DNA of 64,000 nucleotides from Xylogone sp. PMI_703 (lineage: Eukaryota; Ascomycota; Leotiomycetes). The stretch lies in assembly GCA_021399445.1 (NCBI GenBank), contig JAJTUQ010000003.1, positions 3,162,001 to 3,226,000 of the forward strand, read 5' to 3'. Shown here one piece after another: positions 1-64,000 of the stretch (within the stretch, counting starts at the first letter, position 1; every line of letters starts with the position of its first letter). The notes beneath the pieces were generated by a model, which did no database searches, was not told the DNA's origin, and saw nothing but the letters and a program-made list of their open reading frames with translations. The position numbers were made by a program, and so were the translations under genes.

Positions 1-622
<622 letters not shown>

Positions 623-1670
623 CGGAGCCGGTTATAGGATTGACGTTGGTATAAGCGTGATTATTGTGAAAGGAGCCAGCTATATATCCTCAAGTAGTGA
701 AAAGAGCAGATTCCGTTAAAATTGCAGTGGTGAAAATGGTATATGTTGCATTGAAGTCTTGAGCGCGAACCTCTCTGAAGCTCGTCAAAAGCTAGACATT
801 TATGCCTAAGGCATTAATATGTAAGGCTGAGATGCTGACAAGGCTGACCCTCCCAAATCATCTCAAAGAGTTACGTAGTAGTACTAAGTGAAGTCAAATT
901 AGTGTTTGTTAGTTACTAAACCGCCAATCTTGCTACGCATCTCACAAGTCTACATAAAAGAGCAATTTGTAAATTAATTCATTATATGGGTATTAAGTCC
1001 ACTCATCTATCGGTCACTTTCCTTATCTTACAGACTTTTTTTGGACCCTACCTATCTTATATATTCAGAGTCCATGCTTCAGTATTACCACCGTGGTATC
1101 ATGCATAGAGCAATCCATTTCAAGTAGAATTAGAATAAACTTCGAAAAGGTACTTGTGCATCAGAACCAGGAGCAGAAAGTGAAACTAGAGCCTTAGGGG
1201 GTCCAATAAAGCACTCAAGGATCATGCACTTATACCCAACGCCTCCATCCAAATTCCGGTTATAGGTAAGTAGGTCAAACTACATACGCCGAAAGAATTT
1301 TAGGGATCAAAGCAGTCAGGCATGTCAAACTGATTATGCTGAACGGAAGAGTATGGCAGACCACATGGCATGAGTGCATGATATACGACGGAGCAATTCA
1401 ACATCCAATCGACTGCATGAGTATGTCAAACCCTGAATAAAGCATCGTATGGTTAGAGAACCAGAATTCGAAAGCAGGAACATTTAGGTGTAAAATGAAA
1501 TCATAGACCAGGACACTTGGGAGCGTTAGAACATGAGCACAAAAGGCATGTCATGGAGATGCTTGGTCGGAATCATGGTCTCAGAGGAGGCAATCCAGGT
1601 ACGTGCAAGTCATCGAATCACGCAGTCAAGAATATTCTGTGGTATCCGCGGGCAGGGTTGGGGGGCCAGT
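623..1670. other. intergenic: RVB1 promoter side and 3' flank of the KH-protein gene
   Basis: AT-rich, about 1 kb, between two genes on the minus strand. It must hold the 3' untranslated region of the KH gene (right) and the RVB1 promoter (left). Open frames here are short and have no recognisable similarity. No repeat or RNA gene seen. Confidence 0.6.
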
Positions 1671-3468
1671 TTATGATGTTCCAGGCGGCTTCGATGCATC
1701 TGGTTGTGGCTGTTGGCCAGCGTTCTGTTGCTGAGCCATCGCTTGATACCACAGCGCTACATAATTCTGGTATCCACCATCTGGATACAATCAGTATTCG
1801 CTATATAATTGAAAGCACGCCAGACTTACAGATCGCGTACGGGTCCTCTGCACCGGCAGGCGGAGCGTTTTGTTGTGTCTGGGAACCCTGAGGTTGGTTA
1901 TAGGAGGATTGTTGGGAGTAATTACGGTCACTATACTCGTTTTGAGGGGCGCGATTACGACCACCACCATTCTTTGCCTGCTACAGGGGAGTTAGACTAG
2001 TAAAGTAGGAAGAGTTACACGCAAACTTACAACTGCTTCTACCTTGTCTCCAATGGCTCGTTTAGCTGCTGCGATCGCCTCTCTTGATCCAACAAGGCCA
2101 ATCTCTCGTTCAACTTCTCCTGGTCCGGACGTTTGAGAGACATTGATTTTGCAGCCGGTAGTGCTCTGCATATCCTTTATGGTCTCTCCACCTTTTCCGA
2201 TTATCATTCCAACAGCGTCAGAAGGAACAAAAATTGAGTCATTGATTTTCTCGGCACCGGAGCCTGCATCACGGCCTTGATCTCGCTGAGGAACACGGTC
2301 TTTATTTGCAGCGTTTTTACTGTCGCTTTCAACAATTTCCATAATTAGGTCTTTCGCATGAGCAGCAGCTTCTCTTGTGCCGATTAGATTGACTGGTCGA
2401 AGGCCATTCACACTTTTCTGCTCCCCAACAATATTCACGTGGCATCCACTCCGTTCCTGTAAATCTCTGATTGTCTCACCGCCACGGCCAATGATGAGTC
2501 CAACGGTTCTATCAGGTACCATAATCTGCATAGTATCTTCCCCATCTCTTAATGCAGGTTGGTGTGAAGAGCCACGAGCTCCAGCAGCACCATCACGGAC
2601 CGTTCCCGAACGAGCAGCTCCCATGCCATTTTCGTCAATTATGCGGTTTATCTCGGCCTTTGCATCATTTCGTCGCGCCCGAGGCCCGGTGATTTTGCAT
2701 TGCCTGTACGGACCGCTATCATCAGGACCTGTGATAAACTGAACTTTACAACCAGTTTCTGATTCAACACGGCGAAGGTTCTCCCCTTGTCTGCCTATTA
2801 TCAATCCCACAAGATTCGACTCAATAGATATCGTCTCTACATTGTCGTCCCCACCACGCGCCGGCGAACGATCTCTTGGAGGGTAGGCTCCACTAGCGTG
2901 AGGAGGTGAAAAGGTATCATGACCAGTCCGAGGCCGTCCTGATGGAGAGAATGAACGCTCGCGATAATCCCGATCAGCACCCCTTCTCTCGTCTCGATAA
3001 GGGTTGAAATTATCACGGAAAGCATCTCGACGAACGGGTTGTGGAGATCTGGATCTGGATCGTGAACTTCGATAAGGCCTTGCACTGCTGGCTCGTGGAT
3101 CTGCAGCTCCGTAGGATTGTGGCCGGTCATAAGACACTCCCTTCTCCGCTGCGATTGCCTTTGCTTTCGCAATTGCATCTGCAATGCTTACAGTTCCAGA
3201 ATTTATGGGTCTAATGCTACTAAGATCGACACTGCCAGAACTTGATGGTTGCGGTAGCGGATAACCAGCTGCCGGATAAGAGCTTTGAGGCTGCTGTTGG
3301 GGAACAGGCTGGTATGGTGACGGCTGAGTCTGGGTTGGTGTTGTGCCAGGTCGCTGAGCAGCTGGAAGGTGGTTAGTTCAAAAAGGATATAATTTTGAAA
3401 TGCTACATGGTATAGTAAGGCCTACCCAAAGCTGCCAGTATTGACGTGATACTCGGTTGATCAGCCAT
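1671..3468 (-). CDS. three-KH-domain RNA-binding protein (FUBP/KHSRP-like)
   Basis: Exons 3468-3426, 3361-2031, 1980-1830 and 1780-1671 give 544 residues. The start MADQPSITSILAAL is followed by a Pro/Gln-rich stretch, an Arg/Ser-rich stretch (roughly residues 95-160) and three KH domains. Each KH domain has its GxxG loop: GLIIGRQGE, GLIIGRGGE and GMIIGKGGE. The C-terminal tail is Gln/Asn-rich and ends with a Tyr/Trp element (QNYVALWYQAMAQQQ) like the tyrosine repeats of FUSE-binding proteins. By family it binds single-stranded RNA or DNA and probably acts in splicing or mRNA fate in the nucleus. The first exon is only 43 nt. It was chosen because it restores frame with a clean GTAGGC donor and CCAG acceptor. 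The exact orthologue is uncertain. Confidence 0.9.
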
Positions 3469-4848
3469 ACCAGCAATTTTTACGCTATGCGAAGACTGAG
3501 GGGAAAGAGAGCAAGGCACCGATTTTGGGTGTCCAAATAATGCTCACAGCTCCTCAAAATAGCAGGAGTGGTAGGTTATTGTAGCTCCCAAGCACGCTAG
3601 CTTTTCAGGTCAAGCTCAGTGTGCTGTGGTGCTGTTGGTATGGCGGTATTTTTTTTGGGTTGAGTTTCTTGTCGTAGAAACAATTTCACTTTGCGACAAG
3701 CTTCAGATCCAGATGCGCTAAGCCAATCCAGGAACTAGTCCATATCACGTGAAAATATTTTAGCCAACCGGAAAAGCCACCGAAGTCTCCATCTTCCTGC
3801 AGCTGGACCAAGCTTAGAAAACTTTCAAACGACGACATGTCACTTGGGATTATGGGACCTCTACAGACTGCGCCTCATCAACCCATTAGGATTCAGTCAC
3901 CTCCCTTCTAGCGAGTTGGAATTTATCCTAAACATTTCTCCTGGCTGCAAGTCTACGTGTCAATCTTGAGAGCGATATGCATACTTAGGCTCTAAATTGG
4001 ACCAATCCTATGCTTTGAGCTATCCGCTTAAAGCTGCTGCTGTGATTTAATGTGCGCAAATTTAGCCTGCATCAGTTTATGACTGTCATATGAGTTAAGT
4101 GCTTATGCGTTGTGAATATAACCTTTTATTATTCCATTCTTGTCATGTATTTTCAGTATTCTAATGCTGAAGAATTTTTGGCTCAAGTAGCTCACCATAA
4201 AACATAATTTTCAATTGTGTAAAACTGCAATTTAGTGACAGTCACTGGCCTTGTAGTACGAGGTTCGAGCTATATATTTTAGGCTGTAGCTCAACCCAGT
4301 TTCTCAGGATTGATATTACACATGTTCGCAATCATGTATTTTGGTGCCTCTCATTTAATATCTTTTAAGGACGTCAATGAATCAGGTTATGAAGAGGACG
4401 AGATCCGTTGGAGTCGAGCAATTATATCTGGACATTTGCTTTGTCCTTCTGCTGGAATACTAAATCAGACGTTCATTATAGCTAAAAGTGAACTTTAGCA
4501 TGATGATTTATAATGGGTGTTGATATGATTGTTGTTCTTTATTGTATACTGAAAGGTGAAAATATTAACTGTGTCCTTTCACTTTCCTGCAACTTTATTT
4601 TCATTGCACCAGATGTCTCTCAATCACAGCAGTGGTATCACTCACAACAAAGAGGTGTCATAATATCTCTCCAACCCTGTTCACATAAATATCGCACAGT
4701 GATAGCCGCTGGAATCATCGTGATTGTATACGACGAACTAAAGCATACTTCGGCGTGGTGTGCCTGCATATACTCCTGAGTTTGCAACAGCAGCCACACT
4801 GTCTCGACCTGACCGTGGCAACAGATACCTGGGCAACTACAAGGAGAT
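3469..4848. promoter_or_regulatory. divergent intergenic region (KH gene / large unknown gene)
   Basis: About 1.4 kb between outward-facing genes, so it must carry both promoters. It is AT-rich from about 4020. Two short plus-strand open frames at 4310-4779 have no recognisable similarity and look like chance. No clear TATA box can be assigned and no repeats were seen. Confidence 0.5.
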
Positions 4849-7800
4849 ATGGCCGATTGTTTAGGGACAAAGCCGAGAATTGTTCAGCCGGTTTCTCGAA
4901 TTCTCATGCAAGATGATATAGCAGACATACTATCACACGCCTCCCTATCAGAGCCACTATCAAAGGATGACCTCAGCAGCATCCAAGTAGAGGCCATGGA
5001 CATTGTCGGTCCAGTTCAGCATCTTGACCGCAGTCTACAACAACAAGTGTAGGTATTTTACTTAGTGTGACTTTCGAGAAGACTCTATAATAGACGTTAT
5101 CCATATTCTAAGTTAGCGTGAACAATCCCAATGTTAATTTGCTATAGTCTCCGTCATAACTATAAACCAGATGGTGCTGTCGTAGCATTCCAATGGTTAG
5201 AGGATTCTAACATATACGGCACGCTATTCTTTATTAATGCTCCTGAAAGATTGGTTGATGAGACGATGAGGAGTATTATCTTGAGACAACGCAACGCCGA
5301 GAAAGCAGATGCCTGTCAACCACGAAAGTAAATCTACACACTAGACATGGTTAGATCCAGTGGACGAGGTAATCTCCTCATTATAAATTGGTATCCAAGT
5401 TTCTTTGGACTGGAAACCGCACTTCTACCTGAGATATCAAAGGAAAATTCCGGAAACATGGCCGAGGACGCCGCAGTGCGCGATGCAGTAAGTATTATCC
5501 TGTACGACGGCCTATCGTCCTAACAGATAGAAGGGTTTTGATGCCCGTATATTTTCACGATCTGCTCGTCTCCTTCCTGATGATGGCCCTTTGATAAGTC
5601 GTTACAAGCTAGAAGGGCCACCCCACCTATGTCGCGAGTTTGTCAGACTGAATGGCCATCTAGAAAAGTTGGCTTATGATCAAGTAAGAGGTAATTTATC
5701 CGTAGTCTACGTACCTGATGGAATACTAATTTAAAAAAGCGGTTATCGAGCCACGGTTCCAAGTGTCTCCAATAACAGCAGACTTTCATAAGATAGCCAC
5801 TGCCTTCTTCAATGGAGAAGCCATTCCCCACATTGAAGAGGATTCTCTTACGAACCAAGAACCACCAACGATTCCTAACCATGATGCAAACTATATTGTT
5901 ACACATGGAAATGATCTACTGCGAGCACTACGTGATGCTTTCACTGACCCGCTGTTCACAAAGTTTATTACCAGACTTACTAGATGTAACTCTATCGCAG
6001 ACTGTATGAACAAAGGCGAAAAATATTACGGTCTTACAATTTCAAGAGGCGAGGAGCATAGAGTCTGCACAAAACTTCTAGATGTTGCCGAAAAGGGTCA
6101 ACAACAAGCAATGCTATCGGGAAATCCATCAGGTGCTTCAGAATTCCGTCAAATTAACCACCTTCTAAATGTTGTAAGACGGGTGCGGAAGGAAGGACCG
6201 ACGAACGTTGAGATCGCCCTTGAAGAGATACATGGCAATGGTGAAAGTGCTGGCGTTGATAATGGAGCCCTTGTTATTCAGAAATCTACTACATCACAGA
6301 TATGCCACAATGAGAAATCCACTGATGGAATGACTAAATCAAAGAAAAGAAGGACTAATAAAAAACGCTCCAAGGACAACGATACGGCAAAATGTATATC
6401 CAAGATAGTTTCACAGCCTTGCCATAAGAGCCCTCAGGATGATACTAAACAAAGACCGTCAACGTTCGCAGCGGATGAGGCGGACCAAGAACGGGATACA
6501 GATACTCAATATAATACAACCCTTATTGCCATCAGTGATCCTCTGGTCAATACGACTACTGCAACCAGAAACTCCTCCGACCTATCTGCAACGGAGAAGG
6601 CAACGAAGCATACTCAAACGAATGAAGACGGGCACCTCGAGCTTGAAGCTCCACACCAAGGGACACAGCAGTCTACATCGGGTAAAAACAGAAAGAAGAA
6701 GTGGAAGCTTGAGGGTGGGAGCAAGAAAGAGGTCGACCACTTCCTGGGGGGCAGCATGGAGGAGGCAAGTCACACTCGTACCGATAAGCCTTCAATGATG
6801 GATGAACCTAGGATATCTGGTGTTGAATTTAAGAATGGTTCAGAAAAGGTCAGTTAGAAACGCACCGATCTACAATTAACATATCCGACTATATAGCAAG
6901 TCTAGCAAAAGCACGCTAATAATGAAGCAGACCGTGCTAAATGACAATTTCGCATGCACGAAGCCATCTCATAAACTTTCAAAATCAACTACCTCAGCTG
7001 AAATTCAGAGAGATCGAATTACGCCGAAGGAAGCAGCGGAATTAATGGACAATTGGAAAGGTGATCCACCAATGTCCCTCGAGCAATCACGGGAGCAACG
7101 CGGTAGTATAAAGGCCGAAAGAAGGGCTAGTATAAATTTCATTAGAGCCCGCACAGTTTCTCGAGCAGCGACTGAGGACCTACCACCAATTGTACAACAG
7201 TTACGCGAGCAATTAAATGGCACCGCTGCCGATAACGCTTCGAGTCTCTTAGACAAAGCAGAAGAGATACCAAATAGAGCTACTGAAGGCGAAGTGGAGG
7301 GATGGAAGACCATAACAACGAAAGGCAACAGATCTCACTCTACAGGTAAAAATAAAAAGGGCCTTCAAAATTCCTCAGGACAAGTACGTTCTTCTATCTC
7401 TCACAGAATGATATATTTTAACCAAATATACAGGCCAATCGTGTTCAGAAGCAGTCTAGTTCTCAGCAGCACCGCGGCCAAAACCAAAACCAAGGTCACG
7501 GACGGAAAAATAATCGTTCTAAGAACTCTCAAGCATCTGCCAAAAAGGCAACGTCAGCTACTGAGAAGAGGAAGTTGAATGATCTTTCCGCAGATGGTAA
7601 AACTGTACGAACTTTAGCTTATTATTACTCAAGAGTTTTCAGCTGATTAGTCGATTAGGACCGAAAATCGGGAAAGAAGTCTGATATTGCAAAGGTTAAT
7701 ATCGATAGTCAAATCGAGTTCCCAACTCTGCCACCAGTATCATCTAAAGCCCTTTCAGTTACATCTTCTACATCAGATGCTAGACAAGAGCCCCATGCTC

Positions 7801-9524
7801 CCCCACAGGACTTTCACCAAGCACAGATTCCCAAAGAGATAATCTTTGAAGCCTTCAAGGAAGATAATTTTGGAAGCTCCGGTGGTAAGGGCGAAAGTAA
7901 CTACACAGGCTCTCAGCGACAGGCTAGTGACACCGGTACTCTGTCTGTTAATAAAATCCAGGTTGATATTGATCCTATTCGGGCTGTGAACCTACCTATC
8001 TCCAGTAAGAAGGACGGCATTACAGATGATGAAATCGACGAAATCGACGAAATCGATGAGCATAAGGCTGTCGAAGTTACTAGCTATAACACACACATTA
8101 ATCGTCTTACTTCCCCTGCACCAGAATGCCTTGAAGGCTATGGGACTATCGAGGGAGAGAATACTTCTCATTCGTCTCCAGAATTAGCTACGCAACCATC
8201 CACAGCTCTTAGAACTGATTCAGCTGACACAGACTTTGATAGCTCTTCCCATGATAGGTCCGCACCGAACTATACCGATGGCAGCAACAGTGGCGATGAG
8301 TGTCAGACGCAGATCGTTGATAACAACTACAGCTCTGGTAACGGTGTGACCAATGATAATAGCAGTGAATCGACCCTGGGTAGACCAATGACAGATACAG
8401 AGAGTCAAGTGGCTAGTGAACAACACACATATAGAAATCTTGATAGGTCCACAACTGAACCTCTAAGATATGAAACACTTCTAAACGGCGAGAATCAACC
8501 AATTTACGCAAGTCTAGGAGTTGACAATTCGGCAGCAGTTCCTCCTCAGTCCCAACTGCATGGTGCTCACCTCAACGACCATTATGAACAGGTTTATCCA
8601 AATGCAAATGGCTCAGCCCCTGGTTACGAACATCAATATGCATCAGCCTCAATCCATGACGCTACTCCAACTCCCACCAACCCTGCTATTGCTGATCCCA
8701 GAATGAATGACCAAGGGCAGCCTAATGGTCCAACAGTCGTTAATCAGTTCATCTACATGCAGCCTGCTCCGCCTCCACCCCCGCTCCTACTCGGCCATGC
8801 TCCCAATTTTCAACCATTCAATGCCGTTGCTGGAGGTGTAGGAGTAGTTGGAGGAACCTATCACGACCAAGGCATGATGGGTGTCTATAATAACGCTAAT
8901 GCAGGTCCACCTCTCAACCCCCATAACCGCATCCCCCAGTTTTGTCTTCGCTGTGGAACACAGGAGTATGGCTGCATCTACTGTACCCCTGGAGCCACAG
9001 GAGCCCATTTCCCAACCGCACCGCCCTTGACAGATCACCCCGGCCAACACTGCTACACCTGCAGAAACTATATCAACGGATGCGGTAACTGCCTCGGAAG
9101 GGTCTCTCCATTCTGCTACATCCCGGTCGTCACAGTGCGCAACAATGCTCAAGCCTCACAGGTCCATCCGGATAACTACGAAGAAAGAAGCATTAGACCA
9201 GGTCAGGGCGATGATGTCGTTCCTCCTCATTCTAGCCCTAGTGATGATAACGACAATATCAATTATGAAAACCTTAATGTCGGTGCTAGTGCAAGTGTTC
9301 AGCATGCCGAAGCCACCGTTTCATCACCACCTCTACCTCCACCAGTTCTTGGATCACACACCTACACTTGGAGCCTTACCGATGGTAGTTACAACTTCAA
9401 CGACTTTACCCCGTACTCATACGGTAGCCGTCTTCATAACAACAATGGAGCTGATGGTATTAGTGAAGATGCCGGTGGTAGTCCTAGCGGTAGCACAACC
9501 ATAGCTGCCCATCAAAATGAGTGA
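4849..9524 (+). CDS. large unrecognised protein with a duplicated four-Cys module
   Basis: Model: 4849-5048, 5148-5327, 5400-5487, 5531-5690, 5740-6848, 6901-7383, 7434-7604 and 7659-9524, 1,418 residues. The third exon's start is the least certain: acceptors at 5354 and 5360 also keep frame but give introns under 35 nt. I do not recognise the family. The N-terminal 350 residues look folded, with mixed hydrophobic and charged sequence (for example LRALRDAFTDPLF). The middle is Lys/Ser/Thr-rich and probably disordered. There is an acidic DEI repeat near 8033-8061 and a Pro run near 8765. Near residues 1226-1275 two copies of C-x2-C-x6-C-x2-C occur (8943-8984 and 9051-9092), followed by one more Cys; this looks like a metal-binding module. 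No signal peptide or membrane segment is obvious. It could be a regulatory or nuclear protein, but that is a guess. Confidence 0.75.
8033..8061 (+). repeat. 9-bp tandem repeat coding for Asp-Glu-Ile
   Basis: About three copies of GAAATCGAC in frame inside the large unknown gene, encoding a DEIDEIDEIDE stretch. The third copy differs by one base. A short acidic microsatellite of this kind is prone to length change. Confidence 0.85.
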
Positions 9525-10406
9525 AGAGCGAAGGGAGCATTCTTCTTTATCCACATTAGAGCGTCTCTAGTAGTGGTTTGGCTCTCACTTGCCTCACTCG
9601 ACACTGTACTCTAGATGCAGTCTTGGCTCAGATTGGATTGATCATACTGTTATACTGCTCTTTTGCTTTTCTAGTTTGTCCCTATCACGGCCGCATTACC
9701 CTAGACAGACCAACAATGCCTCTCAATCCTGAAGTCTAACAACGGTTCTCTCATTAGAGATAGCTGGGTCTATGATAGGGCTGATTGTTATTGCTTTCTT
9801 TTTCAGCGCGCATTCTGTTCCCGCAAGTGCGATGTCACGATTCTGCTACCACACTCCTTTATAACCTGAATTTTCACTCACTTGGAAGAACGTTTGGTCC
9901 GGATGGAATATGGCAAGCGGATCAACTGACACTGTGTATGTAACACTGGAAGAAACTTGGATTTTCTGTTATTAAATTCTGGCAACACAATTATTATAGC
10001 CTTGGGGATCTTTCGACTAAATGGGCGTAGCTATACCTTCCCCTTAGCAGAATAGTGCCATGAATAAACTGAATAATCCAAAACAGAACTGGAACTGTGA
10101 GGACTTAATTAAAATATCCGTAGACGAACCACAGGCAACGTAATTTTTAAACACATAAATTTTTCTAGATGTTGGATTTATCAACCCCATATGCATAGCT
10201 ACTCATTAAAAAAGAGCTTCTTGGTATCTCCTAAACTCCTCAGCAAAACCTGCCCATGGTTGACCAACCAGGTCGAACCATCCATAATTGGATATATACA
10301 ACCGTCAAGCTCGAAAATCCTCCAACGCCCCTAATATCTGATTCCAAAAACCAGTGTAGCCTCTCTAAAGCATGTGATTAAAATAAAGTAAGATGTATAT
10401 ATTATA
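9525..10406. other. convergent intergenic region
   Basis: Shared 3' flank of two convergent genes. It is AT-rich towards 10100-10400 and should contain both polyadenylation sites. No gene, repeat or RNA gene seen. Confidence 0.6.
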
Positions 10407-13400
10407 TCATTGATAGCCTGGTGGAGCACCAGCCGTCCTCGGTCGTTCAACGGTAAGAGAATTATTATTGCTGCTGCTGGCCTCTAGCTGTGTTAAACGC
10501 AGCTTCTCATCAAACATAGACATCAGCTTGTCGGAATATTCATCTAATAAGCCAGCAAGAACTGTCTCACTTAATGCTTTCGATTTCATACTCTTTTCTC
10601 CCAAAGCCATCTGTGTCAGACGCAGCTCGTTGTCAAGTTCTCTCAGGGCGCCTTCCTTAACATCTTCGGATGTTAATAATCTCTTTCTATACGCACGAAG
10701 CGTTCGACAAGCCTGCTCTGTTGCCATATTCAAAGTCCCAAACTCGCTGAAGTTAGCAGAGCCCTTCATTCGAGATCTAGAATCCAGTGAAGCCAATGAC
10801 GGTCGGCGCATGCTTTTGCCTTTCGGACTTCGCGGCGGAGTCCGAGAACGTGCGCGAGCGGATACTCGTCGGTTGGATGAATCGTCAGAATTCGAAGAAG
10901 CATACTGCTTTGAGTTTGTGGGTGTCGTAGTTGGTAGGTTGAGGGTTGGCGATTGATTGGAAAGGCCGCCATATCTGGACGATTTTCGACGAATAGTGCG
11001 GGGTGGCGAACCCTTATTATTTGGCGTTGCAACTGGCGATGATTTCTGAAATTCTGCAAGCTCGGCCTTAGAAAGGACCCTCCTTAGCGGTGGCCGTGCA
11101 GACGTTGTCTCTTTCGCTGGCGATGCTTCATGTGAACTGGGTGACGCTTCAGGTTGCTCTACTAGGTCAGGTGGGCGTGGAGCCAGCTCCCATATCATAA
11201 TCGTCCCGTCAGATCCAGTGCTTATCATAGTTTTAACTTCCGAGTCGGGAGACTCTAGGAGCGCAACATCGGTTACTCCAGCCGTATGACCCCATTCGCG
11301 ATCTAGGAAAGCTCCATTGCTATCATAGACCCTCACTGACTTGTCTGTTCCTGAGACACCAGCTAGTATTGTTGGCTTCCCTGGTAGGGAGCTTGGTGCG
11401 CCCATAACCAAGGAATCAAGTACTACTGCGTCTGCACCCTCACCATCCGTTGAACGGAAGGAATTTACAAGACGGCCAGTCGACATTTCATACGTAGCCA
11501 CTGTCCGATCCAGTAGAGATGTAACAAAATTGCCTTCTTGATCACCATGGCAAAGTGCCATTGAGACTGGCGAGGCCTTCAGAGTAATGATCCGCAGTGG
11601 AAGGACAGCAAGGACTTCTTCTTTTCCAACCATTTTCCTAGCCAGCTGCCTTATATGAATTGTCCTATCTGATGAACAAGAAACTAGTTTCTCTGCATTT
11701 TCAGCAAAGAATAGACCGCAAACGCTGGCTGAATGTTCATCCAACGTTTGCACAAGAACCCACTCTTTGGGAGTCCTGCGAAATAGTTGTACTGTGCGGT
11801 CTCGACCACAGGTAGCTATGAGACTCAACTTTTCATCTTCGTAGAGGACTATGTCATGTATATCAGACATATGTGCCTTAGTCTCGAAAACGCTCATTTT
11901 AGAGGTGGTATCAATGACACGCAACACGCCGTATCTATCACCCGAAACCAGGTAACTCGCATCCTTTGAAGCTCGAACATTAAGGCAGTGATTTGGAAGC
12001 TCTTCTTCAGGTAAGGCAAGCTGCTCTAATGGGATTTTTAGCGATCCCTTTGCTCTTCCGTTCAGATCCCAGAAAACAACAGTGCCGTTGGTAGCCCAGG
12101 TTAAAAAGGTGGCATCCATGCGATTTGATTTAGAGAGGAGCTGAACACCAAGCACAGAATCTCCGTGGGCTGGGAAAGGAATATCCTGCATCTTGAGATT
12201 TGCCGTATCTGAATCTGCTGCAGCGATCTTAATCATGTGTTTCGAATCGATGGTTACCAAGCTGCTAGCAGCATAGCCCATAGCACAGAGGTGGCCCGTC
12301 TCGTCAGGAATAAGGAGATCGCCATTTGGTGACTCGGGAGGGGTTCTGGGGGTAAGCAAATCATCTAGATGCGAGAATTTCATAGTGCCGTTTCGTCCAC
12401 CAATCCTCACACGACGATTTTTGGGATCAAAAGCAATACATGTGATAGGAAAGCCGACGTTCGATAGTTTGACCAGTTTTGGGCCATCGCCATTTTCCAA
12501 GAGGCATATGTCTCCCTTTTCAGAGCACACAATGGCCTTCCGGTCCGATATGGCTGCCACGGCTGTGAATGTCGCCTCTACCAAGGGCCCGAGCAAGCAG
12601 TTGCGACCTATCAAGGTTTTCAATAACGGTTGTGCGGGGGTTGGTAGAGGAGCTCCATCTAGAGCATATCGTTTAGATGGCGAGGGATTTCGTTGATCCT
12701 CGACTTTCCATAATTTGATATGTCGAGTACCAACACTGTATTAATGTTAGAAAAAATCTTCGAACATAACATCATCTTATAAATTTCCGTAGTTATCCAG
12801 CCAATTCAGTCCAGAAAATAAAATAAACTTACGTTACAACGCTGTTTCCCAGCCATATCATTTGTTTGATGGAGCTGGTGCATTTATTACTTGAATGAAG
12901 CTTTGCGGCCCCAGTTCGTTGATTAATAGCCCAAACATGGAGGAACCCATCATTGGGCGCTCCGATGCTGGCTAGATACCTCTGATCCGCACTGAAAGCA
13001 ACAGCTCGAACTCCATAGGTGTGGTCATTAAGAATAGCTAATGGTGTATCAGACGAGGTATCTTGTAAAGAAAAAATAAGGACTCTAGGTGAGTAGCCAG
13101 TCTGAGGACAGTATCAGCACGTGACAATAATATGGTGCAATAGCTCTTTTTTTGGAACAGCTCTTACCTCACCCACAGCCAGAAATTTTCCATCCCGACT
13201 CATGGAGAGACAGGTGGCGGCCTTGATTCGCTCCCGGCTGGTCCATGTTTTAGAGACTGGAGATTCACCCCAGTCGAAGCTGGTATGTGGAGGTGATTGT
13301 GTGTGGACAGAAAAGGTATCTCGCAAGTTCAAGACTGATGATCGGTTTCTGCTGTCATTGGCCACATTTGTGGGAGTACCCGGTAGCGAAGAGGGCCCAT

Positions 13401-13719
13401 TTGGGTTTACTGCAACGGCGGTTGGGCGCGCACGAAAGAAACGCTGCGAGAATTTAGAGCTGTCATCGACATTGACTACCACAGCAGCAGCTCCTGCTGT
13501 GTAGGCGAAGATGCGAGCCGTTGAGAGAGTATCGAAGGCGGTGGGCGAGGAGACGGTGGTGCCAATGATTTGTTTGAGCGAGAGACCGGATTCATAGATG
13601 CTTTTGGTCCTGTTAGGGGAGCGTGGCGATCGAGAATATGGGGAGATTTGGGGAGTTAATTTGAGACCGAGGGAGGTGTTTGCCGGGAGCGTCCTAGGGT
13701 GTACCGGAGTAGAAGACAT
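10407..13719 (-). CDS. WD40-repeat protein, MABP1/WDR62-like
   Basis: Exons 13719-13168, 13101-12833 and 12735-10407 give 1,049 residues. After a Ser/Pro-rich leader, the stretch FDTLSTARIFAYTAGAAAVVVNV matches the way MABP1/WDR62 proteins open their first propeller. Many WD-type blades follow (for example LIATCGRDRTVQLFRR and LVSCSSDRTIHIRQL), ending near MISTGSDGTIMIWEL at about residue 800. The C-terminal 250 residues are Ser/Pro/Arg-rich and finish in a helical, coiled-coil-like segment. In animals these proteins are scaffolds for JNK signalling and spindle poles. A similar scaffold role in fungi is inference. Both introns have clean GTAAGA/GTAAGT donors. Confidence 0.9.
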
Positions 13720-13948
13720 GACCAGCCATGAGAATCCTACTAATTGGGACAGAAGAAGAAGAATGGTATCGTGGGTTGGTGTTGTGGAATTAGAAGGATC
13801 TAAAATATTTGGAATTCAAGTTGAAGTCGGAGCTTCTTTAGATGTTGCGCTGTGGTCGGGAGAGAAGTGAAGGAACATGTGAGATGATGTGGTTGAACGC
13901 TTTGTGTCGTAGTCAGCGGGCGTTGTACAGTAAACAGTGAGCGGGAGC

Positions 13949-13979
13949 TAGCAGCAGCAGTAGGAGTAGCAGCAGCTCA
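13949..13979. repeat. imperfect AGC triplet microsatellite
   Basis: Run of AGC/AGT triplets just upstream of the WD40 gene, in non-coding sequence. Confidence 0.8.
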
Positions 13980-14627
13980 CAGGCGTTGTGGAAGCCATGC
14001 AGGATCTGGGGCAACAAATGCTGCTACCATGAGGTACCGGGTACCGAGTACTTACAGTGACTGGTTAGGAGACGAGTTGGCTCCTGAGAAGAAAGAATTA
14101 AGAGATGAAGGAGTGTAAGAAGCTCAACAGGACATGGCCTCTTTCGAGACGGAGAATTTGACCGTGGAGGGCAGAAAATAAAAGGGAAAATGAGGTTGTT
14201 GAAGAGCGCGACCGTGCAGGGAGAAGGGCGAGAAAGGGCGAGGAGAATGAGAGAGCAGGCATAGAAAGTGAAGAGCACGCTGATTGGCTACGCGCTGTGA
14301 TCGCGGGAGAGCACTTGCGCAGCCTCAGGTTTGCGGCCTTGGTGCCTGACGGATTACCCATCTCTGCCTCGAGCTTTTCCAGCTTTTCTCGAGCTTCTAC
14401 GGGGAATGAACCGCACGAAGGTCCGTGTTCCTGCGTTACCGTGCCCCAGCGACCCCAAGAACGGCCAGAAATGGCTGAAGGTGGCTGATGATGGCTGTCA
14501 GACTCTGCGGCACTAGCACCGTTACGGAAATCATGGTGGCAGGGGAGCTGGTGTTTTGGTGTCAACGCTTCAGGGGCTGGGGGGCGATCACACGGACGGG
14601 AATTACTGTATTTCCCGCGCATTATTT

Positions 14628-14668
14628 TGGTGCTGCTGCTATTGTTGTTGTTGGTGCTGCTGCTACTT
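14628..14668. repeat. imperfect GCT/GTT triplet microsatellite
   Basis: Triplets of GCT, then GTT, then GCT over about 40 bp, in the spacer between the WD40 gene and RRG9. Confidence 0.85.
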
Positions 14669-15168
14669 TGACAGCTACCCCGAACACCTTGAATGCGGAC
14701 TTTACTTGTAAGTCTTGCAAGGTGCAAGCGCAGCTATGGAATACGCAAGGACAAAAGAAGGCATCCCCTCTGTTCGTCCCATGAGCAGGCCTCACCGATG
14801 CTGCACCACAAAATCCTGGCGGACATCCTGGTGATCAACCGTTATCGAGCTCCACCGCTGCTGCTTTCAGTATCGCTCCAGCTGCGAGCTCCAAGGTTCA
14901 ACAAGGGAGCACATCGTCCACTGCCAGACGTGCCAGAACTGCTCAACACCGCTCAATCTAGCCCAGCGCACCTCCCAATGCAACCCCGTGCGTGAAATGC
15001 TCTCAAGAGAATGGTAAGAAAGCGGTCATGATTTCATCTTCACATCGTAACGGTAACATCGCCCTGCGACTCGCTCAATCTCGGAAACCGCCCTAAATCT
15101 TGCCCCAACAATCCTTATTCATTTATTGGACCACTAACCTAAACTTAGCTCTGCTACGACATCTAACC

Positions 15169-16278
15169 TCACAGTATCCTATCGGCAAGGCTGCCCCCCT
15201 CAGCCTTGCCTTCCTTGGCCTCAGGAGGCCGCGTTGAGGTCGTCACCAATACCGGCGGCTTCTTCTTGTCTGGCCGCCCTCTTCCAATCCCAAGTTCTCT
15301 CCATTTCTTCGGCGGCTTCACCCCCAGTTCTGCATACCTGCTCCATACTCTCTCGCCTCGTCTGAACCAGCGACTTTGTCGGTCCGCCTCCTCATCCGCA
15401 TCTGCCGTCCAATTGCTCTTCAGAATACGCCGAATCGCTTCTACTGACACCTGGAATGTTTTTGCAAGCGTCTCTGTTGTGCACTGTTCCGGCATTTGCG
15501 CATGGAGGGCGCGAATTCCCATGAGGGCATCTGGCGATAGCCTCTTCTTGGGATTCCACCCTTCAGGAAACTTCTTCTTCAGCGCCTCCTTTTGGATCTG
15601 CCAATGTTCCCGTTGGGGCCGCTGATCCTGCCTTGTAACCCAGCGATCCTCTTTCTCCCTTGTGCCTTGGACTTCATTTTCGAGATTGAATCTGGACTTC
15701 TCATGTTTTCCGGTCCTACTAGGTCCTCCAAGTGAGATAGATCGCATAACCGTGTCATCCTGTCGTTCTTTGGCATTGTTGAAGCTCTTTGATGATTGTA
15801 GTTCTTGAGAGATATTGCTTGCTTTTGTTGGCCTCCGCCTCGACCTGTTTCTGGCTTGCAGCTCAATTTCTGTCGATAGGACATCTATTGATTCTTGAGA
15901 TAGCTCCATGAATGCGCTATCATCATGTGAAGCAATTTGGGTGGCAACATCATTATCCTGCTCACGAGCTTCGCCTGGAATACTCTCGGCTTCCCGGAGC
16001 AACTTTTTTGAGACTATGGGAGCGTTGTGTTCGGCCGAAGAAGCTACTTCAACAGTATCACGTCCGTCAGGATGTGTTACATTTGACAGCGTAGAAGTTG
16101 CAGCCCCGCGCGAGCTCGAATGTTGAAACCGTACTGATCGATTCAAAGCACAGCGCCGGATGGAGCACGTATTGTAAAACTGGCTTCTACTAGCCTGCGA
16201 AACAGCTGCAGGTAATTCGACTTGGCTGATACTTCGCACAAAAAGGCGTAGACTATTGGTAGCACAAAAACAAGGCAT
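15169..16278 (-). CDS. RRG9: Required for respiratory growth protein 9, mitochondrial (neugrin-like)
   Basis: Single exon, 369 residues. The first 55 or so residues are rich in Ser, Arg and Cys with no acidic run, as expected for a mitochondrial presequence. The middle is disordered. The conserved Rrg9/neugrin core lies near residues 225-345: REHWQIQKEALKKKFPEGW, then PDALMGIRALHAQMPE, then a helix-turn-helix-like part (TLAKTFQVSVEAIRRILKS) and the RRGERVWSRYAELG block. In yeast, loss of Rrg9 causes mitochondrial genome instability and respiratory failure. The next gene is divergent, about 480 bp away. Confidence 0.93.
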   Translation of the reverse strand: MPCFCATNSLRLFVRSISQVELPAAVSQASRSQFYNTCSIRRCALNRSVRFQHSSSRGAATSTLSNVTHPDGRDTVEVASSAEHNAPIVSKKLLREAESIPGEAREQDNDVATQIASHDDSAFMELSQESIDVLSTEIELQARNRSRRRPTKASNISQELQSSKSFNNAKERQDDTVMRSISLGGPSRTGKHEKSRFNLENEVQGTREKEDRWVTRQDQRPQREHWQIQKEALKKKFPEGWNPKKRLSPDALMGIRALHAQMPEQCTTETLAKTFQVSVEAIRRILKSNWTADADEEADRQSRWFRRGERVWSRYAELGVKPPKKWRELGIGRGRPDKKKPPVLVTTSTRPPEAKEGKAEGGSLADRIL

Positions 16279-16756
16279 TGTTGTCGAGGACTAATTATAA
16301 TGCTGTACAAAGTAGAAGCAATTTTGTACAGAAAGTTTGAAACAATCAACTTGGTGCCTCAGGCTTCGTTGCCTCGGCTATACCTTCCAAGCGGCCACAC
16401 TGTGACTTTGGGGTTGACAACAATCTTCCGACATAAAAGGGCTTCTGGAACTGTTCTTCTGTCTTTTCTATATACCGGATAGGAAGCAACGTTTTCCCCA
16501 TTCATAATCTCAGTCGCTTACTTCTTTCCTTAGTATTATAATGGGAAAATAATAGAATCCTAGTAGGTGATCAAGGGCTCGGTTGCATCACAAGCAGTCT
16601 TTTGCCATGTGACGAAATGATACCCCTCTCGTTCAAGTCAATCTCTCTTCCATCATATATATGCTCTTCTTTCTCTATTTTATCATTTAATTCCACTATT
16701 AGCAATTCTATTTTCTTGTTCTTTTTTTAGTTTAATCTATTTCACACGGTCACACA
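16279..16756. promoter_or_regulatory. divergent promoter region RRG9 / MpaB-type oxygenase
   Basis: 478 bp between outward-facing start codons. A T/C-rich stretch at about 16640-16735 precedes the plus-strand gene, typical of fungal core promoters and 5' leaders. No other element can be named. Confidence 0.55.
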
Positions 16757-18313
16757 ATGTCTTGGATGGATCTATTTCGTAGAAAAGATGAGAACGCAAG
16801 GAATGCCTGGGGATATCAATTCCAATGGACTCCACAGCATATGACATCTGAACAATTGCATCCGTTGAAGTTTTCATACGATACTCTGGCCGATCAATGC
16901 TTAGGTGATCTAGACAGGATCTCACCTCCGTCTAATGCTGAGTTACCGAGGAATCGTCCCAGGAATAATTCGCTCGAAGGAAGAGCATTACCTAAAAGAG
17001 ACCTCTATGTATTGCTCCGAGACAATGCTTCCAAGTATGAAAGCCTTGCAAAGCTCTGGGAGGAAGTGAATACTATCCCAGAATGGGTTGACTGGGATCA
17101 AATTGCGAGAGGCCAGGAGGTCTTCTACAGGTACGGAGCGGCGGCATTAACGGGTGTGAGCGCTATATTCTTTCATATTCCAGAAATAGTATGGGTTTCT
17201 TCAATATGGTATTAACCTTAGCTTCTAGCTCTGTTACCAGTCACTTCTGGGAGGAATGGGTGCTGCCAGAGTCACTGAAGTTCTCTCACGTACAGGAGGG
17301 TTCTCCACAGATGTTGCAAGGCGCCGGCTGTACGAAACAACTCAGCATATCCTCCAAATAACCCAATCGCTTGATTCAATCAAGCCTGGTGGTGCAGGGC
17401 ACCAATCCTCTATCAAAGTCCGCCTCTTACATGCTGCAGTACGAAGAAGGATTCTAAAGCTAGCTAAAGACCGGCCATCCTATTTCAACGTTGAGGAACT
17501 TGGGATTCCCATAAATGATCTGGACTGTATTGCAACAATATGTAGCTTCTCATCGACTCTAATTTGGATCGGTTTTCGGCGACAAGGCATCTTCTTGCGG
17601 AAGCAAGAGATCATAGACTACATCGCACTGTGGCGCCTGGTAGCACACTACGTCGGTACGCCTCCCGACTACTTCTCAACTCCCGAAAAGGCAAAAGCAA
17701 TCATGGAATCAATTCTCATCTCGGAGATCCACCCTACGGAGACGTCGAAAATTCTCGCAAACAATATTATTCTCTCCCTCCAACGTCGAGCTCCAACATA
17801 CGCGTCAAAGGACTTCCTGATTGCTGGTGCGCGATGGCTCAATGGGAACGAGCTCGGCGATAGTCTTGGTCTGGAGCGGCCAAGCCTCTATTGCTGGGCA
17901 CTTGTTGCGGGGCAGTGCATCTTTTTCATGTTCGTATGCTACATGAACAGGTCCATTCCTTACTTAGATCGGCGGCATATAAAGGTGCGTTGTTTCCAAG
18001 AAGATTAATTAGGCCATATATAAGGGAAGAACTAAATATGTATTGTTCATAGCTTCTTAGGAGAGTCTTCTACGCCATGATCGTGGAGAACAAGACAAAT
18101 GGCTTAGGCTCGGAGACAGATTTCGAGTTCAAGTATGTCCCTGCCTTACAACTAACTACTGAGCCAGGAACGTATGAAAAGTCCGACGACACATGGTCAG
18201 ACGTGGAAAAGAGAAATCTCCGGGCCTTTCTTATCGCAGTAGGGATCGTGGGCATCATATGCTGTCTGGGATTGCAAACAGCGGTTTATATATCACATCG
18301 GTTATGGAGGTAA
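16757..18313 (+). CDS. DUF2236 / MpaB-type oxygenase family membrane protein
   Basis: Exons 16757-17188, 17229-17984 and 18053-18313, 482 residues. The segment VFYRYGAAALTGVSA, then LLGGMGAARVTEVLSRTGGFS, then RRRLYETTQHILQ is typical of the MpaB/rubber-oxygenase (DUF2236) catalytic domain. So are LIWIGFRRQGIFLRKQEIIDY and WRLVAHYVGTP further on. The family includes the ER-bound oxygenase of mycophenolate biosynthesis and bacterial latex-clearing haem oxygenases. The substrate here is unknown. Hydrophobic stretches occur near residue 140, near 390-415 (CWALVAGQCIFFMFVCY) and near the C-terminus (AFLIAVGIVGIICCLGL), so it is probably an ER membrane protein. The first intron, at 40 nt, is very short; it was chosen because frame and family sequence continue exactly (PEI then LCYQSLLGG). 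Confidence 0.88.
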
Positions 18314-18605
18314 TAAGGCGCAGTGAGGCTCAGGAATAATACCTGTATTTGTAAATATGTAATGAGAAACAACCTGTTGATGATTCTCAGTGAAATCCTA
18401 CTTGGTGTTGAGCATGCTGTATGCTCGTTCTCATCCTGCCATGACTAATTATACATTCGTTATAGATATGCCCTAACTCAATGCTAAGAAAAATGCCCTC
18501 GAAAAATAGCTCTCAAACGCCTTCTAATGCCCATGTTATATCCGCCCTAACAGTAATAACTCAATACTGATATCCTAGCGTTCATTCTGGTATAGAAAAT
18601 CCATT

Positions 18606-19424
18606 TCAACATTCCATCAACTCGATAGGTGGCCGTGTTGTATGTACGAAAGCAGGCCGCTCGCTCTCAAGAGAACTGATCTCGTCGCCACCATCTGTAA
18701 AATCCTCCACAGCAATAGCCGGCAAGTTCGGACTAAGGCCATGCTCACTTGGATTATAGATGGTTGTGCTTCCACTCCTCTTGCGTCCATTATCGCCACC
18801 CTCTCGATCACTCATCGGACTTGCCGGCAAGTCCGTCTTGGGCTTAGCATGCAGTCTTGCCAAGGCCTCTGCCAAATCCTCGGCATGTACCTGCTTGTTC
18901 GGTGCGTCTTCGAGTCTCATCTCCCATCCGTGAGGTGGGGATGGCGGGGGAGAGATGAAGAAGAGCTTCCCCGCGTCTGGCAAGTTCAGATGCTCGTCTT
19001 TAGGCTCGATGCTGGTCGGTTGGCCGAAGTAGACTCTGACTCGCTCGCCCATTATCGCTTCTCCATCAAGAATCTGTCGTATCCGGATTGCGGAGTCTTC
19101 GTCGAAGAAGGAAACAACGATCCGGCGGAAAGACTTGAGAGGTGCCCAAGAGTGGATCGGCGCCGCTCCATGAATTAATTCTCTGATAGTTTGGAGGTTG
19201 TCTGCACGGAAGATCTCGGGGTCTTGCAGGTTGGTGATGAGGAGTGTGTTCGATGGTGGTGAAGGTTGGGTGAGTGGCGGTAGCGAAGAGAGATCGAGTG
19301 AAAGAGGAGTCCGGGATCTCGACGAGACTGGAGATGTGGTGGGAGAAGTGTGGCCAGACATCTTTGATATCTGATGGGATTTCTTCTGATCACTTTTGGT
19401 GATGGTAGTTTGGAAGACTATCAA
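18606..19424 (-). CDS. calcipressin (regulator of calcineurin)
   Basis: Single exon, 272 residues from the first Met. A second Met 21 codons in (19361, MSGHTSP) is the likelier start by comparison with related proteins. The RRM-like fold begins at NTLLITNLQDPEIF. The signature FISPPPSPPHGWEMR, with the double SPP motif typical of calcipressins, follows near residue 155. The C-terminus RPPIELMEC fits the calcineurin-docking tail. It binds and modulates calcineurin in the cytosol. It converges with the MpaB-type gene at 292 bp, in which no other feature is seen. Confidence 0.95.
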   Translation of the reverse strand: MIVFQTTITKSDQKKSHQISKMSGHTSPTTSPVSSRSRTPLSLDLSSLPPLTQPSPPSNTLLITNLQDPEIFRADNLQTIRELIHGAAPIHSWAPLKSFRRIVVSFFDEDSAIRIRQILDGEAIMGERVRVYFGQPTSIEPKDEHLNLPDAGKLFFISPPPSPPHGWEMRLEDAPNKQVHAEDLAEALARLHAKPKTDLPASPMSDREGGDNGRKRSGSTTIYNPSEHGLSPNLPAIAVEDFTDGGDEISSLESERPAFVHTTRPPIELMEC

Positions 19425-20610
19425 GATTGGTGATTGCTCTCATGTAAGGGAGAAATGAGTTTATATAATGGTGGGAAGAGAATTTGTAAAGAATCATAAA
19501 GAAGTGCAGTATGATCGGTTGAATCGCTTTGCGGTAAGACCGAAAGGACAGTCGGAGGCAAGTGGTAGTTGCGGCGAGACTTTACTGCGCCCCGACGTAG
19601 ATGCGTTTCTAAGCTCCAACAAATCGCCATAGCCACTGGCAGAGAGGAATCTGCACCGGCGCCTCATCAAACCTGGTCTAGACTGTTTGGTCATTCTCCC
19701 GGTCATTCAACCAGACATACCCAACAGAGCAAACAAATGAGTGCCGTGAGGCTATGGAATGTCTTCCAATGTGAATCTGCGAGGATCTTGCTGGATCAAA
19801 TCACATTGCATGTCGCTCAGCCTCGCAGATGGACGTACGCTCAAAGGATGACTTTTCTCGCGTGTTTCACTGCCACCAACGAGCTCGCGTTTACAAGAGA
19901 GAAGTCTCCACTGGCTGCTGATGGATTATGCAGGGCATTTGCCAAACAAAGGATATCATTATTTACATCTGACACTCTTCAAGACTTACTGTGCACATCT
20001 GTACATATCCGTATGAATGCCGAATCCTAGTGGATTCAACTGCGACATGACCACGTAGTTCTCTGGTGTTTCGCACGCCTTGCTACTTGCGCATTTCTGG
20101 CTTGAGCTTCTTTCATGCCGTAGAACCGAGAGACTAAGCCTCTGCTTTGGAATTGTACGGGAACAGGCTTGGCTCTCAACGTGACTCACATCAAGTGTCA
20201 GCTATTATTCTAAGGTACATGGTTCTGTTTAATAAGAATTAGATATTATCACAAGCCCCTGGCTAAGTTACCCATAAAGTCGGTGATGCTGTTTCATAAT
20301 CGTCCGCCACCTAAGTCATAATGCTGACGGGGAGACTTTTGATATCACGTGAGAGGATTATGCAGGGCTGATCTCGGCTCTTCGCATCTTCATTCTTCCG
20401 ATCCGATCAAATTCGCCCTTGATTCAGCCTTCATCGCGACCGTGACTGTAGCTCCTCCACTCGTGTGAGCCCACTCACTGCATAAGCCTCGCCCTCTGTT
20501 GTCGTTCGGAGCGACTTATCACTGCCTCATTGCTCCGCCAGTTTGCTGAGCTCTCAACAAGCCCATTTCCGAAAGCGTTACAAGTGTAATCTTCACTTTA
20601 CGAGGGCAAC
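19425..20610. promoter_or_regulatory. divergent intergenic region (calcipressin / RPB3)
   Basis: 1.2 kb carrying both promoters. Open frames here (for example 19569-20030) read through ordinary promoter-like sequence and show no domain. Nothing further supported. Confidence 0.5.
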
Positions 20611-21736
20611 ATGGATTACGATACGATGGTGATGGATACGGAGGCCATTGGGCCAACCGTTAAGATCTCAGAGGTAACTTAATGCCCTAGACTATTGATA
20701 TCCATGTGACTTTGGGACTTACATCCTATCTATCAAGGCGGGCCCACTCAACGTTGATTTCGAGCTTCAGAATGTCGACCTGGCTTTCGCAAACTCCTTG
20801 CGGAGGGTGATGCATGCCGAAATCCCTACGATGGCCATCGATCTTGTGGAGATAGAAGCAAACACGTCAGTCCTTCCAGATGAGTTTCTGTCACACCGGC
20901 TAGGTCTTATCCCTTTATCCTCAAAGAATGTCGATGACGTGGTCTACTCTCGTGACTGCGACTGTGATCAATACTGTGAGCTGTGTAGCGTCACGCTCAC
21001 CTTGCATGCGCGATGTACCGGAGACGAAATCATGAAGGTGTATGCGCGGGACCTGGTCGTTGATCCAATGCGCCCGAATGAGTGGGTTGGAAATCCAGTT
21101 ATCACAGATCCAGATCGATTGGGGACTTTGATCTGCAAACTACGGAAAGGGCAGGAACTGAGATTGAAGTGCATCGCAAAGAAGGGTATTGCAAAAGAAC
21201 ATGCGAAGTGGTCTGCCGCTGCAGCTATAGCCTTCGAGTATGATCCATGGAATAAATTAAATCACACCGACCTATGGTATGAGCAAGATGCAAATAAGGA
21301 ATGGTGAGTAGTGGGATTTATACTCATGCTGTTTCTGTCTTTAACAGCTTATTTCAGGCCGAAGAGTAAATACGCAGAATGGGAGGAGCCGCCTCAAAGT
21401 GATGAGCCCTTCGATTATGATGCCGTACCGGAAAGGTTCTACTTTGAGGTAGAGGGTGTAGGAAGCATAGAACCAGATGCCATTATTCAACAAGGTATCA
21501 AAGTTCTTCAACAAAAGCTAGCAGCTGTTATTCAGGACTTGTCAGGTGAGGAGGGAATGAATGGCGTAAATGGCGGCTACGAGCCTCCCCGGAGTCCCGA
21601 AGTCGATGGCCGATGGGGACAGGATCAAGGCTTCACAACACCGTATGGAAATGGAAATGCTAGTGCTTGGGGTGGTGGAACGACACCATACGGTGCTACT
21701 CCATATGGTGCAAGTGGTGCAAATGGATGGCCTTGA
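20611..21736 (+). CDS. RPB3: DNA-directed RNA polymerase II subunit RPB3
   Basis: Exons 20611-20673, 20738-21303 and 21358-21736, 335 residues. The alpha-like D domain starts at [29 protein letters not shown], the classic RPB3/alpha dimerisation block. The zinc-binding loop [10 protein letters not shown] (C-x-C-x3-C-x2-C) is present. The second half of the dimerisation domain follows ([18 protein letters not shown] and the helix after it). The C-terminal 70 residues are Gly-rich with TPYG repeats, as in filamentous fungi. RPB3 pairs with RPB11 to nucleate polymerase II assembly. The 21-codon first exon is supported by a GTAACT donor and in-frame join. Confidence 0.97.
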
Positions 21737-22200
21737 TCGAGCCATGCTCGGTTATATGATGACCACGAAATAATCTCCAAAGCGAAAACCAGTGCTTAGT
21801 TAAAATGCGGGATGTGAGATGGAGATCGACGGCAAAATACGTGCATCTCTAAGGAGCCCAAACAAGCGAGGTGAAGTTGATCATTATCGATAGATTGATG
21901 CTGATCGGTGAGTGTATATTATTTGCATGTTCAGGGCGGCGTTTGGGAATCATCAGAACATATGACAAAAGCAAAGCACAATAACTACGTAGAAAATCGA
22001 TATAATGATACCCTAAAGTTCCAGAACGCCATTTTTATTCATCCTTTCGTTAGCTCATCTAAGGTACCATTTCCAGTCTACAAAGTTGTATGCCAAAAAA
22101 AATCATCTAACTCGGAGTTGTGTTCTCGTATTTAAATAGTACAGTCCGCAATGTGTATACACTCTTAAAAGGATCTGGGTATAGCAACTATCTCCCCCTC
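21737..22200. other. convergent intergenic region
   Basis: AT-rich 3' flank shared by RPB3 and the carrier gene. No gene or repeat seen. Confidence 0.55.
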
Positions 22201-23288
22201 TCAATCATCCAAGCCTTTCATATTCCTATATATCTTTTTATGCTGCTCCAGAAACAAGAATGTCGCTATAGTATGAGGCCCAAGACGTATAAACGATGGT
22301 ACCCAACCTCGGAACATCCATTTGATACCTTCTGCTTTATAAATGTCGGCCAAAAGTTTAGGCAAACTCTTGTGTTCATGAGAAGACATTACTCTAGTTT
22401 TGATAACGTCGACGGGAGAACAAATTGTTGTTGCTACAAATCCGGCTAGAAATGACGCAGTGAAATGAGTCTTCAAGTTATCTGCTCGCTTGTCAGCCGC
22501 ATATACATGCATACATACCATACAGCTGAACCGCATGCCATACCTTCGAGGGGTGTATTAACAATGAGAAATCTCTTAAATCCGTCATATGATGCCAATT
22601 GACTAGCAGTCATCAAGACAGCCCTCATGCTGTTAGGCCATACCCCTCTAAACAGACTCTTCCACCCCTCTTCCCGTGTCATTCGTATTAACCCATCAAT
22701 GGCATTTTTGTAGTTTCTCCGCTGCTCAGCTGGCAATGCTGCATCATGCTGCATCCTCACGTTTAAGACATCTGCAGGATTACCTGCAATGCCACCTAAG
22801 AAGCCTGATGTGGATGCAATCGCAATGAGTGCAGGAAGTGAGGGAGACTTGTTCAGCGTGGTAAAACGCCGCTTAAGCTCCTCATAGACTCCAAATCGAG
22901 TAGTAGAATATGTCAATTGACGGAGTAATGAGGCACTCAGTCCACTATAGAGACCAAGCAGACCATCGTTTTTGAAAACATGCACAAACGTGCCTACCAT
23001 TGTTTTCGGCGCATTTCCGCTTCGGGTCTGTAATCGGACCTTGCCCACTCTTAGTATCAACAAGTCAATTCGTATATTTTTACACTATACCTTGACTACA
23101 TTAATGTCAGCACATAGAACGATCTCAAGGAGGTAGGCATACATACCAAGGTCCAAAGGATGTGTCACACAGGCAGCAAAACAGCTTGCGCTCCCGCCGA
23201 ACCAGAAGGGATATCGGAGCTGCTCCCTCTCCCGCGCTTTTCTCCGCGTCAGCTCTTTCTCCTCCTGCGACATACTCCTCTGTGGCAT
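22201..23288 (-). CDS. DIC1: mitochondrial dicarboxylate carrier (SLC25 family)
   Basis: Exons 23288-23147, 23047-22544 and 22481-22201, 308 residues, the usual length for a three-repeat carrier. The three signature motifs are THPLDLV, NPADVLNVR and SPVDVIKTR, each followed by its short matrix helix and the aromatic/Gly pattern (for example GLYSGLSASLLRQLTYSTTRF). The RQLTYSTTRFG and MTASQLASYD contact sites are those of the dicarboxylate group. It exchanges malate or succinate for phosphate across the inner mitochondrial membrane. The join at exon 1/2 inserts one Gly compared with the usual DLVKVR, so that acceptor (23048) is slightly uncertain. Confidence 0.92.
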
Positions 23289-23801
23289 ATTGACAATTGG
23301 CCTCTATAAAGAGTCACATTTAAGGTGTGCGAAAGAGCCCAAAACCCAGAGGAGAAAATATAGTGTTCCTGAAAGCAGAATTCGCTATCATATTACGCCG
23401 GTTATCGGTACCGACCCTATCTCCGACAAAGCTCGCTGCAGCTCAGCCCTTAGTAAGGCGCTGCATTTTTTAGTGCTGAAAGAGTCATATGAAGCCGATC
23501 CAGCAAATTTGTCTTCAATGATTATATGATAGGTATATCTCATTTTTAAATTGATGGCTTCTACTAGATTGTAAATTTCATGTGACAGCATAATAACAGT
23601 TTCTATGAACCTCTCTAGACTTTCTGCCCATGTCATTCCAATGCTCGTCATAGTGCATCTCGGATCGGCTGAATATGGTCCGTACCAATAAGCTCAAGTC
23701 TGATTGGTCGAAATAATGTGCTGCTCAAAATTCACAGCTCCCGAGCCTTACAATGCGAACCACTTCAACTGTTGATGTGGTGACAACGCACATTGAGAAC
23801 C
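23289..23801. promoter_or_regulatory. divergent promoter region (DIC1 / mitochondrial PheRS)
   Basis: 513 bp between outward-facing start codons. No specific element recognised. Confidence 0.5.
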
Positions 23802-25337
23802 ATGAGACTTCCGGTGGTGAGGAGGCTTGATGTCTCTGAAGCTCGGCATGCTCTTTCCATATTCATTGGCCTGCGCAATGCATCATCACGTGGATTGAGA
23901 CCCTGCTTTCAGTGCAGACACAGTGCGTTCTATCGAACCATATATATACTGGGTGTCCAGTGCGGCTAAGCTGACATCATTTTAGATAGCCAGTCAACAA
24001 AGAGAGACAATTCAACCATCATTATTGATGGCCGGACGTATGAGAAAGATGACTGGACGAACTTGTCTCCAAATATTACATCCCTGGTCTCTCGACGACT
24101 GCATTTACAAAAGGACCATCCAATTGCCATAACCCGTGCAATCATTGAATCCCGTTTTCCTACCCCAACATACAAATACCACAATACCCATTTCCCAGTA
24201 GTTTCTACTCACCAGAACTTTGACTCACTCTGCTTCCCTGCAGACCACCCTGGACGAAGTAGGACGGACACTTACTATGTGAATAAGGATACCGTACTGC
24301 GAACCCACACAAGCGCACACCAAGCAGATACCTTCCGTGCAAACGAAAGCGAAGGCTACTTGATAAGTGCTGATGTCTATAGGAGAGATGCCATAGATAG
24401 GAGCCATTATCCTGTATTCCATCAAATGGAAGGAGCACGCATGTGGGATAGGACGGAGGTACCCAATGGAGACCTGGCTGCTGCAGTCTGGAAAGATGTA
24501 GAGGCATTACCTAAGCACTCAATGAAAGTTGAAGATCCCAATCCAACTGTTCATCCTGAACGAAATCCACTCCAAGAGGGGTTCCACACTTTAGAGGAGG
24601 CGGAGGCGATTGCTGCCCATCTTAAGCGCTCTCTAGAATTAGTTGCTGTTGAAATTTTTGCCCGAGCGAAAGCCGCAGCAGTTGCAACAAACCCGGACTT
24701 TGTCGATGAGCCACTCAGAGTCCGGTGGATAGAGGCTTACTTCCCATTCACCAGTCCTTCTTGGGAGATGGAAGTCTTTTGGCAAGGAGACTGGCTGGAG
24801 GTACTCGGCTGCGGTGTTGTAAAGCAAGATATTATGAACAGGGCTGGTGTTCCTGAGCAATCTGGGTGGGCATTCGGAGTCGGACTAGAGAGAATAGCGA
24901 TGCTCCTTTTCGAAATTCCGGACATCCGGCTCTTTTGGTCCACTGATGAGAGATTCTTAAGTCAATTCAGCGGCCTATCAGATAATCTGGCTAGCTTGAA
25001 GCAATTTGTGCCGTTCTCGAAGTACCCGGCTTGTTACAAAGATGTGGCTTTCTGGCTACGCTCGTCTTCCTCTGCTGCCGGAGGCGGTACAAGTGTCAAC
25101 TCGCAAGATTTCCATGAAAACGATGTGATGGAAATTGTCAGAGATATTGCTGGAGATAAAGTCGAAGATGTCATTCTTGTTGATGAATTCACGCATCCCA
25201 AGACCGGAAGAAAGAGTCTTTGCTATCGAATCAATTATCGGAGTTTGGAAAAGACTCTAACTAACGATGAGGCTAATAAGTATCATGATAGAGTTAGGAA
25301 CGCATTGGTAAAGAAGTTAGGGGTTGAACTGAGATGA
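23802..25337 (+). CDS. MSF1: phenylalanine--tRNA ligase, mitochondrial
   Basis: Exons 23802-23922 and 23986-25337, 490 residues. The first exon (MRLPVVRRLD...) is rich in Arg and Ser and fits a mitochondrial presequence. The class II core begins at TIIIDGRTYEKDDWTNLSPNI. It includes the tRNA/ATP segment LRTHTSAHQADTFR, motif 2 around DVYRRDAIDRSHYPVFHQMEG and motif 3 WAFGVGLERIAMLLF. The C-terminal FDX-ACB anticodon-binding domain starts at FSKYPACYKDVAFWL. This is the monomeric mitochondrial enzyme that charges tRNA-Phe. The intron has donor GTGCGT and an internal GCTAAGCTGAC branch-like site. A shorter alternative (33 nt) was rejected as too small. Confidence 0.95.
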
Positions 25338-26321
25338 CGTAGAGGCAAAGGTCCGATGTTAAGAGTATTGGCACCTCACGATTATTCCTAGTGTAGTATT
25401 ATATTTGAAATTTGGAATGGGCATTGTATTTGTGGCTTTCTCCAATGTTCAGAAATATCCCCCCAGTTATGAGCGTTAGATACAAAATCCAGACATCACG
25501 AGAAATTCCTTAGTCAAATGTCTACCAAGTCCATGCTATAATACCCCCTGCCCCCAAATAGGAGGGTAATCGCTAGCCAAGACTCACGCAGCAATCACTA
25601 CTCTCCTATATAACTCCAAATAAGTGGAGTAACCCCCAACGAACAGCAAAAAGCGCCGTTGTGGCAGAACGGTCAGGTCAAATTGCTGTTCAAGAGCAAG
25701 GAGGGGATTTAAGCCTAATTGTCTTGATACGATTAGGAGAGACGTAAGGCCTACAGCTGAAACAATAGCTGTAGGGCAAGAACTCTTGTCATCAGCATTG
25801 TATCCTTTTTTATTTTGTGAGATATTGTACATCTGTTGAGAAATTGATTTTAATTTGCATTGTTTATATATATTTTCTTTCTTTCTTGAGAAGTTATCAT
25901 TCATACAAAATTAGAAAATGGAAATGGGGGGAAGTGAAACGGGATTTGGAGGAGAGAGCACCAGTGACGTGACTGTTCTTTTACAGTATTTCCCATATTC
26001 GAGAGAATATCTCGTTTATGATTGGCATTAGAAATGACAATTTTTTTTGTACCTTTAACCCGTAATGACTAAAAGCGTCCTACTCACTCTGGTATGTCGC
26101 CCTTAATTGTGGTACATCATAGCTATGGGAACGACACTTGCTACTTCACATATTATGAGGAAGAGAGTGACTATTGCCATGTCATAAGTGAGTCTTATCT
26201 TTGATGATGGTAGCTCAGGCCCTATCTCAAAAATTTCCACCAAATTATCCCTATTAAAAATATCTGAACTCCCAATAAATACCATCTTATCCAACATCCA
26301 AATAATGAAGGAGAATTTCTT
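25338..26321. other. convergent intergenic region, AT-rich
   Basis: About 1 kb between convergent genes. Short minus-strand open frames (25584-25904, 26103-26297) have no similarity I recognise. This marks the left border of the accessory block. Confidence 0.55.
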
Positions 26322-28308
26322 CTACATAGAGGTAATTAAATTATTTCCCAGATCTCGCAATTCATTCTTCTTCAGTTTTCCACTCCCCGTAATAGGAAAT
26401 GCCTCGCAAACTCCCTCGTCACCGAGCCAAAAGATGTGAATGGGAATCTTGTGACGTCCAAGCGTAGCACGAACCCAGTCCTGTAGTTCTACATCCGAGG
26501 GTCTAATGCCATTTGCATCTCGATCATGCGCAACGAACGCGGCTGGGATTTCTCCATATTTACTATCTTTCAGACCGACCACTGCGGCTTGTAATACTAA
26601 TGGATGCTCAGCGAGGCGTTCCTCGATCTCTAAGGGGTAGATGTTTTCTCCACCTGCATTTCAAAAGGGTTAGTAAAACTGCGAATGGAAGGAAAACGGG
26701 TTGGTTAATGAAACTTTAACTTCACCTCTGATAATAATGTCCTTGATCCGGCCAGTAATTCTGCAAAACCCCTTTTCATCTAGGGTAACCTCATCACCTG
26801 TCTTCATCCACAGAACTCCATCTTCATCCTTCACCATCACTTCGTTTGTCTTTTGAGGGTCGTTAAAATATCCAACTTGTACATTATATCCAGAGACCCA
26901 TAATTCACCAGGAACACCTCTAGGTACCACCTCATATTTCGAGTTGATGACCTTGGCGGTGGTATGAGGTAATATTCTGCCCACAGTTGAGAGCTTTTCT
27001 GTGATGCCATCGTCCACTGATGTCATAAAACTGGCAGGGGAGGTTTCCGTCATTCCTGGGTAAAAGGGGTTAGTAAGTTTCTAGATAATGTCTTTGAGAA
27101 AGTATACCATAAGTGATAGTAAGATCTGGCAGCCCAAACATCTGTTGTAATTGCTCCATCAGGGCCTGCGAAACTGGCGAACCTGCAGCAATGCCCGTTC
27201 TCAGCCGTATAGTACCAAGATGCTTCCTATGTCGAAGCTGTTCAAGCTCAGCCAGGAACATTGTGGGGACGCCATGGAGGCCGGTGCAATTTTCCTTGAT
27301 AACGATATCTAGGACTGCCACAGGATCGAATGTCTGACTTGGTAACACGAGAGCAGAGCCGTGAGTGATGCATGCTAGAAGACCTAGCACCAGGCCGAAA
27401 CAATGAAACAGTGGTGGAGGACAGCAGATTCTGTCAACTTCTGTCAATTTCATTCGAGCACCTATGAAGCGCCCGTTGTTTATAATATTGCTGAGGAAGT
27501 CAACCAAAAATTCAAAATTTGTTGAGGAGATGGTGGTAGGGACAGTCTTACTGGTGTGTCAGCATCGCAGCTTTGGGTTCTCCCGTGGTACCGCTTGTGT
27601 ACTGAAGGTTGCACACGTCGTGAGAGCCAACAGACCTCATCCTCTCCTCAAGGAGCTCTGTAGACTGTCCATTCCCTTGCATGACAAACTCATCATAGGA
27701 GGTAAGAGCATCAGAAATTGGTTGTTCATTACTTCGAATGAGAACTACATCTTGGAGATAGGGCAAAACTGGTTTCCTAGCTTCAGTGGTAGATGTGACG
27801 AGTTCGATGTGTGGTAGGATATTTTTACTCCCAATATTGGTAGAAGTAAACAGCGCGCGACATCCTATCATGAAAAGAAGGCCTTAGCTACAGGATACTC
27901 ATTACAAGTTTCGTTTGGAATTGAATTGTGTCTGCTTCTCAAGCGCTTCATACCTGAGTGCTCTAGAGCATTCAATAATTCTGTCGGGGTATATGTGTTA
28001 TTGAGTACGACTACTATTCCACCTATGATGGTTGTGGCAAAGAAGATTTCAATATATCGTTCACAGTTGCCAGACAATATGCCAATTCTGTCGCCAGGCC
28101 GAATGCCTATCGCGAGCAAGCCCTTGGCAACAGTCTGGCTCCGCGTATAGAGTTGCTTGTAAGTCAGACGTACGCCAGTCCATGATACGATTGCGTCTCG
28201 ATGAGGATACTTTGTTGATTGTTGTTCCAATAGTTCACACAGTGACAATTGGAGCAAAGGGGGCTCCGAAGGACCTTGAACGAAAGATAGGGAGGCAGGT
28301 GCCATCAC
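26322..28308 (-). CDS. ACSF2-like acyl-CoA ligase (AMP-binding enzyme)
   Basis: Exons 28308-27954, 27864-27552, 27490-27108, 27055-26726 and 26653-26322, 570 residues. All adenylating-enzyme motifs are present in order: the P-loop-like YTSGTTGEPKAAML, GMTETSPASFM, the TGDEV loop, GRIKDIIIRGGENIYPLEIE, and the A10 lysine in TGSGKLKKNELR. The MTETSP and VGRILPHT segments resemble human ACSF2 and medium-chain acyl-CoA synthetases. It should convert a carboxylic acid, ATP and CoA to acyl-CoA, AMP and diphosphate. There is no C-terminal SKL-type peroxisome signal (it ends ITSM). It is co-directional with the MFS gene and 4.6 kb from the PKS start, so a role in feeding or processing the polyketide is plausible but unproven. 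Confidence 0.92.
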
Positions 28309-30096
28309 GAAAAGGAGATTTGTTAATCAAACAGGCTCTGAGCAGGCCTTGGAGCCCAATAAGAAAATGCCAGCTGGAGTCAGCAGGAAAGTGCTCCTTT
28401 TCCGTGTGGTGCTTTGACAATCACAGATTGTTCTGGCTCGGTAGACCTCCCTCCTCAGACGGCACGATAGCTATATGGCCAAGGCTGTCAATCGAAGGCA
28501 AGATCAAAAGGCAAACGCGGCCTAGAGCAAAGTCCCAAAGCAGTATTGTGAGAATTTAGCAAACTTGACTTCGATAGCACGGTACGGCATCGGTACGGAT
28601 ATTGTGGTACAGTACTATGGTAGCATGCTGCAGGCTTGCAGATTCTTACCCCGTTTCCTCGTCCACTGGTCATTTGCCTGATATGGCGTTTGTGGATTTG
28701 TAGGGCTGCAGGCTTAAAATCTGAGTAAGCACCAGGATGTCTCGATGCTTGGATCACAGCCAGACAGCCCATTGATCCGGAGCAGATGCGCTTGGCCCCG
28801 AGCACTCTTCGACAAAGGCTCGCACACTAGAACCCTTCTCGGGTACGTGAAGCTCTCATGAACGGTACAGCATTGACTGTCTCGATAGGAGAACTACCAT
28901 CCGCGGTGGAGCATGATTTGCAACTGTTGGGAAAGAATACTAGTCAACCAGGACATTCTCTTGTCCGTCCACAATCAGTCTAGTGTTGGGTATTGGGTTG
29001 CTGCATTCTGCCAGCGCGATCAACTGCAAATCGAGGATTGTGGGTGGCACCGGCGAAGCAGCAAACCGTCGCCGCGAATCGCCCGTCAGCCTCACGCACC
29101 GTTTCGAGCGTTTCTAGGAGCCGTTGCGAGACACATCCCGTCTCCGTCAGCTCTGGACGCGCTGACAACCGTGGTAAGAGGAGTCAAACGCAAACGGCCA
29201 TTTCTAGCTCAACAGTATCCAGTAGTGACGCCTACAGCACGGTTTCTCTTTTGATATCTTATGACGCTCCACCATGACTCTCACTGCCTTCCCCCTCACG
29301 GATTTCTGCAGCTCTTTACGTAGCACGCATATTAGGCGTACGCAACTGTAGATGGATGCCAGCTGAGCTGCATGGCTCTCTTGGATTCTTTTTCGCCCTC
29401 CACTCAGATATCTTGGGCGTCCAGGCATACTACAGCCAAATAGGCTATTACCGCGCTGTGAGGGGATTGGATGAAGTTTGGCAGTAAAGTTGCGAGATAA
29501 CATATTGTGGCGTATTTAGCGTTATTTGCTAGCAGGCTGCTATCCACAAGTGGGAACACAAGGGAGCCTAGTCCCGCGATCCGACTACACCACTTCCGGA
29601 TTAGCTGTAGTCTAACCCCATCAAGCCAATTCACAGTCAGCATTTACGAGGTGGGTAACGGCGCTTGGCAACGGACGGATCGGTCCCGCGTCTAGCGTCC
29701 ACAACGTCTGAATCCCCTAGGCAGATGTCGTGTGCTGTCCTGCTGTGTCCTTGTGAACCCCGCACCGTGAGCCAAACATTTCTTAACTTATCTGCCAAAA
29801 AATGCATAAATGAATATTCAGAAGCACAGATCCCATATGGAATCTCACAAATAAAGCGCTGTTGTTACTGTACTTGTAGATACCCTTGCAAGTCTACAGG
29901 TACTCATCCATGACTTCGTTCCAAAACAACCCGTCTTCCTAGACTCTACCGAACCCCTCTATTTGATCTCAGGTCTCACCATCTAATGGTCGAACAAAGA
30001 CTACACTGCAGTATTGCAATTCATGAGTAAGGAAGATCGGCTTCGCAGCCGTATGTGGTTCTGCCTGTCAACTCCTCAAGCTGGTAGTACCGTATT
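28309..30096. other. 1.8-kb spacer between ligase and MFS genes
   Basis: Should contain the ligase promoter and the 3' flank of the transporter. Several mid-size open frames (28488-29643, both strands) have mixed frames and biased composition and match no domain. No repeat, tRNA or transposon sequence recognised. Confidence 0.5.
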
Positions 30097-32015
30097 CTAA
30101 GCAATCTCTTCTTTTGATAAGCCTGTTTCAGTAATAGTCTTCTCTGCAATAGACGAAGCGGAACCACTTCGTGGATCTTTTCCCTTCTCGATAAATGCTT
30201 GTGAGCTCTTGGAATCTCTGTCAAGGCTGATGTTTTTAGACGTAAAACTCGCAACTGTGGCGACGGCAGCGAAAGATGCCAGAACAATAAAGATGGTGTT
30301 GATTGACTCGGATAATATCCTGCGGTATGCGTTTTGGACAGTTTCAGGAAAGTTAGCAATAAGGCTTGCGGTTTGTTCGGCTTGAAGGTTGCTGAGTCTA
30401 TATTGGCTTGGTATGACGCCACGTGCATGGTATGCTGCAACTTTATGGTTCCACTCATTCTGAAAGATCGCACCTCCTATGGCAACCCCAAAAGCTTGTC
30501 CGAGTGATATTGTAAATGAGGACATCGCTGTTGCCATCGGTACATCCTCATCTAACTGAGAGGCTTGGACGGCAACCATTCGGCCTGGGAATAAAGCGCC
30601 CCCACCAATACCATAGAGGACCTGGAACCCGTATTGGATTCCTCTATTGGAATCTGGACGAAGTAAAGAGGTCAACCCCAAGCCTACAGAAAGTAGAACT
30701 AGGGCAACCGAGTTTATTGTTCGAAAACGCTTAGCTTTGGCGATAACAAACCCTGCAATGGCTGCAAAGGGTGGTACTGTGGAAGTGCCAGGCAAAATAT
30801 CCACAGCAGCTCCCAGAAGTGATTTTCGTTTGGTGACCAAGAACTAGAGATTGAAAGATTAGTTCCAATTACGAAGCAGCGTATCTCTTGCTAACTCACA
30901 TAAAGTATGAGGTAATATTCCATGGCCCATAAGGTAACACCAAGGACAAAAGATGTAAAATATGCTGAGAGAGATGTCCTGTTACCGAATATCCTGAGAG
31001 GCACCATTGGACTTCGAGTCAAAAATGCTTCATACAAAAAGAAGCCTGTAGTCCCCACGACGCCAATTATTAAGGCAGATAATGTGTTCGCAGAAGCCCA
31101 TGGGTATAAGACGCCTCCACTGGTGACGCCAAAGAGGATCGAGATAAGTGATCCTGTGAGGATAACCATGCCCGTCCAATCCGCATTCTTGATATTCTCC
31201 CTGAGCGACACACTCGAAGGTTGAAGATTCAGAAACTTCAGTATACCAAGAAGCGCCGGTACACACACGGGAAGGTTGATGTAAAACACACTACATTCCA
31301 GCAAAAAAGAGGTAATTGTAAGTTTCGAGTAAACGATGAGATAGAAATTGAGATCTTACTTACAGACGCCACGTGGATCGGCTTGCAATTGCTGCACCCA
31401 TAACATACCCAGCTAAGAGGGCTACAGCGCTCACCAAGGCCATCAGACCAATATATTTACCGCGTTCGCGCAAGGAGACCATATCAGCCACGATTATGGT
31501 TACCAGGGCATCATTTCCTCCAGCCCCAAGCCCCTGAACCTATATAATTAAGACACAGCAATCAGTAATCACTCAGCATAAAGGTAAATCACCAGCAAAG
31601 TTTGGACTATTGGACTGTATATACTTACAACACGTGCCCCGATGAGCCAGGAAATGTCTTGCGCAACAGCACATAGGAGACTTCCCAGAGTGAATATTGA
31701 AAGTGCGACCAAAAGGCACACTTTGCGCCCAAAGACCTCTGAGAGAGCGCCATAGACGGGCTGCACAATAGTCTCTGCAAACAAAAAGCCAGTACCACAC
31801 CAATAGGCCTGATTACTGGTGGCATCCAATGCATCTGCAATAGCTGGGAGAGCAGCCGCAATGATAACGGTATCAAGGATAGAAATGAAGTTGCATGCGC
31901 ACAGAGACACGAAGGCCAGCTTGAATGCCCTCGATTTCTTAGTCGGTGCTTCCTGTTCCTCCCGACTTTGGCCTTGTTCGAGCTGCTCCCGCGGTATGCT
32001 TTCGGCGTCTTCCAT
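30097..32015 (-). CDS. MFS multidrug/toxin efflux transporter, DHA2 (14-TM) type
   Basis: Exons 32015-31629, 31539-31364, 31290-30900 and 30843-30097, 566 residues. Typical DHA2 landmarks are seen: FISILDTVIIAAALPAIADAL in TM1 (motif D1-like), a motif-A loop in GALSEVFGRKVCLL, VVQGLGAGGNDALVTIIVADMV (motif B region), TWRLVFYINLPV (motif C neighbourhood) and a large predicted loop followed by further TM helices. It probably exports a small molecule by proton antiport at the plasma membrane. It is divergent from the TLC-PKS gene, sharing an 882-bp spacer, which suggests shared regulation. The substrate is unknown. Confidence 0.94.
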
Positions 32016-32897
32016 GCTGCCCTTTCACGGCAGGAATTGTACAAAGGAAACGGACCTGTCTTTTACGACATTTGAGAATCCAGTTTCAGCTAGCACTCTC
32101 GGCATTTTCTTTCCCTCTATGGCAATGACGGCTAGGTTGATTAGATATTCTATCCCCTCAGTGTAGGATCGGTCCAGCTACCCATGTTAGAAGCATATAA
32201 CCGAACCCTGCTGTTCTGGATAGATCCAGTGGAGGCTCTCACTCTGCAGTATGAGGAATACACTGACGTGAGACTTTAACCCTGGTAACCTGCTTTTACT
32301 GTGTACTGGATTAATAGGGCAAGATGTCCGAAACTTTGAATAATCGGCTTCTCAGGATGCTACCGGCACTCGAATTAAAATTCTCTGCCCCATAGCCAAC
32401 ATGCTACTTCGTACTCGTACCGTAGACATGGTAATTTTTATTTAGTGGGGACGCGACGTTTGGTTGATTTCCAAGATTCGCGACGGACGGACGACAACCC
32501 CCTCGAAACGCCCGCACCTACTGTGACAACCCATGCACACAGGACCCGCAGCTCAGCGCTCATGTCCTCCGTAGTAGCGCATCCACAGAGCTGTACTCGA
32601 CGCTCGGGAAGCAGCAGCACCAAGCAAGATGTTACGACGCCAGTGGCCGCCATGGGGAGCTCGATGTCGCGCGTACCCGGTGCCTTAGGAGGGCAGGTTG
32701 CGAGCTGTAAGACAGTATCGATCACCATGTAAAAGGCGTTCAGCGCCCCTTCTCCTTTGGAGATATCTCGCCAAGTCAATTGTTGTGCGAGTATCCTTTA
32801 TCCGGTTTGCAATTTTTAAGGATTGGTCTCTATCCCTACATCAACATCGCTTCTATAGACTTCTTTTTTCCCCTGCTGCGTTTGATCTCAGCTGGAT
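32016..32897. promoter_or_regulatory. divergent promoter region (MFS transporter / TLC-PKS)
   Basis: 882 bp between outward-facing starts. Probably carries both promoters and any cluster-specific operator. A T/C-rich stretch lies just before the PKS start (about 32855-32880). No palindromic transcription factor site can be named with confidence. Confidence 0.55.
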
Positions 32898-35800
32898 ATG
32901 GCTGCTCCAAATATTTCGAATCTTGGGTTACCACATGCTTCCATTCCACCATGGGCGCCTCTGAGGGAAGTGTTCCAGCCAATTGCCAACTTTCTCTCTC
33001 TTTCTGCACTTCCACTTCATATTCACCACATATTACTCATGGCAATTTTTTACTATATCGCGTATAGATATGTATTACGATACATATCGAGCCGATTATT
33101 CCCAAGGAGGTACCCAAAACTATCCGGCAGATTGAAGTTGGACTGGGATCTCTGTGCTGTGTCAATTACACAATCAGTAATAAACAGTACCATAGCAATC
33201 GTGTTGCTCCTTACAAATGATCCGCAGAATGATATGACTTGGCAAGAGAGGATTTGGGGTTATCAAAAATCAACTGGTCTTGCATTAGGGTTGTGTACCG
33301 GCTATTTCCTCTTCCATTTGTTCGAGACAGTAATACACGCCAAGATACAAGGCACGATCTTTGTATACCATGCGATTGCTTGCCTTTTGCTAACCGGCAT
33401 TGGATTTGTAAGAGTTATCACGCTCTTCTAAAAGTGCATACGGCATAGTTTGCTAACTTTCCCCAGCGCCCATTGGCACTTTGTTATACCCCAGTGTTTC
33501 TTATGATGGAAGTCCCTAATATCTTTCTCAATATACAGAAGTTTTTAGATAAGAATAACTTATACGATTCTCAAATCCGGACTCTCAACCGCTACGCTCT
33601 GATTACTACCTATCTTCTTTTCCGTACCATCCCTGGAGCTTACTATCAGATCCTGATATCTAGAGACTTCCTCAGAGCAATCAGGGAAGTTGACCCCAAG
33701 ATCCCAGCATCGTACCTGCTTACACCCCCAACTTCACGGATCACATCGGCGGATTCGGCGATGCTCTATAGTGTCCCGCCGGTGCCGGTTCTACTCGCTG
33801 CAGTTCAGGTTATTGCATTGACAGCATTGAACGGACAGGGGCTCTACTGGTTCTCACAAATTTGGATGTATACAAACTATTCAACCACAATGAGCAGCCA
33901 ATCGACATCGGAAAAATCGCAAGCTGCACTTAGTTATGAGAAGCCTAAGACGCTTCTTTCCGAAACGATTGAAAAGGACGTACATTTAAGTAAGACCAGG
34001 AGCTCGCAGGAGAAACCAGACCAAACCATGCCTATTGCTATCATTGGAATGAGCTGTAGGTTTGCTGGAGATGCAACATCCCCGGAAAAACTATGGGAGA
34101 TGTGTGCTGCAGGGCGTAATGCTTGGTCTGAGATACCTTCTACAAGGTTTAATCAGAAATCTTTCTACCATCCCAATGGTGCTAGAGAAGGTAGTGTAAG
34201 TACGATCTGCTTAGTTCGAACATCGAATTCATGCTAATGAGATTTTAAGACAAATGTTCGAGGAGCCCATTTCTTAAAGGAGGATATATCCCTTTTCGAT
34301 GCTACTTTCTTCAATGTTACTCTCGAGGAAGCGAAGGTAAATACTATGTGAAAAAGAAGCTTCTAATCCATGTTGGATAATAGTTGCTAACCACATAATT
34401 CTGAGAACAACAGGCTATGGATCCCCAGTTAAGATTGCAATTGGAATGCACTTATGAGGCCCTTGAGAATGGCAAGTCATTGCTAATGAAATATTGAATT
34501 GATCTGCTAACACCTGGTGTAGCTGGTATACCGATTGATTCCCTGGCGGAAACACCAACCTCGGTATACACCGGTATTTTCGCAAGAGATTATCACGAAA
34601 GCTTATTTAGAGATATTGAGACTCTGCCAAAATATTTCAACACTGGAAATGGAGCCGCTATGCACTCCAATCGTATCTCATACTTTCTTGATCTCAAAGG
34701 TCCCAGTATGACTGTGGATACTGGATGTTCGACAAGTATCGTGGCATTGCACTTAGGCTGTCAGAGCTTACGCACCGGAGAGTCAAAAATATCAATTGTG
34801 GGTGGAAATAATTTAATACTTAATCCGGATATGATCACTGCAATGAGTAGTTTTGGGTAAGTGTGATAATTCTCTTCCACTGAGCCGATGCTGATGCCGT
34901 AATACAGTTTTGTCTCCCCTGATGGCCGATCTTATGCGTTTGATCACCGGGCATCGGGATACGGTCGTGGAGAGGGAGTTGGCTGTGTAATTCTCAAGCC
35001 TCTAGAAGATGCGTTGAGAGATGGAGATCCCATTCGCACAGTTATTCGACACACAGCTCTCAACCAAGATGGAAAAACTGTTGGAATAACAATGCCTAGC
35101 CAAACAGCCCAAGAAGCACTGTTCAGATCTAGTTACGAGGCGATCGGGCTCGATCCAGCGGAAACGCCGTACGTAGAGTGTCATGGTACTGGAACACAAG
35201 CGGGTGATCCTCTAGAAGCTGGGGCAGTGGCATCAATCTTCGGGAAGAACAGATCTATTAGTAACCCGGTCTTCGTAGGCTCTGTTAAGACCAACATTGG
35301 CCATCTAGAAGCTGGAAGCGGTCTTGCTGGTATCGTCAAAGCAGCAATGATTCTAGAAAAGGGAATGATACCGCCATCAGCAAATTTCGAAGAGCCCAAT
35401 TCGAAAATACCACTAAAAGAGTGGAAAATAAAGGCGAGACATATTTGTTTGTTCTATAGTTAAGAAAAGCTAACAAAAACCTTATAGGTACCAAGGAGTC
35501 TGGAACCCTGGCCTTCTAATAGCCCTAGGCGGGTCTCTTTAAATAGTTTTGGCTATGGTGGAACAAATGGGCACGTGATTATGGAGCACGTAGACCAGTA
35601 TATAGGTCATGAAAGAAGTCGTACGTGGTTTACAAAGCCCCTAAATATAAGTTGTGTCTAATAAGCTCCATAGGGAACGGTACTGCAGTAAATGGTAAAA
35701 GCTCCTCTGGTCGACGACGGGTGTTTACCTTCAGTGCGAAAGATGAGGAAGCTAGCCTAAGAATGATTTCAAATATGAGGACTTATTTAAAAGAGCACAC

Positions 35801-38800
35801 GGACATGGATAAGGAAGTATTCCTAGACAATCTAGCTTATACACTGGGACAAAGGCGCACCGCATTTCCTTGGATGATAGCTACCACCGCAACTTCGCCA
35901 AAAGAATTGATCGATGCTCTGGAAGATAAGAGCCTCAAGCCTGGACGACGCCAGGAGAACCTTAGAATTGGATTTGTTTTTACCGGTCAGGGTTCTCAAT
36001 GGTATGCTATGGGACGTGAACTGCTCGATACGTATCCCGTCTTTAGGGACTCAGTTCTCCAAGCAGACAGACATATGAAGACCCTGGGGGCTGATTGGTC
36101 AATCATGGGTACGTTTAGTGGAATATCTTATTACATGTGAGGAGACTAACAAGTATAAGATGAGCTTCGAAAGGATGCAAACACCTCACGAGTCAACTAT
36201 GCAGTATACAGTCAACCTATCTGTACTGCTCTCCAAGTGGCATTAGTTCGACTTCTTGCATCCTGGGGCATAACGCCGGTTGCTGTTACAAGCCATTCTA
36301 GTGGTGAAGTTGCTGCTGCCTACGCAGCAGGTGCGCTGACATTAGAATCGGCCATTACGGTCTCTTACTTCCGTGGCTTTGTAACCCAAAACATCCAGAA
36401 AAATTCGCCAGGTCTCAAGGGTGGAATGATTGCTGCTGGCCTTTCCCGAGAAGAAGCGGAATCCTACATTAAACGGGTATCATCGGGCAAAATTGTTGTT
36501 GGTTGTGTCAATAGTCCAGCCAGCGTGACTATCTCAGGAGATATTCAAGGAATAGACGAGATAGGGAAACTATTAGAAGATGACAATGTATTCGCTCGTA
36601 AGCTTCAGGTCGATGCGGGCTATCACTCGCATCACATGGAAGTTATTGCGAAGGATTATATTGACCTTCTGCATAAACATAACCTCAAGACTGACAAGTG
36701 GCCCGGTGATATAGTTTACTCCTCATCCGTTACAGGGGACTATATTGAGTCTTCTCACGTGTTTGGACCAAACTATTGGGTTGAGAACATGGTCCGCCCA
36801 GTCCTATTCACCGATTCCCTGCGCAATATGTGCGTAGGTCCAGCAAATAAACCTCAGCGTCAAAGTGGATCGTTCATCGATACGATTATCGAGGTTGGAC
36901 CTCACAGTGGATTAGCCGGTCCAATCCGCCAAATCCTCAAACTACCAGAACTGGAAAAGATGCCTGTGGCATATACCTCATGTCTAGTTAGAAAGCAAGA
37001 TGCGGTAAAGACGATACAAGAAATGGCATGTACCTTGCTAACCAAAGGATATCGTGTCAATCTAAAATCACTGAACTTCCCTTATGCTCAGCCCAATCTT
37101 AAAGTTATTACGGATTTACCCTCGTATCCATGGACTCACAAGCTACGTCACTGGCACGAGTCACATCTCAACAAACGACACCGGTTGCGGACTGGAGGCC
37201 CTCATGACCTTCTCGGAGTTCCAGCAATAAACTCAAATCCACTGGCGCCTACATGGAGACATCGTCTTCGAGCGGCGGATGTACCATGGGTGCGAGATCA
37301 TTTAATTCAGGGTTCGTTCATTTACCCAGCTGCAGGATACATTGCTATGGCAGTAGAAGGCTTCCGGCAGTCAGTGACTCCTCCCGGTCAACACATCTCA
37401 AATTTCAAACTACGAGATGTCGATGTCATCAGTGCTGTGATGATCCCTGATACACCAGAGGGCATTGAATTACAGCTATCCCTTAAACCAGCAAGTGACC
37501 GGCTTCCATCTTCTCAAGGCTGGTATGAATTCAATGTCTATTCAGTTTCGGAAGAAGATAACGACTCTTGGACCAAACACTGTGCCGGGTTTATTACTGC
37601 CGAATTTAGTTCTGCAGCGGATGAGTCCGGACGCAATAACGCAACAAGCTCTGATCCGAGAATAACTGAGGCAATCAACACCTCAGGGGCAAACTTCCAA
37701 AAGCAGGATCCAAAGAAAGTGTATGAATACCTTCGCTCAGAAGGAATTCATCACGGACCGATATTCCAAAATCTCGAAGAAATCCGTGTTGGTAAGAATA
37801 AATCGCTTGCAACTGTCCGCATTCCAGACACAGCATCCGTTATGCCATATAATTATGAAAGTGATCATATAATCCATCCTGCAACTCTAGATACAATTCT
37901 CCAGGCTATATATCCAGCCATTCCAAAAGAAGCCACGGAGCACGGCAACACGAAATTGCCCAAGTTTTTCAAGTCCATATCACTATCTGGGAAGATCAGT
38001 AGTGCGGCAGGTGACCGGTTTAAAGTGTGGTCTGTTGTTGAAAAGGCTACAACGAAGAGCGTAATATCTTCAATCTCCGTGCTAAATGATGGAAGTGATA
38101 ATTCTGCGGTGTTGGCTGAGATTTCTGGATTTCGCTGCGACTCTATTGGATCAACATCCAATGCTGAAGAAACTGAAGAAAAGACAAACATTTGCTTCAA
38201 GATGCATTGGGATTATGATATTTCAACTGATGTGGAAAGCGCATTGAAGAGTGTAGAGCAGCAATCCCTGCTTCATACTGTCATTAACCTCTACGCCCAT
38301 AAAATCCCTGGAGCTAGATATCTTTCCATTAACGCTGCTGAAGGAACTCCAAGTGAAGCGCTGAATACGCTTAGGGGTAGCTCAATAGAAAACCCACGGT
38401 TTAGTCATTTCACCTTAACAGACTCCTCTCAAGACTTCATTGACTCGATGAGTAAGGAGTATCAAGATTTTAGTAACCTCATCAGTCTCAAAAAGTTGGA
38501 TATTGGGGCAGATATCTCGGCGCAAGGGTTCGAGAGCGGAGCCTATGACATTATAATTGCTGCTGGACTTACTAAGCTCACAGACGACAAACAGACCACA
38601 CTGACAAATATTGGTAGACTTCTAGCTCCAGGAGGAAGGGTTATTATTCCCGATGCTGTCAGATCTGCTATCAATGAGTGGCAACAACTCCTGCCAAAGC
38701 ATGGACTACGGATTATTTTCACACAGAGCACTAGATCCAACGAAGTTGCTTTTATATTGGCCGAAAAAGAGAGAGCTTATGCCTCATGGCCAGAAGTCTC

Positions 38801-41576
38801 CGTCATATACGGACCTACACCTGCTCCAGAAGAATTGGTATTCTCGGTACAGTCATCAATTGCAAATTTAACAGGTCGACAACCCACAGTTGAGGAGTTG
38901 GAGGAAATTGATGGAACGGGCAAAGTCTGTGTCATCTTATGTGAGCTGGCCAAGCCCATCCTTCATCAACTAGATTCTGGACAATTCCTTGCATTGAGGA
39001 ATCTCCTCATATCAGCAAAGGGAGTCCTCTGGGTGAGTCGAGGTGGTGCTGTCGACTGTGAACTTCCCGAGGCTAGTCTTATTACTGGTCTTCTTCGGAC
39101 TGTGAGATCAGAGAATCCTGGAAAGCGCTACGTTACTCTCGATCTCGACCCTAAACTAGACGTTTACAACACAAGCATGAGTGCTTCAATTGTCAAATTA
39201 CTTAGAGAGCTATTTGATTATAGTCTAGAAAATACTAATATGGACTGGGAGTATGCACAAAGAAACGGAGGGTTGATGATTTGTCGAGTTGTTGAGGATA
39301 CCAAGACCAATGAAAGCATCTATGCTCGTAGCCATACCTTGACCCCTGAGCTTCAACCATTCCACCAAGAGGGACGGCCGCTCCGTATGGAAGTTGGAGT
39401 TCCCGGATTACTTGACTCACTGAGATTTGTTGACGATGTTTCAATGTCAGAGCCATTACCGGATGATTTTGTTGAATTGGAACCTAAAGCATTTGGACTT
39501 AACTTCCGGGATGTTATGGTTGCTATGGGTCACCTCGACGAGAATGTGATGGGATATGAGTGTAGCGGCGTTGTTACTCAAGTTGGAAAAGCTGTGTCGG
39601 ATATCAAAGTCGGCGACCATATTTGTGCCATGATGAAGGGTCATTACGCTAACTTGGTACGCCTACCAAGTGTTAACGTTGGGAAGATGCCTAAAGGTAT
39701 GCCTTTTGATGTGGCAGCCTCAATACCTATGGTGTTTTGTACCGCCCACTATTCCCTATATGAGACTGCTCGCTTGCAAAATGGGGAAACTGTTCTTATC
39801 CATGCAGCAGCTGGTGGTGTTGGTCAAGCAGCTATTATGTTAGCCCGTCTCGCTGGTGCGGAGATATTTGTTACAGTTGGCACAAAGGAAAAACGGGATT
39901 TTGTCATTGATACTTACGGCATCTCACCTGACCATATCTTTTCCAGCCGAAACACTTCATTTGGTAAGCAAATCATGACCATGACACAGAACAGAGGTGT
40001 CGACGTTGTCCTTAACTGTTTGGCGGGAGACATGCTTCAAGAGACTTGGAACTGTATTGCTATGCTTGGACGGTTTGTGGAGATTGGAAAACGTGATATC
40101 GAGCTCAACAACCATCTTGAAATGGCCCCCTTCACACGAAATGTCACCTTTTCTTCCATCGATTTAACGTACGTGATGAAATATCGTGCACATATGTTGT
40201 CGAAGGCTCTTGCAGAGGTAATGCATTTGCTGGAATCAGGTTCAATTCACCCAGTGAAACCAATAACGGTATATCCAATCTCCGATATCGAGCGCGCTTT
40301 CAGATTAATGCAATCGGGGAAACATCGAGGAAAAGTGATTATCGAACCTCATCCCGAGGATCCTATCAAGGTTCTTCCTAAAACACGTCAGTCACAATTT
40401 AGACCTGACGCTTCCTATCTTATAGTAGGAGGCTCAGGTGGCATTGGCCGCTCAATCTCCCGATGGATGGTGAAACAAGGTGTCAAACATCTTATCCTCT
40501 TGTCCAGGACTGGACAGACCAGAGCAGTGGCTCGGCAATTTATGAGCGAGCTAAGTGAAAGCGGTTGCAATGTTGCTGTATACAGCTGTGATGTCTCGGA
40601 TGCAGGACAATTGAAGAGAGTGATAAAAAAATGTGCTGAATCCATGCCACCAATTCGTGGAGTGATCCAGGCCGCTATGTCACTGAAGGTAAAAGACATT
40701 TCATCCAGTCTTGTGGAAGTCTCTGAATCGTTAGCGCTAACAGAAATAATTAACTAGGATTCCATATTTGAACAAATGCCGTACAACTCATACGTCGAGG
40801 CCCTATACCCTAAAGTTCTGGGTACTTGGAATATCCACGAAGTTTTCTCCGGTGTTGCTCTTGACTTCTTCATTATGCTCTCATCAGCTGCTGGTATTGC
40901 AGGTAACTCAGGCCAGGCCAATTATGCTGCTGGGTCTACTTTCCTAGACGCGATTGCCCGTTACCGCGCATCAAGAGGAATACCTGGAGTTACACTAGAT
41001 TTAGGTGTCATTGGAGGTGTTGGCTATGTCTCTGAAAACAGGGAATTAGCTTCTCGACTTGAGAAGTTAGGTCATGTAGCGATAGATGAAGATAAGTTAC
41101 TAGCCATGGTGGAATCTGCCATCCTAGATCCCATACGGGATGTAGAATCCAGTCAGATCATCTCCGGACTAACAGCTGGCTTCGATTTCAGCGATTCCAA
41201 ATTCTCCCAGCTCCGTCAGAATATGGCGGCTACAACAGGTGGTGTAGGTGGCGGGCCAGCAAAAGCGGGCACCATTTCCGATCAGCTAGCATCTTCCAAA
41301 TCTATCCAGGAGGCTATAGATTTCATCATGAAAGCTATCGTCGGAAAGCTCTCCAAGGACTTCATGATATCCGAAAGTGAGATCAATATAGAAGATTCGC
41401 TCGCTGCATTAGGGGTCGACTCATTAGTGGCGGTTGAGCTAAGAAACTGGGTTATGAAACAAATGAAGGCTGATATTTCTATTTTTGATGTGCTTCAGAG
41501 TAAATCATTAACTACGCTGGCGGAGAAGATTTCATCGAAGAGCGGATATATTAACTTTGGTTCTCAAGCAACATGA
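32898..41576 (+). CDS. TLC-domain membrane protein fused to a highly reducing polyketide synthase (KS-AT-DH-psiMT-ER-KR-ACP)
   Basis: Exons 32898-33407, 33467-34195, 34250-34336, 34414-34471, 34523-34856, 34908-35433, 35488-35620, 35674-36108, 36160-40688 and 40758-41576: 2,719 residues. Residues 1-311 form a multi-pass TLC-like (TRAM/LAG1/CLN8) membrane protein, with [12 protein letters not shown] and about six or seven hydrophobic segments. The frame continues through [10 protein letters not shown] (Met312) into KS (about 357-780; Cys530, His665, His705), AT (about 890-1205; Ser984 in SHSSG), DH (from about 1286; His1318, Asp1515), a degenerate methyltransferase (about 1615-1810), ER (about 2010-2320; AAAGGVGQ), KR (about 2350-2530; Ser2490, Tyr2503) and ACP (Ser2669). 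No thioesterase or reductase end. Two introns start with GC (34472, 35434). It would make a reduced linear chain; the TLC role is unknown. The alternative is two genes, but no stop codon separates them. Confidence 0.88.
34472..34522 (+). other. GC-AG intron in the PKS gene
   Basis: The donor reads G|GCAAGT and the acceptor GTGTAG. A CTAAC branch-like site lies inside. Joining the flanks gives ALENAGIPIDS, the expected ketosynthase sequence. No GT donor is available at this position. Confidence 0.85.
35434..35487 (+). other. probable second GC-AG intron in the PKS gene
   Basis: Donor AAG|GCGAGA, acceptor TTATAG, with GCTAAC inside. The join gives [15 protein letters not shown], the usual end-of-KS sequence in fungal HR-PKS. 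Reading through meets a stop at 35461. The donor is weaker than a standard GCAAGT, so damage to a former GT is also possible. Confidence 0.7.
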
Positions 41577-42532
41577 CATAAGAGAGGGTTTAAATAGAAT
41601 AATAAAAGAGCTTGAGTAAAAGTGCACTTAAGTAGAATTACAGTCTACTTTCTACTGAGATACCCAAAGGTGACTGGTGAAGAAATAGTGGATAACTCTG
41701 GGGAGAATCTAGGCTCTGACCTTAGTATGTGCTACCTATGCCATTTCTACCATAAAACGAAGCTATAGTGTTCAGAGTGAGAATTGAGAGCAAACCGCAC
41801 AGCTATTGTACAGTCGCATTCCCGAGTTATATAGTGAAATACCTTCAAAATAAACAGCGAGGTCAGTACATTTCCCGGGAAGGATAATCTCACAAGAGTG
41901 ATACAAAAGAGGCTTTCCCGCGTAGCAACAGCAGATATCCAGACTACAGCCCCTGTAACACTAGAGAGTGAGTATCACACCATTACACTATATAAACTTC
42001 TGATAAATACAGCTTCGATTTCAAGCTATCAGCGGCTTCCTCAGAGTGGCTCTCAATATGAGTCAAATCGGAATTATGGGGTGAAAAGTATCTGTTTGTA
42101 CTCATTTATATAGCCTAACATACATTGCCACTTACACCAGTAAATACATGCTTATACCTCAAAGACCTATTTTAACTGCATTGTTTCTAATATTCATTCA
42201 ACACAGTGTAGATGGATATCAGGTAGTGTAGATGCTGGGGTAATAGCATTACTGAGAGTATTTATTCCTGACCGTCTACAAACCTAATCAGCTCGCCAAT
42301 AGCTCATCATAAGTGAATGCCATTGAATGGATCAGCGAGTTGGCCGGCTGGTTGACTTAACAGTAGCTAGGCCTAAATACGCTTACCTAACATGTTGTTG
42401 CCCTGGAGATATTCCAACAAAGGATATTTTTACAGCAGGATATGGTTATATAATTTGTTTTCAAATTCGCCATTTCGAAAATCTATCGCATGCAGCGTCA
42501 GAAACAAGTAGATATTAACAGCTTCATCAAGG
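41577..42532. other. intergenic, AT-rich: PKS 3' flank and kinase-like gene promoter
   Basis: Nothing coding that I can support. The decamer AGTGTAGATG occurs twice near 42200-42235. No transposon features. Confidence 0.5.
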
Positions 42533-43496
42533 ATGGGTGGTAGCTATACTTCAAATATTGACTGGTTTGACGATGATGTGTATATCGGTTCAGAAATAAC
42601 CTTCCAAGAACCACAGCCCTCCAAGTGGAAAATTGAACGGAAAATCAGCTCACATGACTACTTTGAGGGCGAAGCAGATGTTAAGAATCTAGGGCTAGAA
42701 TCAGAAGGCCGTGCTGTTTTCATTTGTAGAAGTCTAGATGGATCTTCCAAAGAGGCGATTATAAAAATCCGGAAGCAATAACTCATCTCCTGTCCTTTTA
42801 CAGCTTTTTCCAAAACGGGGAGTGTATGTCGTACTAATTTGTTTTTATAGAATACCATGGGCGAATACCCAGGGCAAGCCCAGTTCATCAAAGGCCAAGC
42901 AGGCCAAAGATACCATGAGCGCCATGGCAGAGATGGAAATTGAGGCTCTTGAGATTCTTACCAAGGCAGGATGCTCGTGTACACCCACTCTCTTTGCCTG
43001 GAAGCAAGACAAGCAGAAGGGCCCAGATGCTTGGGTCCCAGGTGGGTACATTGTTTACATATTGATGGAAAAACTCCCTGGAATCACTGTAGACAATTTT
43101 TATTTCGATTTAGGCCGAGAGGAGCGTGATGTGTTGCGGGGTTATTTCAAGGTGGCTTGGCTGTATGTACTCTCTTCAATCAAATTATTCATACAAATGT
43201 CCTCCCTCCAACAAATTCCAATTATCAGGGAGTGTATGAAATGTGGTGTGATAAATTCAGACCGTGCAATCAGAAACCTCCTCTGGGACAAAGAGAATAA
43301 GAAATGGTAAGCTCCATTTGGACGTACTCCTTACCAGTTGTCTAAGTATTCCCTCTCTGATAGCTATATCATCGACTTCGAGATCTGGCAGCGTCCTACC
43401 GAAAAACATGCTTGGTGCGATGGTCTCTATATTGCATGGAATCTCGCGATGGTTTGTGGAGGGAACAGCGCCGACATGTCCACATGGGAGCTATAA
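42533..43496 (+). CDS. kinase-like (APH/choline-kinase-fold) fungal protein, possibly decaying
   Basis: Model: 42533 to about 42774-42777, 42851-43162, 43229-43306 and 43364-43496, about 255 residues. Seen: a VFICRSLDG...EAIIKIRK strand like the ATP-anchoring Lys region; LMEKLPGITVDNF (hinge-like); CGVINSDRAIRNLLW at the catalytic-loop position, with Asp and Asn; and CYIIDFEIW, the DFG-equivalent. This pattern is common in large families of short kinase-like proteins of filamentous ascomycetes with unknown substrates. Exon 1 has no GT donor: the join needs GCAATA or ATAACT as the intron start, while the other introns are normal (GTATGT, GTAAGC). It may therefore be mis-spliced or a pseudogene. 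It lies 960 bp beyond the PKS on the same strand; a link to the cluster is not shown. Confidence 0.65.
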
Positions 43497-44551
43497 CACT
43501 TGATAAATTAACATAATAGACATTGAGATGTTATCTAGTCCTCTATTCTTGTCAGCTCCGTGTTCAATTGAAGCTTCTGTGGTGTGAATATAACGCTAAC
43601 AAGATGCCAGCATGGCAACCCGCTTCTAGCCCCCCATTTCCACTGCCAAAGGCTGGAAAGTAAAAATAGAACTTGAATAAAGCCTCTGTGACAGACATTG
43701 GATATACCTATTTCACTGCCCCTCAGCTACTTACCACAATATGTTAGCTAGCTTGGCTGCACCGTTTATATAGGATTGCTTTGAGTGAACGCCGTCTGAA
43801 AAGAGGGGCGCTGGTGGTAATAACCACATATAGAGTATATAATTTATATTTAAAAACGCTATGAATTGCATCAGTTGTTAGTATGAATGTAATTGTAACA
43901 AAAGCCCGAGAATGAAAGCTAGAGTTAACTCGAAGCGCATCAGACCCTATCTATAAATCCTTCCATTGAACATGTGAGGATGCTTCTGATAAGCTATGTC
44001 AATCTGAGAGGAATATGCATCAGCTTGTAATCTCAAGAATCAGACGCCCACTGGCATGAGAATAGCTCCTCATTAAGCGTCTGGGCATATGGATTAAAAG
44101 CTAATGGCATTGTTTTATGTTGTCTGGGTTTGCTTATTGATCTAATAGGCAATCATCGTGTACTGCCTGCTTAAACAAAGCAATAGATTCTTCTAGTAAG
44201 CAGTTGCCTGATGGTGTTCACTGTTCAGCGTTGATTGGCGTGATTGTGTATATTTTGATGATGTGAAGCTGCATTAACAAGCACTCTGTCACTAATTACC
44301 AGCCAAATTCACTGAATATTGAAGATAAGAAATACTGAAAACCTCACAAAAATACTATAAAAACGAGTATAGCCACATATAGCCACCCTTTTGTTACGCA
44401 ACAAGAATTCAACACGTCCTGCAATAGACTTCCGCAATAGCCAAGGGGTACGACGATCTATAGACCATAGCAACACTTGCACTCAGCACTACAATAATCT
44501 ACTCTGAACCAAGTTTTGGACTAGTATTATAATTTATATTGCAAGTGTGAT
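43497..44551. other. intergenic, AT-rich
   Basis: About 1 kb before the zinc-finger/exonuclease gene. No open frame, RNA gene or repeat that I can support. Confidence 0.5.
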
Positions 44552-47542
44552 ATGAAGGGAACATTAACACAGCCGGCCACAGCACTAAAGCGTGGACCGC
44601 CGGGGGAGATGCTTAGGCATCCAAAGAAGAGAAAACTGGATAGGTTACTTCCAATAGATGAACCAGGTATGCAGGATGTTACATATATATGAAAATTTAT
44701 ACTGATAGGCAATACAGATATTGGAGAGAATAATGGAGAGAATAATGGAGAGAATAATGGAGAGAATAATGGAGAGAATAATGGAGAGAGTGATGAAGAG
44801 AGTGATGAAGATGATGAAGAAGATGATGAAGAGGATGATGAAGATCCCATGAATTCTCGAAAATACCGATACCCTTGCCCTGACGCAATCGAGTTTAATT
44901 GTGATAGGCGTTTTGAGTATTCTGGCAATGCGAAGGCGCATGCAATACGTGCTCATAGAGACAAGTATCCTCAGGAATATTTGCAACTTTTAGAAAGGCA
45001 TCGAGAACGAAGCCATGCCTGGGAGAAGAAAGTTGGGAAGCGGCACCAGTGTCCTGATGCAGTCGAATTCAATTGCACAGAAACTTTCTTGTCACCTAGC
45101 AGAGCAAGAAATCATGCGATGAGACATCACAGAGAGAAGTATGCCAAGGAGCATCCTGAAGAGCTTGCTAAGCATGAAAAAGAGCGAGCAGAAAAGCAAG
45201 CAAGGGCAGCAGAGTTGGCAAAGCAGCGAGTATACAAGCCGCGAACAAGAAAGACAAAGCCTTGTCCTGGTGCAGTCGAGTTCAATTGCTCAGAAACTTT
45301 CTTTGCGCCTTGTTATGCAAGGTATCATGCGATGAGACATCACAGAGAGAAGTATGCCAAGGAGCATCCCGAAGAGCTTGCTAAGCACGAAAAGAGGCTG
45401 GCAGAAAAGGGGGGAAGGAAGGCAGCAAATGAGAAAGCAAAGAGGCTCCAAGAAGGAAAGACAGAGCCTTGTCTCGATGCAACGGAGTTCCATTGTGATA
45501 AAATGTTTTATGATCACCGGGAGGCAAGATCTCATGCAATACGGTGCCATGGGGAAAACTACCCCGAGCAACACGCAGAGCTTCTTCGAAAACAAGAAAG
45601 TCGAAAGAAAGAGGGCGACGAAAAATATCCTTGCCCAGTAGGCAAGGAATTTGGTTGCAAGAGAACTTTTACTTACCTAAACCAGGCAAATAGCCACGTC
45701 AATACATTTCATAATGGACCAACTCCATATCCGTGTCCGATGGCTCTTGAGTGGAGGTGTGGGAAAGCCTTCCCCTCAGAACAAATGGCTAGGGAACACG
45801 TGGAAAATGATCATAGTAGAGAACCAATCGCCTGTTTCATTGCAGAAGAGACAGGCTGCAATCGTCTGTTCAAAAATAAGAAAGATGCCAGATCCCATCT
45901 CAAGAAGGCTCATGGAATCAAGTTCACGGACAGCGACCCTAATGAGACACATAACGAGGGAGACGGCGAGCGCATGTGGAAGTGCATGGTTCCTAATTGT
46001 AGACATGCAGTTTCGGGAACGCGGTTGACCGAGAAGCAGTTGGATCAGCATTTTCTACTTCACAAGTGTGAAGGACATCTCAAGGATCTGCCTTCTTTTC
46101 CTGCCGAAGCCATTAATGATCTTGATCCGGAAGAGGTCAAGGAACTACACAGTCAACTGCATATCGGCGAAGAGGAGAGAGAAGAAAATGATGATGATGA
46201 GGCTCAAGGCCATCTCGCTCAGGGAGTCAAAATTTTGGGAGTAAAATTATTAGACAATTTTGAACCCCAAGCTCAATCAGACAGTGGGATAGGAAACACA
46301 GGGGTATATAGTGACCTGGAGTATATTCAAAGATGCGATGAAAACAGAACATTCCATCAACGCGGGGACCAGATTCTCGCAGCAAATATGAAATTTCGAA
46401 GTGAGTCCATTCTCTGTTCAAAATACTCAATACCTGACCATAGCTAGGACGATACTCTCAAGCGACAATTAAGTTGGGCAACTTTAAGCTCAACTGTGCA
46501 GGGCCAGAAGCCTTAGCTCAAAGTCCAGGCAGAGCATTAAGTTTCGTGGAACGTCACTGCCCACATAAGTCGATCATAACGCTTGAAACAGCGTTTTTAA
46601 TGCTAGAAACGATCACTTCCGCTTTGAAGTTCCCACCCCGGTGCGCTGCTTGTGAAGAACACCGAATGGTTATTAGAGGGCTCAAAGATAGAGGAATTCT
46701 CGCTCGTACCACAGGTGGGATCTGTGAAGAAGGGGGCTGCCTCCGGCAAAAATGGTGGATAACAAAATACTGTGCCGATCACGCAAGATACAACATGTGC
46801 GTTCAGACCCACCTCTTTAGAGACGTAAGCATTGCAGATATAAGTAATCTGGCTGATAGCTTCACAAATCAGTGGGTGATGGCGAAAGCTGCAGCTGATC
46901 GAGCCCTCATGCGCGAATTTTTGGAGCGGAGGGAGGACAGTACCCAAAGATGGGTCTGTCTGGATATAGAGACAGCCAAAAAATCGCGGCAGAGGTTTAG
47001 AGATTTGGCAGATTGGCATAGTAGACTATGCCACAGGCGAAGTTTTGGTTGATGAGTATCTCGACCATTTCTGCCCGCAGGGGTGTTATTGTAGGGGGAT
47101 AAGCCACCGATCCCCCAATATCTCACCCCAAGAACTTGGGGACTTATTCAGACGTAAGGAGATTGGGGAGTGTAACATTCTTGCATGGTGTCCCAACCGC
47201 TTCGATATGAAGCATACGCGGATTTTCCTAGCTAAAGCGGGTCTGGAGACGCTTCTGCCACCTAACGAGAAGTGCATGCTGCCAATGCATCACGTCAAAG
47301 CCAACATCACCGGTACCGCGGAGCTGGGGGCCTTGTATCCAGAAATATGCCCCGGTGACAACCTTATAGAAAATCACCACGATGCGCTAGCGGATGCACA
47401 TATGCTAAGAAATCTGATTACGAACCTGGAGCCGGCGTGGGGCGAGGGCCGCGAAAATGAGGAAAAGCGGCTGGAACTTCAACGTAAACTTCGTTCTAAG
47501 AAAAGAATCGACCGATCCTTAATTTCCGAAACAGAACCATGA
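44552..47542 (+). CDS. tandem zinc-finger protein fused to a DEDDh 3'-5' exonuclease, frameshifted
   Basis: Exons 44552-44666, 44709-46400 and 46448 onwards, with a required one-base shift at the A6 run 46978-46983, ending at 47542. About 930 residues in total. After a basic leader come (GENN)n repeats and an acidic run, then seven divergent fingers of the form C-x7-C-x12-H-x4-H (starting CPDAIEFNC, CPDAVEFNC, CPGAVEFNC, CLDATEFHC and so on) and an eighth Cys/His element. A second Cys-rich region (CAACEEHRMV...GICEEGGC) precedes the nuclease. Exonuclease motifs: CLDIET (Asp at 46963, Glu at 46969), NRFDMKHT (Asp at 47204), and HDALADAH (His at 47378, Asp at 47393), the DEDDh pattern. It would degrade RNA or DNA from the 3' end, targeted by the fingers (inference). 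As sequenced, the frame stops at 47052 before motifs II and III. Confidence 0.8.
44727..44790 (+). repeat. 12-bp tandem repeat (GENN)n
   Basis: About five perfect copies of GGAGAGAATAAT in frame, coding for Gly-Glu-Asn-Asn, passing into GAT/GAA acidic repeats up to about 44845. Confidence 0.92.
45062..45392 (+). repeat. internal duplication with 213-bp period (fingers 2 and 3)
   Basis: The stretch from about 45111 to 45180 recurs at about 45324 to 45393 with only two differences, both silent (T/C at third positions). The flanking finger sequences are also similar. It is a recent duplication of one 71-codon finger unit. Confidence 0.88.
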
Positions 47543-48277
47543 CTTTCTAGTTTCTATTGTCAAAGTTTATTGTATATCATCCTGTATTGTAGATAATCTA
47601 TCTCTTGTCAATATAAACTGTGGTTGCGCATAACAGACCGTAGATGATTTAAGCTTCGGCAACTACAGCCATACTCTATTAGGCATAGCCAACAATTCCA
47701 GAAGCGGTTACCTATTCTGATTGGTCAATACAGGTTAAAGGGGGACGAGCAGCTTCGCTTATTGGCCATCATCGAACCTATATCCCAGCATAAATCTTTA
47801 TGGCAGATTTACGCTTCATTTGAAGAGCCCAGAAGTAGCTAGTGAAAGAAGTTTACTGTGCCGTTGGAACTCAGTAGGTCAACCTGTTTTATTGGACTTC
47901 CTAACTTCCAATGAACATTCTGTAACGAAGTGGGTGACATTGATATGCAATACCACATCATCTACGCTAGGGACATACTCTACGTTTGATGGCTTGGGAA
48001 TATATGGACACGCTGCTGTCCGTGAAGTACAAGCCAACCTGTAGATTACGCCGGGGCTGTTGTGGTGTTCTAGATAAATTCTTATCATTATTAAGCGTTA
48101 TGCCCTTTCTAATTGAGTCCGCCTGAAATCAAACTCATGTCCTTCAACTAGAGTATATCCATTGGTGTCCACCTGACCAGCAACCGCTCCTTGACCCTCC
48201 AATATCTATAAGAGTGCCACTAGGCAACTTCTTTTCCCTCTACAAACGGTTTCGTTTCCTCATTACTCCACTATTCT
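47543..48277. other. convergent intergenic region
   Basis: 3' flanks of the exonuclease and thymidylate synthase genes. A small open frame (47820-48044) has no recognisable similarity. Right border of the accessory block. Confidence 0.5.
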
Positions 48278-49251
48278 TCATACAGACATTTTCATCGCGA
48301 TCATCTTGTGAGGATTATATCCTATAATGTCAAAATCCTCGATTTTCCAACCATCAATGCTTCCACCTTTTTCTCGTTTAATTTTCAGCTCAGGGAATTC
48401 CCGTGGTTCACGCTCCAGCTGCGTCTTGAGGGCTTCTATGTGATCTAAATAAATGTGCGCATCTCCCAAGACTATCGCGAAGCTTCCAGGAACTAGATTG
48501 CAAACATGAGAAAGCATATGTGTTAGTAAGGCATAGCTGGAAATGTTGAACGGGACCCCTAGCCCACAATCGGCAGATCGCTGGTATAATTGGCAATGAA
48601 GGTGGCCTTTTGATGGTTCCCCATCCTTTGATGGTGGGAACGAGACGTAAAACTGAGCAAACATATGGCATGGCGGTAACGCCATTTTGGGCAAGTCCCG
48701 AGGGTTCCAAGCACTTAGGATTATTCGGCGGTCGTAAGGATTTGTGCGGAGTTTGTGTATGACATCGGCCAATTGGTCGACTCCCTGTCCGGTGTAGTCC
48801 GTCTTAGAGTTCTCATATTCGGCTCCAAAATGCCGCCATTGAAAGCCGTAAACAGGTCCCAGATCGCCCACTTCGCGATGTGATAATCCTACACTGTCCA
48901 AAAACTCACGAGACCCGTTGCCATCCCATATTTTGACACCAGCCTCACTCAGAGCAAGTGATGATGTGTTGCCCTCGATGAACCAGAGAAGCTCGGCGAT
49001 AACAGCGCGAAGAGCAACTCGCTTGGTTGTAAGCACAGGGAGAATAGGACGGCCGTTATCATTGAGCTTGAATTTCATACGTGGCCCAAAGATCGACAGT
49101 GTTCCAGTGCCCGTTCTATACCAATATGTTAAAATCTTGAGTGAAATGCGGGCTTCTAGACTTACCGGTCAGGTCGACGCTCACCTTCTTCTAAGATCTC
49201 CCGTAACAGGTTCAGGTATTGGTATTCCTCATGCTCAGTTGTAGATCCCAT
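48278..49251 (-). CDS. thymidylate synthase
   Basis: Exons 49251-49166 and 49115-48278, 307 residues, normal length. The dUMP/folate signature residues are all present: [48 protein letters not shown], the catalytic Cys in [33 protein letters not shown] and [17 protein letters not shown]. It makes dTMP from dUMP with methylene-tetrahydrofolate. The short first exon ends in RRPDR with donor GTAAGT and joins to TGTGTLS. Convergent with the exonuclease gene and divergent from the acetyl-CoA synthetase gene. Confidence 0.98.
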
Positions 49252-51664
49252 TTTGAGTGGTCAGTATAATTTTGCTGAGGATATCAACATGGAATGGAGT
49301 GTATTGACTCTTTAATGAGTTTCTTATCAGGGACGCGCAACGCGTTGTGAGACGCGTGCATAGGAAAATTAATTATTATGCAGCATCAATAATGGAGTTA
49401 TATTTATCCGCTCCGTCCAACGCACTAATCATCAGGTACCTAGAGCAGGCTGCATGATTGGTTGCATTGCATTCTGATGGCATGCCACCTCTGGATTGAT
49501 CAGGGGATCCTCTTTATCGTACAACGTTGCAAACGCACATTCAAGTGGATATGGCGACAAGGAAGAAAAACCGAATTTGTGGGCTCAGGTACCTACAGTT
49601 CCATGTTTATCACCACCCTGCGGGCTAGAGGCTCACACAATACGGAGTATACAATAGACAATAGCGGGAGCCGAGGTCGGCGCGCAGCGAGCGGCATCGG
49701 TGTACACGATATCTCTAAGACGTTTTGTGGCCTGACCCGAGTGTTCCTTTTCTTCCGTATCGCGTTCCGAACGGAATTGATTTAAGGGACATAATGCAGC
49801 ACAGTAAGGGTACGAGGGGGAAAAAAGGTACGAGAGATGCAGGTGAGGTTCCCCTGATCCGAAAAACGCAGGAAGGCGGTCGTGACCTGGACCTTCTACG
49901 GTAGCACCCAAGTGCTCATGCAGCCCTGTTAGCCCGGCCCCGCCATTGATAGTGCTTGTACTTTGTACCCGTCCAGTACGGAGGGTACTCCCTGAGACAG
50001 CAATATCCAGTGCCAATCCCAATTATTCATCGATGTCTGGAAAGCCTTTGATATCAGTGCCAATCCCTGGAAAAGTTTCTCAAGCATCGTGCAAATCCAG
50101 AGATAAGAAGGGAGCTCGTCGGTGCGGGGCATCGCAGCACCGTATCTTTAGGTACTCAGGTATTACTATACTACAAACATAGTATTTGTATGATCGGCTG
50201 CTCGGGCATATTAGTTGTCGACCCGTTCGTCCTGTGACCCCGTGATGGAACAACGCCTTAACGGCAGCTGTCACCGGCCCCGTTGGTTTTGCGTGTCTCT
50301 GATCATCCGGCGGCGGCTGGAGCACTCAAGCAGTCCAGCCACATACGCTTGCCATGGCTCCCAGCTAGCGGGTGCAGGAGGTTGCACCGGACTCCGTACG
50401 AAAGACGATCATGCATCAACGCAGGCTTCTTGGGACTCCAGCCCAAGCCAAGAAGAGTCGATTTATTACATAATCCCTGGTTGGTGAGCTGGTGGGTTGG
50501 TGGGCAGCCTTGTCACCGTACTTTACCTCTCCTGTCACTCGATTTTCTATGGGAAACGGCCCAGAACACCAGAAGAGAGGCTGCTTCAAGATAGAATGCC
50601 ACTGCTCCAGCGAGCCAACTTAAGGAATCTGCTCAGATATCCGCTGACTCGTCACGTTGGCCCAGGAGACCGAGAGAGATAACCGCGGCATGGGTGTTTG
50701 GGTGTTGGGACTACTGCTGAAAGTACTGTACCACAGTAACTGCAACGGTAAAAACATCGCAACCCCACATTGATCGGAGACTCGTCCCAAGAAATCCCAA
50801 GACAGCAACCCCCCTTGGGCCCAGCTGCTGACAGGTTATATCGCTCAGGCTGAGATTGGTGCGATGAGCGTCCGGATCAGAGGATGACGCCACACCAGAG
50901 CAGCTTGCTGGGCCACTTCTGGTAATGAGGCGCTGCCACTGACCAATCACTGCACGCGCTTGCAGCCGGGGTAAATTTGAGAGCTTCCTCTTCCTCTGGT
51001 CCCCTTGGCAGTCTGGATGCGTATCGGTACCTGCCTGCCAGCCTTTAGCCAGCAGATCCAACAAGTACTGTACCAACAGAACGCAACAATGGAACCACAG
51101 GCGGACGAGTAAAAGGCTCTTCGGCCCTCTTCTGGCGGGCCAAACGCTTCCACTATCCCCAACTTCCCCAGCTCACCCGGTAACGACTGCCCCGGTCCGC
51201 GAAGAGTACCATGGCCGTCCACTGCCATGTCTCCCGACTCAAAAGGGCATTCCCTTTCTCCCGGATGGATCCAGATTTTATTTTAATACAAGACCCTGCC
51301 TCTCCTCCCTTCTCTCTCTTTCCCTTCTTCTCTTCCCTCTCTCTATTCCCTAACTCTGTACTTTGCCCTATATTTTCTTCTTTTCAAGCAATTGATCTGC
51401 TCAAAGATTGGCTGGACTCCTGTCTCTTGCGTCATTGCAACAGGCAGAATTCCCATTTGGACTGCTTCCACCATTAGTCCGCTTCACTCTGCTGCTCTCT
51501 ACTCTAAACGCCTAGTGCGCGCTTTCTGGAGCTGCTTCGCCGCCTCGCCAGAGACCAACCCCGCACCAGGCCGAGAGAATCAAAGCCTCGTCACCAAGCC
51601 CTCCTCCTCTTCCTCTCCAACTTCTCACCCACAATCTTCTGAGCAGTACGCAATTCCCTCCAAG
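49252..51664. promoter_or_regulatory. long divergent region (thymidylate synthase / acetyl-CoA synthetase)
   Basis: 2.4 kb between outward-facing starts. Near 49320-49350 is a region with several ACGCG motifs (GGGACGCGCAACGCG, GAGACGCGTG), the core of MluI cell-cycle boxes known upstream of yeast S-phase genes such as thymidylate synthase; a link here is inference. A direct repeat ATATC(C)AGTGCCAATCCC occurs at 50003-50020 and 50051-50067. A strong pyrimidine tract at about 51296-51390 lies upstream of the synthetase start, typical of highly expressed fungal genes. No gene supported. Confidence 0.5.
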
Positions 51665-54102
51665 ATGTCTGAAGGCGCTGTCAAACCCTCTGTTCCCGTC
51701 GTGGCTGAGGCCCACGAGGTTGACACCTTCCGTAAGTACTGACTGCCGCAAAAAATTTAAGCTTTGATTGCGGGGTTGTGTTGACTGACAGCTCCCTTTA
51801 GATCCTCCTCCAAAGATGTTCGCGAGTAAGCTCCTTTCCCCCGAGAGCGCCACAACAGGTGCTGTTTCTATGACCGAGACACTGATTTTAATTTTCCAGA
51901 GCACCCTAGCAAGCCTCATCTAAGTGGTAAGTTATCCAATACCAATACTCAAAATAGATACCAAAAAGCATATAAACCAGCTGTCTCGTGCATTTCGGCT
52001 AAATAGCTTTAGGTCTCGATGAATACCAAACTCTCTACAAGGAATCAATTACTGAACCAGACAAGTTCTGGGGCCGCATGGCCCGGGAGCTTCTTTTCTG
52101 GCAGAGAGATTTCCAGACAGTGCACTCCGGCTCTTTCAAGAATGGCGACAATGCCTGGTTTTTGGAAGGCCAATTGAATGCGTCCTACAACTGCATTGAT
52201 CGCCATGCCTTCAAGAACCCCGATAAAGCCGCTATCATCTATGAGGCCGACGAGACACACGAAGGGCGCACTCTCACGTACGGCGACCTCCTCCGAGAAG
52301 TGAGCAAGACCGCATACGTACTCAAGGAGATGGGCGTGAGGAAGGGAGACACTGTTGCTATCTACCTGCCCATGATTCCCGAGGCTGTCATTGCCATTTT
52401 GGCCTGCACACGTATTGGTGCGGTCCACTCCGTCGTATTTGCAGGCTTCTCTTCCGATTCTTTGCGCGACCGTGTCATTGACGCCGAATCCAAGGTCGTC
52501 ATTACCACTGACGAGGGCAAGCGGGGTGGAAAATTAATTGGAACCAAGAAGATCGTGGATGACGCCCTGAAGCAATGCCCCGACGTCAAGCATTGCTTGG
52601 TTTACAAACGCACTGGTGCTGATGTGCCGATGACGAAAGGCCGTGATTTGTGGTGGCATGAGGAAGTTGAGAAGTGGCCTGCCTACATTGCCCCTGAGCC
52701 CATGAACTCCGAAGACCCTCTGTTCTTGCTCTACACATCCGGTTCGACCGGCAAGCCAAAGGGTGTTATGCACTCTACTGGCGGTTACCTCGTTGGTGCT
52801 GCTGCCACTGGAAAGTACGTCTTTGATATCCATGACACCGACAGATTCTTCTGCGGTGGTGATGTTGGATGGATTACCGGCCACACATATGTTGTCTACG
52901 CTCCTCTCCTATTAGGAGTTACTACAGTGGTCTTCGAGGGAACCCCTGCGTACCCCAATTTTTCACGATACTGGGACGTCATTGAGAAGCACAAAGTAAC
53001 CCAGTTCTACGTCGCCCCTACTGCGCTAAGATTACTCAAGCGTGCCGGTGATCATCATGTCAAGAATGAGATGAAGCATCTCAGAGTCTTGGGTTCTGTC
53101 GGCGAGCCCATTGCGGCTGAAGTTTGGAAGTGGTACTTCGAGATTGTCGGAAAGGAAGAAGCTCACATTGTGGACGTAAGTATTTCTTGTGTTTCTTCTC
53201 CTTACAATACACTTGTGAACAAAGCGACGAGGAAATTTTTGGCATTAACGTATCATTTAGACCTACTGGCAAACCGAAACTGGCTCTAATGTTATTACCC
53301 CACTTGCTGGCGTAACACCCACTAAACCTGGCAGTGCATCCCTCCCATTCTTTGGTATTGAGCCTGCAATTATCGACCCTGTCTCTGGTGAGGAGATCCA
53401 TGGAAACGATGTTGAGGGTGTCTTGGCCTTCAAGCAGCCATGGCCTAGCATGGCTCGTACAGTCTGGGGTGCGCATAAGAGATATATGGACACATACTTG
53501 AATGTATACCCGAACTATTATGTGAGCAGCATCCTTCCAGCCTTCCGAACCATTTCAATTGCTGACCATCATAGTTCACTGGTGATGGAGCAGGTCGTGA
53601 CCATGAAGGTTATTACTGGATCCGTGGCCGTGTTGACGATGTTGTGAACGTCAGCGGACATCGTCTCTCTACTGCCGAAATCGAGGCCGCCCTCATTGAG
53701 CACCACGCCGTTGCAGAAGCTGCCGTCGTTGGTGTCGGTGACGAGCTGACCGGTCAAGCAGTCAATGCATTCGTTGCTATCAAGGACGGTAATGAGATCA
53801 ACGACCAGTTGAAGAAGGATTTGATCCTGCAGGTCAGGAAGAGCATCGGCCCATTTGCTGCGCCCAAGGCCATCTTTGTTGTGCCAGATTTGCCCAAGAC
53901 ACGAAGTGGAAAGATTATGAGAAGAATTTTGCGGAAAATCCTCGCAGGCGAAGAGGACCAGCTTGGCGATACCTCTACTGTAAGTGCCAGCTCATCCCAC
54001 AAGTGACATGATTTGCATATGCTGACTGATAAATTGCAGCTGTCGGATCCATCCGTTGTTTCCAAGATCATTGAAACTGTCCATGCATCTCGGAAGAAGT
54101 AG
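51665..54102 (+). CDS. acetyl-CoA synthetase
   Basis: Exons 51665-51731, 51802-51825, 51900-51926, 52013-53175, 53261-53521, 53575-53979 and 54040-54102 give 669 residues, the family's usual length. The 24- and 27-nt exons code HPPPKMFA and [10 protein letters not shown], which are conserved in fungal orthologues. Core motifs: [17 protein letters not shown] (A3 loop), [43 protein letters not shown], and the A10 lysine in [14 protein letters not shown]. It activates acetate to acetyl-CoA with ATP in the cytosol and nucleus, feeding lipid synthesis and histone acetylation. Exon 4 has two in-frame acceptors six bases apart (52006 and 52012), so two protein forms may exist. Confidence 0.97.
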
Positions 54103-56343
54103 ATATTGAACAATTATGAAAGCAGATTAAAAGAGAAGGAGGGCAGTGGGAGATTTATGATTCCCGAAAATCAAATCAACAGAATTTGATTCTGGAGTCA
54201 TAATACTTGGACAAATATACCAAATACCATATATGACCTTTTTGTTATTATTGGAATCCGCGCTTCATTCTCCGTTTTGGGCTATATTTTTTTGATGAAG
54301 CTGCGCGGATGCACGGAATGTAGTTAGCATGCGATTTTATTATTGACGGAAGGGCAAGTCAATTTTGGAAGCCATATGAATATAATCTTTTCACACGCCC
54401 ACACTGAAAATAATATTGGTGAAAGTAAACCGATAATTAACTAGATGTGCCCGATGTGACTGAATACACAAGTCTCGAATCCCCGCAAAATTTCTCTACT
54501 GAGGGTGTGATATACACAGCCCACCTCCAGTACGGGTGGTACACGCAATCCATCTTGGCATCGAGCGTACCACTGGTCGTTGGAACCTTTATGTCCGACT
54601 TCGCGAAGATCTCAGCACAGAGAGTCGGGAATGGTGTTCTAAGCAGCATCAAGTTTATTTTAGTAGAGAGAAATAGATAGAAGGCTACTTTAAAGGTCTT
54701 TCCTGAGAACTGCAGTGCCTGAAGCGTTGTTGTAGATTTCAGTTGGCTGAAACCGTTACGCGGGGCCACAAGAGTTTCATATGGCGGATCTCAAACGGTT
54801 CCCTTCCTGCGGTGGCCGAAACGAAAATTGTATGGGGCGCGCTGCCTGGTACTGTACTATATAATAATCAATTAACACATGAATTGCGATCCATACTCAC
54901 CTATTCCTAAATATAAGCCTAAGAAAGATGTTATATATTACAGCGCTGTTAAAAGCAGAGTACGTGGGAAGAGAAAAAAGACCGGTCCCCCGATGCGGAA
55001 AGTATTGTACCTGTAGGGACACACGTATACATACATACGTACACACGCAGTATCACCAAAAACGGAAGTATATAGCCAGGTACTTTGAGATTATGCTACA
55101 TGGGATGTATGAGTACAAGTCTAGAGTAGATACTGAACGAATTTAGCTGAATAAAATTTAAGTAAATTATAATGTTCTAGTGAGTTGAGAAAAACGATCA
55201 GCTTACAGAGCACACAAAATGTACTGGTAATTAATTAATTGGTGTTGCTGGTACACGTAACTGTTGCGAGGGAAAGTACTGTATTGGGCTACTCAGCCTC
55301 AGGCTAGAAATTATTGGCCTGTGCCGTTACTTATTCGGCGACTCGGTTGGCTCGGGTTCGTATCTACCGTGTGGGTTAACGGTGCGTGCGGTGGTAGTAG
55401 TGCTGATGGATGAGAGAGCGCTGGGGCTGACATCTTTTCTCCTTTTAGGGAAGGAGTAGACGTTGGGTGAAGATGCGGTACATATTCCGTTTGTTTATTT
55501 CTTGTTTTCACAGATTGATAATTGTCTTGTTGAATACAGCATAGGGACATATTTACCAGACTGTTGTTGCTGCAGTTCATCTGAATGCAATATGATGTAC
55601 CGGGCGCGCAGCCACCGGGGCAACCAAGGTCGCTGTGCGTTTAGGCTTGTGTTGCAAAAAAAGGGCTGAGAAGAGTCTATTTCTGGGCCGTTTGGCGGTC
55701 GCTGTCACAACCCCCCTCCCCTGGTCGCTACACATTCGGTACAGTTACTTACTGCGCTGGGCAAACAAATCGTCCTACGCCCGTACTTTTTGCGGCTGCG
55801 CCTGGCGGCAACCAAGGCCCACCCATCCGCGCCCCTCCCCTCACCCAGCCAAGCCCTTTGATTACGGATGCTGCGTTTGAGTCTGTCAATCCTCTTTCTT
55901 CCCTCCTCATTCCCTTTCCATCTTCTCTAGAAACAAAACATTTTTTCCTATTTCCATTTTTCTTCTCTTTTGCAAGGACTTCCTCCCGTCCCCTGTGAGC
56001 GCTACCTTGGTTTCTTTTTGGGAGGATACTTCTACCGGTTGTGTTTTGTCAGAAGTGTGTCTCGGTCCCGAGTTTGGATATCCTCGTTTTCCAGCTTTGT
56101 TGTTTGAAGCGCCGCTCTGAGAGTGCCTTTATTGCGAACTTGCGATCTTAATCGGAGTTTATGTGGCCGTAAGGAAAGAGGTGGACAATCTGATCTGGAT
56201 GGTTGGTTGTTTGGTCTGCTGTAGTAGTTCGTGAGCCCTTCGTCTGGTTTGTCGGGCGAAAGAGGTAGAGAGGGCTCGACGTGAGCCACAGAGGTGAAAG
56301 GAGTTACTAGTTTGTTCTCTTTCAGCCCTGGTTTATATTTACC
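54103..56343. promoter_or_regulatory. 2.2-kb spacer between acetyl-CoA synthetase and ADAM genes
   Basis: Left half AT-rich. The right part, from about 55650, is richer in C, with a pyrimidine-rich leader at 55885-55990 that probably belongs to the ADAM promoter or 5' untranslated region. Open frames (54437-54769, 55463-55880) show no domain. Confidence 0.5.
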
Positions 56344-58845
56344 ATGAAGCTCTTCTCGGGCTTAATAACAGCAGTCCTCGGCAGTGCCTGTCTTTGGTCT
56401 GCTGCAAATGGTAGGAAGTCTTGATGTCCTTCCCCAGCCTCTCGCCCGACTGATTGTTGGCATCTAGCACACTCCACGGAGCGGAATCCATTGACCTATC
56501 TGACGCTGGTGGATGATCCTACGATACATACCCCGTCGCATCGGGTCCATGCGTGGTCGAAGTTTGATCTGACGTTCGACTTGCACGCTCGTAAACAGAA
56601 GATAAAATTGACGCTGGATCCGAACCACGGTGTCATCGCTGAGGGAGCAACCATATCACATCTTGCTGCAGATGGAACAGTACACTCGCACGAACCCATC
56701 AACAGAGCCGACTACCGAGTATTTAAGGGGCAGGCGTGGCTAAAGCGCGATGGATCAAAGGAATGGATGAATGTCGGATGGGCTCGCATCATGGTCCATG
56801 AGGATGGCGCCAGACCTCTGTTTGAGGGTGCTTTTAAAGTAGACGGAAACCACCACCACATCCAGATGAAGTCGAATTATATGAAAACGAAGCATGCTCT
56901 AGATCCGAAGCTGGAAGACGGTGAGGAAGAGTACATGGTCCTCTGGAGAGATTCGGATGTTGCCCCGAACTTTGGCGACTTGCACGGTGAACTGAAGAGA
57001 GATGTTGGTGAAGACATAAACTGCAATGCCAATTTATTGGAATTCAACACCAATCCGGAGCATCCGGTTTACCAGGGGGTCTTCAAGCCTGAGGAAAAGT
57101 TCTGGGGCGCCATGAGTCCTAGATCCCTGTACAGCCGACAGATCGATGGAACAACCTCTGGAAACGGTGCTGGTGTAAATCTGGTCAGCACAATTGGTAA
57201 CTCTGCTGGATGTCCAACGTCTCGCAGGGTGGCTCTTGTCGGTGTTGCTACTGATTGTACCTATACCGAGGCCTTCAATGGTAACAAGTCGGCAGCCCAA
57301 CAAAATATCATCAATGTTTTCAACACAGCTTCAGTGCAGTACGAAAACAGCTTCAACATTACTCTAGGACTGGCCAACGTTACTATTAGTGACCCAGAAT
57401 GCCCTACTGTAGCCACGGCCGCAGCTCCCTGGAATATAGGATGTAGCCAGAGCGTTGGTATCTCGGATCGTCTGAATCTGTTTTCGGGATGGCGTGGTGC
57501 GCGACCTGATAATAATGCTTATTGGACTCTACTCAGCACTTGTGCCGATGGTAGTGCTGTTGGGCTTTCGTGGTTAGGTCAGGCTTGCGTTAACACAGCT
57601 CAGGTCGCCCCCACCGCAGGAGGGGGAAATGAAACCGTTAGTGGTGCAAATGTTGTTGTGAGAACCAGTACTGAGTGGCTGGTCGTTGCTCACGAGAGTG
57701 GGCATACTTTTGGTGCGGTTCATGACTGTGATGCCTCGGTTTGTGCGAACGCAACCCTGGTAGCCGCTCAGCAATGTTGCCCCCTAAGTGCTTCAACCTG
57801 TGATGCAGGTGGTCAATACATCATGAACCCTAGTACAGGGCCAAATATCCAGATCTTCTCCCCTTGCACAGTTGGTAATATCTGTTCTGCTATAGGAAGG
57901 AACTCGGTCAATACGAAATGCTTGACGGCCAATAAAGATGTCACAACTATTACAGGAAGCTCATGTGGCAATGGAATTGTCGAACCTGGAGAGGATTGCG
58001 ATTGTGGTGGAGACGCTGGCTGTGCAGGCAACACCTGTTGCGATGCTAGCACATGTAAGTTCATCGGATCTGCCGTATGTGATCCCAGCAACGAGGATTG
58101 TTGTAATAGCCAGTGCCAATTTGCTTCGAATGGAACAGTGTGTCGGGCCAGTACTGGATCTTGTGATCCTGAGGAAGTTTGTACCGGCACAGCTGCAACT
58201 TGCCCTACTGATGTCACTGCACCAGATGGTAAGAAAACAACACTCTTGCTCCAACAGTTCACCGAGTATCCCTTTAGCTAACTTGTGTCAGGAACATCAT
58301 GTGGTAACGACCTCAATTGTGCTTCTGGTCAATGTACGTCCCGTGATCTCCAATGTAAGGTCCTTATGGGTTCATACACCCAAGGAAATGATACCTACGC
58401 ATGTTCTTCCAACGGATGCCAGATTTCTTGTGCGTCACCTGAGTTTGGTTCCAACGTATGTTATAGTATGCAGCAGAACTTCCTCGATGGAACGCCTTGT
58501 CAGGGTGGTGGGAAATGTAACAACGGACAATGTCAGGGGTCTTCCGTCGCCAAAGAGATCAAAAGCTGGATCGATGATCACAAGCCCTTGGTTATCGGTC
58601 TTGCAGCCGGCGTCGGCAGCTTGTTGATCTTAATCATTCTATCTTGTTGCATCAGCCGCTATAGGAGAAAGAGAAGAATCGCACAGTATAAGGCAGCTCA
58701 TCCACCGCAAGGATGGAATGGACCTCCTCCACAATGGACGCCTGGTGCACCTCCCCTGGCATCTAGGGGAGGCTACTGGGATAATGGCCAATGGATACCA
58801 CCGCAAGAGCAGGTATGGACGGGGCCTAGTGTTCGGTATGGATGA
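56344..58845 (+). CDS. ADAM-type membrane-anchored metalloprotease (fungal disintegrin-metalloprotease)
   Basis: Exons 56344-56410, 56468-58228 and 58292-58845, 793 residues. A signal peptide opens it (MKLFSGLITAVLGSACLWSA). A prodomain of about 240 residues follows. The reprolysin-type catalytic domain begins near RRVALVGVATDCTYTEAF. It carries the zinc site HESGHTFGAVHDC and the Met-turn YIMNP. The disintegrin domain (EPGEDCDCGGD, CCDASTC) and a Cys-rich part come next. One TM helix (LVIGLAAGVGSLLILIILSCCI) and a Pro/Trp-rich cytosolic tail end the protein. Architecture matches fungal ADAM-B-like proteins, which are secretory-pathway or cell-surface proteases; the substrate is unknown. All catalytic residues are intact. 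Confidence 0.95.
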
Positions 58846-59272
58846 TAGAATTACCTTTGATAGTTAATTTATCCTCTGTAAGGCGTTATCAGGGATAGTG
58901 AATACGGGAACTTTTTATTTTAGCTCTCCGCATGGATCAGCGTATGAAATTCTTGGGTATCTTTTGCATGGGAAGGTTGGTATATATTTAGCAATTACAT
59001 TGAAGTATAGCCGTTTGTGAATAGGCTATCTATGACCCGTAAATAGACTTATGAATATGAAAGTTTTTTAATTACGATCAACTTATGCTTGCATAACTTG
59101 TCTATTCTGAAATGCTCACGATGCCATAACTCCAATCCCTTCTATGTAAAATCTCCCGATCCAATAACTCCCAAACCAATTTGCAGAACCATCCAGTTTT
59201 AACCACTTAGGGGTAGTTCATACTCACCCAACCACAGCTCGGAACCAGGATTAAACACCGCCATCAAAAATC
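58846..59272. other. convergent intergenic region
   Basis: AT-rich 3' flanks of the ADAM gene and a small unknown gene. Nothing else seen. Confidence 0.55.
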
Positions 59273-60099
59273 TCATCGTGGCCATGAAGACTTCCCCTTC
59301 GCAGATCCATGATCCCTCATATTGGTAGGTGTATCAAACTCAGGATCATATCCACACGCAATCTTAGTATAGTAATGCCGCGTTCCCTGAATACTCTGTA
59401 CTCGACATCAGAAAAGAGAGGAAAAGAGGAACTAGAGAATAGAATACTGGTTCTTACATCGCCGCGAACAAGAGACTGCATCATAAGAAGTTCCGGGTTG
59501 TCTAGAATGATGACGGCTTGTCGCCTCTTTTCGATGAACTCGAATCGCTCCATGCCGAATCTGGTTTTTAGGCGCGGGAAGATTAGTATTGTTTTTTCCC
59601 ATTTTGGACTCTTCCTGTTTGTCATTTTCCCTCTCTCGTCTTCTCGTTCTTTTCTTTTGGTCGGCCTTGGAGCTTGGACATGGTGTGTAATTATGCATGT
59701 TTTCTTTTGCCCCGTTCTCTGGTTGGACGGCTCTATTGAACTTTCTTTTTCTGGCCTCTCCTTTTCCTCTTTTTCTTCTTCTTCTTCTTCGGGTTCGTGC
59801 GAGACGGCAAAAAGCAAAAACATGAATGTAGATAAGAATGAGAGCAAGATAGGAAAAATTATTTGAGATTAGAGGAAATGAGCTTTGATATAGATAACTT
59901 ACTGGTCGTATCTTGGATCGGCCATCTCCTCGTCAGAAGAATCTCCAAGCGGATCTCGCAACGGCTCTTTATTCCGAGCTTGGGCGTCTTGCATCGCTGG
60001 AGTGTATTTCTTAGGTTGGCGACTACTGCTACTGCTTCCAGCTTTTGGGGTATTGTCTCTTGATCTCATTTTAGAGCTAGACGGAGTGGATGTAGACAT
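59273..60099 (-). CDS. small unrecognised protein (137 residues)
   Basis: Exons 60099-59903, 59560-59458 and 59386-59273. I do not recognise the family. The N-terminal 60 residues are Ser/Pro/Lys-rich and end in an acidic stretch (DSSDEEMADPRYDQ). The C-terminal 75 residues look folded: FGMERFEFIEKRRQAVIILDNPELLMMQSLVRGD, then GTRHYYTKIACGYDPEF. Splice sites are clean (GTAAGT, GTAAGA) and frame is kept, which supports a real gene. The first intron, at 342 nt, is long for this window and contains a (TTC)n-rich stretch at about 59765-59795. An upstream Met at 60153 would add 18 residues. Confidence 0.65.
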
Positions 60100-61129
60100 C
60101 TTGGGGAGTAGATGGGGTGCTTTGTAGCTATTGCGTTCGTGGCTAGTATACAAAAATTGTCATAAAGAATACCTCGCAAGAGGAAGTAGATTATATTATA
60201 GCGAGATTGCTTCTTATGAAAGCGACTCTTTGCTGCTGGATTGGTAATCTGGTGTGGTGATACAGAAGTATATACGTGCTCGAATAGGGAAGGTCTCATG
60301 ATTGCTCCCAGAGTAAGAACGAAGCCTTGTTTTTCAGGTGTTGGATCGCTTTCTACAACGTCTTCGCCCAAGTTGTTACTACGGACAATAGAAATATAGT
60401 ATTCATGTGATGCCCCCACGGGTTTGTATTGATATTTCCAGAGTTTTCTTTTTCTCATAGTTCAAGAAACTATGGATTGTAGCCCTCTGTAATGTCCACG
60501 TGCTATATGCACCAGCTTTCGAACGTTACGAGGTCTGAACGCATGCCCTGAGCATAAGTATGGTTAAGGGGCTAAATGTTCTATTGCAAAGCATCTCGTA
60601 TGTGTTCGTAGAAGTATATCTCTACCACAGTAGTAGAGCGAGCACATCGCTTACGATGCATGCAAGAAGAGTTACTGACAAGCCAAATCAAAGACAGGTC
60701 TTTCCATATTGAGGCCTTTTGTTTCAGATGGAATTTCTTCGTCATAGAGATGCAAGGCTGAAGGACACGTAAGGCTGAAAACCGTTCAGGAGAAGGTCTG
60801 ATCTGAAAGCGGCCAATCTCCTTAAAGTCTTCAACAAGCCGCAATCCTCGGCGTCCCCACTAAGTGCAATGGAGACAATGAGGGCAAGTGCTTTCAAAAG
60901 TTCTGAAGTCAGAATTCACCTCCATCTTTTGCTTGTCAATATTTTCACGCAATCTGTGGGGTTTGTTCATTGAACAACTCCACACTTTTGAATCTGCATC
61001 TTGGATTCTGCAATTTGCATTGGTCAATCGTTTTCTGCATTAGACGTTTGTTATAGATCGTTTACTTTATCACTTTTTGAATTAGCGTGCCAGTTTGGAT
61101 CTTTAGACATAGACGTAGCGTCCATAACC
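60100..61129. promoter_or_regulatory. divergent intergenic region
   Basis: 1 kb with the promoters of the small unknown and the coiled-coil gene. Minus-strand open frames 60066-60458 and 60581-60844 have no similarity I recognise. An unannotated upstream exon of the small gene cannot be excluded. Confidence 0.45.
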
Positions 61130-62935
61130 ATGGAAGGCTCTTCGGATCAGTTCTATTATTCCGCTACGGAGTCTTGTACTCTTACGGACAACGGAGCTCC
61201 TCCTAATATCACTTCAACTTTCGAGCCCTCCACTACACCAACAGAAGACACGAAAGTGGCAGACCATATTGCTGTTACTCCTTCAATGGTCTCTGCATAT
61301 GCCAATATGCGCGGTCCAGTTGAAGACACGCCTGGAGAGGCGGCAGATCCTCTGCATGATAACCTGTGCAATAGGGATGCTGACCCTATTGAACTCAAGC
61401 AAACTCCACTCATGAGTCCTCGGGTGAAGTATCACTTCGATGAAGGGTAAATTAAAACCACGATCTATCAAAACACGTTCAATACTAATGATGATCCTAG
61501 ATGGGGCAACCTGGACGTGGTCTATTGGGACCCTAAATCTCCTATGAAGGCGCCAGGTGCTACTGTTGCACCATCAGAGCCCACTAATCTCCATCCAGGT
61601 CAGCCAGGAATGGATCTTCATCGTGGCCAGAATGGTCCTGAGGAACGGGAAATCAAATTCAAGTATTTCGAAGGTAGCTGTTCTTTCAAAGGCAAGACAG
61701 TTGACTATAGAAACGACGAAGGTCCCGCAAATTATGGATATGTTCCAATTAATGGAGTCTGGGCCGATCCAGACAGTGTGGACGATGTTGCATCTGCATT
61801 AAAGGGCATACCACCCATTGATTTTGATGACCTTCCAGGAACACAATCGCGTGGACCACGTGTTTTGACTCTTGAGGAGCTTGATAAAGAGTACGAGTTT
61901 TTCAATGACTATGTCTCTGACGATGAAGGTGATCCTCGTGACATGCGTATCAGCGTAGAGACGTATGCGGCTTGGGCACAAGGAGCTCGGAAGATTGTCA
62001 AAGACAAAAATGAGACTGAACAGGAAGAGGTATGACCAGGATAATCTAACAGCCATTCCTTCTACAATAGCTTCCATGATCTAACGTCGCAACAGATCCA
62101 AAAATGGGTCCCGCCTGAGAAGGATGAGCATAGCTCAAACAAGAAAAAGCCTCATGAGGTGAAATTTACTCCCCAATTTGATGTCGATACAGGAAGTACC
62201 CTCAGTGGACATTATGAGCTGGATTCTTGCCCAAGCCCACTGATGAGTGCTCAAGGTATAGGCCATCTAGGATTTTGTACATATTCCAACACTAACACTC
62301 ATACCAGGCGTCGACGTCATGAGAAAGCCAGCTAACTTCACAAAAAGCTTTCCCCTAGTTAGTCAAGAGATCGATAACCTGGCTTTTCTGGGTTCTCCAC
62401 CAAGCGTAGGCTCAGCTACCTCGGCAACGCCAGAAACTCTTAATTCTGTATGCTTCTCATTACCTCCTACCACAACATCAAGCTAATGTATTTCACCATT
62501 TAGGAGGGAGCCCATCGGTCATTCCATTCACAAAAATTTGCTAATGCGTGGGCGGAAATCAAAGACCATCTTCGTGGTCTTCAGGAAAAGCGTAAGGCTG
62601 CAATTGAACACTTCATGGGAAAGTACAGTGAGCACCAAGCTCTGCAACTACGCAAGAGCGAGCTCGATAAAGAGAATCAGTTTCTCAAACGTTGCTTGTC
62701 CCAGAAGAAGCATTACATCCGTTATATGAAAGAACGTGTCAGAAAGGACACTCTGGCTATCACTCGAACCCTTGCGTTGGGTGAAGCAATTGACGGAGAT
62801 ATAGAGAGAGATGTGGAGGCTATCCAGGAGAAGGAGACGGAGCAGGAAACTTTGTTACAGCATCTTGGCTATTGCAGCATTGACGAGGTTCCGGGCTTGA
62901 TCCCTTCTCGCCAGTCTCGCTCTAACTCTTTTTAA
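61130..62935 (+). CDS. unrecognised protein with C-terminal coiled coil
   Basis: Exons 61130-61446, 61501-62029, 62096-62255, 62308-62447 and 62504-62935, 525 residues. The N-terminal half is acidic and Pro/Thr-rich with a compact-looking block (REIKFKYFEGSCSFKGKTVDYRNDEGP, GYVPINGVWADPDS). The C-terminal 140 residues, from about EIKDHLRGLQEKRKAAIEHF, are strongly helical and charged, a clear coiled-coil candidate. I do not recognise the family. The start at 61130 (MEGSSDQF) is the first in-frame ATG. All four introns have GT-AG borders and keep the frame. No membrane segment. A structural or scaffold role is only a guess. Confidence 0.78.
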
Positions 62936-63361
62936 AGAGAATACAGTTCTGAGACTGCTAAAGGAACCTGAAGAAAATAGTCTACAAGGCTATTATTCCT
63001 TCACTATAGACATGTAGTCTAGTTCCTGGCTGAATTCTGAGGTGTAGTAGTTCCTGCTACTTGTGGCATAGCAAGTATTGAATAGTTGGGACCTATTGGG
63101 AGCATTCTTGGAATGTCATAGAACCTTAGATAGCTAGCTTTCTCACGAGAATAAAGTCATTTCTTGCATTATTTTTCTTTTGGTACATGACCGCATCCGC
63201 TAACCATGTATACATAATGGCGTAATAATATACAGTGTGAATCCCGTCATACCGCCAAGGAGAGGAGCGGTGATATATCTATCAATAGCTCGGATGTCCT
63301 TTTTTTCCGAACCCAAATCCTTACTCATACAAATGTGCTCTCATAATTCGAAAACCTATAT
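62936..63361. other. convergent intergenic region
   Basis: 3' flanks of the coiled-coil gene and the GrpE gene. Nothing else seen. Confidence 0.55.
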
Positions 63362-64000
63362 CTATTGGTTCTTTACAACGCCGACCTTCGCAGCCCTTAG
63401 TATCCGTCCGTTAAGCTTAAATCCTTTTTGTTGTGTATGGAAGACAGTGTTATCCTCTTTGCCGGCCATAGGTGTCATGAATGTCGCTTCATGTTCATTG
63501 GGGTTGAACTTCTCCCCACTAACACTAGGGTCAAATCGTTCGAGACCATGCTTCTTTAACGTCTGCATTAGGATGGTCTCAGTCATTTTCAACCCTTCGT
63601 ATAATGATATTAAGTCTTGGAGATGCTCTGTCTTTTCAGTAACTTTCAGTTTCTCTTCGGGAACCATTGCGAGAGCTCGGTCAAGGTTGTCAACGCTTTC
63701 AACCAAGTCCTTGGCAAATTTTTGGATGGCAAAATCTCTTGCTGCCTGCATTTCTCGTTTTGTGCGCTCCTGTAAGTTTCTATACTCCGCTACTTGGCGT
63801 AAATATTTATCCTGAATAATGTAAAATGTTAGTCATGTTCCAGGATGGTTGGGTAGGACTATTAAGTTGCAAGCAGTTGATGACGGACCTTCAGTTCTGT
63901 AATTTCCTTGTTCTTTTGCTCTAACTCTTTTTTTAAGGGATCAGCAGCTTCTCCATTGGCCTTCTCATTCGCTGGTGTAGCATTTCCATTCTTTGCTTCC
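63362..64000 (-). CDS. MGE1: mitochondrial GrpE-type nucleotide exchange factor (Mge1), C-terminal part, cut by window edge
   Basis: Exons 64000-63889 (partial) and 63811-63362. About 187 residues are visible. The long dimerisation helix (KKELEQKNKEITELKDKYLRQVAEYRNLQERTKREMQ) leads into the four-helix part (FAKDLVESVDNLDRAL). The beta-wing follows, with the usual GrpE ending: FDPSVSGEKFNPNEHEATF, then KGFKLNGRILRAAKVGVVK. In the mitochondrial matrix it releases ADP from Hsp70 during protein import and folding. The presequence lies off the right edge. Confidence 0.96.

Follow-up and report, generated by a model that had tools for sequence, protein, structure and literature searches.

Does one gene of the ascomycete Xylogone sp. 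PMI_703 encode a polyketide synthase (PKS) that carries its own membrane domain, and what would such a domain do there? The question arises from a stretch of 64,000 nucleotides (the window; source assembly of 50 Mb in 25 contigs), in which a preliminary description had placed a TLC-domain membrane protein in frame with a highly reducing PKS (HR-PKS). In our view two questions run through many fungal clusters: how an HR-PKS that lacks a release domain frees its product, and where in the cell it works. The fusion, which at least two genera retain, brings both within reach of tests on a single protein, a single histidine and a single gene.

A TLC domain and an HR-PKS share one spliced reading frame

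The fusion gene (32898-41576, plus strand) has ten exons which, when spliced, encode one protein of 2719 residues with no internal stops (Table 1), and a check of the sequence confirmed the TGA stop codon ending at 41576. The spliced model matches a public protein, P0116 ('putative polyketide synthase [Xylogone sp. PMI_703]'), letter for letter (100%). Exon 1 is followed by a 59-nt GT-AG intron. Seven of the nine intron donors are GT and two are GC, the latter at window positions 34472 and 35434 (GCAAGT and a weak GCGAGA); because the public protein agrees with our model, it implies the same GC-donor splicing.

The junction lies in the second exon, which is a single open frame from its 3' splice site to the donor at 34196, as first described, and which encodes the second half of the TLC domain, the linker and the start of the ketosynthase (KS). 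In the spliced model no stop codon stands between TLC and KS, again as stated. The distance had been put at 46 residues; from the end of GLYWFSQIW (residue 303, base 33865) to MPIAIIGM (residue 358, base 34028) it is 54, and 46 matches a count begun at Met312. The linker had also been said to lack a splice site. GT and AG dinucleotides do occur in it, and what stands of this claim is that the public model uses none of them. A possible intron at 33868-33933 (66 nt) is in frame and would retain the fusion if spliced out, and a donor-like GTAAGA lies at 33990; the protein of the public model, identical to that of the spliced model, shows that neither is used there.

A random stretch of 54 codons at this base composition would lack a stop in about 5% of cases (about 1 in 20), a figure that ignores ancestry and serves as a guide only. 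Because of this low random expectation, and because the join is kept in other fungi, the open frame is not due to chance. A missed gene boundary was ruled out as well: the frame in the window and the metagenomic ORF P0001 are both open, and the public models are fused in three genomes. The spliced frame, the Pfam domains and the public orthologue models, all of them fused, thus agree with the in-frame fusion proposed at the outset, and we are close to certain that TLC and PKS form a single protein.

Table 1. Window coordinates of the fusion gene, its domains and compared TLC residues, and of two neighbouring genes
Feature	Position (strand)	Residues	Basis and remarks
Fusion gene, exons 1-5	32898-33407, 33467-34195, 34250-34336, 34414-34471, 34523-34856 (+)		
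Fusion gene, exons 6-10	34908-35433, 35488-35620, 35674-36108, 36160-40688, 40758-41576 (+)		Last exon includes TGA
TLC domain PF03798	33141-33865 (+)	82-303	hmmscan; split by intron 33408-33466
Linker	33866-34027 (+)	54 residues	Stands where free-standing TLC proteins have their C-terminal tail
Ketosynthase (KS)	34028-35391 (+)	358-734	hmmscan and motifs; active Cys530
Acyltransferase (AT)	35973-36941 (+)	893-1198	hmmscan
Dehydratase (DH)	37203-38156 (+)	1286-1603	hmmscan
Methyltransferase-like (MT) region and HRPKS sdrA-like Rossmann domain	38397-39290 (+)	1684-1981	hmmscan
Enoylreductase (ER domain)	39471-40343 (+)	2042-2332	hmmscan and motifs
Ketoreductase (KR)	40410-41012 (+)	2355-2532	hmmscan and motifs
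ACP	41334-41525 (+)	2640-2703	hmmscan and motifs; Ser2669; final domain
His140	33315-33317 (+)	140	Aligns with TLCD1 Asp98; alignment of 8 TLC proteins, one partial
His158	33369-33371 (+)	158	Aligns with TLCD1 His117 (acyl-histidine nucleophile) and first His of CerS HH
Glu185	33509-33511 (+)	185	Aligns with TLCD1 Glu145
Arg223	33623-33625 (+)	223	Aligns with TLCD1 Arg183
MFS/TRI12-like efflux transporter	30097-32015 (-), approximate		Exon ORFs match PF07690/PF06609, one just below cut-off
AMP-binding acyl-CoA-ligase-like gene, multi-exon	26322-28305 (-), approximate		PF00501 in two exon ORFs; further exon-like ORFs

The HMMER check that had been proposed was run on the protein, and Pfam returned a full-length TLC domain together with HR-PKS domains. 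The PF03798 match spans profile positions 1-197 of 198 at 76.3 bits (cut-off 24.6). After the TLC domain the order is KS-AT-DH-(degenerate MT)-ER-KR-ACP, that of fungal HR-PKSs. No release domain was found C-terminal of the ACP when the full protein was scanned with hmmscan; the ACP is the last domain, in line with what had been noted.

The proteins were scored with patterns that we take to mark PKS active sites. P0116 and a second fusion protein, P0117, both carry the KS motifs DTGCSTS, HGTGT and NIGH, HSSGE in the AT, HxxxGxxxxP in the DH, GGVGQ in the ER domain, GGxGGIG in the KR and GVDSL in the ACP. The one SAM motif pattern used had no match in the MT region of any of the three fusion proteins, and the third of these, P0118, did not match the second DH pattern as written. 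LovB (PDB 7CPX) and the psoA PKS-NRPS (9X2C) share the KS-AT-DH-MT-ER-KR-ACP order and the active-site motifs and match the fusion closely in sequence over KS-AT-DH. Before the KS, however, the LovB chain has about 8 residues, whereas the fusion has 357, including the TLC domain.

The fusion is present in other Leotiomycetes

A search for the same TLC-KS order in other fungi, also suggested earlier, found it in two Coleophoma species and in P0001. The same architecture is seen in the public models BP6252_00193 of C. cylindrospora (2712 aa) and BP5796_01023 of C. crateriformis (2565 aa), and the fusion is thus present in three genomes of at least two genera, as judged from public protein models (for Coleophoma at the protein level); Xylogone and Coleophoma are both Leotiomycetes. 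The Coleophoma entries are named 'hypothetical protein' and the Xylogone entry 'putative polyketide synthase'. Since these public orthologue models are fused, the objection that orthologues might always keep the two parts as separate genes fails.

P0001, an ORF on a metagenomic contig of 2056 bases, stays open from TLC through the linker into KS. In its TLC piece it shares 78-80% of residues with the Coleophoma proteins, and its linker is as long as theirs, 48 residues; an error in the Coleophoma models is unlikely because P0001 shows the same join with the same linker length. Between Xylogone and C. cylindrospora, identity is 157/261 (60%) in the TLC part and 338/433 (78%) in the KS, while the linker retains 9 of 47 residues with seven gap positions. 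The two proteins begin similarly (MAAPN and MAAAN, respectively). The public model of P0118 starts inside the TLC domain, and its first half lies outside the comparison.

The protein search requires shared 5-residue words, so distant fusions would escape it; 2145, 2467 and 1954 candidates were scored, and 2, 114 and 3 proteins were listed. Among the 114, the Pfam column gives PF03798 for P0001 and P0003, the other 112 having PF00109 without PF03798. P0002 is nearer to a free-standing Xylogone paralogue on contig C1 (54%) than to the fusions (41-42%) and was left out of the fusion count. No prokaryotic or viral relatives appeared among 27 and 249 pattern matches. P0003, a metagenomic protein of 143 aa on a 2117-base contig, groups with the fused TLC domains and stops 22 residues past GLYWF; an intron in the linker or a split gene could explain this.

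Two overlapping genes or transcripts might make TLC and PKS apart, the open frame being accidental or giving an alternative product. Internal methionines would permit this: the Xylogone linker has two before MPIAIIG (Met304 at 33866 and Met312 at 33890) and that of P0001 has one. The PKS starts that were examined (P0004, P0005 and P0019; n = 3) have linker-like leaders of their own, and the early end of P0003 points the same way. Both Coleophoma linkers, however, are free of methionine before MPIAIIG, the join is kept despite a scrambled linker, and a PKS begun at Met358 would be about 8 residues short of the LovB chain, in which residue 9 aligns with residue 358. Together with the fused public models in three genomes, these data make separate production highly improbable.

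The fused TLC domain resembles the TLCD/ALE2 type

Judged by its sequence, the fused TLC domain is of the TLCD/ALE2 (YPR114w) acyltransferase type and not ceramide-synthase-like in motif. It had been introduced as a relative of ceramide synthases; its membership of PF03798 stands, but the type is TLCD/ALE2, that of lysophospholipid acyltransferases, instead. A single-pair blastp comparison with YPR114w gave an E value of 2.7e-9 over 193 residues at 24% identity. Excerpts of PMC11838012 describe TLCD1, YPR114w, FLD-1 and CLN8 as acyl-CoA-dependent acyltransferases. There, TLCD1 works via an acyl-enzyme assigned to His117 by homology with CerS6, and the D98A variant is a locked acyl-enzyme, D98 being needed to pass the acyl group on. 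In CerS6, according to excerpts of PMC11919693, the acyl group sits on the first histidine, and the enzyme cannot do without the second. The acyl-histidine mechanism was published as recently as 2024-2025, and that of TLCD/ALE2 in 2025 (PMC11919693, PMC11838012, both in excerpt).

The sequences of human TLCD1, worm FLD-1 and yeast YPR114w were translated from the DNA printed in PMC11838012 and aligned with the fused domains, which are homologous to them. Tyr136 aligns with TLCD1 Tyr94. In this TLCD1-based alignment the Tyr and His columns are identical in 8/8 rows, and the Glu and Arg columns in the 7/7 rows that reach them; from this conservation, TLCD1 Tyr94, Glu145 and Arg183 would be part of the active site. 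The acyl-histidine position is H158 and H159 in the two fusions readable there. The fusions differ from the TLCD/ALE2 proteins at the D98 position, which is His140 and His141 in both readable fusions; the column has Asp in YPR114w, TLCD1, FLD-1, the C1 paralogue and P0002, and His in a second free-standing paralogue, on contig C12. They differ further in not being free-standing, linker and PKS replacing the tail.

Against two ceramide synthases of the same genome, His158 aligns with the first and Ala159 with the second His of the HH pair, and Glu185 and Asn188 with the first and second Asp, in a profile comparison that stays in register, though the match is weak (E 0.031, probability 1.6%). 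Of these two ceramide synthases, the one on contig C23 matches Lag1/Lac1 in the PDB. The TLCD1-based alignment agrees, with Ala or Gly at the second His position. A ceramide synthase was thus ruled out on motif, HH..D..D being missing. Because YPR114w has Gly there, a missing second His is normal for this fungal branch. With ceramide synthases (Lag1/Lac1, CerS6) and Fum17/Fum18 the fusion shares the first His and, according to a poor model, possibly the TLC fold; no structure or paper found shows any of these proteins joined to a PKS. A four-row profile of the TLC part found no PDB relatives by sequence at E <= 10.

Origin of the fused domain

The nearest TLC relatives in the Xylogone genome are the two free-standing proteins on contigs C1 (L046) and C12 (L047). 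Both share the intron after GF|RP (read by eye) and stop 64 and 17 residues, respectively, beyond the WF of the last helix, with charge-rich tails. The fused TLC domains are 25-35% identical to them across the second half. In a tree of 8 rows and only 126 columns, in which YPR114w is a long branch, the fused TLC domains, P0001 and P0003 form one clade with 100/100 support, whose stem is long, at 1.69 changes per column.

A recent or Xylogone-private fusion was ruled out, since the best three whole-KS matches in its own genome are 49-50% identical, against 78-80% for the Coleophoma KS; partial KS matches elsewhere in the genome reach at most 65%. None of the other listed TLC places lies within 200 kb of a listed KS place, both lists being lower bounds. 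These comparisons suggest that the joining of a free-standing TLC protein to a PKS probably predates the Xylogone/Coleophoma split, unless the gene moved between lineages.

Genes beside the fusion

The MFS/TRI12-like gene is divergent from the fusion gene, with a start-to-start gap of about 0.9 kb, and the ligase-like gene lies beyond it. Farther out are housekeeping genes, of the phenylalanyl-tRNA-synthetase type at 24 kb and for thymidylate synthase at 48 kb; because they flank the PKS, transporter and ligase, the cluster may be small. Of the 53 window ORFs of 150 aa or more, 29 that lie outside the fusion gene were scanned, together with one shorter ORF; these 30 contained no thioesterase, P450 or second acyltransferase.

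Possible roles of the TLC domain

We think it likely that the TLC domain anchors the PKS at the ER membrane, a consequence of the fusion that had been foreseen. The single polypeptide would combine an iterative highly reducing PKS with an N-terminal seven-helix TLC barrel of the TLCD/ALE2 acyltransferase type. This barrel would be embedded in the ER membrane, its C-terminus facing the cytosol, which would bring the PKS to the membrane surface, near malonyl-CoA and NADPH. A built-in ER address fits a known need, since fungal secondary-metabolism enzymes work in several compartments: the PKS Fum1 is reported in vacuoles (PMC9961181, in excerpt) and enzymes of several fungal pathways at the ER (PMC9134587, in excerpt).

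Anchoring could be all that the domain provides, a catalytically dead barrel keeping the PKS at the ER by P450s and membrane substrates. Such a reduction would be consistent with His at the D98 position in both readable fusions, with the long stem of the fused-TLC clade and with the ER placement of enzymes in other pathways (PMC9134587, in excerpt). A mere anchor, however, would need neither the four of five compared positions that are kept (Tyr, His, Glu and Arg) nor a barrel core that is 60% conserved, and we regard this account as rather unlikely.

That the domain handles acyl groups seems to us somewhat probable, and on balance we lean slightly towards an anchored PKS with an acyl-handling TLC domain, starter loading included. 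His158 would accept an acyl group from a phosphopantetheine thioester, either CoA or the enzyme's own ACP, as in TLCD1 and CerS6. An ACP-bound chain is a plausible donor because the ACP uses the phosphopantetheine arm of CoA and because the cavity of the relatives opens to the cytoplasm and takes acyl-CoA. From His158 the acyl group would pass to an acceptor within the membrane or at its surface; since the D98 position is His, that acceptor would not be lyso-PE, or else the step has been lost. Acyl transfer or lipid sensing had been suggested for the domain. The former is chemically concrete and is favoured because a domain that appears to be of the TLCD/ALE2 type keeps the nucleophilic histidine; lipid sensing we judge less likely.

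The task that we would place first is the off-loading of the finished chain to a membrane-borne acceptor, preferred because the PKS itself lacks a release domain and the scanned ORFs contained no thioesterase; as a specific assignment it is tentative and rather doubtful. The wider proposal is an integral-membrane PKS in which a histidine in the barrel takes the chain from the ACP and frees an acylated lipid or amide into the bilayer, or loads a lipid-derived starter likewise; we consider it possible, if short of probable.

Starter loading taken by itself would bring a long or unusual acyl-CoA, perhaps from the neighbouring AMP-ligase, onto His158 and from there to the KS or ACP. Non-reducing PKSs have a SAT domain at this N-terminal position, and here the TLC domain is N-terminal and adjoins the KS. 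HR-PKSs, however, normally start from acetyl-CoA, and we know of no TLC enzyme that uses a thiol acceptor. The AMP-ligase gene is close by, but its substrate could be the product, or it could be part of another pathway. TLCD1 and CerS6 take acyl-CoA as donor (PMC11838012 and PMC11919693, in excerpt), as this route would need. Overall we consider starter loading quite unlikely; together with anchoring alone, it is one of the two alternatives to be taken seriously.

The domain might instead serve self-protection or lipid sensing, by binding or acylating the product or by sensing a membrane lipid. Excerpts of PMC9134587 describe the ER-located ceramide synthases Fum17 and Fum18 as conferring resistance in fumonisin producers. 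The ceramide synthase motif is missing from the fused domain, however, and a protection gene has no need to be fused to a PKS, which makes such a role very unlikely.

Comparison with described systems

Among the open-licence papers searched, by title and opening of the abstract, none described a TLC-PKS fusion, which agrees with the earlier statement that no HR-PKS with an N-terminal TLC domain had been described and leaves its absence unproven. The word 'polyketide' is absent from the excerpted text of a survey of 2026 that also covers PF03798 proteins of fungi (PMC13161914). The Xylogone and Coleophoma proteins differ from other HR-PKSs in both the place and the kind of the extra domain. The strobilurin PKS is reportedly an HR-PKS with unusual C-terminal domains (PMC6158276), and the carnitine-acyltransferase PKSs are HR-PKSs with an extra C-terminal domain; there the addition is C-terminal and soluble, whereas here it is N-terminal and predicted to be membrane-embedded. 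We know of no other PKS with a TLC domain and, to our knowledge, the protein would be the first PKS core enzyme to reside in the ER as an integral membrane protein in its own right. If the proposed chemistry is true, a fungal polyketide would here be begun or finished in a novel manner, with a type of donor or acceptor that is new for TLC enzymes.

Further observations in the window and genome

On contig C20 (L048, 2363-8392; about 929.9-935.9 kb), a ceramide-synthase-type gene lies divergent beside a second, different TLC gene, and a 495-aa ORF downstream presumably resembles an acetyltransferase. With the copy on contig C23, the genome has at least two ceramide-synthase-type genes, and the extra copy could be a resistance copy. 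In the window, the ORF at 17229-18005 belongs to the MpaB/rubber-oxygenase family (PF09995) of ER-bound oxygenases. A long ORF at 44693-46447 starts with a tandem ENNG-type repeat and has C2H2-like repeats, its sole Pfam match being below cut-off; its location close to the PKS makes it a possible regulator. Two adjoining ORFs at 56425-58842 encode an ADAM-type metalloprotease with a disintegrin domain.
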